Assembly: GCF_024707505.1 (NCBI RefSeq)
Contig: NZ_CP102604.1
Location: forward strand, 3,472,001 to 3,536,000
From: Pantoea sp. SOD02
GTDB taxonomy: Bacteria > Pseudomonadota > Gammaproteobacteria > Enterobacterales > Enterobacteriaceae
Reading direction: 5' to 3'
DNA: 64,000 bases
Shown: in pieces, positions 1 to 64,000 of the stretch
Position numbering within the stretch: position 1 is the stretch's first letter
Layout: each line of letters begins with the position of its first letter
Translations under genes and position numbers: made by a program
Notes under the pieces: generated by a model
Databases searched by the model: none
Seen by the model: the letters and a program-made list of their open reading frames with translations, nothing else
What the model was told of the DNA's origin: nothing

Positions 1-199
1 TGATTGGATGCAGGCCCAGCGCGGCATACAGCGCCGGATGCTGCTGCGCCAACTGCATCACCCGCGCGAAACGGCTGGCGTCCACGCTCGGTACAATGAT
101 GCGTTCCACGCCCGCCTGCGCAGCGCGCGCAATGCTGGCGTCTGCATCGTCAACGAACGGCGGGAAATCGAAGTGGCAGTGCGTATCGATAAACTTCAT
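1..199 (-). CDS. yjjV: TatD-family metal-dependent hydrolase YjjV (partial)
   Basis: This is the N-terminal 66 residues of a TatD-type deoxyribonuclease or hydrolase; the rest lies beyond the left window edge. The family uses two divalent metal ions in a TIM-barrel to hydrolyse nucleic acids or other phosphoesters in the cytoplasm. The N-terminus begins MKFIDTHCHFDFP, and the HxH pair (His7, His9) is the first metal-binding motif of the family. The ATG overlaps the TGA of yjjU by four bases (ATGA), so the two genes are translationally coupled. The order osmY-ytjA-yjjU-yjjV is the same as in E. coli, which supports the assignment. The substrate is unknown. Confidence 0.85.
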   Translation of the reverse strand, partial: MKFIDTHCHFDFPPFVDDADASIARAAQAGVERIIVPSVDASRFARVMQLAQQHPALYAALGLHPI

Positions 200-1248
200 G
201 CCAGCGAGCCTTTATCATAATCCGCATCGTTTTCCGCCAGCGCGGGCGTAATCAGTGGGCGGTTGTCGGGCGAATTCGCCACAGCGGCTGGCGGCGTAAC
301 CGTGGTTTGCCGTATCAGCGGCTCGGCATCACTCAGCCATTGACCGAGCGTGGCGAGGAAATAGCGCCCGCTGCGGCGGCCTAAATGGTAATCCTGATTC
401 AGCGATGATAAGCGGCTGCCAAGCGCCATGCTCGCCAGCGGTTTCGGTGGACAGATTTCGATGATGCGCAGGTTATCCGGCGGTTGCTCGATGAACTGCT
501 GAATCTCGCGATAGCTCTCTTCATGCTGATGCAGGATGTTGATCATCGGCTGCAAGGCGCTGTCAGACAAAAAGCGCTCCATGCGTTTGAACCACTTCGG
601 CGTGTATGACACCTGCGATGGCACGGTGCGGATCACGACAATGGTATCCGCGCCGCGGCGTGCGGCTTCGCGTACCGGAATTGCATCGCTGATGCCGCCA
701 TCCAGATAACTCACGCCATCCATTTGCACGCCGCTGCGGTAAAAGCCGGGAATCGCGCTGGACGCTTTCAGGATGTCATGCCAGTTGGTGCTGATCGGAT
801 TGAAGTACTCGGCGCGGTAGTCATCGCTGCGGCAGGCGCACATATAAAACTCGCTGCCTTTGGCAAACAGCCCTTCGGCGGTGTTGAGCGCCAGCGGGAA
901 TTCCTGTTTGGTGATATCGATCAGCCAGTCGAGATCGATAAGATGCCCGCCGCGCACGAATCGTAGCGGATCAAAAAACAGTTTACTGGTGGTGTAACGC
1001 GAGATCACGCGTCGCGCGTAGCCAGGCTGGCCACAGACAAACGCCGACAAGTTTTGCGCCCCGGCCGAGGTGCCGAGTAACAGTTGAAAGGGGTTGAAGC
1101 CTGCGCGTTGAAACTCATCCAGCACGCCTGCGGTAAAGATGCCGCGCTGGCCGCCGCCTTCGCACACCAAGGCGATTTTACTGGATTTGAAAGGGGTTAA
1201 AGCTAGCGGTTCAAGTGAACCTAACGTCAACGGAATACGTGTTCCCAA
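196..1248 (-). CDS. yjjU: Patatin-like phospholipase family protein YjjU
   Basis: This is a cytoplasmic patatin-like serine hydrolase of about 350 residues, close in length to E. coli YjjU (357). It carries the oxyanion loop GGGQRG near residue 35, the nucleophile elbow GTSAG near residue 63 and the partner aspartate in YLDGGISDAIPV, so the Ser-Asp dyad is intact. I chose the TTG at 1248 as the start. It gives an N-terminus MGTRIPLTLG that aligns with MGQRIPVTLG of E. coli, and GAGG lies seven bases upstream. The reading frame stays open upstream to an ATG at 1314, but that extension has no counterpart in the family. The natural lipid substrate is not known. Confidence 0.85.
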   Translation of the reverse strand: MGTRIPLTLGSLEPLALTPFKSSKIALVCEGGGQRGIFTAGVLDEFQRAGFNPFQLLLGTSAGAQNLSAFVCGQPGYARRVISRYTTSKLFFDPLRFVRGGHLIDLDWLIDITKQEFPLALNTAEGLFAKGSEFYMCACRSDDYRAEYFNPISTNWHDILKASSAIPGFYRSGVQMDGVSYLDGGISDAIPVREAARRGADTIVVIRTVPSQVSYTPKWFKRMERFLSDSALQPMINILHQHEESYREIQQFIEQPPDNLRIIEICPPKPLASMALGSRLSSLNQDYHLGRRSGRYFLATLGQWLSDAEPLIRQTTVTPPAAVANSPDNRPLITPALAENDADYDKGSLA

Positions 1249-1405
1249 TGGATGTCCCTCAGTGTTGCTTGCTCTGAGGGAGTCGCCGAAGCAGCATCCC
1301 GGAGAACCAGTCATTGTCGTTCCCTGACCAATTGCTTCTGCAATCGTTGCGGCTTCATAGTATGCCGCAAATGACCGGTCTCCGCTTTAGGTGACTCGCG
1401 GGTTA

Positions 1406-1421
1406 GCGTCTATTGAGACGC
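1406..1421. other. Short perfect hairpin downstream of ytjA
   Basis: A six-base perfect inverted repeat, GCGTCT and AGACGC around ATTG, lies just past the ytjA stop codon. It has no T tract on either side, so it may be a weak terminator or an mRNA 3-prime end stabiliser. No more can be said. Confidence 0.3.
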
Positions 1422-1427
1422 AAGTAG

Positions 1428-1589
1428 TCAGGGTCGTTTGCGCCCGGTAAACAGGCTCACGAGGAACAGAATAATACCGACAATGAAGACAATTTTAGCT
1501 GCCCATGCTGCCGTACCCGCCAGACCGCCGAAACCTAATGCTGCAGCAATCAGAGCGATGACCAGAAAGATAATACCCCAACGAAACAT
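1428..1589 (-). CDS. ytjA: YtjA family small membrane protein (DUF1328)
   Basis: This is a 53-residue protein, nearly identical to E. coli YtjA as I recall it. It starts [19 protein letters not shown] and ends in GRKRP. Two hydrophobic helices (about residues 5-22 and 32-48) are joined by a short Gly/Ala-rich turn, so it should sit in the inner membrane with a basic cytoplasmic tail. The start is fixed by a strong AGGAGAGG ribosome-binding site five bases upstream. It lies between osmY and yjjU as in E. coli. Expression under envelope or stationary-phase stress is often assumed for the family, but the function is unknown. Confidence 0.9.
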
Positions 1590-1648
1590 AAGCCTCTCCT
1601 TTACCATTGTGAAAATCGAACTGCTTATTTACACCTTTGTTTTTATTA

Positions 1649-1671
1649 CGAAACGGCACCAGCGGGTGCCG
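1649..1671 (-). terminator. Probable Rho-independent terminator of osmY
   Basis: The inverted repeat CGGCACC/GGTGCCG around a four-base loop (1654-1671) lies 12 bases past the osmY stop. On the minus strand it is followed by TTTCG and then an AT-rich stretch. The T tract is short, so termination may be partial. Confidence 0.5.
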
Positions 1672-1682
1672 AGTCGCTCGCG

Positions 1683-2297
1683 TTAAGATTTCACCTTCAG
1701 GTCATTCTTCACGCTTTTCACGCCTTCAATGGCTTTGGCGATTTTCTCAGCACGATCGGACTGTGCCTGGTTCGCCACTTCCCCTGATAACTGCACCACG
1801 CCGTCGGTGGTTTCCACCTTAACGTTGCGTGATGGCACGATGTCATCTGCTAACAGCTTAGCTTTAATTTCGCTGGTGGTTGCGGTATCGCCCGCATAAC
1901 CTTTCAGAGAAGCATTTTTGCTGTCTTTAACGTGTAGTTTGTCGCTGACGGATTTCACACCTTCGACTTTCTGCACCAGCGCGACGGCTTTTTCAGCCTG
2001 ATCCTGAGAAGCCACAAAGCCGCTCAGTGTCACCACGCCATCATGCGTTTTGACGGAGATATCCGTGCTTTTAATCGCTTCATCATCCACCAGCGCCGCT
2101 TTGGCTTTAGCAGTGATGCCGCTGTCATCCATATAACCATCGACTTTTTTCATAGAGCTATCGATCTTCGCACCCGCGCTGTCGGAGGTTTGCTGTGCTT
2201 TCTGCGACAGTGATTCATCTGCGAACGCCGCACCGCTCAGCAGAGCAGAACCGGCCAGGGCAGCAATCAGGGTTTTGGCAATCTTAGTCTTATTCAT
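1683..2297 (-). CDS. osmY: Periplasmic osmotic stress chaperone OsmY
   Basis: This is a 204-residue secreted protein homologous to OsmY, a periplasmic protein induced by high osmolarity and stationary phase that acts as a chaperone at membranes. The start is the ATG at 2297, with AAGGA eight bases upstream; the frame upstream of it does not look coding. Residues 1-26 form a Sec signal peptide ending AAFA before DESLS. Two BON domains follow (about residues 58-125 and 135-204). Stretches such as [20 protein letters not shown] match E. coli OsmY. The gene lies between prfC and ytjA as in E. coli. RpoS control is known for the family but was not established from this sequence. Confidence 0.93.
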
Positions 2298-2508
2298 CGA
2301 TATCATCCTTCTATCAGTTAACTCATCCGTTATCGCGGATGCGCCAGCAACGAACGGCGTTGCTGAGTTACTGGACGTAATGAAACCCGAAAGGTCTCTT
2401 TTCTCGTCCGACAGGATAATAGTAGTAGGGATTACAGCTTTTGCTGGCTCTTGTGGTTGATATATCGCCAAAAAGAGAAAAAAACAGCGGAATTAGGAGG
2501 AGTCTGTA

Positions 2509-2545
2509 ACAAATAAAACAGGGCCAGTGAAAATCACAGGCCCTG
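2509..2545 (-). terminator. Rho-independent terminator of prfC
   Basis: An 11-base stem (CAGGGCCAGTG paired with CACAGGCCCTG, with one A-A mismatch) at 2519-2545 starts 14 bases beyond the prfC stop. On the minus strand it is followed by TTTTATTT, a standard intrinsic terminator. Confidence 0.8.
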
Positions 2546-2558
2546 CTGGCAACGCCGA

Positions 2559-4148
2559 TTAGTGCTCGCGCGTTTTGCGGAATCGCACGTCAGGATAGCG
2601 TTCCTGGGTGATGTTGAGGTTCACCATGGTCGGCGCGATATACGTGAGGTTATCACCGCCATCGAGCGCCAGGTTCACTTCGTTTTTACGCTGGAAATCG
2701 TCGAATTTCTTCGCGTCATCACACTCAACCCAGCGAGCGGTTGAGACGTTGATGGCTTCGTAAATCGCTTCAACGTTGTATTCGCTTTTCAGGCGCGCCA
2801 CCACCACTTCGAACTGCAGCACACCAACCGCGCCCACGATCAGATCGTTGTTATGTACCGGACGGAACACCTGCACCGCGCCCTCTTCCGACAGCTGAAC
2901 CAGCCCTTTCAGCAGCTGTTTCTGCTTCAGCGGATCGCGCAGGCGAATACGACGGAACAGCTCTGGCGCGAAGTTCGGAATGCCGGTGAACTTCATGTTT
3001 TCACCCTGGGTAAAGGTGTCGCCAATCTGAATGGTGCCGTGATTGTGCAGACCAATGATGTCGCCCGGATAGGCTTCTTCCACGTGCGAACGGTCACCGG
3101 CCATGAAAGTCAGTGCATCGGAAATCACCACGTCTTTACCGGTACGCACCTGACGCAGCTTCATGCCTTTTTCGTACTTGCCGGATACCACACGCATAAA
3201 GGCGACGCGGTCGCGGTGTTTCGGGTCCATGTTTGCCTGGATCTTAAACACGAAGCCGCTGAATTTCTCTTCTTTCGCCTCCACCAGACGCGTGTCGGTG
3301 TTGCGTGGCATTGGGCGCGGCGCCCACGAAACCAGGCCATCGAGCATATGATCAACGCCGAAGTTACCCAGCGCGGTACCGAAGAACACCGGCGTGAGTT
3401 CGCCGCTCAGGAACAGCTCCTGATCGAACTCGTGCGAGGCGCCCTGCACCAGCTCCAGCTCATCGCGCAGCTGCTGTGCCAGATCTTCACCCACCGCTGC
3501 GTCCAAATCGGGATTAGCCAAACCTTTAACGATGCGCACTTCCTGAATGGTGTGGCCTTTACCGGTTTGATACAGGTAAGTTTCGTCGTTGTAGAGGTGA
3601 TAAACCCCTTTGAAATACTTGCCGCAGCCAATCGGCCAGGTAATAGGCGCGCAGGCGATTTTCAGCTCGCTCTCCACTTCATCCAGCAGCTCCATTGGAT
3701 CGCGGATGTCACGGTCGAGTTTGTTCATAAAGGTGATGATTGGCGTATCACGCAGGCGCGTCACTTCCATCAGCTTACGAGTACGATCTTCAACACCTTT
3801 GGCGGCGTCGATCACCATCAAGCAGCAGTCCACCGCCGTCAGCGTACGGTAAGTATCTTCGGAGAAGTCTTCGTGTCCTGGGGTATCCAGCAGGTTCACG
3901 AGGCTGTCGCGATACGGGAACTGCATCACCGAGGTGGTGATGGAGATACCACGTTGTTTCTCCATCTCCATCCAGTCCGATTTCGCGTGCTGGTTGGAGC
4001 CGCGGCCTTTGACGGTACCGGCGGTTTGAATCGCCTGTCCGAACAGCAGCACTTTTTCGGTGATTGTGGTTTTACCGGCATCCGGATGCGAGATGATCGC
4101 AAAAGTACGGCGGCGCGCCACTTCTTCTAAAAAGGGAGCATTAGACAT
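2559..4148 (-). CDS. prfC: Peptide chain release factor 3 (RF3)
   Basis: This is a 529-residue translational GTPase, the same length as E. coli RF3. RF3 removes RF1 or RF2 from the ribosome after peptide release. The G1 P-loop SHPDAGKTT (about residues 20-28), G3 DTPGHEDF, and G4 NKLD are intact, and the N-terminus [16 protein letters not shown] matches family members. The C-terminal part contains the RF3-specific domains III and IV. It is transcribed alone toward osmY and has its own terminator. The upstream gap (4149-4407) holds its promoter region and one intergenic palindrome. No oddities were seen. Confidence 0.97.
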
Positions 4149-4374
4149 TGAGTGAATTCTTCTTCAAGGGCAACACGCGGGCGGCGCGCTGCGAATAAAT
4201 CGTTTCGGGGTCATTCCGCAGGATAACGCGGCCAATGGCGACGCAGTGGCGTCAGTTCACAGCAAGAGGTGTGCGATCTACATTGGCGGCAGTTCCGATT
4301 ATCCCGGCAGCATTGAGGCGGCATAGCATACAATATTTCGCCGAGGGGGGAAATCGTCGCATGGTGTTGCCCTT

Positions 4375-4400
4375 GTAGGGCCGCCATTCATGGCGACCCA
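4375..4400. repeat. Intergenic palindromic repeat, A type, forward
   Basis: This is one copy of the genome-specific palindrome with arms GTAGGGCCGCCAT and ATGGCGACC around TC. It carries one substitution (GGGCC for GGGTC) relative to the other copies. It lies seven bases beyond the stop of the M20 peptidase gene. Confidence 0.85.
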
Positions 4401-4407
4401 CTCACAT

Positions 4408-5511
4408 TCAGCCTAAAACCCGCACCACCGCCGCTTTAAAGATCTTCACGCCAATCTCCAGCGAGTTCAGCTCAAAGCGCATCTCGGGATGATGCAGGCC
4501 CGGCACCAGATTGGTTCCCAATCCCCAGAAACCGGCTTTCACCTGCGGATTTTTCACCGGATAGTAGAAGAAATCTTCACTGCCCGGCGTGGTTTTAGTA
4601 TCCAGCAAACCTTCTTCACCCAGCACATCGACAATCGCCGCACGAATCACCGCCGTGGCCTCTTCATGAATTTCTGCTGCCGGCATCTCTTTGAGTACCA
4701 TCACGTCAGCCGTGGCACCCAACGCCGCCACGCTGTGCTGAATCGCCAGCGTCACTTTCTCTTTCAGCACATCCATTGGCGCGTTTTCCTGCGAACGCAA
4801 ATCCCACACCACGCGCGCCTCATCCGGCACCGAGTTGGTCACGCCCGCATCGCACAGGAAGCGCGTGGCTTTCACGCTCCAGGTTAAACCTGGCGGCAGA
4901 TGGATGGCGTTGACGGCCTGCACCGCTTGCACCGCCGCATCCAGCGCGTTAACGCCCAAATGCGGACGCGCTGCATGCGCCGGCGCGCCTTTGATGGTGG
5001 CTTCCAGCGTGCTGCAAGCGGAGTAGATCACCGCTGGCGTCGCTTGCCCAACATGGCACTCTTCCAGCGGACGCACATGGAAGCCGAGAATCATCTCCAC
5101 ATCCTCCAGCGCGCCGCCCTCAATCATCGCCAGCGCGCCAGCACCGAGTTCTTCCGCTGGCTGGAACAGCAGCTTCAGCCGCCCTTTCTTGATCGCGCCC
5201 TCTTTCAGCAGCTCTTGCGCCGCCGTCAGCACCACCGACGAATGACCATCGTGGCCGCAGGTGTGACGCGCACACGCCACGCCGTCAATGATATGACCGA
5301 GCGCATCCATATCCGCACGCAGCGCCAGCACCGGACCGGGCACGCCACTGTCGATTTCCGCCACCATGCCAGTGGTATTATTGATGCCGCGCGTCACCTT
5401 AATTCCGGCGCTTTCCAGCTGATCGGCAATATAAGCAGAGGTTTTGAATTCCTGAAAACCCAGCTCGGGAATTTCATGCAGAAAATGGTAATGCTCTAAG
5501 ACGTTCGACAC
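4408..5511 (-). CDS. M20 family amidohydrolase (hippurate hydrolase-like)
   Basis: This is a 367-residue metallopeptidase of the M20D (amidohydrolase) type, which cleaves N-acyl or indole-acetyl amino acids. Metal-binding and catalytic motifs are present: ALRADMDAL, the HTCGHDGHS motif near residues 83-91 with the Cys and His ligands, the catalytic glutamates in PAEELGAGA near 120, and a late His in GLHHPEMRF. I chose the GTG at 5511 as the start because AGGAG lies seven bases upstream and the product begins MSNVLEHYHFLHEIPELGFQ, a typical M20 N-terminus. No signal peptide is visible, so it is cytoplasmic. It stands alone between prfC and ftnA. The true substrate cannot be read from the sequence. 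Confidence 0.85.
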   Translation of the reverse strand: MSNVLEHYHFLHEIPELGFQEFKTSAYIADQLESAGIKVTRGINNTTGMVAEIDSGVPGPVLALRADMDALGHIIDGVACARHTCGHDGHSSVVLTAAQELLKEGAIKKGRLKLLFQPAEELGAGALAMIEGGALEDVEMILGFHVRPLEECHVGQATPAVIYSACSTLEATIKGAPAHAARPHLGVNALDAAVQAVQAVNAIHLPPGLTWSVKATRFLCDAGVTNSVPDEARVVWDLRSQENAPMDVLKEKVTLAIQHSVAALGATADVMVLKEMPAAEIHEEATAVIRAAIVDVLGEEGLLDTKTTPGSEDFFYYPVKNPQVKAGFWGLGTNLVPGLHHPEMRFELNSLEIGVKIFKAAVVRVLG

Positions 5512-5680
5512 CGCTAAGCTCCTGACAAGTAAAGGCAAGCCTCAGCATCGCCCGATGTGCAGCTATAATCAATCCGGCGTGAATGAAAATTAGTCAAAAG
5601 TGAGAACTCTTCGCATTCAACATGTGGAATAATTCCATTTACAATCAATAAGATAAATTCAACTTTTTTAAGGAAAGTCC

Positions 5681-5710
5681 TTCACAAAAAAGTATAGATT
5701 GATGCATAAT
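5681..5710 (+). promoter_or_regulatory. Possible sigma-70 promoter of ftnA
   Basis: TTCACA at 5681-5686 and CATAAT at 5705-5710 are spaced by 18 bases, 40 bases upstream of the ftnA start codon. This is a reasonable -35/-10 pair in an AT-rich leader. No start site is known. Confidence 0.35.
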
Positions 5711-5749
5711 TCGCCGTACTTCACCTGACAAATTAAAAAGGACTCAGCC

Positions 5750-6256
5750 ATGTTAACTGCTGAAATGACCTCGCGTTTAAACGACCAACTGAACCTCGAA
5801 TTCTTCTCTGCCAACCTGTATCTGCAGATGAGCGCCTGGTGCAGCGATAAAGGCTATGAAGGCGCCTCTTCATTCCTGAAAATGCATTCTCGCGAAGAGA
5901 TGCAGCACATGCAGAAGCTGTTTGATTACGTCAGCGATGCCGGTGCTTTGCCGGTACTGGGCAGCATTGCTGCACCGGCCATTAGCTGGACGTCACTGAA
6001 CGACGTGCTGGAAGAAGCGCTGAAGCATGAGCAGCTGATCACCAAAAAAATCAACGAGCTGGTGCACACCGCATTGACCACGCAGGATTACTCAACCTTC
6101 AACTTCCTGCAGTGGTACGTTGCCGAGCAGCATGAAGAAGAGAAGCTGTTCAAAACCGTGCTGGATAAACTGGCGATGGTCGGCACCAAAGGCGAAGGCC
6201 TGTTCCTGGTGGATAAAGATCTCGGCCACATGTCTGTCGACGGCCACGGCGCATAA
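5750..6256 (+). CDS. ftnA: Non-heme ferritin FtnA
   Basis: This is a 168-residue bacterial ferritin subunit that oxidises and stores iron in a 24-mer cytoplasmic cage. The ferroxidase-centre residues Glu17, Glu50, His53, Glu94, Gln127 and Glu130 are all in place, and Tyr24 is conserved. Stretches such as KHEQLIT.KINEL and TFNFLQWYV.EQHEEEKLFK identify it as FtnA rather than FtnB or bacterioferritin. The C-terminus is a few residues longer than in E. coli (165). It is preceded by an AAGGA ribosome-binding site and followed by a strong terminator, so it is monocistronic. Confidence 0.96.
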   Translation: MLTAEMTSRLNDQLNLEFFSANLYLQMSAWCSDKGYEGASSFLKMHSREEMQHMQKLFDYVSDAGALPVLGSIAAPAISWTSLNDVLEEALKHEQLITKKINELVHTALTTQDYSTFNFLQWYVAEQHEEEKLFKTVLDKLAMVGTKGEGLFLVDKDLGHMSVDGHGA

Positions 6257-6285
6257 TAATAAAGATTACACACAGCAAAACAGAG

Positions 6286-6314
6286 AACGCCCGACATGTC
6301 GGGCGTTTTTTTTT
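6286..6314 (+). terminator. Rho-independent terminator of ftnA
   Basis: A perfect stem of about eleven bases, AACGCCCGACA/TGTCGGGCGTT with almost no loop (6286-6307), runs into nine T residues. It lies 30 bases after the ftnA stop. Confidence 0.9.
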
Positions 6315-6323
6315 ATGCATTTT

Positions 6324-6350
6324 GTAGGGTCGCCATTTATGGCGACCTAC
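6324..6350. repeat. Intergenic palindromic repeat, A type, forward
   Basis: The arms are GTAGGGTCGCCAT and ATGGCGACCTAC around TT. It lies between the ftnA terminator and the stop codon (6355) of the converging GGDEF-EAL gene. Confidence 0.9.
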
Positions 6351-6354
6351 TTGC

Positions 6355-9198
6355 CTATTCCAACTCCTTCAACCGCAACTCCGATGGCTGCGGACGGCCA
6401 AAGAAATACCCCTGGAACAGCGTACAACCCTCTTCACGCAGCTTGGCGTACTGCTCGCCGCTCTCCACGCCTTCGGCGGTGATCTGAATATCGAGGCTGC
6501 GGCTCATGCCAGTAATGGCGCGGATAATCGCCAGTGCCTCGCGGCTATCGCCCATATCGTTGATGAACGACTTGTCGATTTTGATTTTGTCGAACGGGAA
6601 CGAGCGCAGATAGCTGAGTGATGAGTAGCCGGTGCCGAAATCATCCAGCGCAATCTGCACGCCAAGCGTTTTCAAACTCTGCAGCGTACGTATATTACCG
6701 AGCGTATCGTCCAGCAGCACCGATTCGGTGATCTCCACTTCCAGCCGATGCGGCGCCAGTCCCGATTCACGCAGCGCGCCTTCCACCACCGAAACCAGCG
6801 AGCTGTTCTTAAACTGCAGCGGCGACAGGTTTACCGACACCGATTGTTCGGTGTTCCAGCTTTGCGCTTCGCGGCAGGCTTCGTACAGCGCGTAGGCGCC
6901 GAGCATATGAATCAAGCCGGTCTCTTCGGCGATCGGGATAAAATCGTTCGGCATGATCAGCCCTTTAATCGGGTGGTGCCAGCGCATCAGCGCTTCATAG
7001 CCGATGATGCCCTTCTCGTCGGTGATCGGTTGATAATAGAGTTTGAGCTGACGGCCGGAGATCGCATCACGCAGATCGTTCTCAATCACGCGACGACTGC
7101 GCGCCTGATCGTCCATTTCAATGGTGAAGTGTTCGAAGCGGTTGCGGCCATTACGTTTCGCTTCATACAGCGCCATATCGGCGCAGCGCAGCATGTGTTC
7201 CGGCGTGTTGGTGGCTTGCGAGGTGAGCGCGATACCGACGCTCAAGCCCACCGACAGGTTATGTCCTTCAACGTTAATTGGCGGACGGATTCCCTCGATC
7301 AGCCGCTGCGCCACCACCGCCGCTTCATCGGCAGAACGGACATTCGGCAGCACGATGGCAAACTCGTCGCCGCCAATACGCGCCAGCGTATCGTGATCGC
7401 GCAGCGCGCTGCGCAGGCGTTTCGCCACCACGCGCAGCAGGTCATCACCAATCTGGTGGCCGAGCGCATCGTTGACGTTTTTGAAGTTATCGAGATCGAG
7501 ACACAGCGTGGCGCTGACCTGGTTGTTCTGATTATCAACGCGCAAGGCTTCACTGAGTTTCTGACGGAACAGCACGCGGTTAGGCAAGCTGGTGAGATTA
7601 TCGTGATGCGCCATATGACGGATGCGCGCATCGGCTTCGCGCTGGTCGGTCACGTCCTCGACAATCAGCATCACGTAGTTCTGACGCATATCTTTGCCGC
7701 TGATGGTGGTGGCACGCGTATGCAAAATACGCTCGCCGCCCGCCGTCAACAGCAGCTGTTCACGCGAATGAATACCTTCGCTGCGCAGCGCCACATCCGC
7801 CAGGCTATTGAAGTAATCGCCCAGTTCCGCCGACATACATTCGTGCGGGCGTTTATGCATGATCAGCGCTTTGTTGACACCAAACAGCTGCTCGGCTTTG
7901 TCATTCACCATCAGGATTTCACGGCTGATGGCATCTTCCACAATCACGCACGATGGAATATTGCTGATGATGGTGTCGAGAAAGCCCGACAGCTCCGACA
8001 TTTTCGCACTCTGCGACTGCGCCAGATCGCGCGCGCGCAGCAGCTGCTGTTCGTTCTCACGGCGTTCAGTGATATCGCGGGTAATTTTGGCGAAACCGAT
8101 CAGTTTGCCGCTCTCATCCCGGATTGCCTCAATGACGACATGCGCCCAAAAAGCCGAGCCATCTTTGCGGTAGCGCCAGCCCTCATCTTCGAAACGGCCG
8201 GTTTTCAACGCAATGCCAAGGTTGGCTTCGGGCGCGTTAGCATTACGTTCCGCTGAACCGTAAAACACCGAGAAGTGCTGGCCGACAATTTCGTCAGCCA
8301 CATAACCTTTGGCGCGCTGCGCCCCGTTGTTCCAGTTCACCACGCGGCCCTGCACATCCAGCATATAAATGGCGTAATCGCGCACCCCTTCCACCAGCAG
8401 GCGGAAATTCTTCTCCTGCTCGTACTGTTTACGCAGCAGCGCCTGCTGTTCGGTGCAGTCGCGGGTAATTTTGGCGTAACCGATCAACTTGCCCGCATCA
8501 TCGCGGATCGCATCAATGATGACATGCGCCCAAAACGCGCTGCCATCTTTGCGGTAACGGTAGCCTTCATCTTCGAAACGGCCGGTTTTAAAGGCGGTGG
8601 TGAGATTTTTTTCCGGGATATGGTTTAGTCGATCCTGCGCGCTGTAGAAGCGTGAGAAGTGCTGTCCAACGATCTCTTCGGCCACGTAGCCTTTCGCGCG
8701 CTGTGCGCCTACGTTCCAATTTTCAACGTTGCCGTCCAAATCGAGCATGTAGATGGCGTAATCACTAACGCCTTCCACCAGCATGCGGAAACGCTGTTCC
8801 TGCTCGCGCTGTTTGCGTTGCTGCTCTTGCTGCTCGGTGCAGTCGCGGGTGATTTTGGCAAAGCCCAGCAGCTCACCAAATTCATCGCGGATGGCGTCGA
8901 TCACCACATGCGCCCAAAATGCGCTGCCATCTTTACGATAGCGCCAGCCTTCGGTTTCGAAGCGCCCGGTCGCCGTCGCTATCGCCAGCCCGCGCTGCGG
9001 CGCGCCGTTTTTGCGATCCTCTTCGCTGTAGAACAGCGCAAAATTCTTCCCCACGATTTCATCGGGCGTGTAGCCTTTGGCACGCTGCGCGCCGGCGTTC
9101 CAGTTCGCCACGGTGCCATCGGGTTTGAGCATGTAAATGGCGTAATCCACCACGCTCTGTACCAAAAGTCGGTACATGACGTCAGAGTTATTATTCAT
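6355..9198 (-). CDS. PAS(x4)-GGDEF-EAL cyclic-di-GMP enzyme
   Basis: This is a 947-residue cytoplasmic sensor with four PAS domains followed by GGDEF and EAL. The first three PAS domains (about residues 10-120, 138-249 and 267-378) are close copies of each other with a 129-residue period: each has DYAIYML, NW(N).GAQRAKGY, RYRKDGSAFWAHV and F/YAKITRD. A divergent fourth PAS spans about 408-515. The cyclase motif GGDEF is intact at 609-613 and is preceded by an RxxD inhibitory site (RDHD, 600-603). The phosphodiesterase motif YEALMRW is at 734-740, and DDFGTGYSSLSYL is also present. Both activities could therefore work, and the net direction cannot be told. There is no membrane segment; a ligand or cofactor for the PAS domains is not evident. 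Confidence 0.93.
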   Translation of the reverse strand: MNNNSDVMYRLLVQSVVDYAIYMLKPDGTVANWNAGAQRAKGYTPDEIVGKNFALFYSEEDRKNGAPQRGLAIATATGRFETEGWRYRKDGSAFWAHVVIDAIRDEFGELLGFAKITRDCTEQQEQQRKQREQEQRFRMLVEGVSDYAIYMLDLDGNVENWNVGAQRAKGYVAEEIVGQHFSRFYSAQDRLNHIPEKNLTTAFKTGRFEDEGYRYRKDGSAFWAHVIIDAIRDDAGKLIGYAKITRDCTEQQALLRKQYEQEKNFRLLVEGVRDYAIYMLDVQGRVVNWNNGAQRAKGYVADEIVGQHFSVFYGSAERNANAPEANLGIALKTGRFEDEGWRYRKDGSAFWAHVVIEAIRDESGKLIGFAKITRDITERRENEQQLLRARDLAQSQSAKMSELSGFLDTIISNIPSCVIVEDAISREILMVNDKAEQLFGVNKALIMHKRPHECMSAELGDYFNSLADVALRSEGIHSREQLLLTAGGERILHTRATTISGKDMRQNYVMLIVEDVTDQREADARIRHMAHHDNLTSLPNRVLFRQKLSEALRVDNQNNQVSATLCLDLDNFKNVNDALGHQIGDDLLRVVAKRLRSALRDHDTLARIGGDEFAIVLPNVRSADEAAVVAQRLIEGIRPPINVEGHNLSVGLSVGIALTSQATNTPEHMLRCADMALYEAKRNGRNRFEHFTIEMDDQARSRRVIENDLRDAISGRQLKLYYQPITDEKGIIGYEALMRWHHPIKGLIMPNDFIPIAEETGLIHMLGAYALYEACREAQSWNTEQSVSVNLSPLQFKNSSLVSVVEGALRESGLAPHRLEVEITESVLLDDTLGNIRTLQSLKTLGVQIALDDFGTGYSSLSYLRSFPFDKIKIDKSFINDMGDSREALAIIRAITGMSRSLDIQITAEGVESGEQYAKLREEGCTLFQGYFFGRPQPSELRLKELE

Positions 9199-9400
9199 TG
9201 TTATTCGCCTATTGCTGGCCTGGTATCGTCGAGACTATTAAGAAAATTCTTAATTATCGTGCAGACTTAAGCGCAAATACGCAGCGCTGACAAGCGCTAT
9301 TCATCCGCAGACAAATGTTGGTAGGTAAGTTATCGGCAGTGGCGAGAAAATGTTCAGCGGGATACTTCATAAATCATCATGCGTTGACGGCAGGCTGGCG

Positions 9401-11137
9401 TTACGCTTGCCACGGCAAAATGCCGTGCGGCAGGCGCCGGGTCAGGCGAGTCGCCAGCGCCATTAATAAGCACACCACCACAATCATCAGGCAGCCGACC
9501 GCCGCTGCCAGCGAAGCGGATCCTCCTTCATCGAGAAACACGATGGTCGGCCCGATGGTTTGCGTTTGCGAGGTGACCAGCAACACCGAAACCTGGATTT
9601 CATTCAGCGCGGTGAGAAACACCAGCACGCTGCCCGCCAGCGCGGACGGTGCCGCCAGCGGCAGCAAGATGTCGCGCATGCGGCGCAGAAAACCGGCGCC
9701 GCACAAGCGTGCGGCTTCATCCAGTGCCGGTTCCAGTTGAGCAAATCCGGCTAACGTCGGGCGCAACACCAGCGCGAGGAAGTTCGCCAGATAGGCAGCG
9801 AGGATGATCCACACCGTGCCATACAGCGAAACGTTGACGATCGGCAGCGGACGAAGAAAGAACAACATCGCCGCCACGCCGGTGACAATGCCCGGCAGCG
9901 CATAGGTGAGTTCACTCGCCAGCCACAAACCGCGCACCAGTTTGGTTCGACGCCAACTGAGGAAGTAGGCAAGAAACAGCGCGCAAACCGTCAAAATCAG
10001 CGCCGCCAGCGTGGTTAATCCGAGGCTGGTAAGAAACGCGTGTCGCACCGCCGGATAACCCCACAATGCGGCGCGGAAGTTCTCCAGCGTCAGTGTTTGC
10101 CAGCTGAGCACCTGGCCAAAGCCGCTGGTGAGCGCGGTGATTAGCAGCGCGCTGAGCGGTAACAGCAAGGTCAGCGCCATCCACAGCCAGGCGACGCCTT
10201 CAATCGCCACACGCCCGCGCCCCAGCGATTGCTGCCACAGACGCGGCGCGCCGTTTACGCGCACATCATGGCGTCCGCCCAACCAGGCGCTGGCCGCCAT
10301 GCCCGCCAGCGTGATCACCGCGATCAATAACGCATACACCGCCGTGTTCGGCAGCGCGCTCGGGCCAATACCATTCAGCTGCTGATACACCAGCGTGATT
10401 AGCGTGGGCACGCGTGCCGGAATGCCCAGCATCGCCTGAATACCGAAGTTGCCCGCCGCCGCGACAAAGGTCAGCGCGGCTCCGGCAAAGATCGCCGGGC
10501 GCGCCAGCGGCAGTACAATGGTGAACAGAATGCGTGCGCGAGACGCACCGCTGGCCTGCGCCGCTTCCACCAAATCAGCAGGTAAACGGCGCAAACCGGC
10601 GCGCACGGTGAGAAACACTAAAGGCGCATTGTGCGTGCCGAGCAGCAGTACAATGCCGGTTAAGGAGTAAAGCGGCTGCTCGCCGGGCGCAAACCACGGC
10701 AATCCTAGCGTGGCGAACAGCAGCGCCAGCGGACTGCTCGGTGCCAGCGCCTGCAGCCAGGCCAGCGCAGTCACCTGCGGCGGAATCATCAACGGCAGGA
10801 TAAACGCAAACACCCACGCGGTTTTAGCGCGCAGATCGCTGAGCGCCACCAGCCATGCGGCGGCGGTGCCGAGCACCACGGAAATCAGGGTAGAACTGAG
10901 CGCGATGAGCAAGGTATTGCCGCTGGCGATCAACACACGATCGCTCGCCAGCAGACGCGTTAAGCGCGCGATGTCCGGCACGCCGTTGGGCGCAATGGCG
11001 GTCCACACCAGCCGCATCAGCGGCGCCACCGACAGCAAACCAATCAGCAGCACCATCAGCGCCAGAATCAGCCGTTCGCTGTTAACGCGCGGCGCTTTGC
11101 GCGCCCCGCTACGCCATTCGTTGCTCAACACGCTCAT
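9401..11137 (-). CDS. ABC transporter permease, two fused permease domains (Fe3+/phosphonate type)
   Basis: This is a 578-residue inner-membrane protein with about 12 hydrophobic helices arranged as two MetI-type permease halves, as in FbpB/SfuB and the 2-aminoethylphosphonate permeases. EAA-type loops are seen in each half (EAAQASGASRARILFTIVLP near 200, and DEAARLCGAGFLRRMRDILLP near 490); these dock with the ATPase. It is the last gene of the operon and starts two bases after the stop of the binding-protein gene. It belongs with the ATPase and binding protein upstream. The substrate is not determined by this sequence. Confidence 0.88.
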   Translation of the reverse strand: MSVLSNEWRSGARKAPRVNSERLILALMVLLIGLLSVAPLMRLVWTAIAPNGVPDIARLTRLLASDRVLIASGNTLLIALSSTLISVVLGTAAAWLVALSDLRAKTAWVFAFILPLMIPPQVTALAWLQALAPSSPLALLFATLGLPWFAPGEQPLYSLTGIVLLLGTHNAPLVFLTVRAGLRRLPADLVEAAQASGASRARILFTIVLPLARPAIFAGAALTFVAAAGNFGIQAMLGIPARVPTLITLVYQQLNGIGPSALPNTAVYALLIAVITLAGMAASAWLGGRHDVRVNGAPRLWQQSLGRGRVAIEGVAWLWMALTLLLPLSALLITALTSGFGQVLSWQTLTLENFRAALWGYPAVRHAFLTSLGLTTLAALILTVCALFLAYFLSWRRTKLVRGLWLASELTYALPGIVTGVAAMLFFLRPLPIVNVSLYGTVWIILAAYLANFLALVLRPTLAGFAQLEPALDEAARLCGAGFLRRMRDILLPLAAPSALAGSVLVFLTALNEIQVSVLLVTSQTQTIGPTIVFLDEGGSASLAAAVGCLMIVVVCLLMALATRLTRRLPHGILPWQA

Positions 11138-11139
11138 GC

Positions 11140-12129
11140 TTAGCCGCCGAACAGCGCGGTGAACTGATCGCGCACTGCCGCATCTTCTTTGATCGCTTTC
11201 GCCACGTCCGGCGACAGCAGCTTGATTTTGTTGATCGGCGTGAAGCCTTCCGGTGCTGAGACGCGATCATCCACCGGACGGTTGCCCTGCTCGACCACCA
11301 ATTTCTGGCCTTGCTCGGAGAGCATAAAGTTGACGAAGGCTTTGGCGGCCGGCAGGTTGTGCGCAGTTTTCATGATGGCAACCGGCTCGGTGACATAGGA
11401 AACGCCCTCTTTCGGATAGACCAGATCCACCGGCGAACCCTTTTTCTTCGCCAGAATCACGTCGGCGTCGGTGATGATGCCGTACTTATCCAGCCCGCTG
11501 GCGACCGCTTTCAACGCCGGGCCGTTGCCGCCCTGCGGCGCAACGCCGATAGCCGCCAGCTTCTTATAGAAGCTCCAGCCAATCGACGGCGTGTTGATAT
11601 CGGTGTGCAGCTTGTAGAGCGCCGCGCCGGAGTAGAGCGGGCTTGGCACCGCAATCTGCCCTTTATTGGCTTCCACCGCCAGCGCGTTCCAGCTATCAAT
11701 CGGCTGCGCGTGCTGGGTGTTGTAAGCAATCACCGTGGCGATGATTTTAGTGCCAAAGAAGGTTTTGTCTTTATCGTAGAACGACGGATTGATGTGGCTG
11801 AGTGGCGCATCGCTGTAGCTATAAAGATGATTTTCGTTTTTCAGCGCGCCAAGGTTGATGGCGTCGGCAATCAGCAGCACATCCGGCTTGGCTTCGCCGC
11901 TCATCATTTCGGTACGCAGCACGTTCATTAACTGCGTGGTGCCGTTGCGCGTCCACTCGACCTGCACATTGGGATAGGCGGCTTTAAAGGCATCCATGGT
12001 TTGCTGGGCAATTTCCGGTGCCTGCGAGGTGTAAACCACCAATTTTCCTGCCGGTGCCTCGTCGGCAAAGCTGGCGGCAGAAACTAATAATCCACTGGCT
12101 AACATCAACACGTTGAACGACGTACGCAT
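11140..12129 (-). CDS. ABC transporter periplasmic substrate-binding protein (Fe3+/2-aminoethylphosphonate type)
   Basis: This is a 329-residue binding protein with a Sec signal peptide (1-23, cut after ASFA). The mature part begins with KLVVYTSQAPEIAQQTMDAFKAAYPNV, typical of the FbpA/AfuA/PhnS group of type II binding proteins. The start is the ATG at 12129, with AGGGA six bases upstream; the longer open frame overlaps the ATPase gene and looks non-coding. I cannot see the adjacent tyrosine pair that marks well-characterised ferric-binding proteins; the ligand-loop motif here is PSPLYSGAAL. Iron, a phosphonate or another small anion all remain possible. It is the middle gene of the operon. 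Confidence 0.85.
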   Translation of the reverse strand: MRTSFNVLMLASGLLVSAASFADEAPAGKLVVYTSQAPEIAQQTMDAFKAAYPNVQVEWTRNGTTQLMNVLRTEMMSGEAKPDVLLIADAINLGALKNENHLYSYSDAPLSHINPSFYDKDKTFFGTKIIATVIAYNTQHAQPIDSWNALAVEANKGQIAVPSPLYSGAALYKLHTDINTPSIGWSFYKKLAAIGVAPQGGNGPALKAVASGLDKYGIITDADVILAKKKGSPVDLVYPKEGVSYVTEPVAIMKTAHNLPAAKAFVNFMLSEQGQKLVVEQGNRPVDDRVSAPEGFTPINKIKLLSPDVAKAIKEDAAVRDQFTALFGG

Positions 12130-12154
12130 AGCATTTCCCTGAAGGTTTAAGAAG

Positions 12155-13222
12155 TTAAGAAGGAAGAATCCAGCCGTCGCGCACTGCCACACCTACAGTG
12201 GCATCGACAGCGGGTAAAGGTTGATCGGCCAGCAGCAGCGTAATGCTGCATTCCGGCGCATCCAGCGGCACCACATTCAGTTGGTGATGACCGCCGCGAT
12301 AGATCACCCGCTGCACGCGTGCGACAAACTGCGGTTCGCCCGGCGCGGCTAAGTGGAAATCGACTGCATGAAAACTGGCTTGCGCCTGCGGCTGCGGGCG
12401 TTGATCCAGCGCGCAGCGCAACGGCACGCGCAGGCCGCACAGCGTGGCAAAGGCGCGGCCATCGCCAAGCGGCTCGATATCGCTGATCGGCAGCACTTTG
12501 CCGTCATCAATAAAGCGCGCGACCATGGCATTCGCCGGTTCACGCCACAGCGTTTGCGGCGTGGCGAACTGCATCACGCGGCCGGCATCCATCACCACGA
12601 TGCGATCGGCCAGCGCCATCGCTTCATGTTGATCGTGGGTGATGTAGAGCAAGGTGGCGCGGCTGTGATGATGGAAGCGGCGGAACTCCTCTTCCATGGT
12701 GGCGCGCAGATGGACATCGAGGTTGGCGAGCGGCTCATCGAGCAAAACCAGCGTTGGCTGCGCGACTAAACAACGCGCCAGCGCCACACGCTGACGCTGG
12801 CCGCCGGAGAGATCGGCAGGACGACGTGCGGCGAACGCTTCTAATCCCACCAGTTCCAGCGCCTGCTGCGTGCGGCGCTCGCGATCGGCATGCGCTACGC
12901 CGTTGACTTTCAGGCTGTAGGAGACATTCTCCGCCACCGTCATATGCGGCCACAGCGCGTAGCTCTGGAATACCACGCCAAGCTGGCGATCTTCCGGTGG
13001 CAGATGCACGCCCGGCGCAGCGAAGCAGCGGTCGCCAACGTGGATTTCTCCGGCATCGGCGGTTTCAAATCCGGCCAGCAGGCGCAGCAAGGTGGTTTTG
13101 CCGCAGCCCGACGGCCCCAATACGGCGATGAATTCTCCCTGCGCAATCTGCAGCGAGATGTCTTGCAATACCGGCTGCGCCGCAAAGGATTTGCGCAGCC
13201 CGCGCAGTGTGATTGATGCCAT
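12155..13222 (-). CDS. ABC transporter ATP-binding protein (Fe3+/phosphonate type)
   Basis: This is a 355-residue ATPase that powers the importer encoded downstream. It has the Walker A motif GPSGCGKTT (about 36-44), Q-loop VVFQSYALWPHM, signature LSGGQRQR, Walker B LVLLDEPLANLD, and switch His in YITHDQHEA. A C-terminal TOBE-like regulatory domain follows (about 240-355). It is the first gene of the three-gene operon; the next gene begins 25 bases downstream. No Fur box was seen in the 70 bases upstream of its ATG, which argues weakly against classical iron control. Confidence 0.88.
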   Translation of the reverse strand: MASITLRGLRKSFAAQPVLQDISLQIAQGEFIAVLGPSGCGKTTLLRLLAGFETADAGEIHVGDRCFAAPGVHLPPEDRQLGVVFQSYALWPHMTVAENVSYSLKVNGVAHADRERRTQQALELVGLEAFAARRPADLSGGQRQRVALARCLVAQPTLVLLDEPLANLDVHLRATMEEEFRRFHHHSRATLLYITHDQHEAMALADRIVVMDAGRVMQFATPQTLWREPANAMVARFIDDGKVLPISDIEPLGDGRAFATLCGLRVPLRCALDQRPQPQAQASFHAVDFHLAAPGEPQFVARVQRVIYRGGHHQLNVVPLDAPECSITLLLADQPLPAVDATVGVAVRDGWILPS

Positions 13223-13293
13223 GTTTCTGGCCTTTCGCTAACAGTCCGGCTAAGACCCTACGACACTGTGATGACGATTCCATGACATTGGGC

Positions 13294-13493
13294 TAGGTCG
13301 CCATAAATGGCGCCCCTACGAATGCATGCTTCAAACCAGGTCGCCATAAATGGCGACCCTACAAATGCTGGTATCCCGTCGTAGGGTCGCCATTTATGGC
13401 GACCGATTCACACAATGCAACCAACCAGGTCGCCATGAATGGCGACCCTACAAAAGTTCGGGTTCCGTCGTAGGGTCGCCATTCATGGCGACC
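13294..13493. repeat. Array of five A-type palindromic repeats
   Basis: There are five copies, at 13294-13319, 13338-13362, 13381-13404, 13427-13451 and 13470-13493. The second/third and fourth/fifth copies form pairs joined tail to tail (CCCTAC, 18 bases, GTAGGG). The two 18-base spacers are related (both begin with AAA and end in CCGTC). The two forward copies are each followed by GATTCA. The array fills the gap between the ABC operon and the stop of the olsF-like gene. The layout is that of a BIME (a REP-element mosaic), not a CRISPR array. Confidence 0.85.
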
Positions 13494-13496
13494 GAT

Positions 13497-15200
13497 TCAA
13501 AGGTGCATGCCGATATAGCGCTCATAACGCGCGGGCTTCACCCGCGTTAGATCCACTAGCACCAAACCATCGATACAGTTATTGAAATCTGGATCGCTGC
13601 CGAAATCGATAAACTGCACGCCGCCCGGCTCGCACACCTCGGAATATTGCTTGTAAAGCGTCGGAATGGCGGTGCCGAGGTTCGCCAGCAGATGCTTCAA
13701 CCGCCGTAAATCTTCGCTGTAGTTATCGCCGGTGAATTGGGCCAGCACTTCCGGCAGCGAGGCCGGATAAGGGCGGCGCGAGGTGGCCAGCGGCAGTTCG
13801 GTGGGGAAATACATGCGATAGAACGCCACCAGCAGATCGCGCGCCGCCAGCGGCATGCCGCCCGAGATCGAGACCGGACCAAACAGATAGCGGGTTTCCG
13901 GATACCTGGCGATGTAGGCACCAATGCCCATCCACAAATAATCGAGGCCGCGTTTACCCCAATAGGCAGGCTGAATAAAACTGCGGCCCAGCTCCAGACC
14001 TTGATTGATGATTGGCAGCATGCGCTCGTCGTAGTGGAACAGGCTGTCGCTATAAATACCTTCCAGCCCACGGCGCTCCAGCTGCTCAGCGCCGGGAATA
14101 AAGCGATAGGCACCAACGATCTCCAGCGCATCGTCATCCCACAGAATCAGGTGATAGTAATCGTCATCGTATTTATCGAGGTCGCGACGACGGCCGCTGC
14201 CCTCGCCTACCGCGCGGAACGCCACTTCGCGTAAACGTCCAAGCTCACGCAGCAGCGGCACCCAGCTAGCGCCGTTACGTCGCCACAGGTAGATCTGCTT
14301 GCCATCCGGCAGCGTGCCGAGTCGCTCGCTCTCCATCAGCGCTTTTTTCAGCTCGGCGCGATCTTCCGGGCGCGCAATCGCCGCTTCGGTCTGGAACAGG
14401 CCACGCCGCCCTTGTCCAATGCGATACAGATGTTTGCGCAGCCGCTTCGCCAGCTCTTTGCCGGGCGTGTGGCCATCATGCCAGTTGGCAAACGGAATCT
14501 GCTCGCCAATATGCAGCTTGATGCGCGAACCGCGCTGGCGAAACATTTCGCGCACCAGCATCAATAACGCCAGCGGCGAGGCAATTTTGGCTGCGGCATA
14601 GAACGCCAGGCTGTTACGCCCCACCACATGCACCGGCACGATCGGTGCGCGAGCGCGCGCGGCGAGGCGTAAGAAGCTGTGATGCCAGTGACGATCGCGT
14701 ACGCCACGGCTGGAAAGCCGTGACACTTCGCCCGCTGGGAAGATGATCAGCACGCCCTGATTATCGAGATGTTGCTGCATGTGCGTCAGCTGTTCGCGGC
14801 TGGTGCGGTTGCCCATGTTATCCACCGGCAGCATCATGTTGTTGATCGGTTCCAGCATCATCAACATGCGGTTGGCAACAATTTTCACATCGCGCCGCAC
14901 CTGCGAAACCGCCGCCAGCAGCGCCAGGCCGTCCAGCGCACCGAGCGGATGATTAGCAACAATCACCACCGGGCCGCGCGTGGGAATCTGCTCTAAATCG
15001 CGTTCGCTCAGTTCACAACGCACATCCAGGTGCTCCAGCACTTGCTCCACCATATCCACGCCTTTCAGATGGCGATAGCGGGCGGCAAACGCCTGGAATT
15101 CATGTTCGCGAACCGCCCATTTCAGGGCTCTTTTCTGCCAGTTCGCCGGTTGATGGCCAGGCCAGTAAGTATCGAGAAGCTGATCAACTGAAAACATCAT
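13497..15200 (-). CDS. olsF: Bifunctional acyltransferase, OlsF-like (ornithine lipid synthesis)
   Basis: This is a 567-residue fusion. The N-terminal half is a PlsC-type acyltransferase (about 60-260), with ANHPLGALDG as the histidine-aspartate motif and IIFPAGEVSR as the substrate loop. The C-terminal half (about 310-560) resembles the OlsB/hemolysin-type N-acyltransferase of the GNAT fold (motifs VGAYRFI, GRSFIQPAYWGKRGLDYLWMGI, GPVSIS). The same domain order is found in OlsF of Serratia, which makes ornithine lipids: N-acylation of ornithine by the C-terminal part, then O-acylation by the N-terminal part. It acts at the inner membrane. The gene begins ATGATG, and the second ATG (15197) has better spacing from AAGG. 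Function is inferred from domain architecture only. Confidence 0.7.
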   Translation of the reverse strand: MMFSVDQLLDTYWPGHQPANWQKRALKWAVREHEFQAFAARYRHLKGVDMVEQVLEHLDVRCELSERDLEQIPTRGPVVIVANHPLGALDGLALLAAVSQVRRDVKIVANRMLMMLEPINNMMLPVDNMGNRTSREQLTHMQQHLDNQGVLIIFPAGEVSRLSSRGVRDRHWHHSFLRLAARARAPIVPVHVVGRNSLAFYAAAKIASPLALLMLVREMFRQRGSRIKLHIGEQIPFANWHDGHTPGKELAKRLRKHLYRIGQGRRGLFQTEAAIARPEDRAELKKALMESERLGTLPDGKQIYLWRRNGASWVPLLRELGRLREVAFRAVGEGSGRRRDLDKYDDDYYHLILWDDDALEIVGAYRFIPGAEQLERRGLEGIYSDSLFHYDERMLPIINQGLELGRSFIQPAYWGKRGLDYLWMGIGAYIARYPETRYLFGPVSISGGMPLAARDLLVAFYRMYFPTELPLATSRRPYPASLPEVLAQFTGDNYSEDLRRLKHLLANLGTAIPTLYKQYSEVCEPGGVQFIDFGSDPDFNNCIDGLVLVDLTRVKPARYERYIGMHL

Positions 15201-15468
15201 TCACCTTTTTATGCGCAGCGGTTTATCGCCTCGACGTTAAAACGGCTTGTTTTCAGATTTATGACTGCCGCCCAGTAAGAATGGATAAATCAGCAAGGCG
15301 CATTGTTCTAACGCATAAAAACCATCGATTGATCTTAAAAGGAGAAATTCAAGACATGGCTTAAATCTTAATGTTAAGCCCCGTGAATTAATCTGGTCAC
15401 ACCTCTGGTTGTGTTTTTTATGAGTGTTTTAACCCTTGGGTTTTTTCTTTTTTTTCTGGGCTACACAT

Positions 15469-16089
15469 ATGATTCATTCGGTATTTATTGTTGATGACCA
15501 TCCGCTAATCTGTGCGGGTATTCAGGCACTATTAGATTCTTATCACTATGCAATTGTCGGCATTGCGCAGAAAGGAGATTTACTGATTACCGAGTTACAC
15601 CAAATCCGTCCGGACGTTTTACTGCTTGATCTCACCATGCCCGGTCGTGCCGGTATTCCGCTGATTGCGGATATCAAGCGCACGATGCCAGAACAGAAAA
15701 TCATCGTATTTACCGCATCAGAAAGTCTTTTTTATCAACGATGTTGCTTGCAATTGGGTGTTGAAGGTTATGTCTATAAGCGCGGGAATTTGGATACGCT
15801 GATAACGGCTATAAAAGAAGTGGAGCGAGGTAAACGCTTTTATCCCGTCACTCATGCCGCTGCTGACGCCGGCGAATTGATTGAAAGCGAGAAATTGATG
15901 AGTTTGACGCGACGTGAATTGATTGTTTTAGTCAAACTCGCGTCGGGAATGAGTAATAAAGAGATCGCTTCACAATTGCAGTTGAGTAGTAAAACTGTGA
16001 GTACCTATAAAATAAAAATCCTGCGCAAATTAGGATTGAAAGGGATTAGCGGAATTAATATGACTGCGAAGATGAATGAGTTAGTGTGA
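15469..16089 (+). CDS. LuxR/FixJ-family response regulator (orphan)
   Basis: This is a 206-residue response regulator. The receiver domain (1-120) has the acidic pair Asp9-Asp10, the phosphoacceptor Asp54 in LLLDLTMPG and the Lys in YVYKRGN. A LuxR-type helix-turn-helix follows (about 142-206, LTRRELIVLVKLASGMSNKEIASQLQLSSKTVSTYK). It resembles the FimZ/BvgA/EvgA group. No sensor kinase lies nearby. I chose the ATG at 15469 because the receiver fold begins there; its ribosome-binding site is poor. The gene is visibly AT-richer than its neighbours, and T-tracts precede it, which suggests recent acquisition. It may regulate fimbriae, but that is a guess from family resemblance. Confidence 0.85.
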   Translation: MIHSVFIVDDHPLICAGIQALLDSYHYAIVGIAQKGDLLITELHQIRPDVLLLDLTMPGRAGIPLIADIKRTMPEQKIIVFTASESLFYQRCCLQLGVEGYVYKRGNLDTLITAIKEVERGKRFYPVTHAAADAGELIESEKLMSLTRRELIVLVKLASGMSNKEIASQLQLSSKTVSTYKIKILRKLGLKGISGINMTAKMNELV

Positions 16090-16095
16090 AAAGCC

Positions 16096-16120
16096 AGGTC
16101 GCCATAAATGGCGACCCTAC
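16096..16120. repeat. Intergenic palindromic repeat, A type, reverse
   Basis: The arms are AGGTCGCCAT and ATGGCGACCCTAC around AA. It sits in the 35-base gap between the converging stop codons of the response regulator and the Anbu gene. Confidence 0.9.
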
Positions 16121-16124
16121 TGAG

Positions 16125-16829
16125 TTAGAGCTTCAACGGCGGCAGCTGTGAAAAGACACTTAACAGGCCTTTACTCCACAGCTGACGAATTTGTGAAAAA
16201 TAGGGATGATGTTCGGTGATGTGATATTGCTCGCTGTCACTGAAACTGTCGGTGCGATAGACCATCACATCCAGCGGTAAACCCACCGAAATATTACTCG
16301 CCAGCGTCGAATCCATCGAAATCAACGCGCACTGCATCGCCTGACTCAGCGGCGTTTCGTAACGCAGCACGCGGTCAATGATCGGTTTACCGTACTTACT
16401 TTCACCAATCTGAAAATACGGCGTATCGATGCTGGCTTCGATGAAGTTGCCCTGCGGGTAGATCTGGAACAGTCGCGGCTCCTCGCCACGAATCTGCCCG
16501 CCCAGCAGCAGCGTGCCGCCAAACTCTTCGCCATCGCGCTTGATCACCTCGCGCAGCGTTTCGCCCACCATCAGCGCAATGTCATACAGCGATCGTCCAT
16601 TCAGTAAATTCGGTTGATCGTTATCGCCGTTGTTGCGTCGCAGCAGGCTCAGCACGCTCTGCGTGGTGGCCAGATTGCCGGCGCTTTGCAGCACCAGCGT
16701 GCGTTCATCATCGACCTGAAACACATGCAATTTGCGGAACGAGGAAATATGATCAACGCCCGCATTGGTGCGTGAATCGGATACAAAAATCATCCCTGAC
16801 GATAAACGCATTGCCACACAATAAGTCAT
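16125..16829 (-). CDS. Anbu-type proteasome-like protease subunit
   Basis: This is a 234-residue member of the Anbu (ancestral beta subunit) family, a bacterial relative of the 20S proteasome and HslV. I chose the ATG at 16829 so that the product begins MTYCVAM; removing Met exposes Thr1, the expected catalytic N-terminus. An upstream in-frame GTG at 16835 would bury it. The motif SDSRTNAGVD, a Gly-rich LLLGG and the SMDSTLASNISVG segment are typical. It is the last of four overlapping or closely spaced genes with a transglutaminase-like protein, an alpha-E protein and an ATP-grasp enzyme, the standard Anbu neighbourhood. The set is thought to make and process a small peptide modification; its product is not known. 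Confidence 0.85.
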   Translation of the reverse strand: MTYCVAMRLSSGMIFVSDSRTNAGVDHISSFRKLHVFQVDDERTLVLQSAGNLATTQSVLSLLRRNNGDNDQPNLLNGRSLYDIALMVGETLREVIKRDGEEFGGTLLLGGQIRGEEPRLFQIYPQGNFIEASIDTPYFQIGESKYGKPIIDRVLRYETPLSQAMQCALISMDSTLASNISVGLPLDVMVYRTDSFSDSEQYHITEHHPYFSQIRQLWSKGLLSVFSQLPPLKL

Positions 16830-16846
16830 AGTCACGCCTGTTCTGA

Positions 16847-17647
16847 TTACTGCTGCGCATGCACCTGAAGCACCGCAGCCACCGCCAGCATATCTTCACC
16901 GCCGCCGCCCAGCCGCATACCGCGCACCGGACACGCATCGAGATAATCCACGCCGACCGCCAGGCGTAAATGCTGGCGCGTGCTGCGAGTATTATTGGTG
17001 ATATCAAAGCTGTGCCAACTGCCATCCAGCCAGGCTTCAACCCAGGCGTGAGTGGCGACGTGCTCAACGTTTTCAGTATAGAGATAGCCGCTTACATAGC
17101 GCGCCGGAATCCCTAAACTACGACAGCAGGCGAGAAACACGTGACTGTGATCCTGGCAAACGCCGCTGCCGGCGGCAAATACTTTCGTGGCGGCATCAGT
17201 GACCAGAGTGCTACCGGGACGATACGGCATCTTCAGCAACAGTTCATCCATGAGTTTTTCCAGGCTAGCCAGCGGTTTTTCCGGTCGCCAGTAGCGCTTG
17301 GCGAACTCACGGATTTCACCGTCAGGCTGCGTCAGCGGCGATGAGCGCAGAAACACCAACGGCGACAATAACGATTCAGGATCGGGCGCCCATTCGCCAT
17401 CATCAAGGATCTCCACCACACCACGCGCGGCGATATCCAACTGCTGATGCGGCGTATCCAGCGTCAGCACATGCATCACATTGCCGTACGCATCCTGCGT
17501 GCAGGTGGCTTCACACGGCAGCTCGAGATCCCACGAGATTATCTGCTGATGCACCGAATTTTGCGGCGTCAGGCGCAGATATTGGGTGCTGAGTGTCACC
17601 TGATGCTCGTAGGCGTAACGGGTTTTATGCTCGATGTTCAGTCTCAT
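16847..17647 (-). CDS. Transglutaminase-like cysteine protease family protein
   Basis: This 266-residue protein has an N-terminal bacterial transglutaminase-associated beta domain (1-110, MRLNIEHKTRYAYEHQV) and a transglutaminase core (about 150-230). The catalytic Cys is in GSGVCQDHSHVF, the His in VATHAWVEAW, and the Asp in WHSFDITNN, so the papain-like triad is complete. It may cut or form amide bonds. No signal peptide is present. It overlaps the upstream alpha-E gene by four bases and is followed 17 bases later by the Anbu gene. The grouping with Anbu, alpha-E and ATP-grasp genes indicates one pathway. Confidence 0.88.
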   Translation of the reverse strand: MRLNIEHKTRYAYEHQVTLSTQYLRLTPQNSVHQQIISWDLELPCEATCTQDAYGNVMHVLTLDTPHQQLDIAARGVVEILDDGEWAPDPESLLSPLVFLRSSPLTQPDGEIREFAKRYWRPEKPLASLEKLMDELLLKMPYRPGSTLVTDAATKVFAAGSGVCQDHSHVFLACCRSLGIPARYVSGYLYTENVEHVATHAWVEAWLDGSWHSFDITNNTRSTRQHLRLAVGVDYLDACPVRGMRLGGGGEDMLAVAAVLQVHAQQ

Positions 17648-18573
17648 TTCGCCTCCAGATAGGTGTGATTAATGCTGTCTGCCAGCGCATTCAGGCGCGT
17701 CAGGAATTCATTGAGCCAGTGATACAAGCCTTCCTGTGTCAGGCTTTCCCAGGTACTGAAGCGCATCTCGGCCAGCAGCACGGTGATCAAATAGCGCGGG
17801 CGATCTTCGCCGCTGCTGCCGATGTTCTCTAACTGCGTGGCGATCTCATCAATACAGGAGTGCAGCGATCGCGGACTTTCGCTGCGCAGGATCAGCATCT
17901 CATTGACCAGATCGGGCAACAGCTGCTGCTTGAAGATGGCGTTGTAAGCTTCACGCGCCGATACCGCGCGCAATAAGGTGTCGAGGCAATAATACTCGCG
18001 TACAGAATCCGACTGCTGCTCAAGCAATTGCTGATTCACGCTCAGCAAACGCGCGGTGCCGTCGCTGCGCTCCATCAAGGTGCCGATACGGATAAAACTC
18101 ATCGCATCGCCGCGCAGCAAGGTGCCGAACATCGCGCCACGAAACAGGTGCGAGCGCTCTTTCACCCAATCGAAAAAGGTGTCGGCGTTAGCGCTAGTAA
18201 TGCCGCGCCGCCGGGTGTTGCGCATCTCAATCCACGTCGAGTTGATGCTCTCCCACACTTCCGACGACAAACTGCCGCGCACCGCATGCGCGTTGTTCCA
18301 CGCCTCCTGCCAGCAGCTAAAAATGCTGCACGGATTGCGGTCGTCGAGGGCGAAGAAGTTGAACAGCTGCGGCATGGTGAAGCGGCCATTCAGGGTTTCA
18401 AACAGTTCACGTGTGCCGGTGAGATTGAGCGGCAGCAGCAGCTCATCGCCCTGGCTGCCGCGAACCGGCATTAATGACAAACGGTTGGTCACGTCCAACA
18501 CGCGTGCGAGTTGTTCTGCGCGTTCGAGATAGCGCGCCATCCAATAAAGGCCACTGGCCGTGCGGCTTAGCAT
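17644..18573 (-). CDS. Alpha-E domain-containing protein (DUF403)
   Basis: This is a 309-residue, mostly helical protein of the alpha-E family. It opens with MLSRTASGLYWMARYLERAEQLARVLD, the characteristic first helix of the family with the RxxERAE motif. Biochemical function is unknown; the family is always found with a circularly permuted ATP-grasp protein and a transglutaminase-like protein, and the helices may form a docking or substrate domain. It overlaps the ATP-grasp gene by seven bases and the transglutaminase gene by four bases, so the three are translationally coupled. Confidence 0.88.
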   Translation of the reverse strand: MLSRTASGLYWMARYLERAEQLARVLDVTNRLSLMPVRGSQGDELLLPLNLTGTRELFETLNGRFTMPQLFNFFALDDRNPCSIFSCWQEAWNNAHAVRGSLSSEVWESINSTWIEMRNTRRRGITSANADTFFDWVKERSHLFRGAMFGTLLRGDAMSFIRIGTLMERSDGTARLLSVNQQLLEQQSDSVREYYCLDTLLRAVSAREAYNAIFKQQLLPDLVNEMLILRSESPRSLHSCIDEIATQLENIGSSGEDRPRYLITVLLAEMRFSTWESLTQEGLYHWLNEFLTRLNALADSINHTYLEAK

Positions 18574-20006
18574 GATGCGTCATCCTCCAGAACCCACGTG
18601 TCCTTGGTGCCGCCGCCCTGAGACGAGTTCACCACCAGCGAGCCTTCGTTCAGCGCCACGCGGGTTAAACCGCCGGGCACCAGACGAATATCCGCGCCGC
18701 ACAGCGCAAACGGACGCAGATCGATATGGCGCGGCGCGAGGCCGTTATCGATAAAGGTCGGGCAAGTCGAGAGCGACAGCGTGTCCTGCGCGATGTAGTT
18801 TTCTGGCCGCGCTTTGAGGCGATCGCGGAAATCACTCAGCTCCTGCTGGCTCGCCACCGGCCCAATCAACATGCCGTAACCGCCCGCGCCGTGTACCTCT
18901 TTCACCACCATTTTCGCCAGGTTGGCGAGCACATAGGTGAGATCCTGCGGTTTGCGGCATTGCCAGGTCGGCACGTTATTGAGGATCGGATCCTCGTCGA
19001 GGTAGAAGCGGATCATGTCCGGCACATACGGGTAGATCGATTTGTCATCGGCGACGCCGGTGCCGATCGCGTTCGCCAGCACCACGTTGCCAGATCGATA
19101 TACCGATAATAAGCCCGGCACGCCGAGCATCGAATCCGGGCGGAACGCCAGTGGATCGAGGAAGGCATCATCCACGCGGCGATAGATCACATCGACTTTG
19201 CACGGCCCGGCTGTGGTACGCATCATTACTGCGCCATCTTTCACAAACAGATCGGCGCTCTCCACCAGCTCAACGCCCATCTGCTGCGCAAGGAAGCTGT
19301 GTTCAAAGTAGGCGCTATTAAAGCGGCCCGGCGTCAGCACCACCACCACCGGATCGTTAACCGGCGAACTTTCCCGCAGGGTTTGCAGCAGATGCGAGGG
19401 ATAACGCTCAACCGGCGCGATGTGCTGACCGGCGAACAGTTCCGGATAGAGGCGCATCATCATCTTGCGGTTCTCCAGCATGTAGGAGACGCCAGACGGC
19501 GTGCGCAGATTGTCCTCCAGCACGTAATATTCGCCATCGTTATTGCGCACCATATCCACGCCGACAATGTGCGCGTAGATATTGCGATGCAGATCGACGC
19601 CTTGCATACAGGGCTGATATTGATCGTTCACCAGCACCTGTTCGGCAGGCACGATGCCCGCTTTGAGGATCAGTTGCTGATGATAGATGTCGTGCAGGAA
19701 GGCGTTGAGGGCCTGCACGCGCTGGCGAATGCCGCGATCGAGCATTGCCCACTCGCTGGCAGGAATAATGCGCGGCACGCTGTCGAAAGGAATTAAACGT
19801 TCCGCGCCGCCATCATCACCGTAAACGTTAAAGGTGATACCGACGCGATGAAACAGCAGTTCCGCCTCTTCGCGCTTGCGCGCCACTGCCTCTTTGTCCG
19901 CCTGTTGTAACCATTCCCAGTATTGCTGGTAGTGAGCGCGGTGTTGGCCATCGCTCAGCAACATCTCATCATAGAAGTGCGATGCTATCTGGTAGCTTTC
20001 TTTCAT
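18567..20006 (-). CDS. Circularly permuted ATP-grasp protein (DUF404/DUF407)
   Basis: This is a 479-residue protein of the type 2 circularly permuted ATP-grasp family, predicted to join a carboxylate to an amine using ATP, as in peptide ligases. Family-typical stretches include FDSVPRIIPASEWAMLDRGIRQRVQALNAFL (split in the fold), GVDMVRNNDGEYYVLEDNLRTPSGVSYMLENR and the C-terminal DLRPFALCG with the Gly-rich STQGGG-like end (NSSQGGGTKDTWVL). It is the first gene of the four-gene Anbu operon. No promoter was identified in the 110-base gap upstream. Substrate and product are unknown. Confidence 0.88.
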   Translation of the reverse strand: MKESYQIASHFYDEMLLSDGQHRAHYQQYWEWLQQADKEAVARKREEAELLFHRVGITFNVYGDDGGAERLIPFDSVPRIIPASEWAMLDRGIRQRVQALNAFLHDIYHQQLILKAGIVPAEQVLVNDQYQPCMQGVDLHRNIYAHIVGVDMVRNNDGEYYVLEDNLRTPSGVSYMLENRKMMMRLYPELFAGQHIAPVERYPSHLLQTLRESSPVNDPVVVVLTPGRFNSAYFEHSFLAQQMGVELVESADLFVKDGAVMMRTTAGPCKVDVIYRRVDDAFLDPLAFRPDSMLGVPGLLSVYRSGNVVLANAIGTGVADDKSIYPYVPDMIRFYLDEDPILNNVPTWQCRKPQDLTYVLANLAKMVVKEVHGAGGYGMLIGPVASQQELSDFRDRLKARPENYIAQDTLSLSTCPTFIDNGLAPRHIDLRPFALCGADIRLVPGGLTRVALNEGSLVVNSSQGGGTKDTWVLEDDASC

Positions 20007-20116
20007 GATTTACCCGGCGCTTGTCTAGAGATATTTCTCTCCTGCACAAACTGTGCCAGAGGCTTGCCCCCGGCATGGCACACGCGCCGCGTAGATGGAA
20101 ATGGCTGTTTTGCACT

Positions 20117-20731
20117 TTACTGGTGCATCAGCTGCTGCGCGATTGGCAGCCAGATCTCCGTCATCGCGCCTTCGCCACCGGTAAAGGGATCGCGGTGCGG
20201 CAGTGGAACATGCTGGATCTTCTCCTTCGACGCACGTAAACGCGACGGCTCATCACGCACGGTTTCCGGGGACATGCCTTCAGGATAGGCGCCAACGGTG
20301 AAAAAATCCTCTGAGGCAAATACCTGTTTATGGCCGACGCCCGCGGGGATCAGCACCGCATCGCCTTCACGCAACGTCACCATGCGACCGCTGTCGCCGC
20401 CGAACAGTACTTCCGCCCAACCGGCAGCCACGCCCAGCACTTCATGGGTGTTCGGGTGATAGTGCGTATACGGGAAGATCGGCGCACGCCACGCGGCGGG
20501 CCAACCGTTGCGGGTAAAGGTGGTTTCAAACCAGGCCGCGCTGTCTTCGGTTGGATTTTCAGCGTCATACGGCACGATGCCGGGCCAGATGATCAGCGGC
20601 AGCGGGCTGTTGGGCACGCCGCCGGAGGGCAGCGATAGCATCAGATGTTGCGGATTGCTGGAGGATCCAGCAGAAAAGGTGCCGGCGGCGAAAGACATCA
20701 GTAACAGCAGGCTGGAGTGGTTGGCAGTCAT
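20117..20731 (-). CDS. Cupin domain-containing protein (YjlB-like)
   Basis: This is a 204-residue protein with one cupin barrel (about 75-165). The metal-binding cupin motif 1 is seen as PYTHYHPNTHEVLGVAAG and motif 2 as GDAVLIPAGVGHK. The segment GGVPNSPLPLIIWPG before it is typical of the YjlB subfamily. The start at 20731 has GGAG seven bases upstream; the open frame reaches further to 20812 without family similarity. Residues 8-20 are hydrophobic, but there is no basic N-terminal region, so a signal peptide is doubtful. It is a single gene between the Anbu operon and a repeat-bearing gap. The function is unknown. Confidence 0.75.
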   Translation of the reverse strand: MTANHSSLLLLMSFAAGTFSAGSSSNPQHLMLSLPSGGVPNSPLPLIIWPGIVPYDAENPTEDSAAWFETTFTRNGWPAAWRAPIFPYTHYHPNTHEVLGVAAGWAEVLFGGDSGRMVTLREGDAVLIPAGVGHKQVFASEDFFTVGAYPEGMSPETVRDEPSRLRASKEKIQHVPLPHRDPFTGGEGAMTEIWLPIAQQLMHQ

Positions 20732-20884
20732 ACTCTTTCTCCGGTTAATCACGATGCTTAATTGTGGCTTACCAAAGCGGCATTGCAATGTGCGCCCGGC
20801 AACAAAATTCACAAAAAAGAATGATTTAGCTAACTAAAGTCAAATTTATTGGCAACATAATTAACATGGCGTGCGGGTGATTGA

Positions 20885-20943
20885 TGGTCGCCATAAATGG
20901 CGCCCCTACGGTGATTTTCGTAGGGTGCGCATTTATGCGCACC
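20885..20943. repeat. Tail-to-tail repeat pair: A type plus GCGC-core B type
   Basis: An A-type copy (20885-20909, ending CCCCTAC) and a variant with a GTAGGGTGCGCAT and ATGCGCACC core (20920-20943) face each other across ten bases. The B-type core replaces TCGCC/GGCGA with TGCGC/GCGCA but keeps the GTAGGG tail and the central AT..AT. Confidence 0.85.
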
Positions 20944-20970
20944 TGGCCGCAAAACGCACAAATCTCAAAC

Positions 20971-21000
20971 GAAAAAAAACCGGTGGATTTCGCCACCGGT
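20971..21000 (-). terminator. Rho-independent terminator after the lafU remnant
   Basis: An eight-base perfect stem, ACCGGTGG/CCACCGGT around ATTTCG (20979-21000), is followed on the minus strand by eight T residues. It lies 35 bases past the lafU stop, which suggests this was the end of a flagellar operon. Confidence 0.85.
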
Positions 21001-21035
21001 AGAATCAAAAAAAGCGATTCAAAGGCACTGACAGG

Positions 21036-21815
21036 TTATCGCAGGCGCTCAGCGATGGGTTTCACAACGTTCTCCCCTTCGCGGCCATAAAATTGGAATA
21101 AGGTTTCAGCAGCGGCATCGGTTAACACCAGAATTTCGATGCGACGATTGCGCGCACTCATTGGATCGTCATGATCGCGTGGCATGCGTGACGCCATGGC
21201 GTTGACCTGCAACACGCGCGCACTTTCCAGCCCGCCACGCTCCAGCGCACGGCGTGCCGCCAGCGCACGATCGCCAGACAAGTTCCAGTTGTTGTAAGCG
21301 GCGTTGCCGTTGTACTGCGCGGCATCCGTGTGGCCGCTGATCATGATTTTATTGTCGATGCGGTTAAAAACCGGACCGAGTTCGGTCAGCAATTTCTGGA
21401 AGAACGGGGTTAACACCGCGCTACCGCGTGGGAACATCATGCGATCCTGATCGTCCTGAATCAGAATGCGCAGCCCCTGCGGCAAAGTTTCCAGCATCAG
21501 ATAATTTTGCGCGTTATAGCTGTTGATCATCCGCTGCAGCTGGCTATGTAACAGCGCCAGTTCCGCATCCGAGCGTGACAGCACGCTGTCTAAATCTTCC
21601 TGCGGTTGGTTGCCGGCGCTTAAGCTGATGTCATCCTGTGATGCACTCACTGACGCCGCTTGCGTTGGAGGAGAAATCGCCATGGTTTCGCCGATAATTG
21701 CCGATCCTCGCGAATTTTCAACATCGAACGGATTGAAGCCGGAGCCCTCAAATACCGAAGTACCGTTTAACTGCGCGACGATCTCTTTGCGTTCTTCCTC
21801 GCTGACCGAGCCCAT
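21036..21815 (-). pseudogene. lafU: lafU remnant: lateral-flagellar MotB-like stator protein, N-terminus missing
   Basis: About 260 residues of a MotB-type stator protein remain. The OmpA/MotB peptidoglycan-binding domain (about residues 130-245, with KIMISGHTDAAQYNG, NWNLSGDRALAARRAL and SARNRRIEILVL) is complete, as is the linker MGSVSEEERKEIVAQLNG. The N-terminal transmembrane helix and the proton-carrying aspartate are absent: similarity stops at about 21815, where flhA-like sequence begins on the other strand. No ribosome-binding site precedes the ATG at 21815, so it is very unlikely to be functional. The minus-strand frame stays open to 21941 only by reading antisense through lfhA. It matches the lafU (mbhA) remnant of E. 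coli K-12 in kind. Confidence 0.85.
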
Positions 21816-23526
21816 AATCAACTTTGTGGTGGTGACCAAAGGTGCCGAGCGTATCTCCGAAGTGTCGGCGCGCTTTACCCTCGATGCGTTGCCGGGCAAA
21901 CAGATGGCGATCGATGCCGATCTGAATGCCGGTTTGATCAATCAGGAACAGGCCGGTCTGCGCCGCAAAGATGTCGCTAACGAAGCTGACTTCTACGGTG
22001 CGATGGACGGTGCCTCTAAGTTCGTGCGTGGTGATGCTATCGCCGGGATCATGATCCTGATGATCAGCGTGATCGGCGGGATCTTGATAGGCATGTTCAA
22101 GCACGGTTTACCGGCGGGACAAGCGTTTGAGCAATATGTCCTGCTGACCATCGGTGATGGTTTGGTGGCACAGATTCCATCGCTGCTGCTCTCAACCGCA
22201 GCGGCTATTATCGTGACGCGCATCAGTGATGGCGCGGACATGGGCGATGACATCAAGACGCAGCTGCTGGCGCGTCCGGGCACGCTGTATACCGCCGCCG
22301 CCGTGATGTTTGTGCTGGCGATTGTGCCGGGTATGCCGCATATGGTGTTCCTGATCTTTACCGCCATGCTGCTGTTCGCCGCCTGGCGTCAAAGTCGTAA
22401 CGTGAAAGCACCGACGCAAGATCACAACGATATGGCAGCGATCAACCAGGCGCTGACGCAGCCGGAAGATCAGCCCGCCATCGGTTGGGACAATATCCCG
22501 ATGGTTGAGCCGATCGGCCTGAATCTCGGCTACAAGCTGGTGACGCTGGTGGATAAAGGCAAAGGCGCACCGCTGACGCTGCGTATGCGCGGCGTGCGAC
22601 AAGTGGTATCAGAAACCAGCGGCGTGCTGCTGCCAGAAATTGCGCTGCGCGAAGATTTCCACCTCAAACCGGCGCAGTACGCGATTAAGATCAACGGTGT
22701 GCGTACCGCTGTCGGCGAAGTGCATGCCGATCGTTTAATGGCAATCCCCACGCCGGAACAGTACGGTGAGATCGATGGCGTATTGGATACCGATCCTGCT
22801 TACGGCATGGCGGTAACGTGGATTCTGCCCGAGCAGAAAGCCAAAGCGCTGAACCTCGGTTATCAGGTGGTAGATTGCGCCAGCGTGGTAGCCACCCATG
22901 TGAATAAAGTGGTGCGTGAGAATCTGCCCGAGCTGTTTAACTATGATGACATTACCCAGCTGCATCAGCGTCTGGCGAATGTGGCGCCTAAGCTGTCTGA
23001 GGATGTGAATGCGGCGGTGAACTACAGTTTGCAGCTGAAAGTGTATCGTCTGCTGCTGAACGATCAGGTCTCGCTGAAAGACATCACCACCATTGCGACG
23101 ACATTGCTGGAGAGTGCGGCGATCACCAAAGATCCAATCCTGCTGACTTCCGATGTGCGCTATGCATTGCGCCGTGCGATGGTGGCGGCGATTGCGCCAG
23201 ACAATAAACCGTTGTCGGCGTATACGCTGGAGAACAGTCTTGAGAACCTGCTGCTGGCGGCGCTTAATCAGGCGCAGCAAGCCGGCAAAGTGGCGCTGGA
23301 TAGCTTCCCGGTGGATCCGAATATCCTGACGCAGCTGCAGAGCACGCTGCCGGTGATGATGGAGCAGCTGAAAGCGCAGAACCTGACGCAAGTGCTGCTG
23401 GTGACGCCGCAGCTGCGTCCTCTGATCGCGCGCTATGCACGTCTGTTTGCTAACGGGCTGAATGTGCTGTCGTATAACGAAGTGCCCGATGAGGCGAATT
23501 TGCAGATTGTGGGTCAGGTGAGTTAG
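21816..23526 (+). pseudogene. lfhA: lfhA remnant: FlhA-family flagellar export protein, N-terminus missing
   Basis: About 570 residues of an FlhA-family export gate protein remain, from INFVVVTKGAERISEVSARFTLDALPGKQMAIDADLNAG to the C-terminal cytoplasmic domain. In intact FlhA this segment begins near residue 145, so the first four or so transmembrane helices and the start codon are gone. The rest is one open frame without stops or shifts, including the FHIPEP-region downstream segment and the last three or four membrane helices (about 22040-22390). The frame continues upstream to 21523 only by running antisense through lafU. The head-to-head fusion with lafU indicates loss of the Flag-2 cluster that normally separates these genes. 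Confidence 0.87.
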
Positions 23527-23550
23527 CAAATGCCTGACCGTTGCATTTTT
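23527..23550 (+). terminator. Weak terminator-like hairpin after lfhA
   Basis: AAATGC and GCATTT around a nine-base loop, followed by TT, lie directly behind the lfhA stop. The stem is short, so this is uncertain. Confidence 0.3.
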
Positions 23551-23551
23551 C

Positions 23552-23619
23552 GGTCACCATAAATGGCGACCCTACTCATGTTTGATACGGTTTTTGTAGG
23601 GTGCGCATTCATGCGCACC
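23552..23619. repeat. Tail-to-tail repeat pair: A type plus GCGC-core B type
   Basis: An A-type copy with one change (GGTCACCAT) at 23552-23575 ends in CCCTAC. A B-type copy (GTAGGGTGCGCAT.. at 23596-23619) follows after 20 bases. The layout is the same as at 20885. Confidence 0.85.
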
Positions 23620-23711
23620 TCAACTGTTATAAAAAATCACACCAAATCTGTCTCTAATTCGCTTCACTGTTATGTGCTTTACTGGCAGGCAGTGATAATT
23701 AGAGGTGAACA

Positions 23712-24194
23712 ATGGACGCGATCAAACAAATTCTGCTCGACGAAATCGCCACGCTGAACCGTGAAGGGCAGCGTGATAATTTGCCGCGCTTTAGCTTTTC
23801 CTTCCTCAAAACCCATCCGGGACTCTGGGCCATCATGTATCTGTGCTACGCGCTGTGCGTGGCGCTGATCTTCTCAACTGACATGCTCGGCTGGCCGGCT
23901 TTCTGGTTTGCCACGGCGTTTGTGGTGGTGATGAGCGTGCTGATGCTGATGGATATCAACCCGAAATATCGCTTCGAAGATATCGATACGCTGGATCTGC
24001 GCGTGTGCTACAACGGCGAGTGGTATTACGTGCAGCCGGTTTCGCAGCAGGCGCTGGACAAAATTCTCGATAATCCGCACACGCCGGATCGCGTGCGCAG
24101 CGGCATTGATCGTCTGATGAAGCAGAAAGGTGAAGTGGATTTCTACGACGTCTACTATCTCACCTGGGGCCACCAGCAGGCGGCCCACGTTTAA
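23712..24194 (+). CDS. ylaC: YlaC family inner membrane protein
   Basis: This 160-residue protein is homologous to E. coli YlaC (156). A hydrophilic N-terminus is followed by two transmembrane helices (about 37-56 and 60-80) and a cytoplasmic C-terminal domain containing [23 protein letters not shown], which matches [21 protein letters not shown] of E. coli YlaC. The start has AGAGGTG seven bases upstream. Its stop codon overlaps that of the converging ydcR-like gene, so there is no space for a separate terminator. The function is unknown. Confidence 0.88.
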   Translation: [160 protein letters not shown]

Positions 24195-25603
24195 CCGTTT
24201 AACCCGGCAATCAGTTTTCCCAACGTCTCTACCGCCGTTTCGGCGCGTGCATCCCACGGCCAGGCGGTGTTAAAGCGGAAACAGTGACTGAAACCTTCGC
24301 TGCTGGAAAACAGCTGGCCGGGCGCGATGCTAATCCCCTGCTGCAACGCCAAATGATAGAGCTCTGTGGTATTGATCTGCGCAGGCAGCGCAACCCAGAG
24401 AAAATAGCCGCCCGGCGTGTCGCTGATGCTGGCATCGGCAGGTAATACGCGGCGCAGCGCCTGTTGCGCCAGCTGCTTACGCTTTGCCAGCGTCTGACGC
24501 AGCTTCTTTAAATGGGTATCGTAGCTGCGCGTGCTGAGGAAATCGGCGAGCGCCAACTGCATCGGAGCACTGGTCGATAGCGTGCTCATCAATTGAATAC
24601 GCTGCACGCGCTGCGCGTGTCGTCCTGCTGCCACCCAACCGACGCGAAATCCCGCCACCAGATTCTTCGAAAAACTGCCGCAGTGCAGCACGTTGCCGTC
24701 GCGATCAAAGGCTTTGGCCGGCAGCGGTTTGTCATGGCCTTCATACAGATCGCCATACACATCGTCTTCAATCATCGCTACGTTGTAGCGCGCCAGCAGT
24801 GCCACCAGCTGCTGCTTGCGCTCGGCGCTCAGGGTAAAGCCGAGCGGATTTTGCCGGTTGGTCATCAGCCAGCAGGCTTTCACCGGCCAGCGCTGCAGCG
24901 CCTGCTCCAGCTCCTGCAGATCCATGCCGTGTTCCACATCGCTGGCGATGGCAATCGCGTTCAACTTGAGACGTTCAATCGCCTGCAGCGCGCCATAAAA
25001 CGACGGGTTTTCGAGGATCACCCAATCGCCAGGTTCAGTGACCGCTTGCAGGCTCAGATTGAGCGCTTCCATTGCACCGTTGGTGATGACGATGTCATCC
25101 GGCGACAGCGTGATGCCCTGCTGCGCATAGCGCTGGGCGAGAATTTTACGCAGCGCTTCATTACCTGGCGGCAGGTTGTTGAGTGCATCGGTGGGCTTCA
25201 GGTTGTGCGAGACTTTAACCAGCGAGCGCATCAGCTGGCGCTGCGGGAAGAGTTCGGGATCGGGAAAGGCGGAGCCAAACGGCATGATGGCGGGATTGCG
25301 CGTGGCCTGCAGCACGTCAAACACGAAGCTGTTGGTATCGGCCTGATCGGTTTTAGCGATCTCCTGGGTTGGCAGGCGAGGACGGCTCTCGGCGGCACGC
25401 GGCGCCACGTAGTAGCCAGATTGCGGCTTTGAGACGATCCAGCCCTGACTCTCCAGCACTTCATAGGCGTGCATCACCGTCATCAGGCTTAATCCGCTTT
25501 GTTCCGCCTGCTGGCGTAAAGATGGCAGTTTTTCGCCCGGCGGCCAGATGCGGGCCTCGATTTGCGTGCGAAGCTGCTCCACCAACTGCTGATATTTCGC
25601 CAC
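24191..25603 (-). CDS. ydcR: MocR-type regulator: GntR helix-turn-helix fused to PLP aminotransferase, YdcR-like
   Basis: This is a 470-residue MocR-family regulator. A GntR-type winged helix (about 1-70, with EKLPSLRQQAEQSGLSLMTVMHAYEVLESQGWI) is followed by a fold-type I aminotransferase domain (about 95-465). The PLP lysine is in CGSFSKNLVAGFRVGW. It is very close to E. coli YdcR along its length. I chose the GTG at 25603 because GGAG lies five bases further upstream and the product then begins MAKYQQLVEQLRTQI, as in YdcR; the longer frame has no similarity. Target genes are unknown. It converges on ylaC with a four-base overlap of stop codons. Confidence 0.85.
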   Translation of the reverse strand: MAKYQQLVEQLRTQIEARIWPPGEKLPSLRQQAEQSGLSLMTVMHAYEVLESQGWIVSKPQSGYYVAPRAAESRPRLPTQEIAKTDQADTNSFVFDVLQATRNPAIMPFGSAFPDPELFPQRQLMRSLVKVSHNLKPTDALNNLPPGNEALRKILAQRYAQQGITLSPDDIVITNGAMEALNLSLQAVTEPGDWVILENPSFYGALQAIERLKLNAIAIASDVEHGMDLQELEQALQRWPVKACWLMTNRQNPLGFTLSAERKQQLVALLARYNVAMIEDDVYGDLYEGHDKPLPAKAFDRDGNVLHCGSFSKNLVAGFRVGWVAAGRHAQRVQRIQLMSTLSTSAPMQLALADFLSTRSYDTHLKKLRQTLAKRKQLAQQALRRVLPADASISDTPGGYFLWVALPAQINTTELYHLALQQGISIAPGQLFSSSEGFSHCFRFNTAWPWDARAETAVETLGKLIAGLNG

Positions 25604-25638
25604 CCTAACTCCGATGTAGAGGATTTGGCGGCTAGTTT

Positions 25639-25674
25639 CCCTCACCCTAACCCTCTCCCGCAAGCGGGAGAGGG
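25639..25674. repeat. Palindromic CCCTCTCCC-type intergenic element
   Basis: A perfect palindrome, CCCTCTCCCGC and GCGGGAGAGGG around AA (25651-25674), is preceded by CCCTCACCCTAA. Elements of this form are widespread REP-like sequences in gammaproteobacteria. It lies between the ydcR start and the stop of the MHYT gene and may help end transcription. Confidence 0.65.
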
Positions 25675-25686
25675 AATGAATCGGCG

Positions 25687-27777
25687 TTAAGGCATGCGCT
25701 CCAGCTCTAACACTTCTTCGTAGAAATTCGGTAGCTCAGCAATACGCTCCGGCGGAACCGGTTTACCCAGCAAATAGCCCTGCAAGGTATCGCAGCCCAA
25801 GCCGGTGAGGAACGCCTGCTGATCCTGAGTTTCCACTCCTTCAGCCACCACTTTCAGGTGCAGCGACTGCGCCAGCGCAACAATCGCGGAAACGATGGTG
25901 GCATCTTCGGAGTGCGCCTGCAGTTCGTTAACGAAGGCGCGATCAATTTTTAGCTCGCTGGCCGGTAACCGCTTGAGATACAACAAGCTGGAGTAGCCAG
26001 TGCCGAAATCATCAATCGAGGCTTTCACGCCCATATTGGTGAGCTCGGTGAGGATACGCACGCTCTCTTCGGGATCGCGCATCGCCGTGGTTTCGGTGAC
26101 TTCCAGCGTCAGCAGCTCAGCCGGAATCTGGTGCTGCGCCAGCGCCTCGGTAACGGTTTCGACCAGGTTATTCTGCTCAAACTGCAGCGCCGAGAGGTTA
26201 ACCGCCACCGACCAGTGCGGATGGCCTTGCAGATGCCAGGAACGCAGCTGGCGACAGGCTTCGTTGATCACCCAGTTGCCGATGTTAATGATCATGCCGG
26301 TCTTTTCCGCCATCGGCAGGAAGGCGTCCGGTGCCAGCAAGCCGCGTGAAGGATGCTGCCAGCGCAACAGCGCTTCAAAGCCAAGGATCGGGCCGCTCGG
26401 CGCGCAATATTTTGGCTGGTAAAACAGGCGTAACTCTTCGTTGTCCAGCGCTTGCCACAGATCGTTGTTCAGCTGCAATTGCGACTGCGCCAGCGTGTTC
26501 ATCGACGGCTGGAAGAAGGTGTAACCATTGCGACCATTGTTTTTGGTGTGATACATGGCGGCATCGGCGTTGAACATCAGTTCGCGCTCATCTTTGCCAT
26601 CGCCCGGATAGACCGCAATACCGATACTCAGCGACACCACCAGCTCATAGCGCGAGATATCGAACGGACGATCCACCGCTTTCACCAGCGTATCGGCAAC
26701 TGCTGCGGCATCGTTGGGATCATCAATTTCCAGCAGCAGTACAAACTCGTCGCCGCCCATGCGCGCCAGCGTGTAGTGCCCTTTCATCTGTTCGGTCATG
26801 CGCTCAGTCACACCGATCAGCAAATTGTCGCCAACGTGGTGACCAAAGGCGTCGTTAACTGCTTTGAAGCCGTCGAGATCCATAAACATCAGCGCAAACT
26901 GCGACTTCTCGCGGTTGGCTTTATTGAGGGCTTGTTCGAGGCGATCTTCCAGCAAAATACGGTTGGGTAAGCGCGTCAGGTTATCGTGCAGCGCCAGCTG
27001 CGCTAATTCGCGGTTGGCCTCGGCCAGCGAATGGGCAAGGATGGAAGTGCGTGCCTGCAGACGCGCATCCAGCATCGAGACCAGCAAGGTAATGCCGAGG
27101 ATCGCCAGCGTTACCACTGTCACCACAATCGCCAGCCAGTTGCTGTTAACGCCCATTTGCGTCGCGTGGCTGTGCATCGGGAAGTTGGCCGCCGCCATGC
27201 CGGTGTAGTGCATACCCGCAATCGCGCAGCCCATCACCACCGATGCGCCTAAACGCAACACGGTGACGCGGCCGTGGCCTTCGCGCAGGTTAAACGCCAG
27301 CCATAGCGCGGCACCCGACGCCACCAGCGCAATCGCCACCGATGCCGCCACCCAACCCCAATTCCAGGTGATGCCGGGCGCAAACATCAGCGCCGCCATG
27401 CCGGTGTAATGCATCGCCACCACGCCGGAACCCAGCACCAATGCGCCGCCGCACAGTCGCGGCCACGGCAAGGTCGGCGTTGAACACACCAGCCACAGCG
27501 CAAATACCGACGCCAGCACCGCCACCACCATTGAGGTGACGGTAAGTGTGGGATCGTAGCTCATCACCATATCGACGCTCATCGACAGCATGCCGATGAA
27601 GTGCATCGCCCAGATGCCGACGCCCATAGCGAATCCACCGCCAAATAACCAAACCAGCGCCACCTTGCCAGTTGAGGAAGCCACGCGTCCTGCCATATCT
27701 AGTGCAGTAAACGAGGCCAGCATTGCCACCAGGATCGAGACGATGACGGTAAACGAGTCGTACGAAGTCACTAACAT
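25687..27777 (-). CDS. MHYT-GGDEF-EAL membrane sensor protein (first of two)
   Basis: This 696-residue protein has an N-terminal MHYT sensor domain of seven transmembrane helices (about 1-245), carrying WAMHFIGML, VAMHYTGMA and AGMHYTGMA, the motifs thought to bind a metal and sense a diatomic gas. A GGDEF domain follows (about 265-425), with an intact GGDEF in ARMGGDEFVLL but no RxxD inhibitory site. The EAL domain (about 435-685) keeps FEALLRWQHP, VNLSALQFE, EVTETTAM, DDFGTGYSSL, ELKIDR and AEGVETQ, so both cyclic-di-GMP synthesis and breakdown look possible. GGGA lies seven bases before the ATG. A paralogue lies directly upstream in the same direction. Confidence 0.93.
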   Translation of the reverse strand: MLVTSYDSFTVIVSILVAMLASFTALDMAGRVASSTGKVALVWLFGGGFAMGVGIWAMHFIGMLSMSVDMVMSYDPTLTVTSMVVAVLASVFALWLVCSTPTLPWPRLCGGALVLGSGVVAMHYTGMAALMFAPGITWNWGWVAASVAIALVASGAALWLAFNLREGHGRVTVLRLGASVVMGCAIAGMHYTGMAAANFPMHSHATQMGVNSNWLAIVVTVVTLAILGITLLVSMLDARLQARTSILAHSLAEANRELAQLALHDNLTRLPNRILLEDRLEQALNKANREKSQFALMFMDLDGFKAVNDAFGHHVGDNLLIGVTERMTEQMKGHYTLARMGGDEFVLLLEIDDPNDAAAVADTLVKAVDRPFDISRYELVVSLSIGIAVYPGDGKDERELMFNADAAMYHTKNNGRNGYTFFQPSMNTLAQSQLQLNNDLWQALDNEELRLFYQPKYCAPSGPILGFEALLRWQHPSRGLLAPDAFLPMAEKTGMIINIGNWVINEACRQLRSWHLQGHPHWSVAVNLSALQFEQNNLVETVTEALAQHQIPAELLTLEVTETTAMRDPEESVRILTELTNMGVKASIDDFGTGYSSLLYLKRLPASELKIDRAFVNELQAHSEDATIVSAIVALAQSLHLKVVAEGVETQDQQAFLTGLGCDTLQGYLLGKPVPPERIAELPNFYEEVLELERMP

Positions 27778-27861
27778 AGTGATTTCCCAAGTAAAAGCCG
27801 GTTTGAGTCAGCTGTGGTGTTGTTGTTAAAAGTGAGATCTATTGGTTTTATTGTAGGAATT

Positions 27862-27882
27862 ATCGGCAGCGTAACTGCCGAT
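27862..27882. other. Perfect hairpin between the two MHYT genes
   Basis: ATCGGCAG and CTGCCGAT pair around CGTAA. A second, smaller hairpin (CTTCCG/CGGAAG) is at 27905-27919. Neither has a clean T tract on the minus strand, so termination of the upstream MHYT gene here is possible but not shown. Confidence 0.35.
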
Positions 27883-27933
27883 CTGAGTTTTTGAACGATG
27901 AAACCTTCCGATGCGGAAGAAAATAAAAACTGT

Positions 27934-30036
27934 TTATTGCGCGCCAGCCAGCGGCACCACGTTATCGCTAAACGCCAGCGGCACGGTAAGCGCAGCGGTA
28001 AATTCACCGATGCGATCGGCTGGCGTGGGCTTGCCGAGCAGATAACCTTGCAGTGTGTCGAAGCCTAAACCAGTGAGCAAACGCTGCTGTTCTTCTGTTT
28101 CGACGCCTTCCGCCACCATGCGCAAGTTGAGCGTTTGCGCCAGCGTCAACATCGCTGTCACCACCGTGGCGTCTTCACTGCCGGCGCGCAAACTGTTGAT
28201 AAAGGCGCGGTCGATTTTTAGCTCGCTGGCTTCAAGATGTTTCAAATGCAGCAAGTTGGCGTAGCCGATGCCGAAGTTATCGATCGCCACTTTCACCCCA
28301 AGACGATGCAGCTCGGCAATGCGTTGCTGGCTGAACTGCGGATCGCGCATCGCGATGTTCTCGGTAATTTCCAGCATCAACGCCCCTTCCGGGATCTGAT
28401 GGTGCTGCAACGCCTGACGCAGGCTCTCAATCAAATCGCGCTGCTGGAATTGCAGAGCTGAGAGATTGACCGACACCGTCCAGTCGCCGTTGCCTTCATC
28501 GTGCCACTGCCTGAGCTGGCGGCAGGCTTCGTTGATCACCCAGTTACCCAGCGCGACAATTTGCCCGGTTTTCTCGGCGCGCGCCAGGAACATATCCGGC
28601 ATCAGCAAGCCGCGACGCGGATGCTGCCAGCGCAGCAGCGCCTCAAAACCGATTAATACCGTGCCGCCCGCGCGGAATTTTGGCTGATAGAACAGGCGCA
28701 TCTCATGATATTCCAGCGCGTTCCACAAATCGTTGGCCAGCGCCAGCTGATGCTGCGCCACCGCGCTCATCGCCGGTTCAAACAGACACCAGCCGTTACG
28801 GCCACTGTGTTTGGTGTGATACATGGCGGAATCGGCGTTGAACATCAGCTCCTGCTGGCTGCGGCCATGCAGCGGGAAGATAACAATGCCAACGCTGAGC
28901 GAGACGCGCAGCGAATAGCGATCGAGATCGAAAGGCGCATCAATCACCTGTACCAGCCGCTGCGCCAGTTTGGTGGCTTGATGAAGATGGAATTGCGGAC
29001 ACAGCAGCACGAATTCATCACCGCCCAAACGCGCCAGCAGAATCTCTTCACTCAGTTCATCCCGCAAGCGATCGGCTACGGCAATCAGTAAGCGGTCGCC
29101 GACGTGATGGCCCCATGTATCGTTAATGGCTTTGAAACCATCGAGATCCATGAACATCAGCGCAAAATTCTCATCCTGCAGCGTCGCCTGTTTGATCTCC
29201 GTGGTGAGTTGCTGCTCCAGCATCACGCGATTTGGCAGCGCGGTGAGGTTGTCATGCATCGCCAGCTGGCGCAGCTCGCTGTTAGCGCGCTTGAGTTTGG
29301 CGGCGAGACGCGCGGCGCGTAGCTGCGCATCCAGCATCGAAATCAGCAACATCAGCCCGAGAATACTCAGCGTGATAATCGTGACCCACACCGCCAGTCC
29401 CTCTTCACTGGCACCGTGATGCTGCATGCTCACCGGCATAACGAACTCTGCCGCCGCCATGCCGGTGTAATGCATTCCGGCAATCGCAATCCCCATCACC
29501 AGCGCCGCACAGGCGCGCAGTAACAACAGGCTTTCACCCTGACGCAGATGAAACGCCAGCCATAACGCCGCGCCCGATGCGGCATAGGCAATCAGCACCG
29601 AGAGCGCTACCAGCGGCAGATTCCAGTTAATGGGGGTTTCAATCATCAGCGCGTTCATGCCGAGGTAATGCATGACAATGATGCCGCTGCCCATGATCAG
29701 GGTGCCGCGCACCAGGCGTCGGCGGGTGAGATGACTGCCCTGCACGCCCTGCGCAAAAGCGAAGATGGCGGTGATAATCGCCACCAGCAATGAGATGGCG
29801 GTGAGCTCGACGTCGTAGCGCATGGTCATTGGCATCATCATCGCCAGCATGCCAATAAAGTGCATCGCCCACACGCCGATGCCCATCGCGGTGCCTCCGC
29901 CGATCAACCACAGTTTTGCCAGACAGCCGCGTGAAACGGCAACGCGCCCGGCGGTATCTAAGGCGGTAAACGCGGCAATGAAGGCCACGATCAGTGAAAC
30001 GGTAACCAGAACGCTATCCCAGGTAACCAGCAGCAT
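27934..30036 (-). CDS. MHYT-GGDEF-EAL membrane sensor protein (second of two)
   Basis: This 700-residue paralogue of the neighbouring MHYT protein has the same layout: seven-helix MHYT domain (about 1-245), GGDEF (about 265-430) and EAL (about 440-685). I chose the ATG at 30036, with AGGAG five bases upstream; the product then begins MLLVTWDSVLVTV, like its sister. The GGDEF motif (ARLGGDEFVLL) is intact without an RxxD site. In the EAL domain the usual DDFGTGY motif reads DNFGIGYAN: the second aspartate, needed for metal binding in studied EAL enzymes, is asparagine. Phosphodiesterase activity may be lost while FEALLRW and AEGVETE are kept. It is divergent from the pilus operon. Confidence 0.92.
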   Translation of the reverse strand: MLLVTWDSVLVTVSLIVAFIAAFTALDTAGRVAVSRGCLAKLWLIGGGTAMGIGVWAMHFIGMLAMMMPMTMRYDVELTAISLLVAIITAIFAFAQGVQGSHLTRRRLVRGTLIMGSGIIVMHYLGMNALMIETPINWNLPLVALSVLIAYAASGAALWLAFHLRQGESLLLLRACAALVMGIAIAGMHYTGMAAAEFVMPVSMQHHGASEEGLAVWVTIITLSILGLMLLISMLDAQLRAARLAAKLKRANSELRQLAMHDNLTALPNRVMLEQQLTTEIKQATLQDENFALMFMDLDGFKAINDTWGHHVGDRLLIAVADRLRDELSEEILLARLGGDEFVLLCPQFHLHQATKLAQRLVQVIDAPFDLDRYSLRVSLSVGIVIFPLHGRSQQELMFNADSAMYHTKHSGRNGWCLFEPAMSAVAQHQLALANDLWNALEYHEMRLFYQPKFRAGGTVLIGFEALLRWQHPRRGLLMPDMFLARAEKTGQIVALGNWVINEACRQLRQWHDEGNGDWTVSVNLSALQFQQRDLIESLRQALQHHQIPEGALMLEITENIAMRDPQFSQQRIAELHRLGVKVAIDNFGIGYANLLHLKHLEASELKIDRAFINSLRAGSEDATVVTAMLTLAQTLNLRMVAEGVETEEQQRLLTGLGFDTLQGYLLGKPTPADRIGEFTAALTVPLAFSDNVVPLAGAQ

Positions 30037-30584
30037 GTGCGCTCCTAAATTCCACCCGCTGCGGAGCAGGTGCGGTGTCGTCAAATTAGAACAAGGATGA
30101 TAAAGCGCCGATCAAGGGCGATTAATGACCGCCTGCGGCGAAACTCAACAAAAAGTCGATCCAGACAAATCTGGAGTCGTCGTGCGGATTTTTTTTATTT
30201 TCATCGTCAGTCGTTAAGCGAAAAATTAATAATATCTGATTAATGCACGAACATAACATTGAACCGAAGCGCGCGGTAGAGGGAGAAATCATCGGCTGTT
30301 TAGTTTTTTTAACCGCTCGCCACCCCTTGTGATTACTGAGTTATCGGCGAAAAGTGTGAATTGATTAGGGAAAAATTGAACCATCGGCGTACAAGGGCCG
30401 ATTTGCTGATCTATAGTAAAGAAAACTGATATAAATCATTAATCCACCATCTAGGATTTTTCTTAGATGGCAGGCGCTTACGCAGTCGAGCCGATTGCGG
30501 CTCTTGTTTGATTTCGGATGTATTTCCATAAATGTATGACCAGGTGAAAAAGCACTGACCTTGGATAATCAGTAAGGAATGATT
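30037..30584. other. Long divergent leader between MHYT gene and pilus operon
   Basis: About 550 bases without a convincing gene. The part from 30180 to 30440 is AT-rich. A small hairpin (CCATCTA/TAGATGG, 30447-30470) lies about 115 bases before the first pilus gene. TATAGT at 30412-30417 could be a -10 element, but no good -35 goes with it. Such a long leader suggests complex control of the pilus operon. Confidence 0.5.
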
Positions 30585-31154
30585 ATGAAACTCAAGCTTT
30601 TTCTTGTGGCTACTAGCCTAAGCGCCGCGCTAGCCCCTACTGCTGTTTTTGCCGCCACCACAACGGGAACCATCAATGCAACGTTGACGCTGACCACCGG
30701 TTGTTTGGTGAACGGTCAATCGGCAACGACAGGGGTGAACTTCGGTACCCTGAACTTTGGTAGCAGCGCAGCCACCTTTGATACCCTCAACGCCACGCTG
30801 GTCGGCGCCTCGGGTAACGGCATCTTTGTCCGCTGCACCACCGGACAAACCTTTAACGTGCAGGTCACCAGCAGTAATGCCGCTCCGGCGACCATTTACG
30901 GCACGGTGAGCGGCCAGCCACGCTACCTGATCCTCGGCTCCAACAATACGCAGGGCATTGCCTATACGCTGTATAGCGACGCCGCCTTTACCACTGCTAT
31001 CGCCAACAACACCAATATTGCCGCCAGTGGCACCACGGATCCGACGCTCGGTACCAACTACGCCATTTATGGTCGCGTGGTGGGCGGCGGCTTTAACCCG
31101 TTGATTCCCGCAGGCACCTACACCGACACCATTAACGTGGCGGTGAATTACTGA
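30585..31154 (+). CDS. Spore coat U domain pilin, likely major subunit of archaic pilus
   Basis: This 189-residue secreted protein has a Sec signal (1-24, ending TAVFA) and one spore coat U (SCPU) domain, the pilin fold of the archaic chaperone-usher (Csu/sigma) pili. Typical marks are the early Cys in LTTGCLVNG, the FGTLNFG repeat and the C-terminal beta strand PAGTYTDTINVAVNY, which ends in the alternating hydrophobic pattern used in donor-strand assembly. The start at 30585 has AAGGA six bases upstream; the in-frame ATG at 30579 is too close to it. It is the first gene of a five-gene operon and therefore the likely CsuA/B-like major pilin. Confidence 0.87.
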   Translation: MKLKLFLVATSLSAALAPTAVFAATTTGTINATLTLTTGCLVNGQSATTGVNFGTLNFGSSAATFDTLNATLVGASGNGIFVRCTTGQTFNVQVTSSNAAPATIYGTVSGQPRYLILGSNNTQGIAYTLYSDAAFTTAIANNTNIAASGTTDPTLGTNYAIYGRVVGGGFNPLIPAGTYTDTINVAVNY

Positions 31155-31171
31155 GGGAAAGGATAATCAGG

Positions 31172-31687
31172 GTGGCCGTGGTGCAGCGGTTGATGCACAG
31201 TGCAGGCGGCCTTGCCCTGCTGATAGGGAGCGTCTCCGCCTGGGGGTTGCCCACTGCAACGTTTCAGGTTTCAGCATCAGTAGTGGCAGGCTGTGTTGTC
31301 TCCGGTACCAATACCGGGGTCTTTGGCACGCTTGATTTTGGAACGCAGTCTGGCGTGGCTTCCAACAGCGTTAGCGCTAGCTATGTGCAAAGTACCACTA
31401 TCACTCTCGCCTGCACGCCAGGCACCGCCGTGAGCATGAGCATTAACGGTGGCAACAATTACACCTCCACGCGCAACCTCAAAAATACCAGTAGCACCAA
31501 TACCGTGGCTTACAGCCTCTTTACGAATGCCGCGCATACCGTGGCGATCCCGGTGAGTAGCGCTGTGGCGTTGAGCTACAGCAATGCCAATAACATCACT
31601 TTGCCGATTTACGGCTTATTAACGCTGCCCGGCCCCACGCGCGCCGGGACTTATACCGACACCTTAACCGTCACGCTGAGTTGGTGA
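31172..31687 (+). CDS. Spore coat U domain minor pilin
   Basis: This 171-residue protein is a second SCPU-domain pilin. It begins at a GTG codon with AAAGGA upstream and carries a signal peptide (about 1-25, ending VSAWG or close by). It shows the same family marks: Cys in VVAGCVVSG, FGTLDFG, a second Cys in ITLACTPG, and the terminal strand RAGTYTDTLTVTLSW. Its position between the major pilin and the chaperone suggests a minor or adaptor subunit, as for CsuA or CsuB. The separation from the first gene is only 17 bases. Confidence 0.83.
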   Translation: MAVVQRLMHSAGGLALLIGSVSAWGLPTATFQVSASVVAGCVVSGTNTGVFGTLDFGTQSGVASNSVSASYVQSTTITLACTPGTAVSMSINGGNNYTSTRNLKNTSSTNTVAYSLFTNAAHTVAIPVSSAVALSYSNANNITLPIYGLLTLPGPTRAGTYTDTLTVTLSW

Positions 31688-31708
31688 CGGCGTCAATAAG
31701 AAGGATGA

Positions 31709-32410
31709 ATGATGATGAACCTGCGCGCCCTGATTCTGTTGTTATGCGTGGCACTAACGCCTGCGGCACACGCCGCCAATTCACTGATGGTGTGGCCGAT
31801 CGATCCGGCAATCGATCCGCAAGATAAAGCCAGCGAGCTGTGGCTGGAAAACCGTGGCAACGCCACCACCATGATGCAGGTGCGTATCTTCAGCTGGCAG
31901 CAGGTCAACGGTCAGGAGCAGTATCAAACCCAGCAGCAAGTGGTGGCGAGCCCGCCAATGGTACGGCTTGAGCCAGGGCAAAAGCAGCTGGTGCGTTTAA
32001 TCAAGCAAACGCCGCCCGAAGCCGGACGTGAGATGTCCTATCGCGTGGTGCTGGATGAGATCCCCACGCCGCGCACGCCGGGCGAGAATCAGGCTGGACT
32101 GACGTTCCAGATGCGCTACTCAGTGCCGCTATTCATCTATGGCGACGGCGTAACACGCGACACGGCGAAACCGCAGCTGAGCTGGCAGGAAGTGAACAGC
32201 GGCGGCAAGCGCTGGCTGGAGCTGACCAATCACGGTAACGGCCACGCGCGTTTAAGCAACGTCACCATTGGCGGACGCAGAATGGGCAACGGCTTGTTTG
32301 GCTATGTGCTGGCCAACAGCAGCAATCGCTGGCCGTTAACCAGCAGCGTGAGCGGTGAACTGTCGGCCGAAATGAACAAAGGACACTGGAGCAGCGCTGC
32401 CGCGCGTTGA
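31709..32410 (+). CDS. Archaic pilus periplasmic chaperone (PapD family, CsuC-like)
   Basis: This is a 233-residue periplasmic chaperone with a Sec signal (1-22, ending AHA) and two Ig-like domains of the PapD type. The first domain has LWLENRGNATTMMQVRIFSWQQ and VRLEPGQKQLVRLIKQ, corresponding to the subunit-binding G1 strand region. It delivers pilin subunits to the usher by donor-strand complementation. Three ATG codons occur in a row (31709, 31712, 31715); AAGG is about five to eleven bases before them, so the exact start is open. The stop overlaps the usher start (TGATG). Confidence 0.88.
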   Translation: MMMNLRALILLLCVALTPAAHAANSLMVWPIDPAIDPQDKASELWLENRGNATTMMQVRIFSWQQVNGQEQYQTQQQVVASPPMVRLEPGQKQLVRLIKQTPPEAGREMSYRVVLDEIPTPRTPGENQAGLTFQMRYSVPLFIYGDGVTRDTAKPQLSWQEVNSGGKRWLELTNHGNGHARLSNVTIGGRRMGNGLFGYVLANSSNRWPLTSSVSGELSAEMNKGHWSSAAAR

Positions 32411-34845
32411 TGAAGTTAACGCCGCATCCCTGCGCGCTGGCCGTTGCCAGCGTGCTCTGTATCAGTCCGATGAGTAGCAGTGCGGAAACTTTCTCCGAAC
32501 TGCCACCGCCGCCTGCGCTGGAGAATAACGCCAGCGGTCAGCAATACATGCTGGAGCTGGTGGTGAATCAAGGCGAACGCGGCGACATCGTGCCGGTTGA
32601 ACGCAAGAACGGTGATTTCTGGCTGCGACGCGGCGATCTGCAACGCGCCGGTATTCCGGCCGAGAAACTGCAGGGGCAGCGGATCGATATCAATCAACTG
32701 AGCGGAGCGAAAGTGGAGTATGACGAACGACGCCAGCGCCTGTTATTGACGGTGCCGCCCGCCTGGCTGCCGGGTCAAACCATTGGCCAACTGCAGAATG
32801 CACCGCGATTTCCCGGCCGCGCCAGCAACGGCGCCCTGCTCAATTATGACTTCTACGCCACGCGTACCGATAACGCCGGTTCGCGCCTCTCCAGCTGGAA
32901 TGAATTACGCTTCTTTGGCCCGGTTGGGCAGTTTTCTACCAACGGTGTTTATGTGCAGCAACTGGAAGGTGGCGTTGCCGGTCAGCAGGAAGGCTACATC
33001 CGCTACGACACCTGGTTCAGTAATGAAAACGAGAATGCGGCGATCAGCTGGCGCGCCGGCGATTTGGTTACAGATGCGTTGAGCTGGAGCAACAGCGTGC
33101 GGCTGGGAGGCGTGCAGATTGGCCGCGACTTCAGCGTGCGTCCGGATCTGGTGACCTATCCGCTGCCGGCGTTTTCCGGCCAGGCGGCGGTGCCCTCTTC
33201 GGTAGACCTGTTCATCAACGGTTACCGCAGCACGCAGGCCGATGTGCAGCCGGGTCCGTGGTCGCTCACTAACGTGCCTTTCGTTAACGGCGCTGGCGAT
33301 GCGGTGATCACCACCACCGATGCGGTGGGCAGACAAGTCACCACCACGCTGCCGTTTTACGTCTCCAGCAGTTTGCTGAAGAGTGGGTTATCCGATTACT
33401 CGTTCTCCGCCGGTGCCATTCGCGAAAACTACGGCATCAACAATTTTGATTATGGCGCGGCGGCGGCCAGCGGTTCGTATCGCTACGGTATCAACGATTG
33501 GCTAACGCTGGAGAGTCACGCAGAAGGCAGCGACAGCGTGGCGATGGGCGGCGCAGGTGGCCTGGTGAAGCTCGGCAGTTTTGGCGTGGTGAATGGTGCG
33601 CTGGCACAAAGCCAGATGGACGGCAATCCTGGTACGCAATACAGCTGGGGCTATCAGTACAACAACAGCTGGTTCAGCCTCGGAACTCAGCACATCATTC
33701 GCAGTGCCGATTTCGGCAACCTCGCGCTGGTTGGCAGTCGTGGCGACAGCGCGAACACCAGCTATTCGCTGGCACGACGCAGCGCGCAGTACACTGCCAG
33801 CGTGTCGCTGAATGATTACGGCAGCCTGGGATTGGCCTATTTTGATATCTCCGGCGGCAACGGTGACCGCACACGTTTACTGAATCTGTCGTGGAGTAAA
33901 AATCTGTGGGGCAACAGCAGTTTGTACATTTCCGCCAGCCGCGATCAGGAGCAGGGCAACTGGAGCGGCGCGATTTCGCTGGTCATCCCGTTTGGCGAGC
34001 AGAGCAGCGCCTCGGTCAGCACCGAACGCGATCAGGAGGGCAATAACAGCCAGCGTCTTTATGTATCGCGTGCCATGCCAACCGACGGTGGCTTCTCCTA
34101 CGATGCCGCGTGGGCCAATCAAGCCAGCGACAGCGGCGATTATCGCCAGGCCAGCCTGCGTTATCGCAACAACAAAATTGATACCTCAGCCGGTTTCTAT
34201 GGCGACAACGACAACACCACGCAATGGGCCGATTTCACTGGTTCGGTGGTGTTGATGGATAACCGCGTGTTCGCTGCCAACGATATCAACGATGCCTTTG
34301 TGATGGTGAAAACCGATTATCCCGACGTGACGGTGCGTTATGAAAACCAGACCATGGGCCGCACCGATAAACAAGGCTATCTGCTGGTGCCCTCAATCAG
34401 CAGCTATTACGGCGCGAAGTACGATATCGATACGCTGGATCTGCCTGCCGATCGTACCGCGCCGAAGGTCGAACAGCGCTTTGCGGTGAAGCGAAAGAGC
34501 GGTTATCTGCTCAACTTCCCGGTCGAGCGCCTACGCGCCGCCAGCGTGGTACTGCATGACAGCAACCATCAGCCGCTGCCGATTTCCAGCCAGGTACTTC
34601 GTCCGAATCAGGCCACCGAATATGTCGGCTGGGACGGCATTGTGTGGATGGAAGATCTCGCTGCCAGCAACCCGATTCACGTGGTGACGCCAGATGGACG
34701 CAGTTGCGATACGCAATTGGACATCAGTGACGGCCAGCCAAAAGCGCTGGAAACCTACGGACCGCTTACCTGCCCGCTGCCACCGCCGCCGCAAGGTTCG
34801 GCGGTGAGTAGCGCGGATAATTCACAGTCAGGGATTTCACCATGA
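32410..34845 (+). CDS. Archaic pilus outer membrane usher (CsuD-like)
   Basis: This 811-residue outer membrane usher forms the pore through which the pilus is assembled. It has a signal peptide (about 1-26, ending SSSA), an N-terminal chaperone-binding domain (about 35-130), a central 24-strand beta-barrel with plug, and C-terminal domains (about 650-790) ending in a Cys-containing region. The motifs FINGYRSTQADVQPGPWSLTNVPFVNGAGDAVI and DSNHQPLPISSQV are typical of the family. The ATG at 32410 overlaps the chaperone stop. It lies between chaperone and adhesin genes, as in csu operons. Confidence 0.9.
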   Translation: MKLTPHPCALAVASVLCISPMSSSAETFSELPPPPALENNASGQQYMLELVVNQGERGDIVPVERKNGDFWLRRGDLQRAGIPAEKLQGQRIDINQLSGAKVEYDERRQRLLLTVPPAWLPGQTIGQLQNAPRFPGRASNGALLNYDFYATRTDNAGSRLSSWNELRFFGPVGQFSTNGVYVQQLEGGVAGQQEGYIRYDTWFSNENENAAISWRAGDLVTDALSWSNSVRLGGVQIGRDFSVRPDLVTYPLPAFSGQAAVPSSVDLFINGYRSTQADVQPGPWSLTNVPFVNGAGDAVITTTDAVGRQVTTTLPFYVSSSLLKSGLSDYSFSAGAIRENYGINNFDYGAAAASGSYRYGINDWLTLESHAEGSDSVAMGGAGGLVKLGSFGVVNGALAQSQMDGNPGTQYSWGYQYNNSWFSLGTQHIIRSADFGNLALVGSRGDSANTSYSLARRSAQYTASVSLNDYGSLGLAYFDISGGNGDRTRLLNLSWSKNLWGNSSLYISASRDQEQGNWSGAISLVIPFGEQSSASVSTERDQEGNNSQRLYVSRAMPTDGGFSYDAAWANQASDSGDYRQASLRYRNNKIDTSAGFYGDNDNTTQWADFTGSVVLMDNRVFAANDINDAFVMVKTDYPDVTVRYENQTMGRTDKQGYLLVPSISSYYGAKYDIDTLDLPADRTAPKVEQRFAVKRKSGYLLNFPVERLRAASVVLHDSNHQPLPISSQVLRPNQATEYVGWDGIVWMEDLAASNPIHVVTPDGRSCDTQLDISDGQPKALETYGPLTCPLPPPPQGSAVSSADNSQSGISP

Positions 34846-35807
34846 GAAAGCTTCTGCTCCTGCTGGCGCTATTTATATTGCCGGGTACCAGCTATGCGCT
34901 TTGTACCTTATCAGCGCCTACTGCGACCTTTGGTTCGGTCACCACATTTTCGGTGGCTTCGACGGTGAATAACACCTCCAGCACCACCAACGTGAATTGC
35001 GGCTCTGGCACGCTTTCGCTGTTGGGCTCCGATAACATCACCTATGCCTTTACCACCGCCTCTAACCTCAGCGGCACACGCGCCGTGTTGAAAACCGCCA
35101 GCGGCGGCACCGATAACATTCCGATTCAGATGTGTATCGACAGCGCCTGTGCCACCGAATTACAGCAGGGCGGCAGCTATCGCTGGAGTTCCGCATCGCT
35201 GCTGGCGTTGGGTAGCACCCTTAACTTTAATATTCCGCTCTACTTCCGCACCCTTACCGGACAGGTGATCGCCGCCGGCACCTATACCACCACCATCACG
35301 CTGACCGTGAGTTATACGGTGTGTGCCGGGTTGAACGTGGGGGGATTGTGCGTGGGAACGGTACAGAGCAGCACCGGTACGGCGATGCCGATTACCGTGA
35401 ATCTGGTGGTTACCAACGACTGCACCACCATCACCGCGCCGAATGTTAGTTTCGGCAGCGCACCTTTGGTGGGCAGTTTCTCAACCGTGCAGCAGACGAT
35501 TAACGTGGTGTGTTCGAAGGGCAGCACTTATACCGTGGGCCTGAGCAACGGCAGTTACTACAGCGGCACCACGCGGCAGATGGCGAGCGGAACCAACCGG
35601 TTGGCGTATGACATCTACAAAGGCACCACCACCACCTCGCGCTGGGGACCGACCGGCACCGATCGCTGGAGCAGCACCACCTCGACCTCGTTGAATGCGG
35701 ATACCGTGACGCGCAACTTTACCTATACGGCGCAGATTTTGACGACGCAGAATACGCCAGCGGCGGGGAATTACACCGATAGCGTGGTGGTGGATGTGTC
35801 GTTTTGA
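34842..35807 (+). CDS. Two-domain spore coat U protein, likely pilus tip adhesin (CsuE-like)
   Basis: This 321-residue secreted protein has a signal peptide (1-19, ending SYA) and two SCPU domains (about 20-165 and 190-321). The C-terminal domain ends PAAGNYTDSVVVDVSF, a pilin strand; the N-terminal domain would be the tip-exposed adhesive part, as known for CsuE. It overlaps the usher stop by four bases (ATGA). It is the last gene of the operon and is followed by an intergenic palindrome. What it binds cannot be told; archaic pili of other bacteria mediate attachment to hydrophobic surfaces. Confidence 0.85.
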   Translation: MRKLLLLLALFILPGTSYALCTLSAPTATFGSVTTFSVASTVNNTSSTTNVNCGSGTLSLLGSDNITYAFTTASNLSGTRAVLKTASGGTDNIPIQMCIDSACATELQQGGSYRWSSASLLALGSTLNFNIPLYFRTLTGQVIAAGTYTTTITLTVSYTVCAGLNVGGLCVGTVQSSTGTAMPITVNLVVTNDCTTITAPNVSFGSAPLVGSFSTVQQTINVVCSKGSTYTVGLSNGSYYSGTTRQMASGTNRLAYDIYKGTTTTSRWGPTGTDRWSSTTSTSLNADTVTRNFTYTAQILTTQNTPAAGNYTDSVVVDVSF

Positions 35808-35813
35808 GAGAGG

Positions 35814-35838
35814 AGGTCGCCATGAATGGCGACCCTAC
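35814..35838. repeat. Intergenic palindromic repeat, A type, reverse
   Basis: The arms are AGGTCGCCAT and ATGGCGACCCTAC around GA. It fills the 33-base gap between the converging stops of the adhesin and MFS genes and may terminate both. Confidence 0.9.
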
Positions 35839-35840
35839 GG

Positions 35841-37157
35841 TTATGCGCTGACTGCCGCGGTATTATGTCGTGACTGATATTGCTTCACCATACGACCAAT
35901 CAGCAGCGTACCGACCAGCCCGCACACTGCCGCAAATGACAGCCACACGCCCGGCATCGCTTTATCACCGGTGGCATGAATCAGGTAGCTCGACACCGCT
36001 GGCGTAAAGCCGCCAAACAGCGCGGTTGCCAGGCTGTAGGCGAGTGAGAAGCCCGAAGCACGCACTTCTGCCGGCATGATCTCAGCCAGATAAACCACCA
36101 TCGCGCCGTTGTAGCTGGCATACAGGAATGACAGCCACAGCTCGGCCTCAACCAGACGGGCAAAGGTCGGCGCGCCCACCAGCCAATGCAGCACCGGCCA
36201 GGTGGTAAGAATCATCAAGATAGTGCAGACAATCAGCAGCGGACGACGGCCAACGCGGTCCGACAAAGAACCCATCACCGGCAGCCAGAACAGGTTGGAG
36301 ATGCCGACAAACAGCGTCACCAGGAAGCTCTCCTTGTCGCTCATCATCAGCACCGTTTTGCCGAATGTCGGGGTAAACGCGGTGATCATGTAGAACATCA
36401 CGGTGGTGGTGACCACCATCAACATCCCCGCCAGCACTAACGCCCAATTCTGCCCGACTGAACGCATAATCTGGCTCATGGAAGGATGATGTTTGCGCTG
36501 GCTGAAGGCTTCGGTCTCTTCCAGCATGCGACGAATGTAGAACAGGAACGGCACGATCATACATCCCACCACAAACGGAATACGCCAGCCCCATTCGGTG
36601 ACGGCGTCTTTCGCCAACAGATGATTTAGACCCAAACCGAGCAGTGCAGCGAAGATTACCGCAACCTGCTGGCTGCCCGATTGCCAGCTGACATAAAAGC
36701 CTTTGCGCCCTTTCGGCGCCACTTCGGCCAAATAAACCGACACGCCGCCCAGCTCAACACCCGCTGAGAAACCCTGTAATAAACGACCGAGCAGAATCAG
36801 AATCGGCGCGGCAGCACCCAACGTGGCGTATCCGGGCACCAACGCAATGGTTAAGGTACCAATCGCCATTAAGCCGAGCGTTAACAGCAAGCCTTTACGA
36901 CGGCCGTGATGGTCGATGTAAGCGCCGAGAATAATCGCGCCGAGCGGGCGCATCAGGAAGCCTGCGCCGAAGGTCATCAGCGTGAGCATTAAAGAGGCAA
37001 AGGGATCATCGCCGGGGAAAAAGGTTTTGGCGATCGCGGTAGCGTAATAGCCAAATACCATGAAATCGTACATCTCAAGGAAGTTACCGCTGGTAACGCT
37101 AAAGATGGTTTTGGCACCGCCTTGCGACGACTTTTGTAAAGAGTGACTCGAGCTCAT
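35841..37157 (-). CDS. MFS metabolite:H+ symporter, citrate carrier-like
   Basis: This is a 438-residue inner-membrane carrier with 12 predicted helices. It is close to the citrate-proton symporter CitA/TcuC group of the metabolite:H+ symporter family. Shared stretches are VTSGNFLEMYDF, GRRKGLLLTLGLMAIGTLTIALVPGY, GRLLQGFSAGVELGGVSVYLAE and ISNLFWLPVMGSLSDRVGRRP, the last holding the second MFS signature. A tricarboxylate such as citrate is the likely substrate, though other dicarboxylates cannot be excluded. It is a single gene with an unusually AT-rich upstream region. Confidence 0.82.
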   Translation of the reverse strand: MSSSHSLQKSSQGGAKTIFSVTSGNFLEMYDFMVFGYYATAIAKTFFPGDDPFASLMLTLMTFGAGFLMRPLGAIILGAYIDHHGRRKGLLLTLGLMAIGTLTIALVPGYATLGAAAPILILLGRLLQGFSAGVELGGVSVYLAEVAPKGRKGFYVSWQSGSQQVAVIFAALLGLGLNHLLAKDAVTEWGWRIPFVVGCMIVPFLFYIRRMLEETEAFSQRKHHPSMSQIMRSVGQNWALVLAGMLMVVTTTVMFYMITAFTPTFGKTVLMMSDKESFLVTLFVGISNLFWLPVMGSLSDRVGRRPLLIVCTILMILTTWPVLHWLVGAPTFARLVEAELWLSFLYASYNGAMVVYLAEIMPAEVRASGFSLAYSLATALFGGFTPAVSSYLIHATGDKAMPGVWLSFAAVCGLVGTLLIGRMVKQYQSRHNTAAVSA

Positions 37158-37542
37158 ATTGTCCTTCCTGGTTTTTCTTCCGTTTTAACGTGCCGGGCCA
37201 GGAATAAACGTGATCTTCTTCACCATTGCAGTTTACAAATGCATGACCAATAGTAACCAAAGATTAACAAATTCATTTAACTAGCAATAGGAATATGTTT
37301 AAAAAATTTATATATTTACTTATCAAAAACCTGATAATAATCAGCGATATTATATTTAAAAGTACTATTAATCATAATTTAACAATTTAAATACCAAAAA
37401 ATGGTCAATTCATTCCCCACAGAAATAAGTTAACAAAACAAATGAATTCGAGACTTGTCTCGTTTGAGGTTATCCCTTCCACTTTTAAGCTTGAACCGCT
37501 CAACGGCAATTAGGCCGTGGCTAACTTAGGTGGAGAATATTT
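37158..37542. other. AT-rich divergent intergenic region
   Basis: About 385 bases without a gene. From 37230 to 37440 the sequence is strikingly AT-rich with many A/T tracts, unlike its surroundings, as seen at nucleoid-silenced (H-NS-type) promoters. A perfect hairpin, CGAGAC/GTCTCG around TT, is at 37448-37461, and ACGGC/GCCGT arms are near 37503. It should hold promoters for the MFS gene and the Ig-repeat gene. Confidence 0.55.
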
Positions 37543-39864
37543 ATGCCAACACCCCTCAGCCCTAATCCCCTCTCAGGTACTAATGCAACTCGCGCCAGTA
37601 CGCCTAATCATTCAGCACCAAGGGTTCCCGCGACCATCAGCTATGCGCAGGACGATGTGGGCACCGTACAGGGTAAGCTGGCCTCCGGCGCAAGCACCGA
37701 TGACTTCGCTCCGATGATTGTCGGAAAGGCTGAACCCAACAGCATCGTCTATCTTTATGCGCAGAATAACCACGGCGGTATCGGTTATAAAGGCAGCGTC
37801 ATTGCAGATGCCAATGGCGACTGGTCGATTCAGTCACGCTCGATGATCAGTGGTGACGGTCTTTACAGTTTCCACGCGACCTACGTCAACAGCATCGCCG
37901 ATTACCGCCCGGACTTTGTCCTCAATTTGCAGGCGCTGAAAGACATTCAGCCGGTGATTGATTTCGCGCGAGATGACAGCGGCGCGAACACCGGCCAGGT
38001 TTATCATCGCGGCACGACCGATGACAAAACGCCGGTGCTGGAAGGCAAAGGTGCGCCGGGCAGCATGGTAGAAGTGGAAATCAAACTCAGCAACGGCAGC
38101 TGGCAAAGCGTTGGGCGCGTACCTGTTGATGAGCAAGGCAACTGGCAGCTGAGTGCGATTGAGCTCAGCAATTACGGCGAATGGAGCTTCCGTGCACGTG
38201 GTGTCGCCGGTGAGCAAACCAGCGCCTGGAGCGAGAGCTTTCAGTTGGTGATGATCCCGGCGATACCGCTGGTTCCAACCATCAACTTTGCCAGCGACGA
38301 TGTCGGCCTGGTGCAGGATCCGGTCTATCAAAACGGTACCACCGACGATGCCACGCCAACGCTGCAAGGCGCGGGAACGCCCGGTCAGGTGATTGAAATT
38401 GTGTTTGGCCTGCAGGGCGAAAGCCTGCGCAGCAGCGGCAGCGTTATGGTCGGCGAGGATGGCAAATGGAGCTTCACGTCGCCAGAACTTCATCAGCCAG
38501 GCGTCTGGGAATATCAGGCGCGCGCCTCTAACGGTGAGATGAAAAGCGACTGGAGCGACACATTCCTGCTCAACCTGGTGAGTGAAGACTTTGCCGGTTC
38601 TGAGCTGGACGTTGATGACGCGCCGCGGATCCCCGCCACCATCAGCTATGCCATTGATGATGTGGGCACCGTACAGGGCAAGCTGGCCTCCGGCGCAAGC
38701 ACCGATGACTTTGCTCCGATGATTGTCGGAAAGGCTGAACCTAACAGCATCGTCTATCTGTATGCGCAGAACAACCACGGCGGTATCGGTTATAAAGGCA
38801 GCGTCATTGCAGATGCCAATGGCGACTGGTCGATTCAGTCACGCTCGATGATCAGTGGTAATGGCCTTTACAGTTTCCACGCGACCTACGTCAATAGCAT
38901 CGCCGATTACCGCCCGGACTTTGTCCTCAATATGCAGGCGCTGAAAGACATCCAGCCGGTGATTGATTTCGCGCGTGATGACAGCGGCGCGAACACCGGC
39001 CAGGTTTATCATCGCGGCACCACCGATGACAAAACCCCGGTGCTGGAGGGCAAAGGTGCGCCGGGCAGCATGGTAGAAGTGGAATTCAAACTCAGCAACG
39101 GCAGCTGGCAAAGCGTCGGCCGCGTTCCGGTTGATGAGCAGGGCAACTGGCAGTTGAGTTCGATTGAGCTCAGCAATTATGGCGAATGGAGCTTCCGTGC
39201 GCGTGGTGTCGCCGGCGAGCAAACCAGCGCCTGGAGCGAGAGCTTCCAGTTGGTGATGATCCCGGCCATACCGCTGGTTCCAACCATCAATTTTGCCAGC
39301 GACGATGTCGGCCTGGTGCAGGATCCGGTCTATCACAACGGTACCACCGACGATGCCACACCAACGCTACAAGGTGCGGGAACGCCAGGCCAGGTGATTG
39401 AAATTGTGTTTGGCCTGCAGGGCGAAAGCCTGCGCAGCAGCGGCAGCGTGGTAGTCGGCGAGGATGGCAAATGGAGCTTCACGTCGCCAGAGCTTCATCA
39501 GCCGGGCATCTGGGAATATCAGGCGCGCGCCTCTAACGGTGAGATGAAAAGCGACTGGAGCGACACCTTCAGCCTCAACCTGGCTGAGGATGTACAGACC
39601 GACAGTATCGAGCTGAATGAGAGCAGCAACCTGGCATTGCAACATCTGTTGCTCGACGAAAGCGAAGGTTTCTTTGTGGTTGAGGAGGTTCAAAGTCTGA
39701 CACCCGCAACTATAGAGCTGGAGGATATCCTGCCGGCAGGCACTGCAATTAGCGATTGGCTGCAGCAAACCGGCAACGTGACAACTGTCGGCGCGCACTA
39801 TCAGGTTTACGCTCAAGACAGTAACGAGTTGCTGAAGGAAGAGATTACATCTCAAGCCTACTAG
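37543..39864 (+). CDS. Bap-family Ig-like repeat protein with internal 335-residue duplication
   Basis: This 773-residue protein consists of two nearly identical units of 335 residues (period 1005 bases), each with three Ig-like domains that open with a DDVG/DDSG and TTDD.TP.L.G.G.PG pattern. The C-terminal module (about 680-773, with IELEDILPAGTAISDWLQQTGNVTTVGAHYQVYAQ) is related to that of the 1049-residue protein at 57633. There is no Sec signal, membrane anchor or Bap prefix domain, so I infer type I secretion through the C-terminus. It is acidic and Gly/Asp-rich, as expected for an adhesin or matrix protein. The start has GGTGGAG seven bases upstream. The function is unproven. Confidence 0.8.
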   Translation: MPTPLSPNPLSGTNATRASTPNHSAPRVPATISYAQDDVGTVQGKLASGASTDDFAPMIVGKAEPNSIVYLYAQNNHGGIGYKGSVIADANGDWSIQSRSMISGDGLYSFHATYVNSIADYRPDFVLNLQALKDIQPVIDFARDDSGANTGQVYHRGTTDDKTPVLEGKGAPGSMVEVEIKLSNGSWQSVGRVPVDEQGNWQLSAIELSNYGEWSFRARGVAGEQTSAWSESFQLVMIPAIPLVPTINFASDDVGLVQDPVYQNGTTDDATPTLQGAGTPGQVIEIVFGLQGESLRSSGSVMVGEDGKWSFTSPELHQPGVWEYQARASNGEMKSDWSDTFLLNLVSEDFAGSELDVDDAPRIPATISYAIDDVGTVQGKLASGASTDDFAPMIVGKAEPNSIVYLYAQNNHGGIGYKGSVIADANGDWSIQSRSMISGNGLYSFHATYVNSIADYRPDFVLNMQALKDIQPVIDFARDDSGANTGQVYHRGTTDDKTPVLEGKGAPGSMVEVEFKLSNGSWQSVGRVPVDEQGNWQLSSIELSNYGEWSFRARGVAGEQTSAWSESFQLVMIPAIPLVPTINFASDDVGLVQDPVYHNGTTDDATPTLQGAGTPGQVIEIVFGLQGESLRSSGSVVVGEDGKWSFTSPELHQPGIWEYQARASNGEMKSDWSDTFSLNLAEDVQTDSIELNESSNLALQHLLLDESEGFFVVEEVQSLTPATIELEDILPAGTAISDWLQQTGNVTTVGAHYQVYAQDSNELLKEEITSQAY
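37627..39590 (+). repeat. 1005-base tandem duplication within the Ig-repeat gene
   Basis: The copies start at about 37627 and 38632 and run to about 38578 and 39583. For example, the segment GATGTGGGCACCGTACAGG occurs at 37654 and again at 38659. Differences are few and mostly synonymous, so the copies are young or kept alike by recombination. Confidence 0.9.
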
Positions 39865-39884
39865 GGTTCGATAGGCCATAAAAA

Positions 39885-39909
39885 GGGTCGCCATAAATGG
39901 CGCCCCTAC
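39885..39909. repeat. Intergenic palindromic repeat, A type, reverse
   Basis: GGGTCGCCAT and ATGGCGCCCCTAC around AA, in the short gap between the converging stops of the Ig-repeat gene and exbD. Confidence 0.85.
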
Positions 39910-39918
39910 AAAACGATA

Positions 39919-40341
39919 TTATTTTTTGACCGTTTCCATGCCCATCAGGCCAATCTTCAGATAACCGGCTTCACGCAGCTGATCCATCACTTCCATCAGG
40001 GTGGCGTAATCAACCGATTTATCCGCCTGGAAGAAGATGGTGGTGTCTTTCTTGCCTTCGGTTTGTGCCGTCAGCGCATTCACCAGCGTCTCTTTGGTGA
40101 CCGCATCGTTACCGATGAAGATCTGCTTATCTTCCTTGATGGAGAGATAAACCGGCTTTTCCGGACGCAGCTGCGGCGCGCTGGTCGATGCTGGCAGATT
40201 TACGCGCACATCGACGGTGGCTAATGGCGCGGCGACCATAAAGATGATCAGCAGAACTAACATGACGTCGATAAACGGCGTCACGTTGATTTCGTGCATT
40301 TCACCATCGCCGACCGAGTCATCGTTTAAACGCATCGCCAT
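39919..40341 (-). CDS. exbD: TonB system transport protein ExbD
   Basis: This 140-residue protein matches E. coli ExbD (141). It has a short cytoplasmic N-terminus, one transmembrane helix (about 22-43, holding the essential Asp in NVTPFIDVMLVLLIIFMVAAP) and a periplasmic domain. With ExbB it forms the proton-driven motor that energises TonB-dependent uptake of iron complexes and vitamin B12. It begins five bases after the exbB stop, in one operon. The order exbD-exbB with divergent metC is as in E. coli. Confidence 0.96.
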   Translation of the reverse strand: MAMRLNDDSVGDGEMHEINVTPFIDVMLVLLIIFMVAAPLATVDVRVNLPASTSAPQLRPEKPVYLSIKEDKQIFIGNDAVTKETLVNALTAQTEGKKDTTIFFQADKSVDYATLMEVMDQLREAGYLKIGLMGMETVKK

Positions 40342-40346
40342 AATAC

Positions 40347-41093
40347 TTATCCTACGCGCAGTTTCTGTGCCGCCGCTGGACGGTTGGCTTCTTTCGCGGT
40401 ATCGACGTTGCCGAGATCCAGGTCGCGGCTCTGCAGCAGCATGACCTGCGCGGCGACATCGCCCAGCGACGCTTTGTAGCTGGCAATCATACGTGCGAAG
40501 ACGTTGTAGATAACCACAGCTGGGATTGCTGCAACCAGACCAATCGCGGTGGCCAGCAGCGCTTCAGCGATGCCCGGCGCAACCACGGCGAGGTTGGTGG
40601 TTTGCGTTTTGGCAATACCGATGAAGCTGTTCATGATGCCCCATACGGTACCAAACAGACCGATAAACGGCGCAACGGAACCGATGGTAGCAAGGAAGCC
40701 ATTACCGCGACCGGCATGACGGCTGAATGCGGCCACACGGCGATCGAGACGGAAGCTGGTACGCTCTTTAATGCCATCCAGATCTTCGGTGCCGGCAGAC
40801 AGCTCCAGCTCATTCTGCGCATCGTTAAGCAGCACAGCGCTGTGGCTGTTGGCTTTGAAGGTTTCAGCAGCACGGTAAGCATCGTTTAACGAGCGGGCTT
40901 CGCCCAGCGCTTGCTGCTCGCGTTTCAGGCGACGTTTCGCCCCGCTCAGCTCAGCAAACTTACCGAAGAAAATTGCCCAGGTGACAACGGAAGCCAGTAA
41001 CAGGCCAATCATCACAATCTTTACCACGATATCGGCATGCTGATACATGCCCCAAACGGAGAGATCCGTTTGCATCAAATCACTGGCTACCAC
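40347..41093 (-). CDS. exbB: TonB system transport protein ExbB
   Basis: This 248-residue inner-membrane protein matches E. coli ExbB (244). It has three transmembrane helices; LMQTDLSVWGMYQHADIVVK at the N-terminus and the long conserved segment from IGLFGTVWGIMNSFIGIA to EALLATAIGLVAAIPAVVIYN are present. It assembles as a pentamer around ExbD. The start is a GTG at 41093 with GGAG seven bases upstream. A likely Fur box lies 72-90 bases upstream, so iron repression is expected. Confidence 0.96.
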   Translation of the reverse strand: MVASDLMQTDLSVWGMYQHADIVVKIVMIGLLLASVVTWAIFFGKFAELSGAKRRLKREQQALGEARSLNDAYRAAETFKANSHSAVLLNDAQNELELSAGTEDLDGIKERTSFRLDRRVAAFSRHAGRGNGFLATIGSVAPFIGLFGTVWGIMNSFIGIAKTQTTNLAVVAPGIAEALLATAIGLVAAIPAVVIYNVFARMIASYKASLGDVAAQVMLLQSRDLDLGNVDTAKEANRPAAAQKLRVG

Positions 41094-41164
41094 GCTGCAT
41101 CTCCAACTTCTGTTGCACAGTTCACGATTGAAGCGCGGATCATAGCAAAAAAAACGACCGAAGT

Positions 41165-41183
41165 GATAGTGGTTCTCATTACT
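41165..41183. promoter_or_regulatory. Putative Fur box upstream of exbB
   Basis: The 19-base segment starting GATAGTGG and ending TCATTACT matches the Fur consensus at 13 of 19 positions by my count. It lies in the exbB-metC divergent region, where E. coli also has Fur control of exbB. Confidence 0.5.
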
Positions 41184-41335
41184 ATTTACAAAGCAAAGAG
41201 GCCAGCAATTTCCACAATTTAGCTGATGTTATGCGCAATACTGGCCTCACTCTGATAATCCGCAATCAGGCTCAACCCACTACGCTGATTCGTGGTAACG
41301 TGGATGTTTTGTGGGAAATGTCAGGAAAGGCAGTG

Positions 41336-42526
41336 ATGGCAACGAAGAAAATAGACACCACGCTTGTCAGCGCGGGACGCAGTAAACGTTACACTCAAGG
41401 CTCAGTTAACAGCGTAATTCAACGCGCTTCATCCCTGGTTTTTGACACGGTCGCCGACAAGAAACGTGCTACCGCCGGTCGCGCTTCAGGCGAGCTGTTT
41501 TATGGCCGTCGCGGCACCCTCACCCATTTCTCGCTGCAAGACGCCATGACCGAGCTGGAAGGCGGCGCAGGTTGCGCGCTTTATCCGTGCGGTGCGGCGG
41601 CGGTCTCTAATGCCATTTTGTCCTTTGTCGAAGCCGGCGACCATATTCTGGTCAGCGGCGCGGTCTATGAACCGACGCAGGATTTCTGCTCGAAAATTCT
41701 CAGTAAGCTGAACGTCACCACCACCTATTTCGACCACTGCATCGGCAGCGAAATTGGCGAGCTGGTGCAGCCGAATACGCGCGTGGTGTTCCTGGAATCC
41801 CCGGCGTCAATCACCATGGAAGTGCAGGATATTCCGGCGATTGTTGCCGCCGTGCGCGCCAAAGCGCCGGATGCGATCATCATGATCGATAATACCTGGG
41901 CGGCGGGCGTGCTATTTAACGCGCTGGAGCATGGCATCGATATTTCGATTCAGGCCGGCACCAAATACATCATTGGTCACAGCGATGCGATGATTGGCAC
42001 TGCGGTAGCGAATGAACGTTGCTGGCCGCAGCTGCGCGAGAACTCCTATTTGATGGGCCAGATGGTCGATGCCGATACTGCCTATATGGCGAGCCGCGGC
42101 ATTCGTACGCTGGGCACGCGTTTGCGTCAGCATGAAGAGAGCGGATTGCAGGTGGCCGAATGGCTGGCAACGCAGCCGGAAGTGGCGCGCGTGAATCATC
42201 CGGCGCTGGCGCAGTGTAAAGGCCACGAATTCTGGCAGCGTGATTTCAGCGGCAGCAGCGGTTTGTTCTCCTTCATCCTGCATGAAAAACTGAGTCGTGA
42301 GCAGTTGGCGAATTACCTCGATCACTTCCACCATTTCAGCATGGCGTATTCGTGGGGCGGCTATGAATCACTGATTCTGGCAAATCAGCCTGAAGAGCTG
42401 GCGGCAATTCGTCCGGCGGGCGGCGTGGATTTTGACGGCACTTTGGTGCGTCTGCATATCGGCCTCGAACATGTCGACGACTTGCTTGATGACCTTAAAG
42501 CCGGTTTTGCACGTTTAAGAAGTTAA
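41336..42526 (+). CDS. metC: Cystathionine beta-lyase MetC
   Basis: This is a 396-residue PLP enzyme that splits cystathionine into homocysteine, pyruvate and ammonia in methionine synthesis. It matches E. coli MetC (395) along its whole length: LVNAGRSKKY-like N-terminus, [30 protein letters not shown] and the PLP lysine in [20 protein letters not shown] chose the ATG at 41336, with AGGAAAGG upstream, giving [16 protein letters not shown]; the frame upstream of it lacks similarity. It is divergent from exbB and in line with yghB, as in E. coli. I see no clear MetJ box. Confidence 0.95.
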
Positions 42527-42624
42527 ACAGAAGATAAACCACGCTGTGGCGGCGATGAGAGATCAACGTATACGATGCCACAGAAGGTTAAAATTAGACT
42601 CCTTGTGACTCGATGGAATAGCTG

Positions 42625-43287
42625 ATGGGTGTTTTACATGAGATTGTCCAGGCACTTTGGCATCAGGATTTTGCCGCGCTAGGCAATCCGGATGTCGTTT
42701 GGATTGTTTACGGCGTGATGTTTTTAACGCTGTTTCTGGAAAACGGTTTGCTGCCCGCGTCATTCCTGCCGGGCGATAGTCTGCTATTACTAGCGGGCGC
42801 GATGGTCGCCAAAGGTGTGATGGATTTCGTGCCGACGATTGTGATTTTGACCACGGCGGCCAGTCTCGGCTGCTGGCTCAGCTATCTGCAAGGGCGCTGG
42901 CTCGGCAACACCAAACTGGTGAAAAGCTGGTTACTGCATCTGCCCGCGCAATATCATCAGCGCGCGTGGAATATGTTTAACCGCCACGGTTTGATGGCGC
43001 TGCTGGTTGGGCGCTTCCTCGCTTTTGTACGCACCTTGCTGCCCACCATGGCCGGCATTTCCGGTTTGAACAATGGCCGCTTCCAGCTGTTTAACTGGTT
43101 GAGCGGCTTATTGTGGGTTGGGATTGTGGTGACGCTGGGCTACGGCATCAGCCATGTGCCCTTTATTAAACGGCACGAAGATCAGGTGATGGCGATCCTG
43201 ATGATTCTGCCGATCGCGCTGCTGTTTATCGGCCTCGCCGGCAGCATTGTGGTGATCTGGAAAAAACGCCGCCAGAAAGTCTCCTGA
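42625..43287 (+). CDS. yghB: DedA family membrane protein YghB
   Basis: This is a 220-residue inner-membrane DedA-family protein matching E. coli YghB (219). The family moves or flips lipids (undecaprenyl phosphate or phospholipids are proposed) and supports cell division and membrane potential. Family marks are [35 protein letters not shown] and [20 protein letters not shown], the last with the conserved Arg residues. The C-terminus is basic (KKRRQKVS). It is followed three bases later by the converging stop of yqhC, so no terminator fits between them. Confidence 0.94.
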
Positions 43288-43290
43288 TTA

Positions 43291-44199
43291 CTACGCGGCG
43301 TCAAACGGTAAGGTTTGACGCACGCGGCTCGCCTCTTCTCCCGGCGTCACGCCGAAATAGCGCTTAAACTCTCGCGAAAACTGCGACGGACTTTCATAAC
43401 CGACGCGCACCGCCGCCGCGCTGGCTTTCATGCCATCCTGCAGCATCATCAGGCGCGCCTGATGCAGGCGATAGCGCTTGAGGTATTGCAGCGGCGAGGT
43501 TTGCGTCACCGCTTTGAAGTTGTGATGAAATGCCGAAACGCTCATGTTCACTTCGGCGGCCAGCATGTCGACGCTCAGGCTTTCCGCAAAGTGACTTTCG
43601 ATGCGACGCAGCGCGCGCGCAATCTGGCTGAACTGCGTCTGCCGATTGACCAGCGACAGCAGCGCGCCGCCAATCGGTCCGGTTAAGACGTAGTAGATAA
43701 TCTCGCGCACCAGCTGCGGACCGAGCACGCGGGCGTCGCGCGGATTGTTCATCACATCCAGCAAGCGTTCGGCCGCACACAGCATCTCTTCGCTCATAAA
43801 CGCCGAATGGATGCCGGAGGTTTGCGCCTGCGGCTGGAACTGCTCGTCATCGCCGATATCCATCAGCAAATCCTGCAGGCTGGCGACATCCACGCTCAAA
43901 CACATGCCGGCCAGCGGCTCCGTCAGCGTGGCTTCGGTTTCACACTCCACCGGCAGCGGCACGGTGAGCATCAGATATTTGGTGGCGTCGTAGTGAAAAA
44001 CCGTGCTGCCGAGATAACCGGTTTTACGCCCCTGAAACAGAATCACAATGCCGGGTTGATACATCATCGGCGTACGTGGCAAGGTTTCGCAGGCGTAGAT
44101 CAGCTTGACGTTTTCTACCGCGCACAGCGGCTTATGCAGGTCACTCATCAGCGCAACTACGCGCTGCGCCAGCTGGCGACAAAGGGCGTCGTTTGGCAT
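43291..44199 (-). CDS. yqhC: AraC-family regulator YqhC
   Basis: This 302-residue regulator matches E. coli YqhC, which senses reactive aldehydes and activates yqhD-dkgA. The N-terminal AraC_N domain contains [19 protein letters not shown] and [13 protein letters not shown]. The C-terminal double helix-turn-helix (about 200-300) has [24 protein letters not shown] and [24 protein letters not shown] chose the ATG at 44199, preceded by GAGAGAG, since the frame upstream of it lacks similarity. It is divergent from dkgA, its expected target. yqhD, which lies between them in E. coli, is absent. Confidence 0.92.
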
Positions 44200-44404
44200 G
44201 CATCTCTCTCGGGCAGCAAAAAAGTCAGTTTGCCGTAAGGCTGTGCAAAGCTCCACCATTCTGGAGAATCAGGCAAGATTCTTGCAGAAATCCATCAGGC
44301 AAAAGTGCCGTCCGCTTGCCACAATGATCCTGAGGTGAGGTTTGTTGACTAGACTTAAGCACATCTTTTCTACGGTAAGTCACTGCAACAGATAAGGAGC
44401 AACT

Positions 44405-45232
44405 ATGGCAGAGCAACCCATTATTAAATTGCGCGACGGCAACATGATGCCGCAGCTTGGCCTCGGCGTGTGGCAAGCGAGCATTGAGGATGCGCGTAAC
44501 GCCATCCTGGAAGCGTTGAAAGTCGGCTATCGCTCCATCGATACCGCCGCTATCTATAAAAATGAGGAAGCGGTTGGGCAAGCGCTGCAAGAGACCGACG
44601 TGCCGCGCGAAGATATTTTTATCACTACCAAGCTGTGGAATGACGATCAAACCAACTGGCAGCAGGCGATGGAAACCAGCCTGAAGAAGTTGCAGCTGGA
44701 GCAGGTGGATTTGTATCTGATGCACTGGCCGTGCCCGGAAAAAGATAACTACGTTGAAGCCTGGAAAGGCTTGATTGAGCTGCAGCAACAGGGCTTAACC
44801 AAGAGCATCGGCGTATGTAACTTCCACGAGGCGCACCTGAAGCGTTTGATCGATGAAACCGGTGTGTCGCCGGTGGTGAACCAGATTGAGCTGCATCCGA
44901 TGCTGCAACAGCGCACGTTGCATGCGTGGAATGCGCTGCACCAGATTCAAACCGAATCCTGGAGCCCGCTGGCGCAAGGCGGCAAAGGCGTGTTCGATCA
45001 GGAAATTATCCGTGAGCTGGCGAAGAAGTACGGCAAGACGCCGGCACAAATCGTGATCCGCTGGCATCTGGATAGCGGCCTGGTGGTGATTCCGAAATCG
45101 ATTACTCCGGAACGTATTCGTGAGAATTTCCAGGTATTTGATTTTAGGTTGGATAAAACTGAAGTGAGTGAGATCAGTAAGCTGGATAGCGGTAACCGTT
45201 TGGGGCCGGATCCGGAGGCTTTTAACGGGTAG
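44405..45232 (+). CDS. dkgA: 2,5-diketo-D-gluconate reductase A (aldo/keto reductase)
   Basis: This is a 275-residue NADPH-dependent aldo/keto reductase, the same length as E. coli DkgA (YqhE). It reduces 2,5-diketo-D-gluconate, methylglyoxal and other aldehydes. The tetrad residues are seen in GYRSIDTAAIYKNE (Asp, Tyr), TTKLW (Lys) and LMHWP (His). The nucleotide-binding part includes VIPKSITPERIRENF. AAGGAG lies six bases before the ATG. It is followed by a repeat and a hairpin terminator. Pantoea-type enterics use such enzymes in ketogluconate metabolism. Confidence 0.94.
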   Translation: MAEQPIIKLRDGNMMPQLGLGVWQASIEDARNAILEALKVGYRSIDTAAIYKNEEAVGQALQETDVPREDIFITTKLWNDDQTNWQQAMETSLKKLQLEQVDLYLMHWPCPEKDNYVEAWKGLIELQQQGLTKSIGVCNFHEAHLKRLIDETGVSPVVNQIELHPMLQQRTLHAWNALHQIQTESWSPLAQGGKGVFDQEIIRELAKKYGKTPAQIVIRWHLDSGLVVIPKSITPERIRENFQVFDFRLDKTEVSEISKLDSGNRLGPDPEAFNG

Positions 45233-45242
45233 TAATGTGAAA

Positions 45243-45267
45243 AGGTCGCCATGAATGGCGACCCTAC
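45243..45267. repeat. Intergenic palindromic repeat, A type, reverse
   Basis: AGGTCGCCAT and ATGGCGACCCTAC around GA, 11 bases past the dkgA stop. Its CCCTAC end abuts the next hairpin directly. Confidence 0.9.
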
Positions 45268-45296
45268 GGTGCGCGGTTATGCGCACCGTTTTTATT
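45268..45296 (+). terminator. Terminator of dkgA, built on a B-type repeat core
   Basis: GGTGCGC and GCGCACC around GGTTAT (45268-45287) are followed by GTTTTTATT. The stem resembles the GCGC-core repeat variant and forms a good intrinsic terminator. Confidence 0.75.
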
Positions 45297-46722
45297 AAGA
45301 GACCGAATTCACCAACAACTGCCCCGCCGTGCCGCGATCCGCCATCTCTAACGTCTGGCTGTAATAGACAAACGGGAAGTGATCCGATGAACTCTGCGGG
45401 AAGCTCACCAGCAACTCCACGCTGCCATCCACCCACACGGTATCTTTCCAGCCGCGATCTTCACCCATCGGCTGCGCACCGTTGACGTTCTTAATCAGGA
45501 ACATCACGCCCTGAATATGCAGCGATTGTGGGCGATCGGCGTGGATAATCCAGCGCTCAAAGGTGCCCTGCTGCACGGTGGTATCGATGCGGTTCATGTC
45601 CCACAGCACGCCATTAATGCCCGGCTCGCTGTCGCCAATGCGGAATTCACGCGTACGTGTCGCTACGCCATCGAGAATCTGATCCGCCAGCAAACGCATC
45701 GGCAGATTGTCAGTTACCAGCGGCAACAAACCGGTTGGGCGTAGGCTCAGCACCAACGTATTGGTCAGAATCGATGACGGTTCAAACAGCCCGCGCAGAC
45801 GATCCATCAAACCCGCCGCCGTTCCGGCCGTAATCGAGACTTCATCGCCCTGCGACATATCCACCAGCACTTCGCGACGCTCGCCGGGTGCCAGCGTTAG
45901 CAGCTGCACCGCCACCGGCGCAGGCAGGAAGCCCTGATCGCTGGCGATCACCGTAAAGGGACGATTATCGGAGAAGCTGAGATCGAAGCGACGCGCGTTC
46001 GAGCCGTTCAGCAAACGCAAACGCACCCAGCCGCGTGACACTTCGACATAGGGATTTTGCACGCCGTTTACCAGCAGCACGTCGCCGATAAAACCGCCGC
46101 TGGATGGCGGGTTATAAACCGGCGTGGCGAAGTTATCGAGGCGCTTGTCCTGAATAATCAGCGGGAAATCATCGACGCCATAATGCTTCGGCAGCGGCAG
46201 CGATTTACTGACGTCATCTTCCACCAGCCACATACCAGCGAGCCCGTTGTAGACGTGCGGTGCCATGCGGTTTGGCGTGTTGGCGTGATACCACAATGTG
46301 CCCGCGCCCTGACGAATCGGCAGCACCGGCGCCCAGTCAGCTCCCGCCGACATCATGCGCGGCGCACCGCCCATTAACGCGCCCGGCACCTGCAAACCGC
46401 TGACGGTCATCGATACCGGTTCGTTGAGGCGGTTGCTGTAGATCAGCTTCACATCGTCGCCGCTGTAAACGCGCACCGTTGGGCCGAGATACATGCCGTT
46501 AAAGCCCCACACCGGCACTTTATTGCTGTTGCCGCTGAACGACCAATGGCTGCGCTGCAAGGTGAGAAACAGCGGCTGACCGCGACGGGATTCAATCAGC
46601 GGTGGAATAGGAAGTGGCGTATCGCCCAATGGCGCGGCGGCGCGGGCGGCGAAAGGCATAGCACCGGAAGCCAGTGCGACACCGGCAGAAAGCTGAATAA
46701 ACTGACGTCTGCTGCAAGACAT
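45295..46722 (-). CDS. ftsP: Cell division protein FtsP (SufI)
   Basis: This 475-residue protein of the multicopper-oxidase fold is exported folded by the Tat system and stabilises the divisome under stress. The Tat signal SRRQFIQLSAGVALASG is at the N-terminus, with cleavage expected near ARA (about residue 29). Three cupredoxin-like domains follow; copper-ligand sets are degenerate, as in E. coli FtsP, which binds no copper. It is the last gene of parC-plsC-ftsP, the same order as in E. coli. The stop lies inside the T-rich end of the dkgA terminator. Confidence 0.93.
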   Translation of the reverse strand: MSCSRRQFIQLSAGVALASGAMPFAARAAAPLGDTPLPIPPLIESRRGQPLFLTLQRSHWSFSGNSNKVPVWGFNGMYLGPTVRVYSGDDVKLIYSNRLNEPVSMTVSGLQVPGALMGGAPRMMSAGADWAPVLPIRQGAGTLWYHANTPNRMAPHVYNGLAGMWLVEDDVSKSLPLPKHYGVDDFPLIIQDKRLDNFATPVYNPPSSGGFIGDVLLVNGVQNPYVEVSRGWVRLRLLNGSNARRFDLSFSDNRPFTVIASDQGFLPAPVAVQLLTLAPGERREVLVDMSQGDEVSITAGTAAGLMDRLRGLFEPSSILTNTLVLSLRPTGLLPLVTDNLPMRLLADQILDGVATRTREFRIGDSEPGINGVLWDMNRIDTTVQQGTFERWIIHADRPQSLHIQGVMFLIKNVNGAQPMGEDRGWKDTVWVDGSVELLVSFPQSSSDHFPFVYYSQTLEMADRGTAGQLLVNSVS

Positions 46723-46808
46723 AAAACTTCAGACCTTTTGAGCGTGGCGTGAGGACGCCGTGTCCATGTTGTTCTAATTAATTATTAGTTGCTGTGTGGC
46801 TTGAGAAC

Positions 46809-46830
46809 GGGGCAGATGATCACCTGCCCC
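46809..46830. other. Hairpin between plsC and ftsP
   Basis: GGGGCAG and CTGCCCC pair around ATGATCAC, 12 bases past the plsC stop. On the minus strand it is followed by GTTCTC, so it may attenuate transcription into ftsP or stabilise the plsC mRNA end. Confidence 0.4.
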
Positions 46831-46841
46831 ATTTTGGCTGG

Positions 46842-47579
46842 TCAGAGTTTACCGCTTTTTTCGCGTTCGGCGACTTCGGCGTTCAATTCTTCCAGTTTAG
46901 TCGACATTAATTCACGGCAGTGCGTGGCGAGCTTGCGCACCGAGGTGGTAGCGAACTGCGAGGTATCAACCGGCGGCAACATCTCGACAATCACCAGGCC
47001 GTTGTTCCAGCGGTTCAGCTTGATCTTGTCGTGGGTGTTAGAAACCACGATCGGAATGATCGGCACACCAGCCGCAACCGCTGCATGAAACGCGCCGGTT
47101 TTGAACGGCAGCAGACCACGTCCGCGACTGCGCGTCCCTTCCGGGAACATCCAGAACGAGATGCGCTTTTTGTTGAACTGATCCACTAACTCACCGATGG
47201 TGCCGTGCGCTTTGGAGCGGTTATCGCGGTCAATCAGCAGGTTACCTGTCAGCCAGTAGAGCTGGCCAAAGAACGGAATCCACAGCAGGCTTTTCTTGCC
47301 CACGGTCACCGTGGTCGGCTGCACGATTTTCGCTGCCGTGATCATGTCGTAGTTGTTCTGGTGGTTAGCGATATAGATCGCGTTACCGTAATGCGCGGCT
47401 TCCGCCGGTTTACGCAGTTCCACCTTGAGACCAAATACCGTCGACAGACGACCAAGCATATGGCCGAACGTCGCAACATGACGCGGGTTACGCGGTGAAA
47501 ACAGACACCAGATACTGCCGAAGATGCAAACCAGAATCGAATAAACAATAACAATAATTGCTCGTAAAATTAGTAACAT
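46842..47579 (-). CDS. plsC: 1-acyl-sn-glycerol-3-phosphate acyltransferase PlsC
   Basis: This 245-residue enzyme matches E. coli PlsC (245). It adds the second acyl chain to lysophosphatidic acid, making phosphatidic acid at the inner membrane. The HX4D motif is in IANHQNNYD (about residues 72-80), and the substrate motif is FPEGTRSRGRGLLPFKTGAF. An N-terminal hydrophobic helix (about 1-25) anchors it. It follows parC by 41 bases and precedes ftsP, as in E. coli. Confidence 0.95.
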   Translation of the reverse strand: MLLILRAIIVIVYSILVCIFGSIWCLFSPRNPRHVATFGHMLGRLSTVFGLKVELRKPAEAAHYGNAIYIANHQNNYDMITAAKIVQPTTVTVGKKSLLWIPFFGQLYWLTGNLLIDRDNRSKAHGTIGELVDQFNKKRISFWMFPEGTRSRGRGLLPFKTGAFHAAVAAGVPIIPIVVSNTHDKIKLNRWNNGLVIVEMLPPVDTSQFATTSVRKLATHCRELMSTKLEELNAEVAEREKSGKL

Positions 47580-47620
47580 AGATTCCTCAAATTGGGCATT
47601 CCATCGCCTGAATAACAGCG

Positions 47621-49891
47621 TTACTCTTCACTCGCGTCGGCTTTCGGACGCGCTGGTGCATTCACTTCTACGCTATCGATACGTTGCAGGCCACGCGCCA
47701 CGCTGCCGCGACGACCGCGATCGGCACGCACTTTCTGCAGATCTTCATCACGCATGATCAGCTTACGTTTACCGACATACACGGTGATCGACGCGCCTGG
47801 CGGCAGAATCAGCAACCATTGTAGTTTGTCGGTGCCCGCAGCGGCTTCCGCTGAAGGAATCGAGATGATCTTATTGCCTTTGCCTTTCGACATCTGCGGC
47901 AGGTCACCAACCGGGAACATCAACATGCGTCCGGCTTGGGTAATCGCCAGCAGCATATCATCGCCTGAGTGCACCGCCATTGGCGTCATCACTTTGGCAT
48001 TTTCCGGCAGCGTCAGCAGCGCTTTACCGGCACGGTTGCGCGACACCAGATCGGCAAAGGTACAGATGAAGCCGTAACCAGCGTCAGAGGCCATCAACAG
48101 CTTCTGATCGTCGGGTTCCATCAGCACCTGTTCAATCACCGCGCCCGGCGGTGGCGTCAGTTTGCCGGTGAGCGGTTCGCCCTGCCCGCGCGCAGACGGC
48201 AATGACGTCGGATCCAGCGTGTAACTGCGTCCGGTGGAGTCGATAAAGGCCACCGGCTGATTGCTCTTACCGCGTGCGGCGGCCAGATAGCTGTCGCCCG
48301 CTTTGTAGCTCAGGCCCGCCGGATCGATATCGTGACCTTTGGCGCTGCGCACCCAACCCATCTGCGACAGCACGATGGTTACCGGCTCGGCGCTCACCAG
48401 CTCAGTTTCGCTCAGCGCTTTGGCTTCTTCGCGCTCGCGCAGAGGCGAACGGCGATCGTCGCCGTAGGTTTGGCTATCAGCCAGCAGCTCTTTCTTCAGC
48501 AGATTGCTCATCTTGCGTTCGGACGCCAGAATCGCCTGCAGTTGATCGCGCTCTTTTTCCAGATCCGCTTGCTCACCGCGAATCTTCATCTCTTCCAGTT
48601 TGGCGAGATGACGCAATTTCAGTTCGAGAATCGCTTCGGCCTGGGTTTCGCTGATGTCAAAGCGCGACATCAACACCGGCTTCGGCTCATCCTCGGTACG
48701 GATGATGTGGATCACTTCATCAATATTGAGGAACGCCACCAGCATACCTTCAAGGATATGCAGACGACGCAGCACGCGGTCTAAACGATAGTTGAGGCGG
48801 CGCGTCACGGTATCGCGACGATACACCAGCCACTCAGAAAGGATTTCCAGCAGGTTTTTCACCGCCGGACGGTTATCCAGTCCGATCATGTTCAGGTTAA
48901 CGCGGTAGCTTTTTTCCAGATCGGTGGTGGCAAACAGATGATTCATCACCTGCTCGAGATCCACACGATTGGAGCGCGGCACAATCACTAAACGCGTTGG
49001 ATTTTCGTGGTTGGACTCATCACGCAGATCTTCCACCATCGGCAGCTTTTTATTGCGCATCTGGTTAGCAATCTGCTCCAGCACGCGTGCGCCCGAAACC
49101 TGATGCGGCAGCGCGGTGATCACCACATCGCCATCTTCCTTTTTCCACACCGCGCGCTGGCGAATCGAACCACGTCCGCTTTCATAAATCTTACGGATTT
49201 CGTTGCGTGGCGTGATGATTTCCGCTTCGGTCGGGTAATCCGGACCTTGCACAATATCTAGCAGCTCATGCAGCGTGGTGTTCGGGTTGTCGATCAGCTT
49301 GACCGCCGCTTCCGCCACTTCGCGCAGGTTATGCGGCGGAATGTCCGTCGCCATGCCCACGGCGATGCCGGTGGTACCGTTCAGCAGAATGTTGGGTAGG
49401 CGCGCCGGCAACATCTTCGGCTCCTGCATGGTGCCGTCGAAGTTCGGGATGTAGTCGGACGTGCCCTGACCGAGCTCGCCCAGCAGGATTTCAGCGTATT
49501 TCGACAGGCGCGATTCGGTGTAACGCATCGCGGCGAAGGATTTGGGATCGTCCGGTGCACCCCAGTTTCCCTGGCCATCCACCAGCGGATAGCGGTAGGA
49601 GAACGGCTGCGCCATCAACACCATCGCTTCATAACAGGCGCTGTCGCCGTGCGGATGGTATTTACCCAGCACGTCACCGACGGTACGCGCCGATTTTTTG
49701 AATTTGGCATTGGAATTGAGGCCCAATTCCGACATGGCATACACAATACGGCGCTGCACTGGCTTGAGGCCATCGCCGATGTACGGCAGCGCGCGGTCCA
49801 TGATCACGTACATGGAGTAGTTCAGGTACGCGTTTTCCGTAAACGTGTGCAGGGCAAGACGCTCTGCACCATCCTGCGTCAATTCGCTCAT
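47621..49891 (-). CDS. parC: DNA topoisomerase IV subunit A (ParC)
   Basis: This 756-residue protein matches E. coli ParC (752), with a four-residue insertion near the N-terminus. It cuts and rejoins DNA to unlink daughter chromosomes. The catalytic Tyr is in [10 protein letters not shown] (residue 124, equal to E. coli Tyr120). The quinolone-resistance region reads [12 protein letters not shown]: Ser84 and Glu88 equal E. coli Ser80 and Glu84 and are the sensitive-type residues. The C-terminal beta-pinwheel includes [12 protein letters not shown]. It is the first gene of parC-plsC-ftsP. Confidence 0.96.
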
Positions 49892-50298
49892 TCAGCTCGC
49901 ATCCTCACTTCGTGGCCCGCAACGGCGGGACATCCGGCGGTCATTTGGCGAGGATATTACCTTATTCGTGCGGTTTAGTCACAGAGAAGCCCGTTCAGCA
50001 AACAGAAACGGCTTACATTTAATAACGTGATATTGGTTGAAAAATTAAAACGGAATGGGAGCCCTGTCACAGTGAATATCGCTAATAATATGTGAGCAAC
50101 TTCGCAATTAATATCACGATGCGTTTAGCGTATTAATAGTGTCCGCAAGCTGGGACAACATTTAGTATTGTTGCTTACTGATTCCTCTCCTAAATTCATA
50201 CTCCACAAGCACCACATTTTTGCGCTTCTGATTTCTGGCATGGAATAAATATAAACATCAATTAGCCATAAACGTTTTGCCAAAATAAGGGTGACCGA
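49892..50298. other. Divergent intergenic region between parC and PRD regulator
   Basis: About 400 bases with no credible gene. The part from 50000 to 50290 is AT-rich and should hold promoters for both flanking genes. It contains one good CRP-like site (50091-50106). I see no repeat or RNA gene in it. Confidence 0.5.
50091..50106. promoter_or_regulatory. Putative CRP (cAMP receptor protein) site
   Basis: TGTGA, six bases, TCGCA matches the TGTGA-N6-TCACA consensus at nine of ten positions. It lies about 190 bases before the regulator of a sugar PTS operon, where catabolite control would be expected. It is assigned by eye only. Confidence 0.35.
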
Positions 50299-51861
50299 AT
50301 GCAAATACTGACTTCGCGACAACACCGATTAGTAAAATTGCTGCTGCATCATGCCGCACCGCAGCCGATTAAAGCGTTAGCGACACAGCTTGGCGTGTCG
50401 GAGAAAACCATTCAGCGCGATTTACAGTGGCTGGAGAGCTGGCTGAGCGACTGGTCGCTGCAGCTGGAAAAAATGCCGGGACGCGGCGTGCGCCTGCGAG
50501 TGGACGATCTGCAACAGCGTCTGCAGCTAGAGCAGCAGCTTAACGGTGACGAAAGCAGCTCGGATGCGCTGAGCCACAACAGCCGACGGGTGAAGATTGC
50601 TTCGCAGCTATTGAGTGATGCACCACGCGCGACCTCAATCAGCAAATTGTCAGAGCGCTACTTTATCAGCCATGCGTCGATCGTGAATGACCTGAAAGTG
50701 ATTGAAGAGTGGCTGCTGCCATTGGGTTTGGTACTGCAGCGCGGCCCCGGCGGCACGCACATTGAAGGCAATGAGCAGACGCTGCGCCAGGCGATGGTGT
50801 CGCTGATTAATGATGTGATGCAGCAGAACGTCGCCGGCACGCCGCTGCTACCGAGGCTCGATCCCGGCAGCCAGCAGGCCCTGGTGCACTATTTTGGCGA
50901 TGAGGATGTGGCTTTTGTGCAGGCGCTGCTGCAACAGATGGAGCAGCAGCTGAGTTATCCGCTGGGCGATGCGTGGTACCTCAATCTCTGCACACATATT
51001 CTGATCATGATGCATCGCATGGCGCAAGGTAACGCGTTGGCGCTGGAAACGCTGACCAGCGCGCAGGATCTCGACCAGCGTATTCTCAACATTGCCCAGC
51101 AAATGGTGGTCCAGATTGAACAGCGCATGTGCTGCGCATTGCCAGCCGATGAAGTGGGTTTTATTTATCAATATATTGTCTCGTCCGGCATTGTGGTGGA
51201 AGAGCGTGGCGATAATGCGCCGCTGCATAATCAATTTTCCACCGCTGAATCGGTAAAAATAACCTGTGAATTAATCGATCGTTTCGCGTCATTTATTCAG
51301 CAGGACTTATCACAGGACCGATTATTATTTGAAGGGTTATTAGTCCATATAAAACCATTATTAAATCGACTCAAATATCACATTCATATTCGCAATCCGC
51401 TGCTGGAAGATATTCAGCAGGAGATGAAGGAAATATTTTCGTTAACTCAACAGGCGATGCAATTAACCGCGCGCAGCCAGGGACTTTCATCCGTCGCGGA
51501 TGACGAAATAGGTTATCTGTGCGTGCATTTCCAGGCGGCGCTGGAGCGACAAATTGCCCACAAACGCATTCTGGTGGTGTGTTCAAGCGGCGTGGGGACT
51601 TCGCATCTGCTGAAAAGTCGCATTCTGCGCGCCTTCCCGGATTGGGCGATTGTCGGCGTGGTTTCCGCCAGCAATCACGCGGAGTTTTGCCAGCGAGAAA
51701 CGGTGGATTTGGTGATTACCACTATTCACCTCAATGCCGGATCGGTTCCGGCGGTGTATGTCAGTGCCTTTTTTAACGATGACGATATTCGGCGGGTGAC
51801 AGACGCCATGATTGGCAGCCAGCTGCCCGACGGCGCCTCCTGCGCTTTGGCTGAACATTAA
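50299..51861 (+). CDS. PRD-containing transcriptional regulator with EIIB-like domain
   Basis: This is a 520-residue PTS-controlled transcription factor. Domains in order: an N-terminal helix-turn-helix (about 1-60, with PIKALATQLGVSEKTIQRDLQWLE) and a second Mga-like winged helix (about 85-165), two PTS regulation domains (about 170-290 and 295-405, the second with HIKPLLNRLKYHIHIRNPL), and an EIIB-like domain (about 412-505) with the P-loop Cys in VVCSSGVGTSHLL. Phosphorylation at the PRD histidines by the PTS would set its activity. No EIIA domain is fused. It is the first gene of the PTS cluster, 17 bases before the EIIA gene, and probably controls it. Confidence 0.88.
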   Translation: MQILTSRQHRLVKLLLHHAAPQPIKALATQLGVSEKTIQRDLQWLESWLSDWSLQLEKMPGRGVRLRVDDLQQRLQLEQQLNGDESSSDALSHNSRRVKIASQLLSDAPRATSISKLSERYFISHASIVNDLKVIEEWLLPLGLVLQRGPGGTHIEGNEQTLRQAMVSLINDVMQQNVAGTPLLPRLDPGSQQALVHYFGDEDVAFVQALLQQMEQQLSYPLGDAWYLNLCTHILIMMHRMAQGNALALETLTSAQDLDQRILNIAQQMVVQIEQRMCCALPADEVGFIYQYIVSSGIVVEERGDNAPLHNQFSTAESVKITCELIDRFASFIQQDLSQDRLLFEGLLVHIKPLLNRLKYHIHIRNPLLEDIQQEMKEIFSLTQQAMQLTARSQGLSSVADDEIGYLCVHFQAALERQIAHKRILVVCSSGVGTSHLLKSRILRAFPDWAIVGVVSASNHAEFCQRETVDLVITTIHLNAGSVPAVYVSAFFNDDDIRRVTDAMIGSQLPDGASCALAEH

Positions 51862-51878
51862 TTGAATGAGGATTGATC

Positions 51879-52349
51879 ATGGATATTTCGCGCATTCTGA
51901 CGCCACGCCGCGTTAACCTGGCGCTGACCGCCACCACCAAAGAACAAGCGATTAATGAACTGACCGATTTGCTCTACCACGACGGCGCCATCAGCGACCG
52001 CGCCGCCTTTATCGAAGACGTCTGGCTACGGGAAGCCGAAGGTTCCACCGGCTTCGAAAATCACATTGCCATTCCGCACGGTAAATCCGCCGCGGTGAAA
52101 CAAACCACGCTCGCCATCGGCCGCACCCAGCACGACATTCCATGGGAAACGCTCGATGGCAGCCAGGTGCGCTGCATCATCCTGTTCGCGGTGCGACTGG
52201 AAGATCAGAACACCACTCATATTCGCCTGTTGTCGCAGGTGGCCAGTGCGCTGGCCGATGATGAGGTGATAGCCCAACTGCTGGTAGAAAACGATGCCAG
52301 CAATATCATCCGGCTGTTTAGTCAGTACGCCGAAACCGACCTCTGTTAA
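51879..52349 (+). CDS. PTS fructose-type EIIA component
   Basis: This 156-residue cytoplasmic protein is a stand-alone EIIA of the fructose/mannitol type (PTS_EIIA_2). The phosphorylated His67 lies in AIPHGKS, preceded by LREAEGSTGFENHI, a typical signature. It passes phosphate from HPr to the EIIB protein encoded next. I chose the ATG at 51879, with GAGG seven bases upstream, over an in-frame TTG at 51873. It follows the regulator gene by 17 bases and precedes the EIIB gene by 24 bases. Confidence 0.9.
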   Translation: MDISRILTPRRVNLALTATTKEQAINELTDLLYHDGAISDRAAFIEDVWLREAEGSTGFENHIAIPHGKSAAVKQTTLAIGRTQHDIPWETLDGSQVRCIILFAVRLEDQNTTHIRLLSQVASALADDEVIAQLLVENDASNIIRLFSQYAETDLC

Positions 52350-52373
52350 CACCCTAACTCTCTGAGGTGACAC

Positions 52374-52688
52374 ATGAATATCGTCTGTGTAGCGGCCTGC
52401 ACGGCAGGCATCGCGCATACCTATATTGCGCGCGAAAAACTGATTAAAGGGGCCCACGCGTTGGGCCACACCATCCACGTTGAAACCCAGGGCACCATCG
52501 GCACCGAAACGGCGCTGACGCAGGAAGACATCGCCGCAGCTGACGTGGTGATCCTCGCCGTTGACGTGAAGATAAAAGGTGAGGAGCGCTTTCAGGGCAA
52601 ACCCATTGTGCGAGTGAAAACCGAAGTGGTGATCAAATCACCGGTGAAATTCCTCGAAAAAGTGGCGGATTCACTGGCGCGCGCCTGA
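52374..52688 (+). CDS. PTS fructose-type EIIB component
   Basis: This 104-residue protein is a fructose-type EIIB (FrwB/FryB-like). The phosphorylated Cys9 sits in the P-loop CVAACTAGIAHTYIAREKL, the family hallmark. It accepts phosphate from EIIA and hands it to the sugar as it passes through EIIC. It has a TGAGGTGA ribosome-binding site just upstream and is followed 11 bases later by the EIIC gene. Confidence 0.92.
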   Translation: MNIVCVAACTAGIAHTYIAREKLIKGAHALGHTIHVETQGTIGTETALTQEDIAAADVVILAVDVKIKGEERFQGKPIVRVKTEVVIKSPVKFLEKVADSLARA

Positions 52689-52699
52689 GGAGATCCATC

Positions 52700-53791
52700 A
52701 TGAGTGACAACAAACGTCAGTACGGCCAGGAGATCAAAGGGCATCTGCTCACCGGGATCTCGTGGATGATCCCGCTGATCGTCGCCGCCGGGATCTGCAT
52801 CGCGCTCGGCCAGGTGATTGGCGGGCCGGATGTCGGCAAACAAACCGGCACTATCGCCTGGATGCTCAACCAGATCGGCGGCTGGGGCATGGGCTTGATC
52901 GTGCCGCTGATCAGTGCGGCGATCGCCTACTCAATTTCCGATCGTCCCGGCTTCGCACCTGGCCTGATCGTCGGTTTTATCTGCGGGCAGATCGGTACCG
53001 GCTTTATCGGCGGCATCTTCGGTGGCTTTCTGGTCGGTTACACGGTGTTGCTGCTGCGCCGCACCATTAAGTTACCGAAATCGATGCAGGGTTTGATGCC
53101 GATTATGGTGCTGCCGGTGCTGAGCACCATCATCGCCGGGCTGCTAATGATGACCTTTATCGGCCAGCCGATTGTCTGGCTGCAGAAGGCGCTGATTGCC
53201 CTGCTGGAATCGATGCAGGGCGGCTCAAAGTTTGTGATGGGCGCGATTCTCGGCGCGATGGCCACCTTCGATTTCGGCGGTCCGGTGAATAAAACCATGT
53301 CGCTGTTCGCCGACGGCATGCTGGTTGACGGGATTTACGGGCCGGAAGCGGTGAAGTTTGTCGGCTCAATGATTCCGCCGTTCGGCATCACGCTCTCTTA
53401 TCTGCTGAGCCGCAACAAATACACCAAAGCGGAAAAAGAGGCGCTGAAAGCCGCCTTCCCGATGGGCATCTGCATGATTACCGAAGGGGTGATTCCGATT
53501 GCGGCGCGCGACCTGTTCCGTGTGGTCGGCAGCTGCGTGGTGGCCTCCGCCATCGCCGGTGGACTGATTATGGTGTGGGGCGTCGGCGCACCGGTGCCGC
53601 ATGGCGGCATGTTTGTGGTGCCACTGTTCACCAAACCCTGGCTGTTCTGTCTGGCGCTCGGCATTGGCACCACGGTGTGCGGCGTGATGCTGTCGGTACT
53701 GAAAAAGCCAGTTACGCAGGCGGATGAAGAGTTCGATGACGTGGAGGCCCCTGGCGTCCGCGATGAAGAGATCAAATTCACTCTGGAATAA
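52700..53791 (+). CDS. PTS fructose-type EIIC permease
   Basis: This 363-residue inner-membrane permease of the fructose-type EIIC family has about nine to ten hydrophobic helices. Typical segments are HLLTGISWMIPLIVAAGICIALGQ at the start, FGGPVNKTMSLFADGM, and MGICMITEGVIPIAARDLFRV, which holds the conserved Glu of the sugar-binding region. An acidic cytoplasmic tail ends the protein. It works with the EIIA and EIIB proteins encoded just upstream. The sugar is unknown; the downstream aldolases point to a ketose or a hexitol-derived ketose phosphate. Confidence 0.92.
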   Translation: MSDNKRQYGQEIKGHLLTGISWMIPLIVAAGICIALGQVIGGPDVGKQTGTIAWMLNQIGGWGMGLIVPLISAAIAYSISDRPGFAPGLIVGFICGQIGTGFIGGIFGGFLVGYTVLLLRRTIKLPKSMQGLMPIMVLPVLSTIIAGLLMMTFIGQPIVWLQKALIALLESMQGGSKFVMGAILGAMATFDFGGPVNKTMSLFADGMLVDGIYGPEAVKFVGSMIPPFGITLSYLLSRNKYTKAEKEALKAAFPMGICMITEGVIPIAARDLFRVVGSCVVASAIAGGLIMVWGVGAPVPHGGMFVVPLFTKPWLFCLALGIGTTVCGVMLSVLKKPVTQADEEFDDVEAPGVRDEEIKFTLE

Positions 53792-53800
53792 GGAGCCACC

Positions 53801-54652
53801 ATGTTTGCCATGATGAACGACCTGATTCAGGCCGCCGCCCAACAGCGTTATGCGGTGCTGGCAATCAACTGCTTCAACCTGGAAACCGCGCGCGCCGCCA
53901 TTCAGGCCGCCGAACAGCAGCGCGCCCCGCTGATCCTCAATGTGTATCAGGGACACAGCGCGCACTTCCCGCCCGCTGTCGCGGTGCCGTTAGTGCGAAC
54001 GCTGGCTGATGCCGCCAGCGTGCCGGTGGCGCTGGCACTCGATCACGGCAAAGCCTTTCCGCTGATTGGTCAGGCGTTTCGCGCCGGTTTTACCGGCTTA
54101 ATGATCGACGCTTCGTCTGAGCCGCTCGCCGAGAACATTCGCCAGACCGCCGCCGTAGTGAAAATGGCGCATACCGCCGGTGTGTGCGTCGAAGGCGAGC
54201 TGGGGCATATCGCCGATGCACCAACCTACGAGCTGACTGATGCCTCGGTGAAGATGACGCAGGTGGCCGATGTGCTGCCGTTTATCGAACAGACCAATAT
54301 CGATCTGCTGGCGATCTCGGTTGGCACTGCGCACGGGCTCTATCCAGCTGGCGTGAAGCCGAAGATTGATTTTCAACGAGTTCAGGAGCTGCATGCGGTG
54401 TCCACGCGACCGTTGGCGCTGCATGGCGGATCGGGCACACCGGCCAAGGATATTCGCCGCGTCAGCGAGTTTGGTGTCGCCAAGATCAACGTCGGCGCTG
54501 CGGTGTTTGATGCCGGGAAAATGGCGGTTGAGCAGGCCCTGAAGCAGCATCCGCATGCTGAACTGGCCGACTTGCTTGGGCTGATGGAATCCGCCTGCCG
54601 TGAAGTGGTAGTCGAGTATCTGAGCTGGTCGGGATCGGCGGGCAAGGTTTAA
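53801..54652 (+). CDS. Class II ketose-bisphosphate aldolase (first of two)
   Basis: This 283-residue zinc-dependent aldolase of the FbaA/GatY/KbaY family cleaves a ketose 1,6-bisphosphate to dihydroxyacetone phosphate and an aldehyde. Visible residues are the Asp-His pair in LALDHGKAF, VEGELGHI, the His ligand in GTAHGLYPAG and LHGGSGTP with the second His ligand. AAGGAG lies five bases before the ATG. It follows the EIIC gene by nine bases, so it belongs to the PTS operon. It is only moderately similar to the second aldolase downstream. Confidence 0.87.
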   Translation: MFAMMNDLIQAAAQQRYAVLAINCFNLETARAAIQAAEQQRAPLILNVYQGHSAHFPPAVAVPLVRTLADAASVPVALALDHGKAFPLIGQAFRAGFTGLMIDASSEPLAENIRQTAAVVKMAHTAGVCVEGELGHIADAPTYELTDASVKMTQVADVLPFIEQTNIDLLAISVGTAHGLYPAGVKPKIDFQRVQELHAVSTRPLALHGGSGTPAKDIRRVSEFGVAKINVGAAVFDAGKMAVEQALKQHPHAELADLLGLMESACREVVVEYLSWSGSAGKV

Positions 54653-54669
54653 GTGCGGCGTTAATTGGT

Positions 54670-54693
54670 GGTCGCCATGAATGGCGACCCTAC
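54670..54693. repeat. Intergenic palindromic repeat, A type, reverse
   Basis: GGTCGCCAT and ATGGCGACCCTAC around GA, between two genes read in the same direction (the two aldolases), 17 bases after the first stop. It may lower transcription into the second gene. Confidence 0.9.
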
Positions 54694-54780
54694 AAAGCAT
54701 TGTCAATTTCACATTCATATCCACTATCGGGTCGGCGCGTGCGTCGGCTCCAGTAAAACTCACGCTGAGGAAATATTAAC

Positions 54781-55644
54781 ATGTTGATTTCAATGAAAGA
54801 GATGTTGGCACCGACTCGTGAACACCGTTACGCGATTGGCGCATTTAACGTGGCGGACAGCTGCTTTATCCGCGCGGTAGTTGAAGAAGCCGAGGCCACC
54901 AATACGCCGGCGATCATCTCCATCCACCCGAGCGAACTGGAATTTGTCACCGATGAGTTCTTTGGCTACGTGCGCGAACGCACCCTAAAAAGCAAAGTGC
55001 CGTTCACCATTCACCTCGATCACGGCGCGTCTATCGCTCAGGTGCTGCGAGCCATTCAGTGCGGCTTTACTTCGGTGATGATCGATGGCTCGCTGCTGCC
55101 TTATGAAGAGAACGTGGCGCTGACCAAAGAAGTGGTGAAGCTGGCGCACGCGGTGGGCGTTTCAGTGGAAGGGGAACTCGGCACCATCGGCGATACCGGC
55201 ACTTCAGTGGAAGGCGGTGTGAGTAAAGTGATCTACACCGAACCGGCGCAGGCTGAGGATTTCGTGCAGCGCACCGGCGTGGATACACTGGCGGTGGCGA
55301 TTGGCACCGCGCACGGCATCTACCCGAAAAATATGAAGCCTGAGCTGCAGATGCATATCCTCAGAGACATTGCGCAGCGCACCACTATTCCGTTGGTGCT
55401 GCACGGCGGTTCAGCTAATCCGGATGCCGAGATCGCGGAAGCGGTAACGTTAGGCGTAGGGAAAATCAATATTTCCAGCGATATGAAGTTCGCCTATTTC
55501 GACAAGCTGCGTGAGATTCTGGCGCGCGAAACCTGGTGGGATCCGAACGTGATTTATCCGGATGCGATTGCTGCGGCGAAGTCAGTGATTCGTTACAAGA
55601 TGAATCTGTTTGGTGGGCTGGGTAAGGCGAGTTTGTATCGCTGA
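54781..55644 (+). CDS. Class II ketose-bisphosphate aldolase (second of two)
   Basis: This 287-residue class II aldolase has the family residues IHLDHGASI, SVEGELGTIG, GTAHGIYPKNMKPEL and VLHGGSANPD. Its C-terminus (RYKMNLFGGLGKASLYR) is longer than in the first aldolase. GAGG is ten bases upstream of the ATG. A repeat-bearing gap of 128 bases separates it from the first aldolase, so it may be partly independent. Having two such enzymes suggests either two substrates from one sugar pathway or a functional pair like GatY/GatZ, though GatZ belongs to a different family. Confidence 0.87.
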   Translation: MLISMKEMLAPTREHRYAIGAFNVADSCFIRAVVEEAEATNTPAIISIHPSELEFVTDEFFGYVRERTLKSKVPFTIHLDHGASIAQVLRAIQCGFTSVMIDGSLLPYEENVALTKEVVKLAHAVGVSVEGELGTIGDTGTSVEGGVSKVIYTEPAQAEDFVQRTGVDTLAVAIGTAHGIYPKNMKPELQMHILRDIAQRTTIPLVLHGGSANPDAEIAEAVTLGVGKINISSDMKFAYFDKLREILARETWWDPNVIYPDAIAAAKSVIRYKMNLFGGLGKASLYR

Positions 55645-55655
55645 GTTCTGCGGTA

Positions 55656-55709
55656 AGGTGCGCACTATTGCGCACCAGAAACACAGGTCGCCATGAATGG
55701 CGACCCTAC
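55656..55709. repeat. Repeat pair: B-type core followed by A type
   Basis: A GCGC-core copy (AGGTGCGCA..TGCGCACC, 55656-55676) is followed by an A-type copy (55685-55709, ending CCCTAC). The A-type end supplies the TAG stop codon of the converging periplasmic protein gene (55706-55708). Confidence 0.85.
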
Positions 55710-56467
55710 TTAACGCCTAACCATTTCTTAGTAATCTGGGCGTATTCGCCGGTGGCGGTGCTGAGATGTAGCCACTGATCGACATACAGTTTCCAGCTCA
55801 TATCATCGCGCGGGATCATGTAGGCCTTCTCGCCGTACTGCATCGGTTTATCCGGATTGATGGCGCACAGCGTTGGATAATGCTGCTGCTGGAACAGTGC
55901 TTCAGACGCATCGGTGATCATCACATCCGCTTTGTTATCCACCAACTGTTGAAAAATTCCGACGTTATCGGCCAGCTGCAGCGTTGCCTGCGGCAAGTGG
56001 CTGTGCACGAAGGCTTCATTGGTGCCGCCCGCCGGTTCAATCACCCGTACGCTGGCTTTATTGATCTGCTCAACCGTTTGGTATTTCGCTTTGTCACCGC
56101 AGCGTACCAGCGGGATTTTGCCATCGACGCCGAGCGGCTGCGCGAACCAGGCGATCTGCTGGCGCTTGAGCGTGACCGATACGCCGCCCAGTGCGATATC
56201 ACACTGCTTCGCGACAAAATCATCACTCAGGGTTTTCCAGGTGGTTGGTACCCACTCGACTTTCGCGCCGAGGCTCGCCGCCAGCGATTGCGCCATGCTG
56301 ATATCCAATCCTTCGTATTGGCCATCGCTGCGCAAATAGCTATAAGGCTTGTAATCGCCGGTGGTACAGACTTTTAAGGTCTTGCTTGCGCGGATGTCAT
56401 CAAGATGGGATTGCGCCTGAGCAGCGCCAGTCACCAGAAGTAATACACTCAGTATCGCGGTTTTCAT
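55706..56467 (-). CDS. pheC: Periplasmic cyclohexadienyl dehydratase-like protein (PheC type)
   Basis: This is a 253-residue periplasmic protein with a signal peptide (1-18, ending AQA) and the fold of type II solute-binding proteins. It resembles PheC of Pseudomonas aeruginosa closely, the periplasmic enzyme that turns prephenate or arogenate into phenylpyruvate or phenylalanine: SLRADGQ-type TTGDYKPYSY, the GGTNE motif, DNVGIFQQLVDNKADVMITDASEA with the glutamate thought to be catalytic, and EKAYMIPRDD. No ABC permease or ATPase gene lies nearby, which favours the enzyme over a transport role. The stop codon TAG is provided by an intergenic repeat. An amino-acid-binding role cannot be excluded. 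Confidence 0.72.
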   Translation of the reverse strand: MKTAILSVLLLVTGAAQAQSHLDDIRASKTLKVCTTGDYKPYSYLRSDGQYEGLDISMAQSLAASLGAKVEWVPTTWKTLSDDFVAKQCDIALGGVSVTLKRQQIAWFAQPLGVDGKIPLVRCGDKAKYQTVEQINKASVRVIEPAGGTNEAFVHSHLPQATLQLADNVGIFQQLVDNKADVMITDASEALFQQQHYPTLCAINPDKPMQYGEKAYMIPRDDMSWKLYVDQWLHLSTATGEYAQITKKWLGVK

Positions 56468-56628
56468 GGTTTCTTCTTTTTAGGGTTGATGTTGGTTTGC
56501 ACGAGGATTGTTTCATAATCGTCCGCATTATTGCTTTATTAGCAAAAGTGTTGTGATCAATCACGCATTTTTCTCGCTCCTGCGCGCGCGTAGAGTGTGC
56601 GGCATCAACCAGAAACGGAGCGGATTAG

Positions 56629-57207
56629 ATGAATTTTTTAATTATCGATGGCGGCAAAACCTTCGCCCATTCGAAAGGCGAGCTGAATCATACCTTAACT
56701 GACGTGGCTGCCAGCCAGCTGCGCGACCTTGGCCATCAAGTACAGGTGACTATCGCCGATAGCGATTACAACGTGACAGAAGAAGTGCAGAAGTATCTCG
56801 ACAGCGATGTGGTGATTTATCAGATGCCGGGCTGGTGGATGGGCGAGCCGTGGACGGTGAAAAAATACATCGATGATGTCTTCACTGAAGGTCACGGTTC
56901 ACTTTATGCCAGCGATGGTCGCACGCGTAGCGATGCCGGTAAAAAGTACGGTTCTGGCGGCCTGATTCAGGGCAAGAAATACATGTTGTCATTGACCTGG
57001 AACGCGCCGCTGGAAGCCTTTAACGATCCTGAGCAGTTCTTCGAAGGCGTGGGCGTGGATGGCTTATATCTGCACTTCCATAAAGCCAACCAGTTCCTCG
57101 GCATGGAAGGTTTGCCGACCTTTATCTGTAACGATGTGATTAAAATGCCGGACGTGCCGCGCGATATCGAACGTTATCGGACTCATCTCAGCCAGATCTT
57201 TGCTTAA
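56629..57207 (+). CDS. mdaB: NADPH:quinone reductase MdaB
   Basis: This 192-residue flavodoxin-fold enzyme matches E. coli MdaB (193). It uses NADPH and FAD to reduce quinones by two electrons, protecting against oxidative stress. Long identical stretches include QMPGWWMG.PWTVKKYIDDVFTEGHG, YASDGRTR and KKYGSGGL.QGKKYMLSLTWNAP. It is followed by ygiN after 31 bases, as in E. coli, so the two form an operon that may cycle menadione-type quinones. Confidence 0.95.
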   Translation: MNFLIIDGGKTFAHSKGELNHTLTDVAASQLRDLGHQVQVTIADSDYNVTEEVQKYLDSDVVIYQMPGWWMGEPWTVKKYIDDVFTEGHGSLYASDGRTRSDAGKKYGSGGLIQGKKYMLSLTWNAPLEAFNDPEQFFEGVGVDGLYLHFHKANQFLGMEGLPTFICNDVIKMPDVPRDIERYRTHLSQIFA

Positions 57208-57238
57208 CTGTAAGCACCCAGGGAAAAAAGGAAGCGCT

Positions 57239-57547
57239 ATGTTAACCGTCGTTGCAGAAATTTGTGTCAAACCGGGCCGCCGTCAGGTGGTGCTGGATGC
57301 GATTAATCAGCTGATTCCAACCGTGCTGGAAGAGGATGGCTGTCATCAATATGACGCATTAGTGGATCATCAGGCACAAGTGCCGTGGAAACAGAATTCA
57401 CCCGATTCCATTTTTATGCTGGAACTGTGGGAATCACTGCGCCATCTGGAGCAGCATCAGCAGATGCCGCATATGGATGCGCATCGCGCGCTAATTAAAG
57501 ATGAAGTAGTAGACGTGAAGATTCTGGTGCTGGAAGCGGCTAAATAA
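57239..57547 (+). CDS. ygiN: Quinol monooxygenase YgiN
   Basis: This 102-residue ABM-domain (antibiotic biosynthesis monooxygenase fold) protein matches E. coli YgiN (104). It oxidises menadiol-type quinols, reversing the MdaB reaction in a proposed redox cycle. I chose the ATG at 57239, with AAAAGGA upstream, which gives MLTVVAEICVKPGRR; the frame open upstream overlaps the mdaB end and has no similarity. A strong bidirectional terminator follows. Confidence 0.93.
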   Translation: MLTVVAEICVKPGRRQVVLDAINQLIPTVLEEDGCHQYDALVDHQAQVPWKQNSPDSIFMLELWESLRHLEQHQQMPHMDAHRALIKDEVVDVKILVLEAAK

Positions 57548-57580
57548 GTCGATTTCCTTTTTCGTTCAGCATGATGCATA

Positions 57581-57614
57581 AAAAAAGCCCCGATCTTGCG
57601 ACCGGGGCTTTTGT
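57581..57614. terminator. Bidirectional Rho-independent terminator
   Basis: AAAAGCCCCG and CGGGGCTTTT pair around a ten-base loop (57583-57612). A/T runs on both sides serve ygiN on the plus strand and the Ig-repeat gene at 57633 on the minus strand. Confidence 0.9.
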
Positions 57615-57632
57615 TTAGCAGCTAATCAGGGA

Positions 57633-60600
57633 TTAGTGCTGTTGTTCCTGCATCAGATGCTGTGGAACCATCACTTCAGCATCGCCACCGTTGTTCTGGT
57701 AAACGTTGTATTCAACGCCTGCCACGGTTACGGTGCCATTTGCCTGGCTCCAGTTGCTCACTTCTTCACCTTTCGGCAAGATGTCTTCCAGTTTCACCGC
57801 TTCGCCTTTATCAGCAACCAGCAACTGGGTTTTGCCGTTGTCGATGAACAGTGCTTCGTTACCCTGCGACAGAATGTCGTTCAGGGACATCTGCATCAAA
57901 TCTTCATTCAGAGACATAACGCTGAAGAAATCGATGACTGGCGGTGGCGGCGGCGTGGTATCGATAACAATCGAGAAGGATGTATCGAGTGCCGTTTCAT
58001 TACCCGCTGCATCACGGAAGCCGACATTAAACACGTACGGAATATCTGGATTTTCCGGGCTGTCTGGCAGCTCAGGAGTTAAGAAGCTCCACACACCATT
58101 GGTTACCACAGTACTACCAATCACATTGGTATGCGCTGCATCACCGTAAATTACTACGATGGTGCCGTTTACGCCTGTACCTTTCATGGTCAATGTGTTG
58201 TCATTTTCAAACGCAGCAGCTGGTCGTTCTCCGCCTTTATTATCAGAGAAGACGCCATCGAAGGTACCCACAGTTGGCGCAGTGGTATCAACGCTGAAGC
58301 TGATAGCATCGCTGATCGGGCCTTTAACGCCTGATGCGCTTTGCGGCTGAACGCTGATGTTATAGTTGCCTTCGGCAAGAGTAGGAACCTCGAAGCTGTA
58401 TTCACCATTAGTAACAGTCACACGGCCGATTTCCACGCCATTTTGGAAAATGATGACCTGAGAACCGTTTTCACCGGTGCCACGTACGGTTGGCTTGGTG
58501 TCATCAGTCACATCGCCATCTTTGATCACATTCATATTCGGGCCGACGTCATCGTACAATTCAAAATCAGTCAGTGGCGCAGGCACTTTAGTATCAATGA
58601 TCAGATCAATCGGATCCGATGGGCTTGAGGTGTTGCCAGCCGGATCGGTGATTTCCACAATCAGCTCGTAGCTACCGTCATCAATATCTTCGCCTGGCGT
58701 TACAGTCCAATCACCGTTTTCGTCAACGATACCGGTACCAATGACTTTCTTATCACCGTTCTCATCAATGATAACAATTTCAACGGTATCACCCGGACTA
58801 GCACCTTCACCACCGATAACTGGACGCTTGTCGTCAATCGGCGTGCCTGGGCTTACAGGACCCGGATTTTCACCTTGGTTATCTTCAATAGTTGGTACTG
58901 ATGGTTTACCCGGCGGGGTAATATCTACTTTGATGATAATCGGGGTAGAACCTTCAGAGCGCTTATTTGAAACTGGATCTTCAACTTCTACCACCAGGCT
59001 GAGAGACTCCTCATCCTGTTCTTCAAGTTCGTATTCCCATTTGCCACCTACCACGACGGTGGAACCAACAACGTCGTCATTCACAATGATATATACGATA
59101 TCACCATCGTTACCTGAGCCACGCAGTACTGGAGTAGTATCGTTGGTTGAATCACCATCCTTCAGAACACGTTCCTGATCACCATTGTTGGCAACCACTT
59201 CTTCAATCTGAATAGGTGGCAGAATGTTTGAATCAACGATCAGATTGAAGTTATCTGTTTTCTCAGAAACGGTGCCACCTAATGAGACGGAATCAACGCG
59301 CAGGTTGTGCACGCCATCTTCCAGATTCAGTTCGATGGTCCACTGACCACGGCGATCAGCCACAACGGATGCAATGATAGTGTCGCCATCCCAAATACGT
59401 ACAATCGAACCAGAATCTGCGGTGCCTTTCAGCGTTGGTGTTTTATCATCAGTGGTATCTCCTGACTGCAAGAGTTCCTGAACACGACCTTCATTGTCTT
59501 CAACGGATTCCAGAGTCGGTTTGAATGGCGTGGAAGTATCCAGAATCAAGGTGAAGTTGTCAGATCTTGGGCTCTTAACCTTGAACTGATCCGTGTATTC
59601 TGCGCTGAACACATAGGTGCCATCTGCTGTTAAGGTCGGTGTGAAAGTCCAGCGACCATCATCACCCGCTACGACTGAACCGATTGGATCAGCACCGGTG
59701 TTGTAGATAAACACCAGACGTCCTGGCTGAGCAACGCCGCTCAGGCTTGGAGTATTATCATTGGTATATTGACCCAGGCTCAAATAATCTGTGCCGCCTA
59801 CGTTGTCAACCACACGCATAATCTGAGGTGCATCAGGTGCCGAAGTATCAATAACAACAATAGTCTGGCGTGCATCGCCCCAGTTGCCTGCACGGTCCTG
59901 GGAACGCGTCTGGAAGGAGTACATACCATCAGCAAGTTCAGGTGATGTAAATGTCCATTCGCCTTTAGCATCTACGACATAAGTTGCTGACCAGTCGTTT
60001 ATCACAACCTGAATAATTGAGCCTGGCTCTGCGCCTTTCTGTACTGTTCCTCCCAGAACGTTTGTATTACGGTAAGCGATGGGGGCACCTGCCGCCGCAA
60101 ATGTTTCCAGGTCAGTTACATTGGCTGTCGGTGCAACTGCGCTTTCATTAACGTCAGAAACACCTTCATCAGCGGCAACAACTGCACCGCCTGAAATTGT
60201 CAGGTTGAAAGGTGCAGATTTAACGCTGGTATTTTTAGTGGCATCTTCAGAAACCACAGTCAGGCTATGTGTGCCATTGTCCAGTGTTGGGGTGATAGTC
60301 CATGCACCCATTTTGTCGGCTTTCACAGAACCGATTGCAGTGGTGCCCGCACCATCATAGAGATAAACAATCGAATGCGGCTCTGCTACACCTGACAGTA
60401 CTGGTTTACGCTCATCAGTGGTAGCACCCGGATTCAGGTTACCTGTTTCGCTGCCAGTATTATCAACCACGCGCCAGATTTCTGGCTGTGCCGGTGGCGT
60501 TGAATCGACGTTGATAATGATGTTGAGCGGCACGCTGCGGTTACTGGCTTTATCAATCGTCACGAATTGCACCGTGTGCAGACCTTGCGCCCAGCCGTCT

Positions 60601-60782
60601 GGCGGAGTGAACGACCATTTGCCATCTTCACCAATGGAGGTGGTGTAGGTAATATCATCGATGATAATTTCATACTTACCACCGTTAGCACCTTGAGCTA
60701 TTTTATCTATCCAGCTGAAATTGGTTGCCGTAGTATTAATTATTTGTGTTTCTTTTACAGTAGTAATGCTGTTGTTCGCCAT
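57633..60782 (-). CDS. Bap-family Ig-like repeat protein without prefix domain
   Basis: This 1049-residue protein has about nine Ig-like repeats of 85-110 residues, each with a pattern like DNxG...TTDDxTPxLxGxAxPGxxVxxxDG..IG..xADxxGxWxFTPxLxDG and ending in a xVDTTxPxxP linker. The C-terminal module (about 965-1049, with VKLEDILPKGEEVSNWSQANGTVTVAGVEYNVY) is shared with the protein at 37543. It has no Sec signal or Bap-type prefix. I chose the ATG at 60782, with AAGGA eight bases upstream. Type I secretion to the surface or matrix is inferred. It lies downstream of an OmpA-like gene and a large Bap protein in the same direction, but a terminator separates them. Confidence 0.82.
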   Translation of the reverse strand: MANNSITTVKETQIINTTATNFSWIDKIAQGANGGKYEIIIDDITYTTSIGEDGKWSFTPPDGWAQGLHTVQFVTIDKASNRSVPLNIIINVDSTPPAQPEIWRVVDNTGSETGNLNPGATTDERKPVLSGVAEPHSIVYLYDGAGTTAIGSVKADKMGAWTITPTLDNGTHSLTVVSEDATKNTSVKSAPFNLTISGGAVVAADEGVSDVNESAVAPTANVTDLETFAAAGAPIAYRNTNVLGGTVQKGAEPGSIIQVVINDWSATYVVDAKGEWTFTSPELADGMYSFQTRSQDRAGNWGDARQTIVVIDTSAPDAPQIMRVVDNVGGTDYLSLGQYTNDNTPSLSGVAQPGRLVFIYNTGADPIGSVVAGDDGRWTFTPTLTADGTYVFSAEYTDQFKVKSPRSDNFTLILDTSTPFKPTLESVEDNEGRVQELLQSGDTTDDKTPTLKGTADSGSIVRIWDGDTIIASVVADRRGQWTIELNLEDGVHNLRVDSVSLGGTVSEKTDNFNLIVDSNILPPIQIEEVVANNGDQERVLKDGDSTNDTTPVLRGSGNDGDIVYIIVNDDVVGSTVVVGGKWEYELEEQDEESLSLVVEVEDPVSNKRSEGSTPIIIKVDITPPGKPSVPTIEDNQGENPGPVSPGTPIDDKRPVIGGEGASPGDTVEIVIIDENGDKKVIGTGIVDENGDWTVTPGEDIDDGSYELIVEITDPAGNTSSPSDPIDLIIDTKVPAPLTDFELYDDVGPNMNVIKDGDVTDDTKPTVRGTGENGSQVIIFQNGVEIGRVTVTNGEYSFEVPTLAEGNYNISVQPQSASGVKGPISDAISFSVDTTAPTVGTFDGVFSDNKGGERPAAAFENDNTLTMKGTGVNGTIVVIYGDAAHTNVIGSTVVTNGVWSFLTPELPDSPENPDIPYVFNVGFRDAAGNETALDTSFSIVIDTTPPPPPVIDFFSVMSLNEDLMQMSLNDILSQGNEALFIDNGKTQLLVADKGEAVKLEDILPKGEEVSNWSQANGTVTVAGVEYNVYQNNGGDAEVMVPQHLMQEQQH

Positions 60783-60925
60783 GAGTGTATTCCTTTTCAA
60801 TTAGGGAGTTTCAAGTCCGGATATCCCTCCGGAACGCATCCATTTTCTGTCAGTTAGCTGAATCCGTTACACAGGACACGTCTCAAAGAAACAGCATTAA
60901 TAACGCTGCGAACTGGAATTAAAAG

Positions 60926-60963
60926 CCAAAAAAAATGGCTTCAGGAACATATCCTGAAGCCAT
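60926..60963 (-). terminator. Strong Rho-independent terminator of the OmpA-like gene
   Basis: A perfect 12-base stem, ATGGCTTCAGGA/TCCTGAAGCCAT around five bases (60935-60963), is followed by eight T residues on the minus strand. It isolates the OmpA-like gene from the Ig-repeat gene downstream, which must have its own promoter in 60783-60925. Confidence 0.92.
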
Positions 60964-60987
60964 GAGATAAAAATCAGCAAAAATGAG

Positions 60988-61866
60988 TTATTTATTTTCT
61001 ACGCTAATAATTACGCGACGTTCACTGGCGTAGCAGGAAATCTGCTCTTTACGAGAACCCTGACAAACCGTTGAAACGCGACTTTCACCCATACTTTGAG
61101 AAAAAATATTGGCATCAGCAATACCATTATTAACTAATAGTTTCTTAATCGCATCCGCACGGCGCTGCCCTAATTTCATATTATTATTCTCTTCACCAAT
61201 AGGATCGGTGAAGCCTGTAACAATAATGCGCGCTGCCATGTTGGATTTCGCTTGCAACGTCGTTACAAATTGATGAATAGCTGTACGGCCGTCTTGTGAA
61301 ATATCATCACTGTTAGCACTACCAAAATTGAACAGTAAATCTGATGAGAATTCATAATTGTCATAAGACTGTGTGGTTCCTTGCTGGCAGGCTATCACTG
61401 CTGAAGCACGAGATAACAAGTGGCTTTGCTTTCGCGTACCCACCAGCTGCTGCTGTGCTTCAGCGGCACTACTGACCAACGGCCGCCCCGAATCATCCAG
61501 ACTGGCACGAATGTAGTAGGTTTTACCTGCTGCGAGATTATCGCTCCACGGCTGCTGATGTTTTCCCTGATAGGTCGGTGCATCATTAGTAAAACTGCCC
61601 AATGAATGAATGCCGGGTTTTAAACAAAATACGCTATAACCGCCTGCTAGTAATGATGTCTGAAATTCACCATCAACATATATGTTGGCCGGTGAGGGGC
61701 CAGTTGCATCTACTGGGCGATAATAGACAACACGAACTTGATCTGATGAGGCTGAAGGCATGGTTCGCCAAGCCTGACCAAAATGATTGTTCGCCTGGGC
61801 GTTAAATATTGTCATCGCGGACAATGAAGCTAATGTAACGAAATTGAGAATAAATTTAGTAGTCAT
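60988..61866 (-). CDS. OmpA-like peptidoglycan-binding outer membrane protein
   Basis: This 292-residue secreted protein has a signal peptide (1-25, ending NAQA). The N-terminal domain (about 40-140, VRVVYYRPVDATGPSPANIYVDGEFQTSLLAGGYSVF split by strands) is DUF2846-like. The C-terminal OmpA domain (about 185-292) has IIVTGFTDPIGEENNNMKLGQRRADAIKKLL and the Arg/Asp residues used to hold peptidoglycan. It has no lipobox Cys at the cleavage site. I chose the ATG at 61866. It follows the large Bap gene by 54 bases, so it may anchor or assist secretion of that adhesin. The N-terminal domain call is tentative. Confidence 0.8.
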   Translation of the reverse strand: MTTKFILNFVTLASLSAMTIFNAQANNHFGQAWRTMPSASSDQVRVVYYRPVDATGPSPANIYVDGEFQTSLLAGGYSVFCLKPGIHSLGSFTNDAPTYQGKHQQPWSDNLAAGKTYYIRASLDDSGRPLVSSAAEAQQQLVGTRKQSHLLSRASAVIACQQGTTQSYDNYEFSSDLLFNFGSANSDDISQDGRTAIHQFVTTLQAKSNMAARIIVTGFTDPIGEENNNMKLGQRRADAIKKLLVNNGIADANIFSQSMGESRVSTVCQGSRKEQISCYASERRVIISVENK

Positions 61867-61875
61867 GATAATTCC

Positions 61876-61899
61876 AAAACAGGTGTCAAATGACACCTG
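61876..61899 (-). terminator. Intercistronic hairpin, possible attenuator
   Basis: CAGGTGTCA and TGACACCTG pair around AA (61880-61899); on the minus strand the stem is followed by TTTTGG. It lies between the Bap gene and the OmpA-like gene and could reduce read-through from one to the other. Confidence 0.6.
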
Positions 61900-61919
61900 C
61901 TTATATCCCTCGAGAAAAA

Positions 61920-64000
61920 TTAATTATGTGATGACTGATTTAAATAATCATCGATAGCCGGAAAACTGTTAACGCTTTCGTTATTTTGCGTTAACAAACC
62001 GGTGGAGGATAATTTATTGACATCCGTAGTGAACGTGATGTCATTCAATAAAAAATCATGCAAATTATCTAATGAAACCGGCTCAACAGGTTCTGTTGTG
62101 AACAATGCGTCATTTTGATCTGAAAGTAATTCAGGCAGGTCTAACCCATTCAGGTCATAAGAGAAGAAATCAATGATCGGTTGTGGCGGTGGCATTGTAT
62201 CAATTTCTAATTCAAACACCGAAGTTTTATCCGTTACGACACCATCGGCATCTTTGAATGCAGCTTCAATGTTATATTCATCATCAGGCAGCGCAGGTGT
62301 TTCAAAGCTCCATTTACCGTTGGCATCAACGACTGTTGAAAAATAGAAATTATGCGTTTTTCCTGTGAGCCACAGATATACGATATCCCCATTATTACCC
62401 GAACCTTCAATAATTGGCGTCGTATCGTTCACCGCGCCACCATTGCCAATCTCTGTTCTGAAACCTGCATCATTATTATCAATAATGACTTTATCGATTG
62501 TACCAGTGACCGGTACTTCCGGATTCGGGACAACTTCATCGCCCGGATCGACTGGTGCAAGTGGATCATCCACACCAATTGTCACCTTGTCAGATGCTGC
62601 AGATTCATTTCCAGCAGGATCAACTACGATGATCTGGAACTCATGTTCACCATTGCCAACAGATTTCTCCGGCGTGAAGCTCCATTCGCCTTTATCATCA
62701 ACAATCGCTGTACCAATAACTTTACCATTATCAATGATTTTGATGATATCGCCTTTTTCGCCAGTACCAGTAAAGGTTGGTTTACTGTCTTCGGTCTCGC
62801 TACCAGCAGCGATTGGATTGCCTTCGCTATCTACTATCTGACCAATGCCTTTATTTTCCGGCGCTACTGTATCAACTTCAACAATCCATGCGTCAGACGG
62901 CAGAGATTTGTTACCAACTTGATCTACTACGACGATACTGAAATCGTGTTTACCATCTTCTAAAGTCGGGCTGGTGTAACTCCATTTACCTTCGCTATCC
63001 ACTTTTACCGTGCCTTGCAGCTTGCCATCTTTCCAGATTTCAATGGTAGAGTTTGCTTCTGCGGTGCCGGAAAGCGTTGGTGTGCTGTCTTTAGTTACGC
63101 CGCCTTTAGTGATTTCTTTTGGCGGGTTCTCACTGTCATCAAACAATCCACCAATGGTTCCTTTTGCAGGTGCCGTCAAATCAACGACAAAGTCCCAGGG
63201 ATCACTGTACTCGCCTACGACACCATTTTCGTTCCGCTCGCGTGTGATGATGCTATGGCTGCCTGCAGTAAACGCTTTGCCTGGCGTGAATGACCAGGTG
63301 CCATTTTCGCCGACGGTGGTTTCACCAATTTTGGTCGCACCATCCCAAATTTCGATGATATTACCTTTTGTACCCATGCCATTTAACGTTGGCGTGGTGT
63401 CATCAGTCCTGCCACCTTTAGCAATCAATCCCGTGATGCTGCCTACGTCATCATACAGCCCGTTTACCGTTGGGACTTTTACATCACGGCCGCCTGTATC
63501 ACCACCGCCCTCACCACCATCGCCCCCCTTACCATTGTCACCGCCACCGCTGCTGTTGCCATTGCTGCTGTTTTTATCCTGGTATTGATCTTTTGCCGCC
63601 ACATAACCAAGGCCCGCTGCAGCCGCGATTGCCGCTAAGCCACCCAACGCAATCAATGCTGGTGACCATTCAAAACCTGATGCCAGCGTAAAACCTGAAT
63701 CGGTCTCAACGACACCTTCACCTAAAGCTAGTGCAGCAGTTTCGCCATCAGCAAGTGCAGCAGCATCGTGATCTGAACGGCCATCAGTCGCAACATATTC
63801 ATGCATTTCGCCATCTTCGGCTTTACCCACCAATGAGCCTGACTTAGTGAAAAAGTCTTCAATGATCAGATCAGGCTGGCTGGCTGTGGAACCTTCCAGC
63901 ATTACCAGCAAATTTTTGCCTACGCGCTTAACAGTAATATTTTCTGGCGCTACGCCATCATTACCTTGCGTGAGCATATATTTGCCATTGGTGATCGCTT
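61920..64000 (-). CDS. BapA-like giant adhesin (partial, N-terminus outside window)
   Basis: At least 693 residues are seen; the frame is still open at the window edge, so the start lies beyond it. In order there is a Bap-type prefix domain (PENITVKRVGKNLLVMLEG, IIEDFFTKSGSLVG), a hydrophobic segment ALIALGGLAAIAAAAGLGYVAA, a Gly/Asn-rich linker, and four Ig-like repeats (VNGLYDDVG, IGGLFDDSE, IGQIVDSEG, IDKVIIDNN starts). The C-terminal tail has PIIDFFSYDLNGLDLPELLSDQNDALF, a variant of the tail of the 57633 protein. Such proteins are exported by type I secretion and mediate biofilm formation; the secretion genes are expected to the right or elsewhere. Its repeat number is small for the family. 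Confidence 0.82.
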   Translation of the reverse strand, partial: AITNGKYMLTQGNDGVAPENITVKRVGKNLLVMLEGSTASQPDLIIEDFFTKSGSLVGKAEDGEMHEYVATDGRSDHDAAALADGETAALALGEGVVETDSGFTLASGFEWSPALIALGGLAAIAAAAGLGYVAAKDQYQDKNSSNGNSSGGGDNGKGGDGGEGGGDTGGRDVKVPTVNGLYDDVGSITGLIAKGGRTDDTTPTLNGMGTKGNIIEIWDGATKIGETTVGENGTWSFTPGKAFTAGSHSIITRERNENGVVGEYSDPWDFVVDLTAPAKGTIGGLFDDSENPPKEITKGGVTKDSTPTLSGTAEANSTIEIWKDGKLQGTVKVDSEGKWSYTSPTLEDGKHDFSIVVVDQVGNKSLPSDAWIVEVDTVAPENKGIGQIVDSEGNPIAAGSETEDSKPTFTGTGEKGDIIKIIDNGKVIGTAIVDDKGEWSFTPEKSVGNGEHEFQIIVVDPAGNESAASDKVTIGVDDPLAPVDPGDEVVPNPEVPVTGTIDKVIIDNNDAGFRTEIGNGGAVNDTTPIIEGSGNNGDIVYLWLTGKTHNFYFSTVVDANGKWSFETPALPDDEYNIEAAFKDADGVVTDKTSVFELEIDTMPPPQPIIDFFSYDLNGLDLPELLSDQNDALFTTEPVEPVSLDNLHDFLLNDITFTTDVNKLSSTGLLTQNNESVNSFPAIDDYLNQSSHN

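Follow-up and report, generated by a model that had tools for sequence, protein, structure and literature searches.

A Flag-2 flagellar deletion scar in Pantoea sp. SOD02 and a junction nucleotide common to scars of 11 genera

The window analysed here is a stretch of 64,000 nucleotides from Pantoea sp. SOD02 (contig NZ_CP102604.1, positions 3,472,001 to 3,536,000). At positions 21036-23526 of the window (contig positions 3493036-3495526), a LafU stub and an LfhA stub lie head to head (Table 1). The lafU stub comprises 259 codons, beginning with the Met-Gly just past the missing membrane helix and ending at the natural stop, and the lfhA stub comprises 568 codons counted from 21820. Profile searches aligned the lafU stub to positions 45-295 of the 297 of the LafU model NF005273 with 292 bits, a score below the model cut-off of 383 bits, as expected for a truncated copy; the stub also matches OmpA (PF00691). 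The lfhA stub covers positions 104-656 of the 657 of FHIPEP (E 1e-180) and 119-678 of the 678 of FlhA TIGR01398. Primary flhA and motB were ruled out as the source of the stubs, since the MotB model reached only 161 bits with the lafU stub and the lfhA stub groups with Flag-2 lfhA in the tree described below. The closest homologues are Flag-2 genes, as an earlier model-made reading of the DNA (the sequence-only reading) had presumed.

The sequence-only reading had also placed two remnants, MotB-like on the minus strand and FlhA-like on the plus strand, with their truncated 5′ ends meeting within about ten bases. The join was mapped to 21816/21817, where the sequence reads ...GCCCATA/ATCAACTTT... 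(a slash marks the join throughout). The predicted loss of the membrane helix was confirmed, as LafU lacks all sequence up to the end of that helix (...VLWI/MGSV). LfhA is truncated as stated, up to ...ILMI/INF, but the missing part amounts to about 130 residues and not the 140 first estimated. The claim that no start lies between the stubs needs some qualification: both frames are open across the join, and start codons would therefore be available to both stubs. Both parent genes have ATC at the join point (21817-21819); in Pantoea genome G069, where both genes are complete, the overlapping partners are ..CCCATA/ATCCAC in lafU and ..GATGATC/ATCAAC in lfhA.

Table 1. Features of the Flag-2 site in the window (window positions)
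Feature	Position	Strand	Description
cupin-domain gene	20117..20812	-	left flank of the Flag-2 site; also at G080 (both genes complete)
lafU stub	21036..21816	-	C-terminal LafU (MotB-like, OmpA domain)
open frame of lafU stub	21036..21941	-	runs on into lfhA antisense
open frame of lfhA stub	21523..23526	+	runs on into lafU antisense
junction ATA/ATCA	21814..21820		overlap AT or ATC between lafU and lfhA
lfhA stub	21817..23526	+	LfhA (FlhA-like), Ile-Asn-Phe to natural stop
ylaC	23712..24194	+	right flank of the Flag-2 site; also at G069 and G080

In intact loci, such as that of E. coli PSS-12, lafU and lfhA are the outermost genes, the last of two outward-pointing gene runs, and lie ~35 kb apart. 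The window stubs align to these outermost genes, but no genes of the Flag-2 cluster lie between them. Both genes are complete and 27-35 kb apart in four Pantoea genomes (G069, G080, G002 and G009); in G080 they are found between the same cupin and ylaC genes, a flank pair also common to several of the scars described below, and in G069 lfhA lies beside ylaC on the side that was read. The LafU- and LfhA-type stubs, their head-to-head truncated 5′ ends and the absence of the cluster between them support the interpretation of 21036-23526 as the scar of a lost Flag-2 cluster. The sequence-only reading had arrived at the same view; of the intact cluster that it suggested seeking in related strains, both end genes are complete at this site in G080.

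Two copies of a palindromic extragenic repeat, GTAGGGTGCGCATNNATGCGCACC, flank the stub pair in the same orientation (20920-20943 and 23596-23619), the left one with a strong fold (z -4.5); the genome holds 120 exact copies, and the reversed control gave 0. Elsewhere in the window we noted two neighbouring MHYT-GGDEF-EAL proteins (25687-27777 and 27934-30084), possibly a tandem duplicate, a run of proteasome-type protease, transglutaminase-like, Alpha-E and circularly permuted ATP-grasp genes (16125-20006), and a spore-coat-U domain protein followed by a PapD-like chaperone (30579-32410).

Among 61 genomes of the genus, 15 gave a match at E 1e-75 or better. One of them (G060), whose match of only 553 bases at 72% resembled matches to primary flhA, was set aside; the other 14 comprise the four genomes with complete genes and ten scars (the window, G083, G022, G067, G075, G027, G001, G012, G003 and G026). 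Two types of scar were distinguished. In type B (the window, G075, G012 and G026), lafU ..CCCATA, or its local equivalent, is joined to lfhA /ATCAAC, and the LafU membrane helix is lost. In type A (G083, G067, G022, G027, G001 and G003; six scars, all in Pantoea), lafU ..TTTGATG near the lafU start is joined to the same lfhA nucleotide, the helix is kept, and 110-111 bp more are present than in type B. The window, K-12 and every exact scar outside Pantoea are of type B. The G003 scar (L142) is decaying, with a broken lafU frame. The closest relative of the window lfhA, 94% identical, is that of G083, a type A scar that keeps 111 bp more of LafU than the window. Based on this proximity, the window scar may have been made by a second, 111-bp deletion on an older type A scar; direct deletion is a possible alternative.

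In 392 genomes of the family, lfhA was found at E 1e-195 or better in 78 and lafU at 1e-38 or better in 81. Head-to-head scars account for 15 of the 78: 14 are of type B, including that of the window, and one is of type A (G022). At the site itself, 47 of the 63 remaining genomes were read. The lfhA cut-off favours unbroken stubs, and only the lafU search revealed a sixteenth scar, G805 (L315), a decaying one that is joined exactly as in type B and has a frameshift in lfhA. It belongs to four genomes with a lafU match and no lfhA match at these cut-offs (G507, G617, G627 and G805), of which G507 and G805 were read. The sixteen family scars span 11 genera. Considering all lafU-lfhA scars read in the genus, the family and K-12 (11 genera), lfhA is broken at one same nucleotide in 25 of 26, and the lafU sides of the exact scars occupy only the two positions of types A and B. 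G507 is a head-to-head scar with other breakpoints, in which lafU residue 74 is joined to lfhA residue 360. G408 (L313) retains complete lfhA and lafU and carries a different deletion, with one end in the lafS region and the other midway through lfhB; in G595, whose lfhA is nearly identical to that of G408, lafU and lfhA lie ~43 kb apart. The sequence-only reading had counted a short arrangement shared by all relatives as evidence against it, and this was partly encountered, in a further nine Pantoea genomes and in ten genera besides Pantoea.

The lfhA-lafU (fhiA-mbhA) remnant of E. coli K-12, reportedly described by Ren in 2005, has the same stubs in the same orientation, as do remnants in other Enterobacterales. 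It belongs to another genus and another site, flanked by dinB/rayT in E. coli and by cupin/ylaC in the window. The sequence-only reading had called the K-12 remnant similar, which holds for the stubs but is too weak for the join: K-12 (AG100, L125) is of type B and joined at the identical nucleotide of both lfhA and lafU. All 15 E. coli scars read (K-12 and 14 others) are joined at exactly this point, and the 1683 lfhA bases compared contain no stop in any of them. A 200-base query spanning the exact type B join was matched at one place, over 80% or more of its length, in 4051 of 5426 E. coli genomes; the type A join was found in none of the 5426 at 80% coverage. The lfhA end lost in scars is present in 1275 genomes and most of the lafU end in 1307; the laboratory strain ATCC 8739 has this lfhA end. 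If the join and lfhA-end classes do not overlap, 100 genomes fall in neither, and 61 genomes gave no match at all to the join query.

We slightly favour, as the source of this common junction, repeated and nucleotide-exact excision of Flag-2 by a putative site-specific process. The deletion would join one fixed lfhA nucleotide to a lafU nucleotide that is likewise fixed, at either of two positions close to the gene start (just before or just after the membrane helix), with only AT or ATC common to both sides. The same deletion would arise anew time and again, and the stubs would then lose function and decay, leaving most visible scars young. This reading draws on the single nucleotide in 25 of 26 scars and 11 genera and on evidence given below, namely, the scatter of scars on the lfhA tree, the rejection of a single scar clade, an E. 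coli clone containing both states, the collapse of linkage at the join and a homology of only 2-3 bp. It is weakened by the missing circle junction, the visible homologous exchange, the restriction of type A to Pantoea and the other breakpoints of G408 and G507. More tentative, and in our view rather doubtful, is the broader proposal that a dedicated or hijacked process of this kind excises the whole of Flag-2 in many Enterobacteriaceae genera, which would make it a programmed or parasitised loss locus.

The lfhA tree (75 rows, quick method) requires 17 changes between the scar and intact states, at least 15 of them forced by well-supported branches; shuffled labels required 20.6 on average, so the scatter of scars is close to random. 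In this tree, "intact" means that lfhA continues upstream of the site and says nothing on the completeness of the whole cluster, and some genomes so counted have lafU on the opposite side of lfhA. An AU test rejected all 24 scars as one clade (p 8e-5). G663, with an internal TAG, was left out of the tree, the AU test, the identity comparisons and the codon work. The tree and the rejected clade support the suggestion of the sequence-only reading that the deletion was independent of that in E. coli. Beside the join, on both sides, the scar resembles a close intact relative in the five genera having such a relative (G069 and G080 in Pantoea, G316, G596, G499 and E. coli PSS-12); the other scars are without one in the sample. 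The same-nucleotide junctions come with support for the independence of the scars, yet homologous exchange at the join is also visible.

This exchange is central to the main rival history, which we regard as possible but less likely: one ancient scar, first of type A and then of type B by a 111-bp slip, would have been inherited and spread by homologous recombination in the stubs, while local intact alleles overwrote the stubs and clusters were regained with the stubs as landing pads. Such a history would explain the identical nucleotide with no enzyme, and the confinement of type A to Pantoea looks like inheritance. The A-to-B repeat scores 5-7 in the six type A scars, with 0-14 of 101 spacings better, in keeping with the proposed slip. 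Between the type A scar G027 and the intact G069, lfhA differs at 18 of 1706 positions; five of these differences cluster at +38 to +53, and none follows up to +200, as in a short foreign tract at the join. Similarly, the E. coli scar L285 and the intact L126 differ at 16 of 640 lafU positions and at 1 of 1690 in lfhA. This tract and this mosaic indicate that recombination at the join moves the scar or intact state. In E. coli, scar and intact arms are undifferentiated and mosaic; the loci examined (L125, L126 and L284-L303) show high synonymous diversity in both arms (about 0.14-0.19) and mosaic haplotypes, suggesting that recombination around the lafU/lfhA locus may be intense.

Nevertheless, spread of one scar would require that crossovers took place, in several genera, both left and right of the join and no more than a few tens of bases away from it, and the scars do not form one clade. 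No clear excess of scar-scar similarity was found next to the join, where short exchanges could hide one: the identity of the first 15 lfhA bases is 0.859 between scars, 0.842 between scar and intact and 0.903 between intact genes. The lfhA-distance correlation at the join, 0.41, is the lowest of eight adjacent block pairs and close to the others (0.44-0.75).

Within E. coli, the scar strain 10035776-3 and the intact strain JNE25-001 are nearly clonal, with 6 mismatches over 17.2 kb of aligned lfhA-side flank and 3 over 12.9 kb on the lafU side, where the scar strain has extra IS elements. The clone to which they belong, recognisable by ISEc31 next to lfhA, includes scar and intact members, and the change may have gone either way. 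The 40 clone matches listed are all 100.0% identical over the 5546 bases up to the join; 15 have a named flhA gene and 25 do not, the state being taken mostly from annotation names. In at least nine records with a named flhA, the lafU end is also complete, matching over 6 kb at 100.0%, and several records without a named flhA have both stubs within one match. The near-clonal pair bears no trace of a donor, which speaks against the spread of one scar.

In 11 E. coli scars, mean r2 across the join is 0.04-0.09 vs 0.17-0.20 within the arms at 60-300 bases. Of 205 cut points, mean r2 is lowest (0.053) in the interval from -60 to +10, a value of ~0.1 being expected by chance with 11 sequences. This collapse fits scars made many times from intact chromosomes, in which the arms are 35 kb apart, but exchange ending at the heterology boundary could mimic it. 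A donor tract in the near-clonal pair would have to fit in the interval from -67 to +11, which holds no informative SNP in the 11 scars, or belong to an identical haplotype.

Ordinary deletion between short direct repeats, the proposal in the literature for E. coli, seems very unlikely and was rejected as a sufficient explanation. In its favour, an imperfect repeat at the E. coli site, CTGTTGACAATCCAC vs CTGATGATCATCAAC, matches at 11 of 15 positions (by eye). The sequence-only reading had likewise suggested looking for a short direct repeat at the breakpoint, and what was found, in 24 intact-gene loci that do not include E. coli, is an exact run common to both break sites of 3 bp (22 loci) or 2 bp (two loci). 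In these 24 loci, exact runs of 9-13 bp occur elsewhere in the same gene pair, and 533 to 43,142 alignment cells score higher. The breakpoints in these loci do not fall in the best or a strong repeat, nor do they follow, lineage by lineage, the repeat that scores highest, and one nucleotide in 11 genera is not readily explained in this way.

Repeated exact excision by a site-specific process, our preferred reading, resembles in outcome the excision of integrative elements by site-specific recombinases, in its fixed ends and 2-3 bp core. By eye, the two lost ends, each coding for a membrane helix, may show inverted similarity, on which no weight is placed here. We do not count the window scar as a member of that class: no circle junction was found at 80% coverage in 5426 E. 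coli genomes or, as an exact pattern, in viral contigs, and the lfhA site pattern was likewise not found in viral contigs. Across 51 lfhA genes that retain the upstream part, synonymous conservation peaks at the breakpoint: its two Ile codons show the strongest such conservation among 18 Ile codons, and the segment around it ranks 1 of 226. In 21 flhA loci (among them L018, out of frame but left in, and L010-L012, from outside the genus and nearer to lfhA than the others), the same segment ranks 13 of 152. These flhA relatives share part of the conservation, and the signal at the breakpoint is therefore only suggestive.

The fused stubs could also be a functional two-gene unit under selection, the join being kept because its product works, which we consider highly improbable. 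Consistent with function, dN/dS between the window and G083 is 0.026 for lfhA and 0.084 for lafU, as low as between intact genes (G003, with its broken frame, was left out of the lafU values), and all 24 lfhA stubs compared run open to the natural stop. In E. coli, lfhA has a piN/piS of 0.040 among 11 scars vs 0.034 among 7 intact alleles; for lafU the values are 0.040 (11 scars) and 0.049 (4 intact alleles). Low values of this kind, however, mean young scars, arms refreshed by exchange, or function; broken stubs exist, as in G805 and G003, and selection cannot easily fix a single nucleotide. Three E. coli scars (L285, L288 and L312) are one base from an intact allele, and each change is non-synonymous. 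Private changes in E. coli number 10 non-synonymous to 28 synonymous in 15 scars and 4 to 32 in 7 intact alleles, small counts examined after the fact that hint weakly at selection relaxed after the deletion. On the window branch, 2 non-synonymous and 21 synonymous changes could be assigned, and 3 and 47, respectively, were left unassigned; the deletion would be young relative to the split from G083, or the stub constrained. The recent deletion proposed by the sequence-only reading is consistent with these counts and with the open frames, and stub constraint would look alike.

This kind of scar is already known; what is new is the common junction nucleotide across genera. The available parts of PMC6993521 (BMC Genomics 2020) give the lfhA-lafU deletion in 531 of 4028 strains, with direct repeats cited from an earlier study, and contain no split into types A and B. 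In the panel of PMC5422975, according to the parts available, Flag-2 is either present or entirely absent, with no intermediate forms. In the literature consulted, which includes the available parts of PMC6993521, PMC5422975, PMC7526173, PMC3032704 and PMC2808357, we found no report that scars of different genera break at one common nucleotide; Ren 2005 may state the E. coli breakpoint. A search listing on recurrent identical flagellar breakpoints held nothing relevant.

Descriptions of Flag-2 loss usually speak of deletion and decay. A single breakpoint, to the nucleotide, in 11 genera, with no matching homology, would instead point to site-specific deletion of a chromosomal flagellar locus or to a scar allele travelling through the family by homologous recombination. 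Either would be surprising, and the laboratory E. coli strains that retain Flag-2 make the question directly testable.
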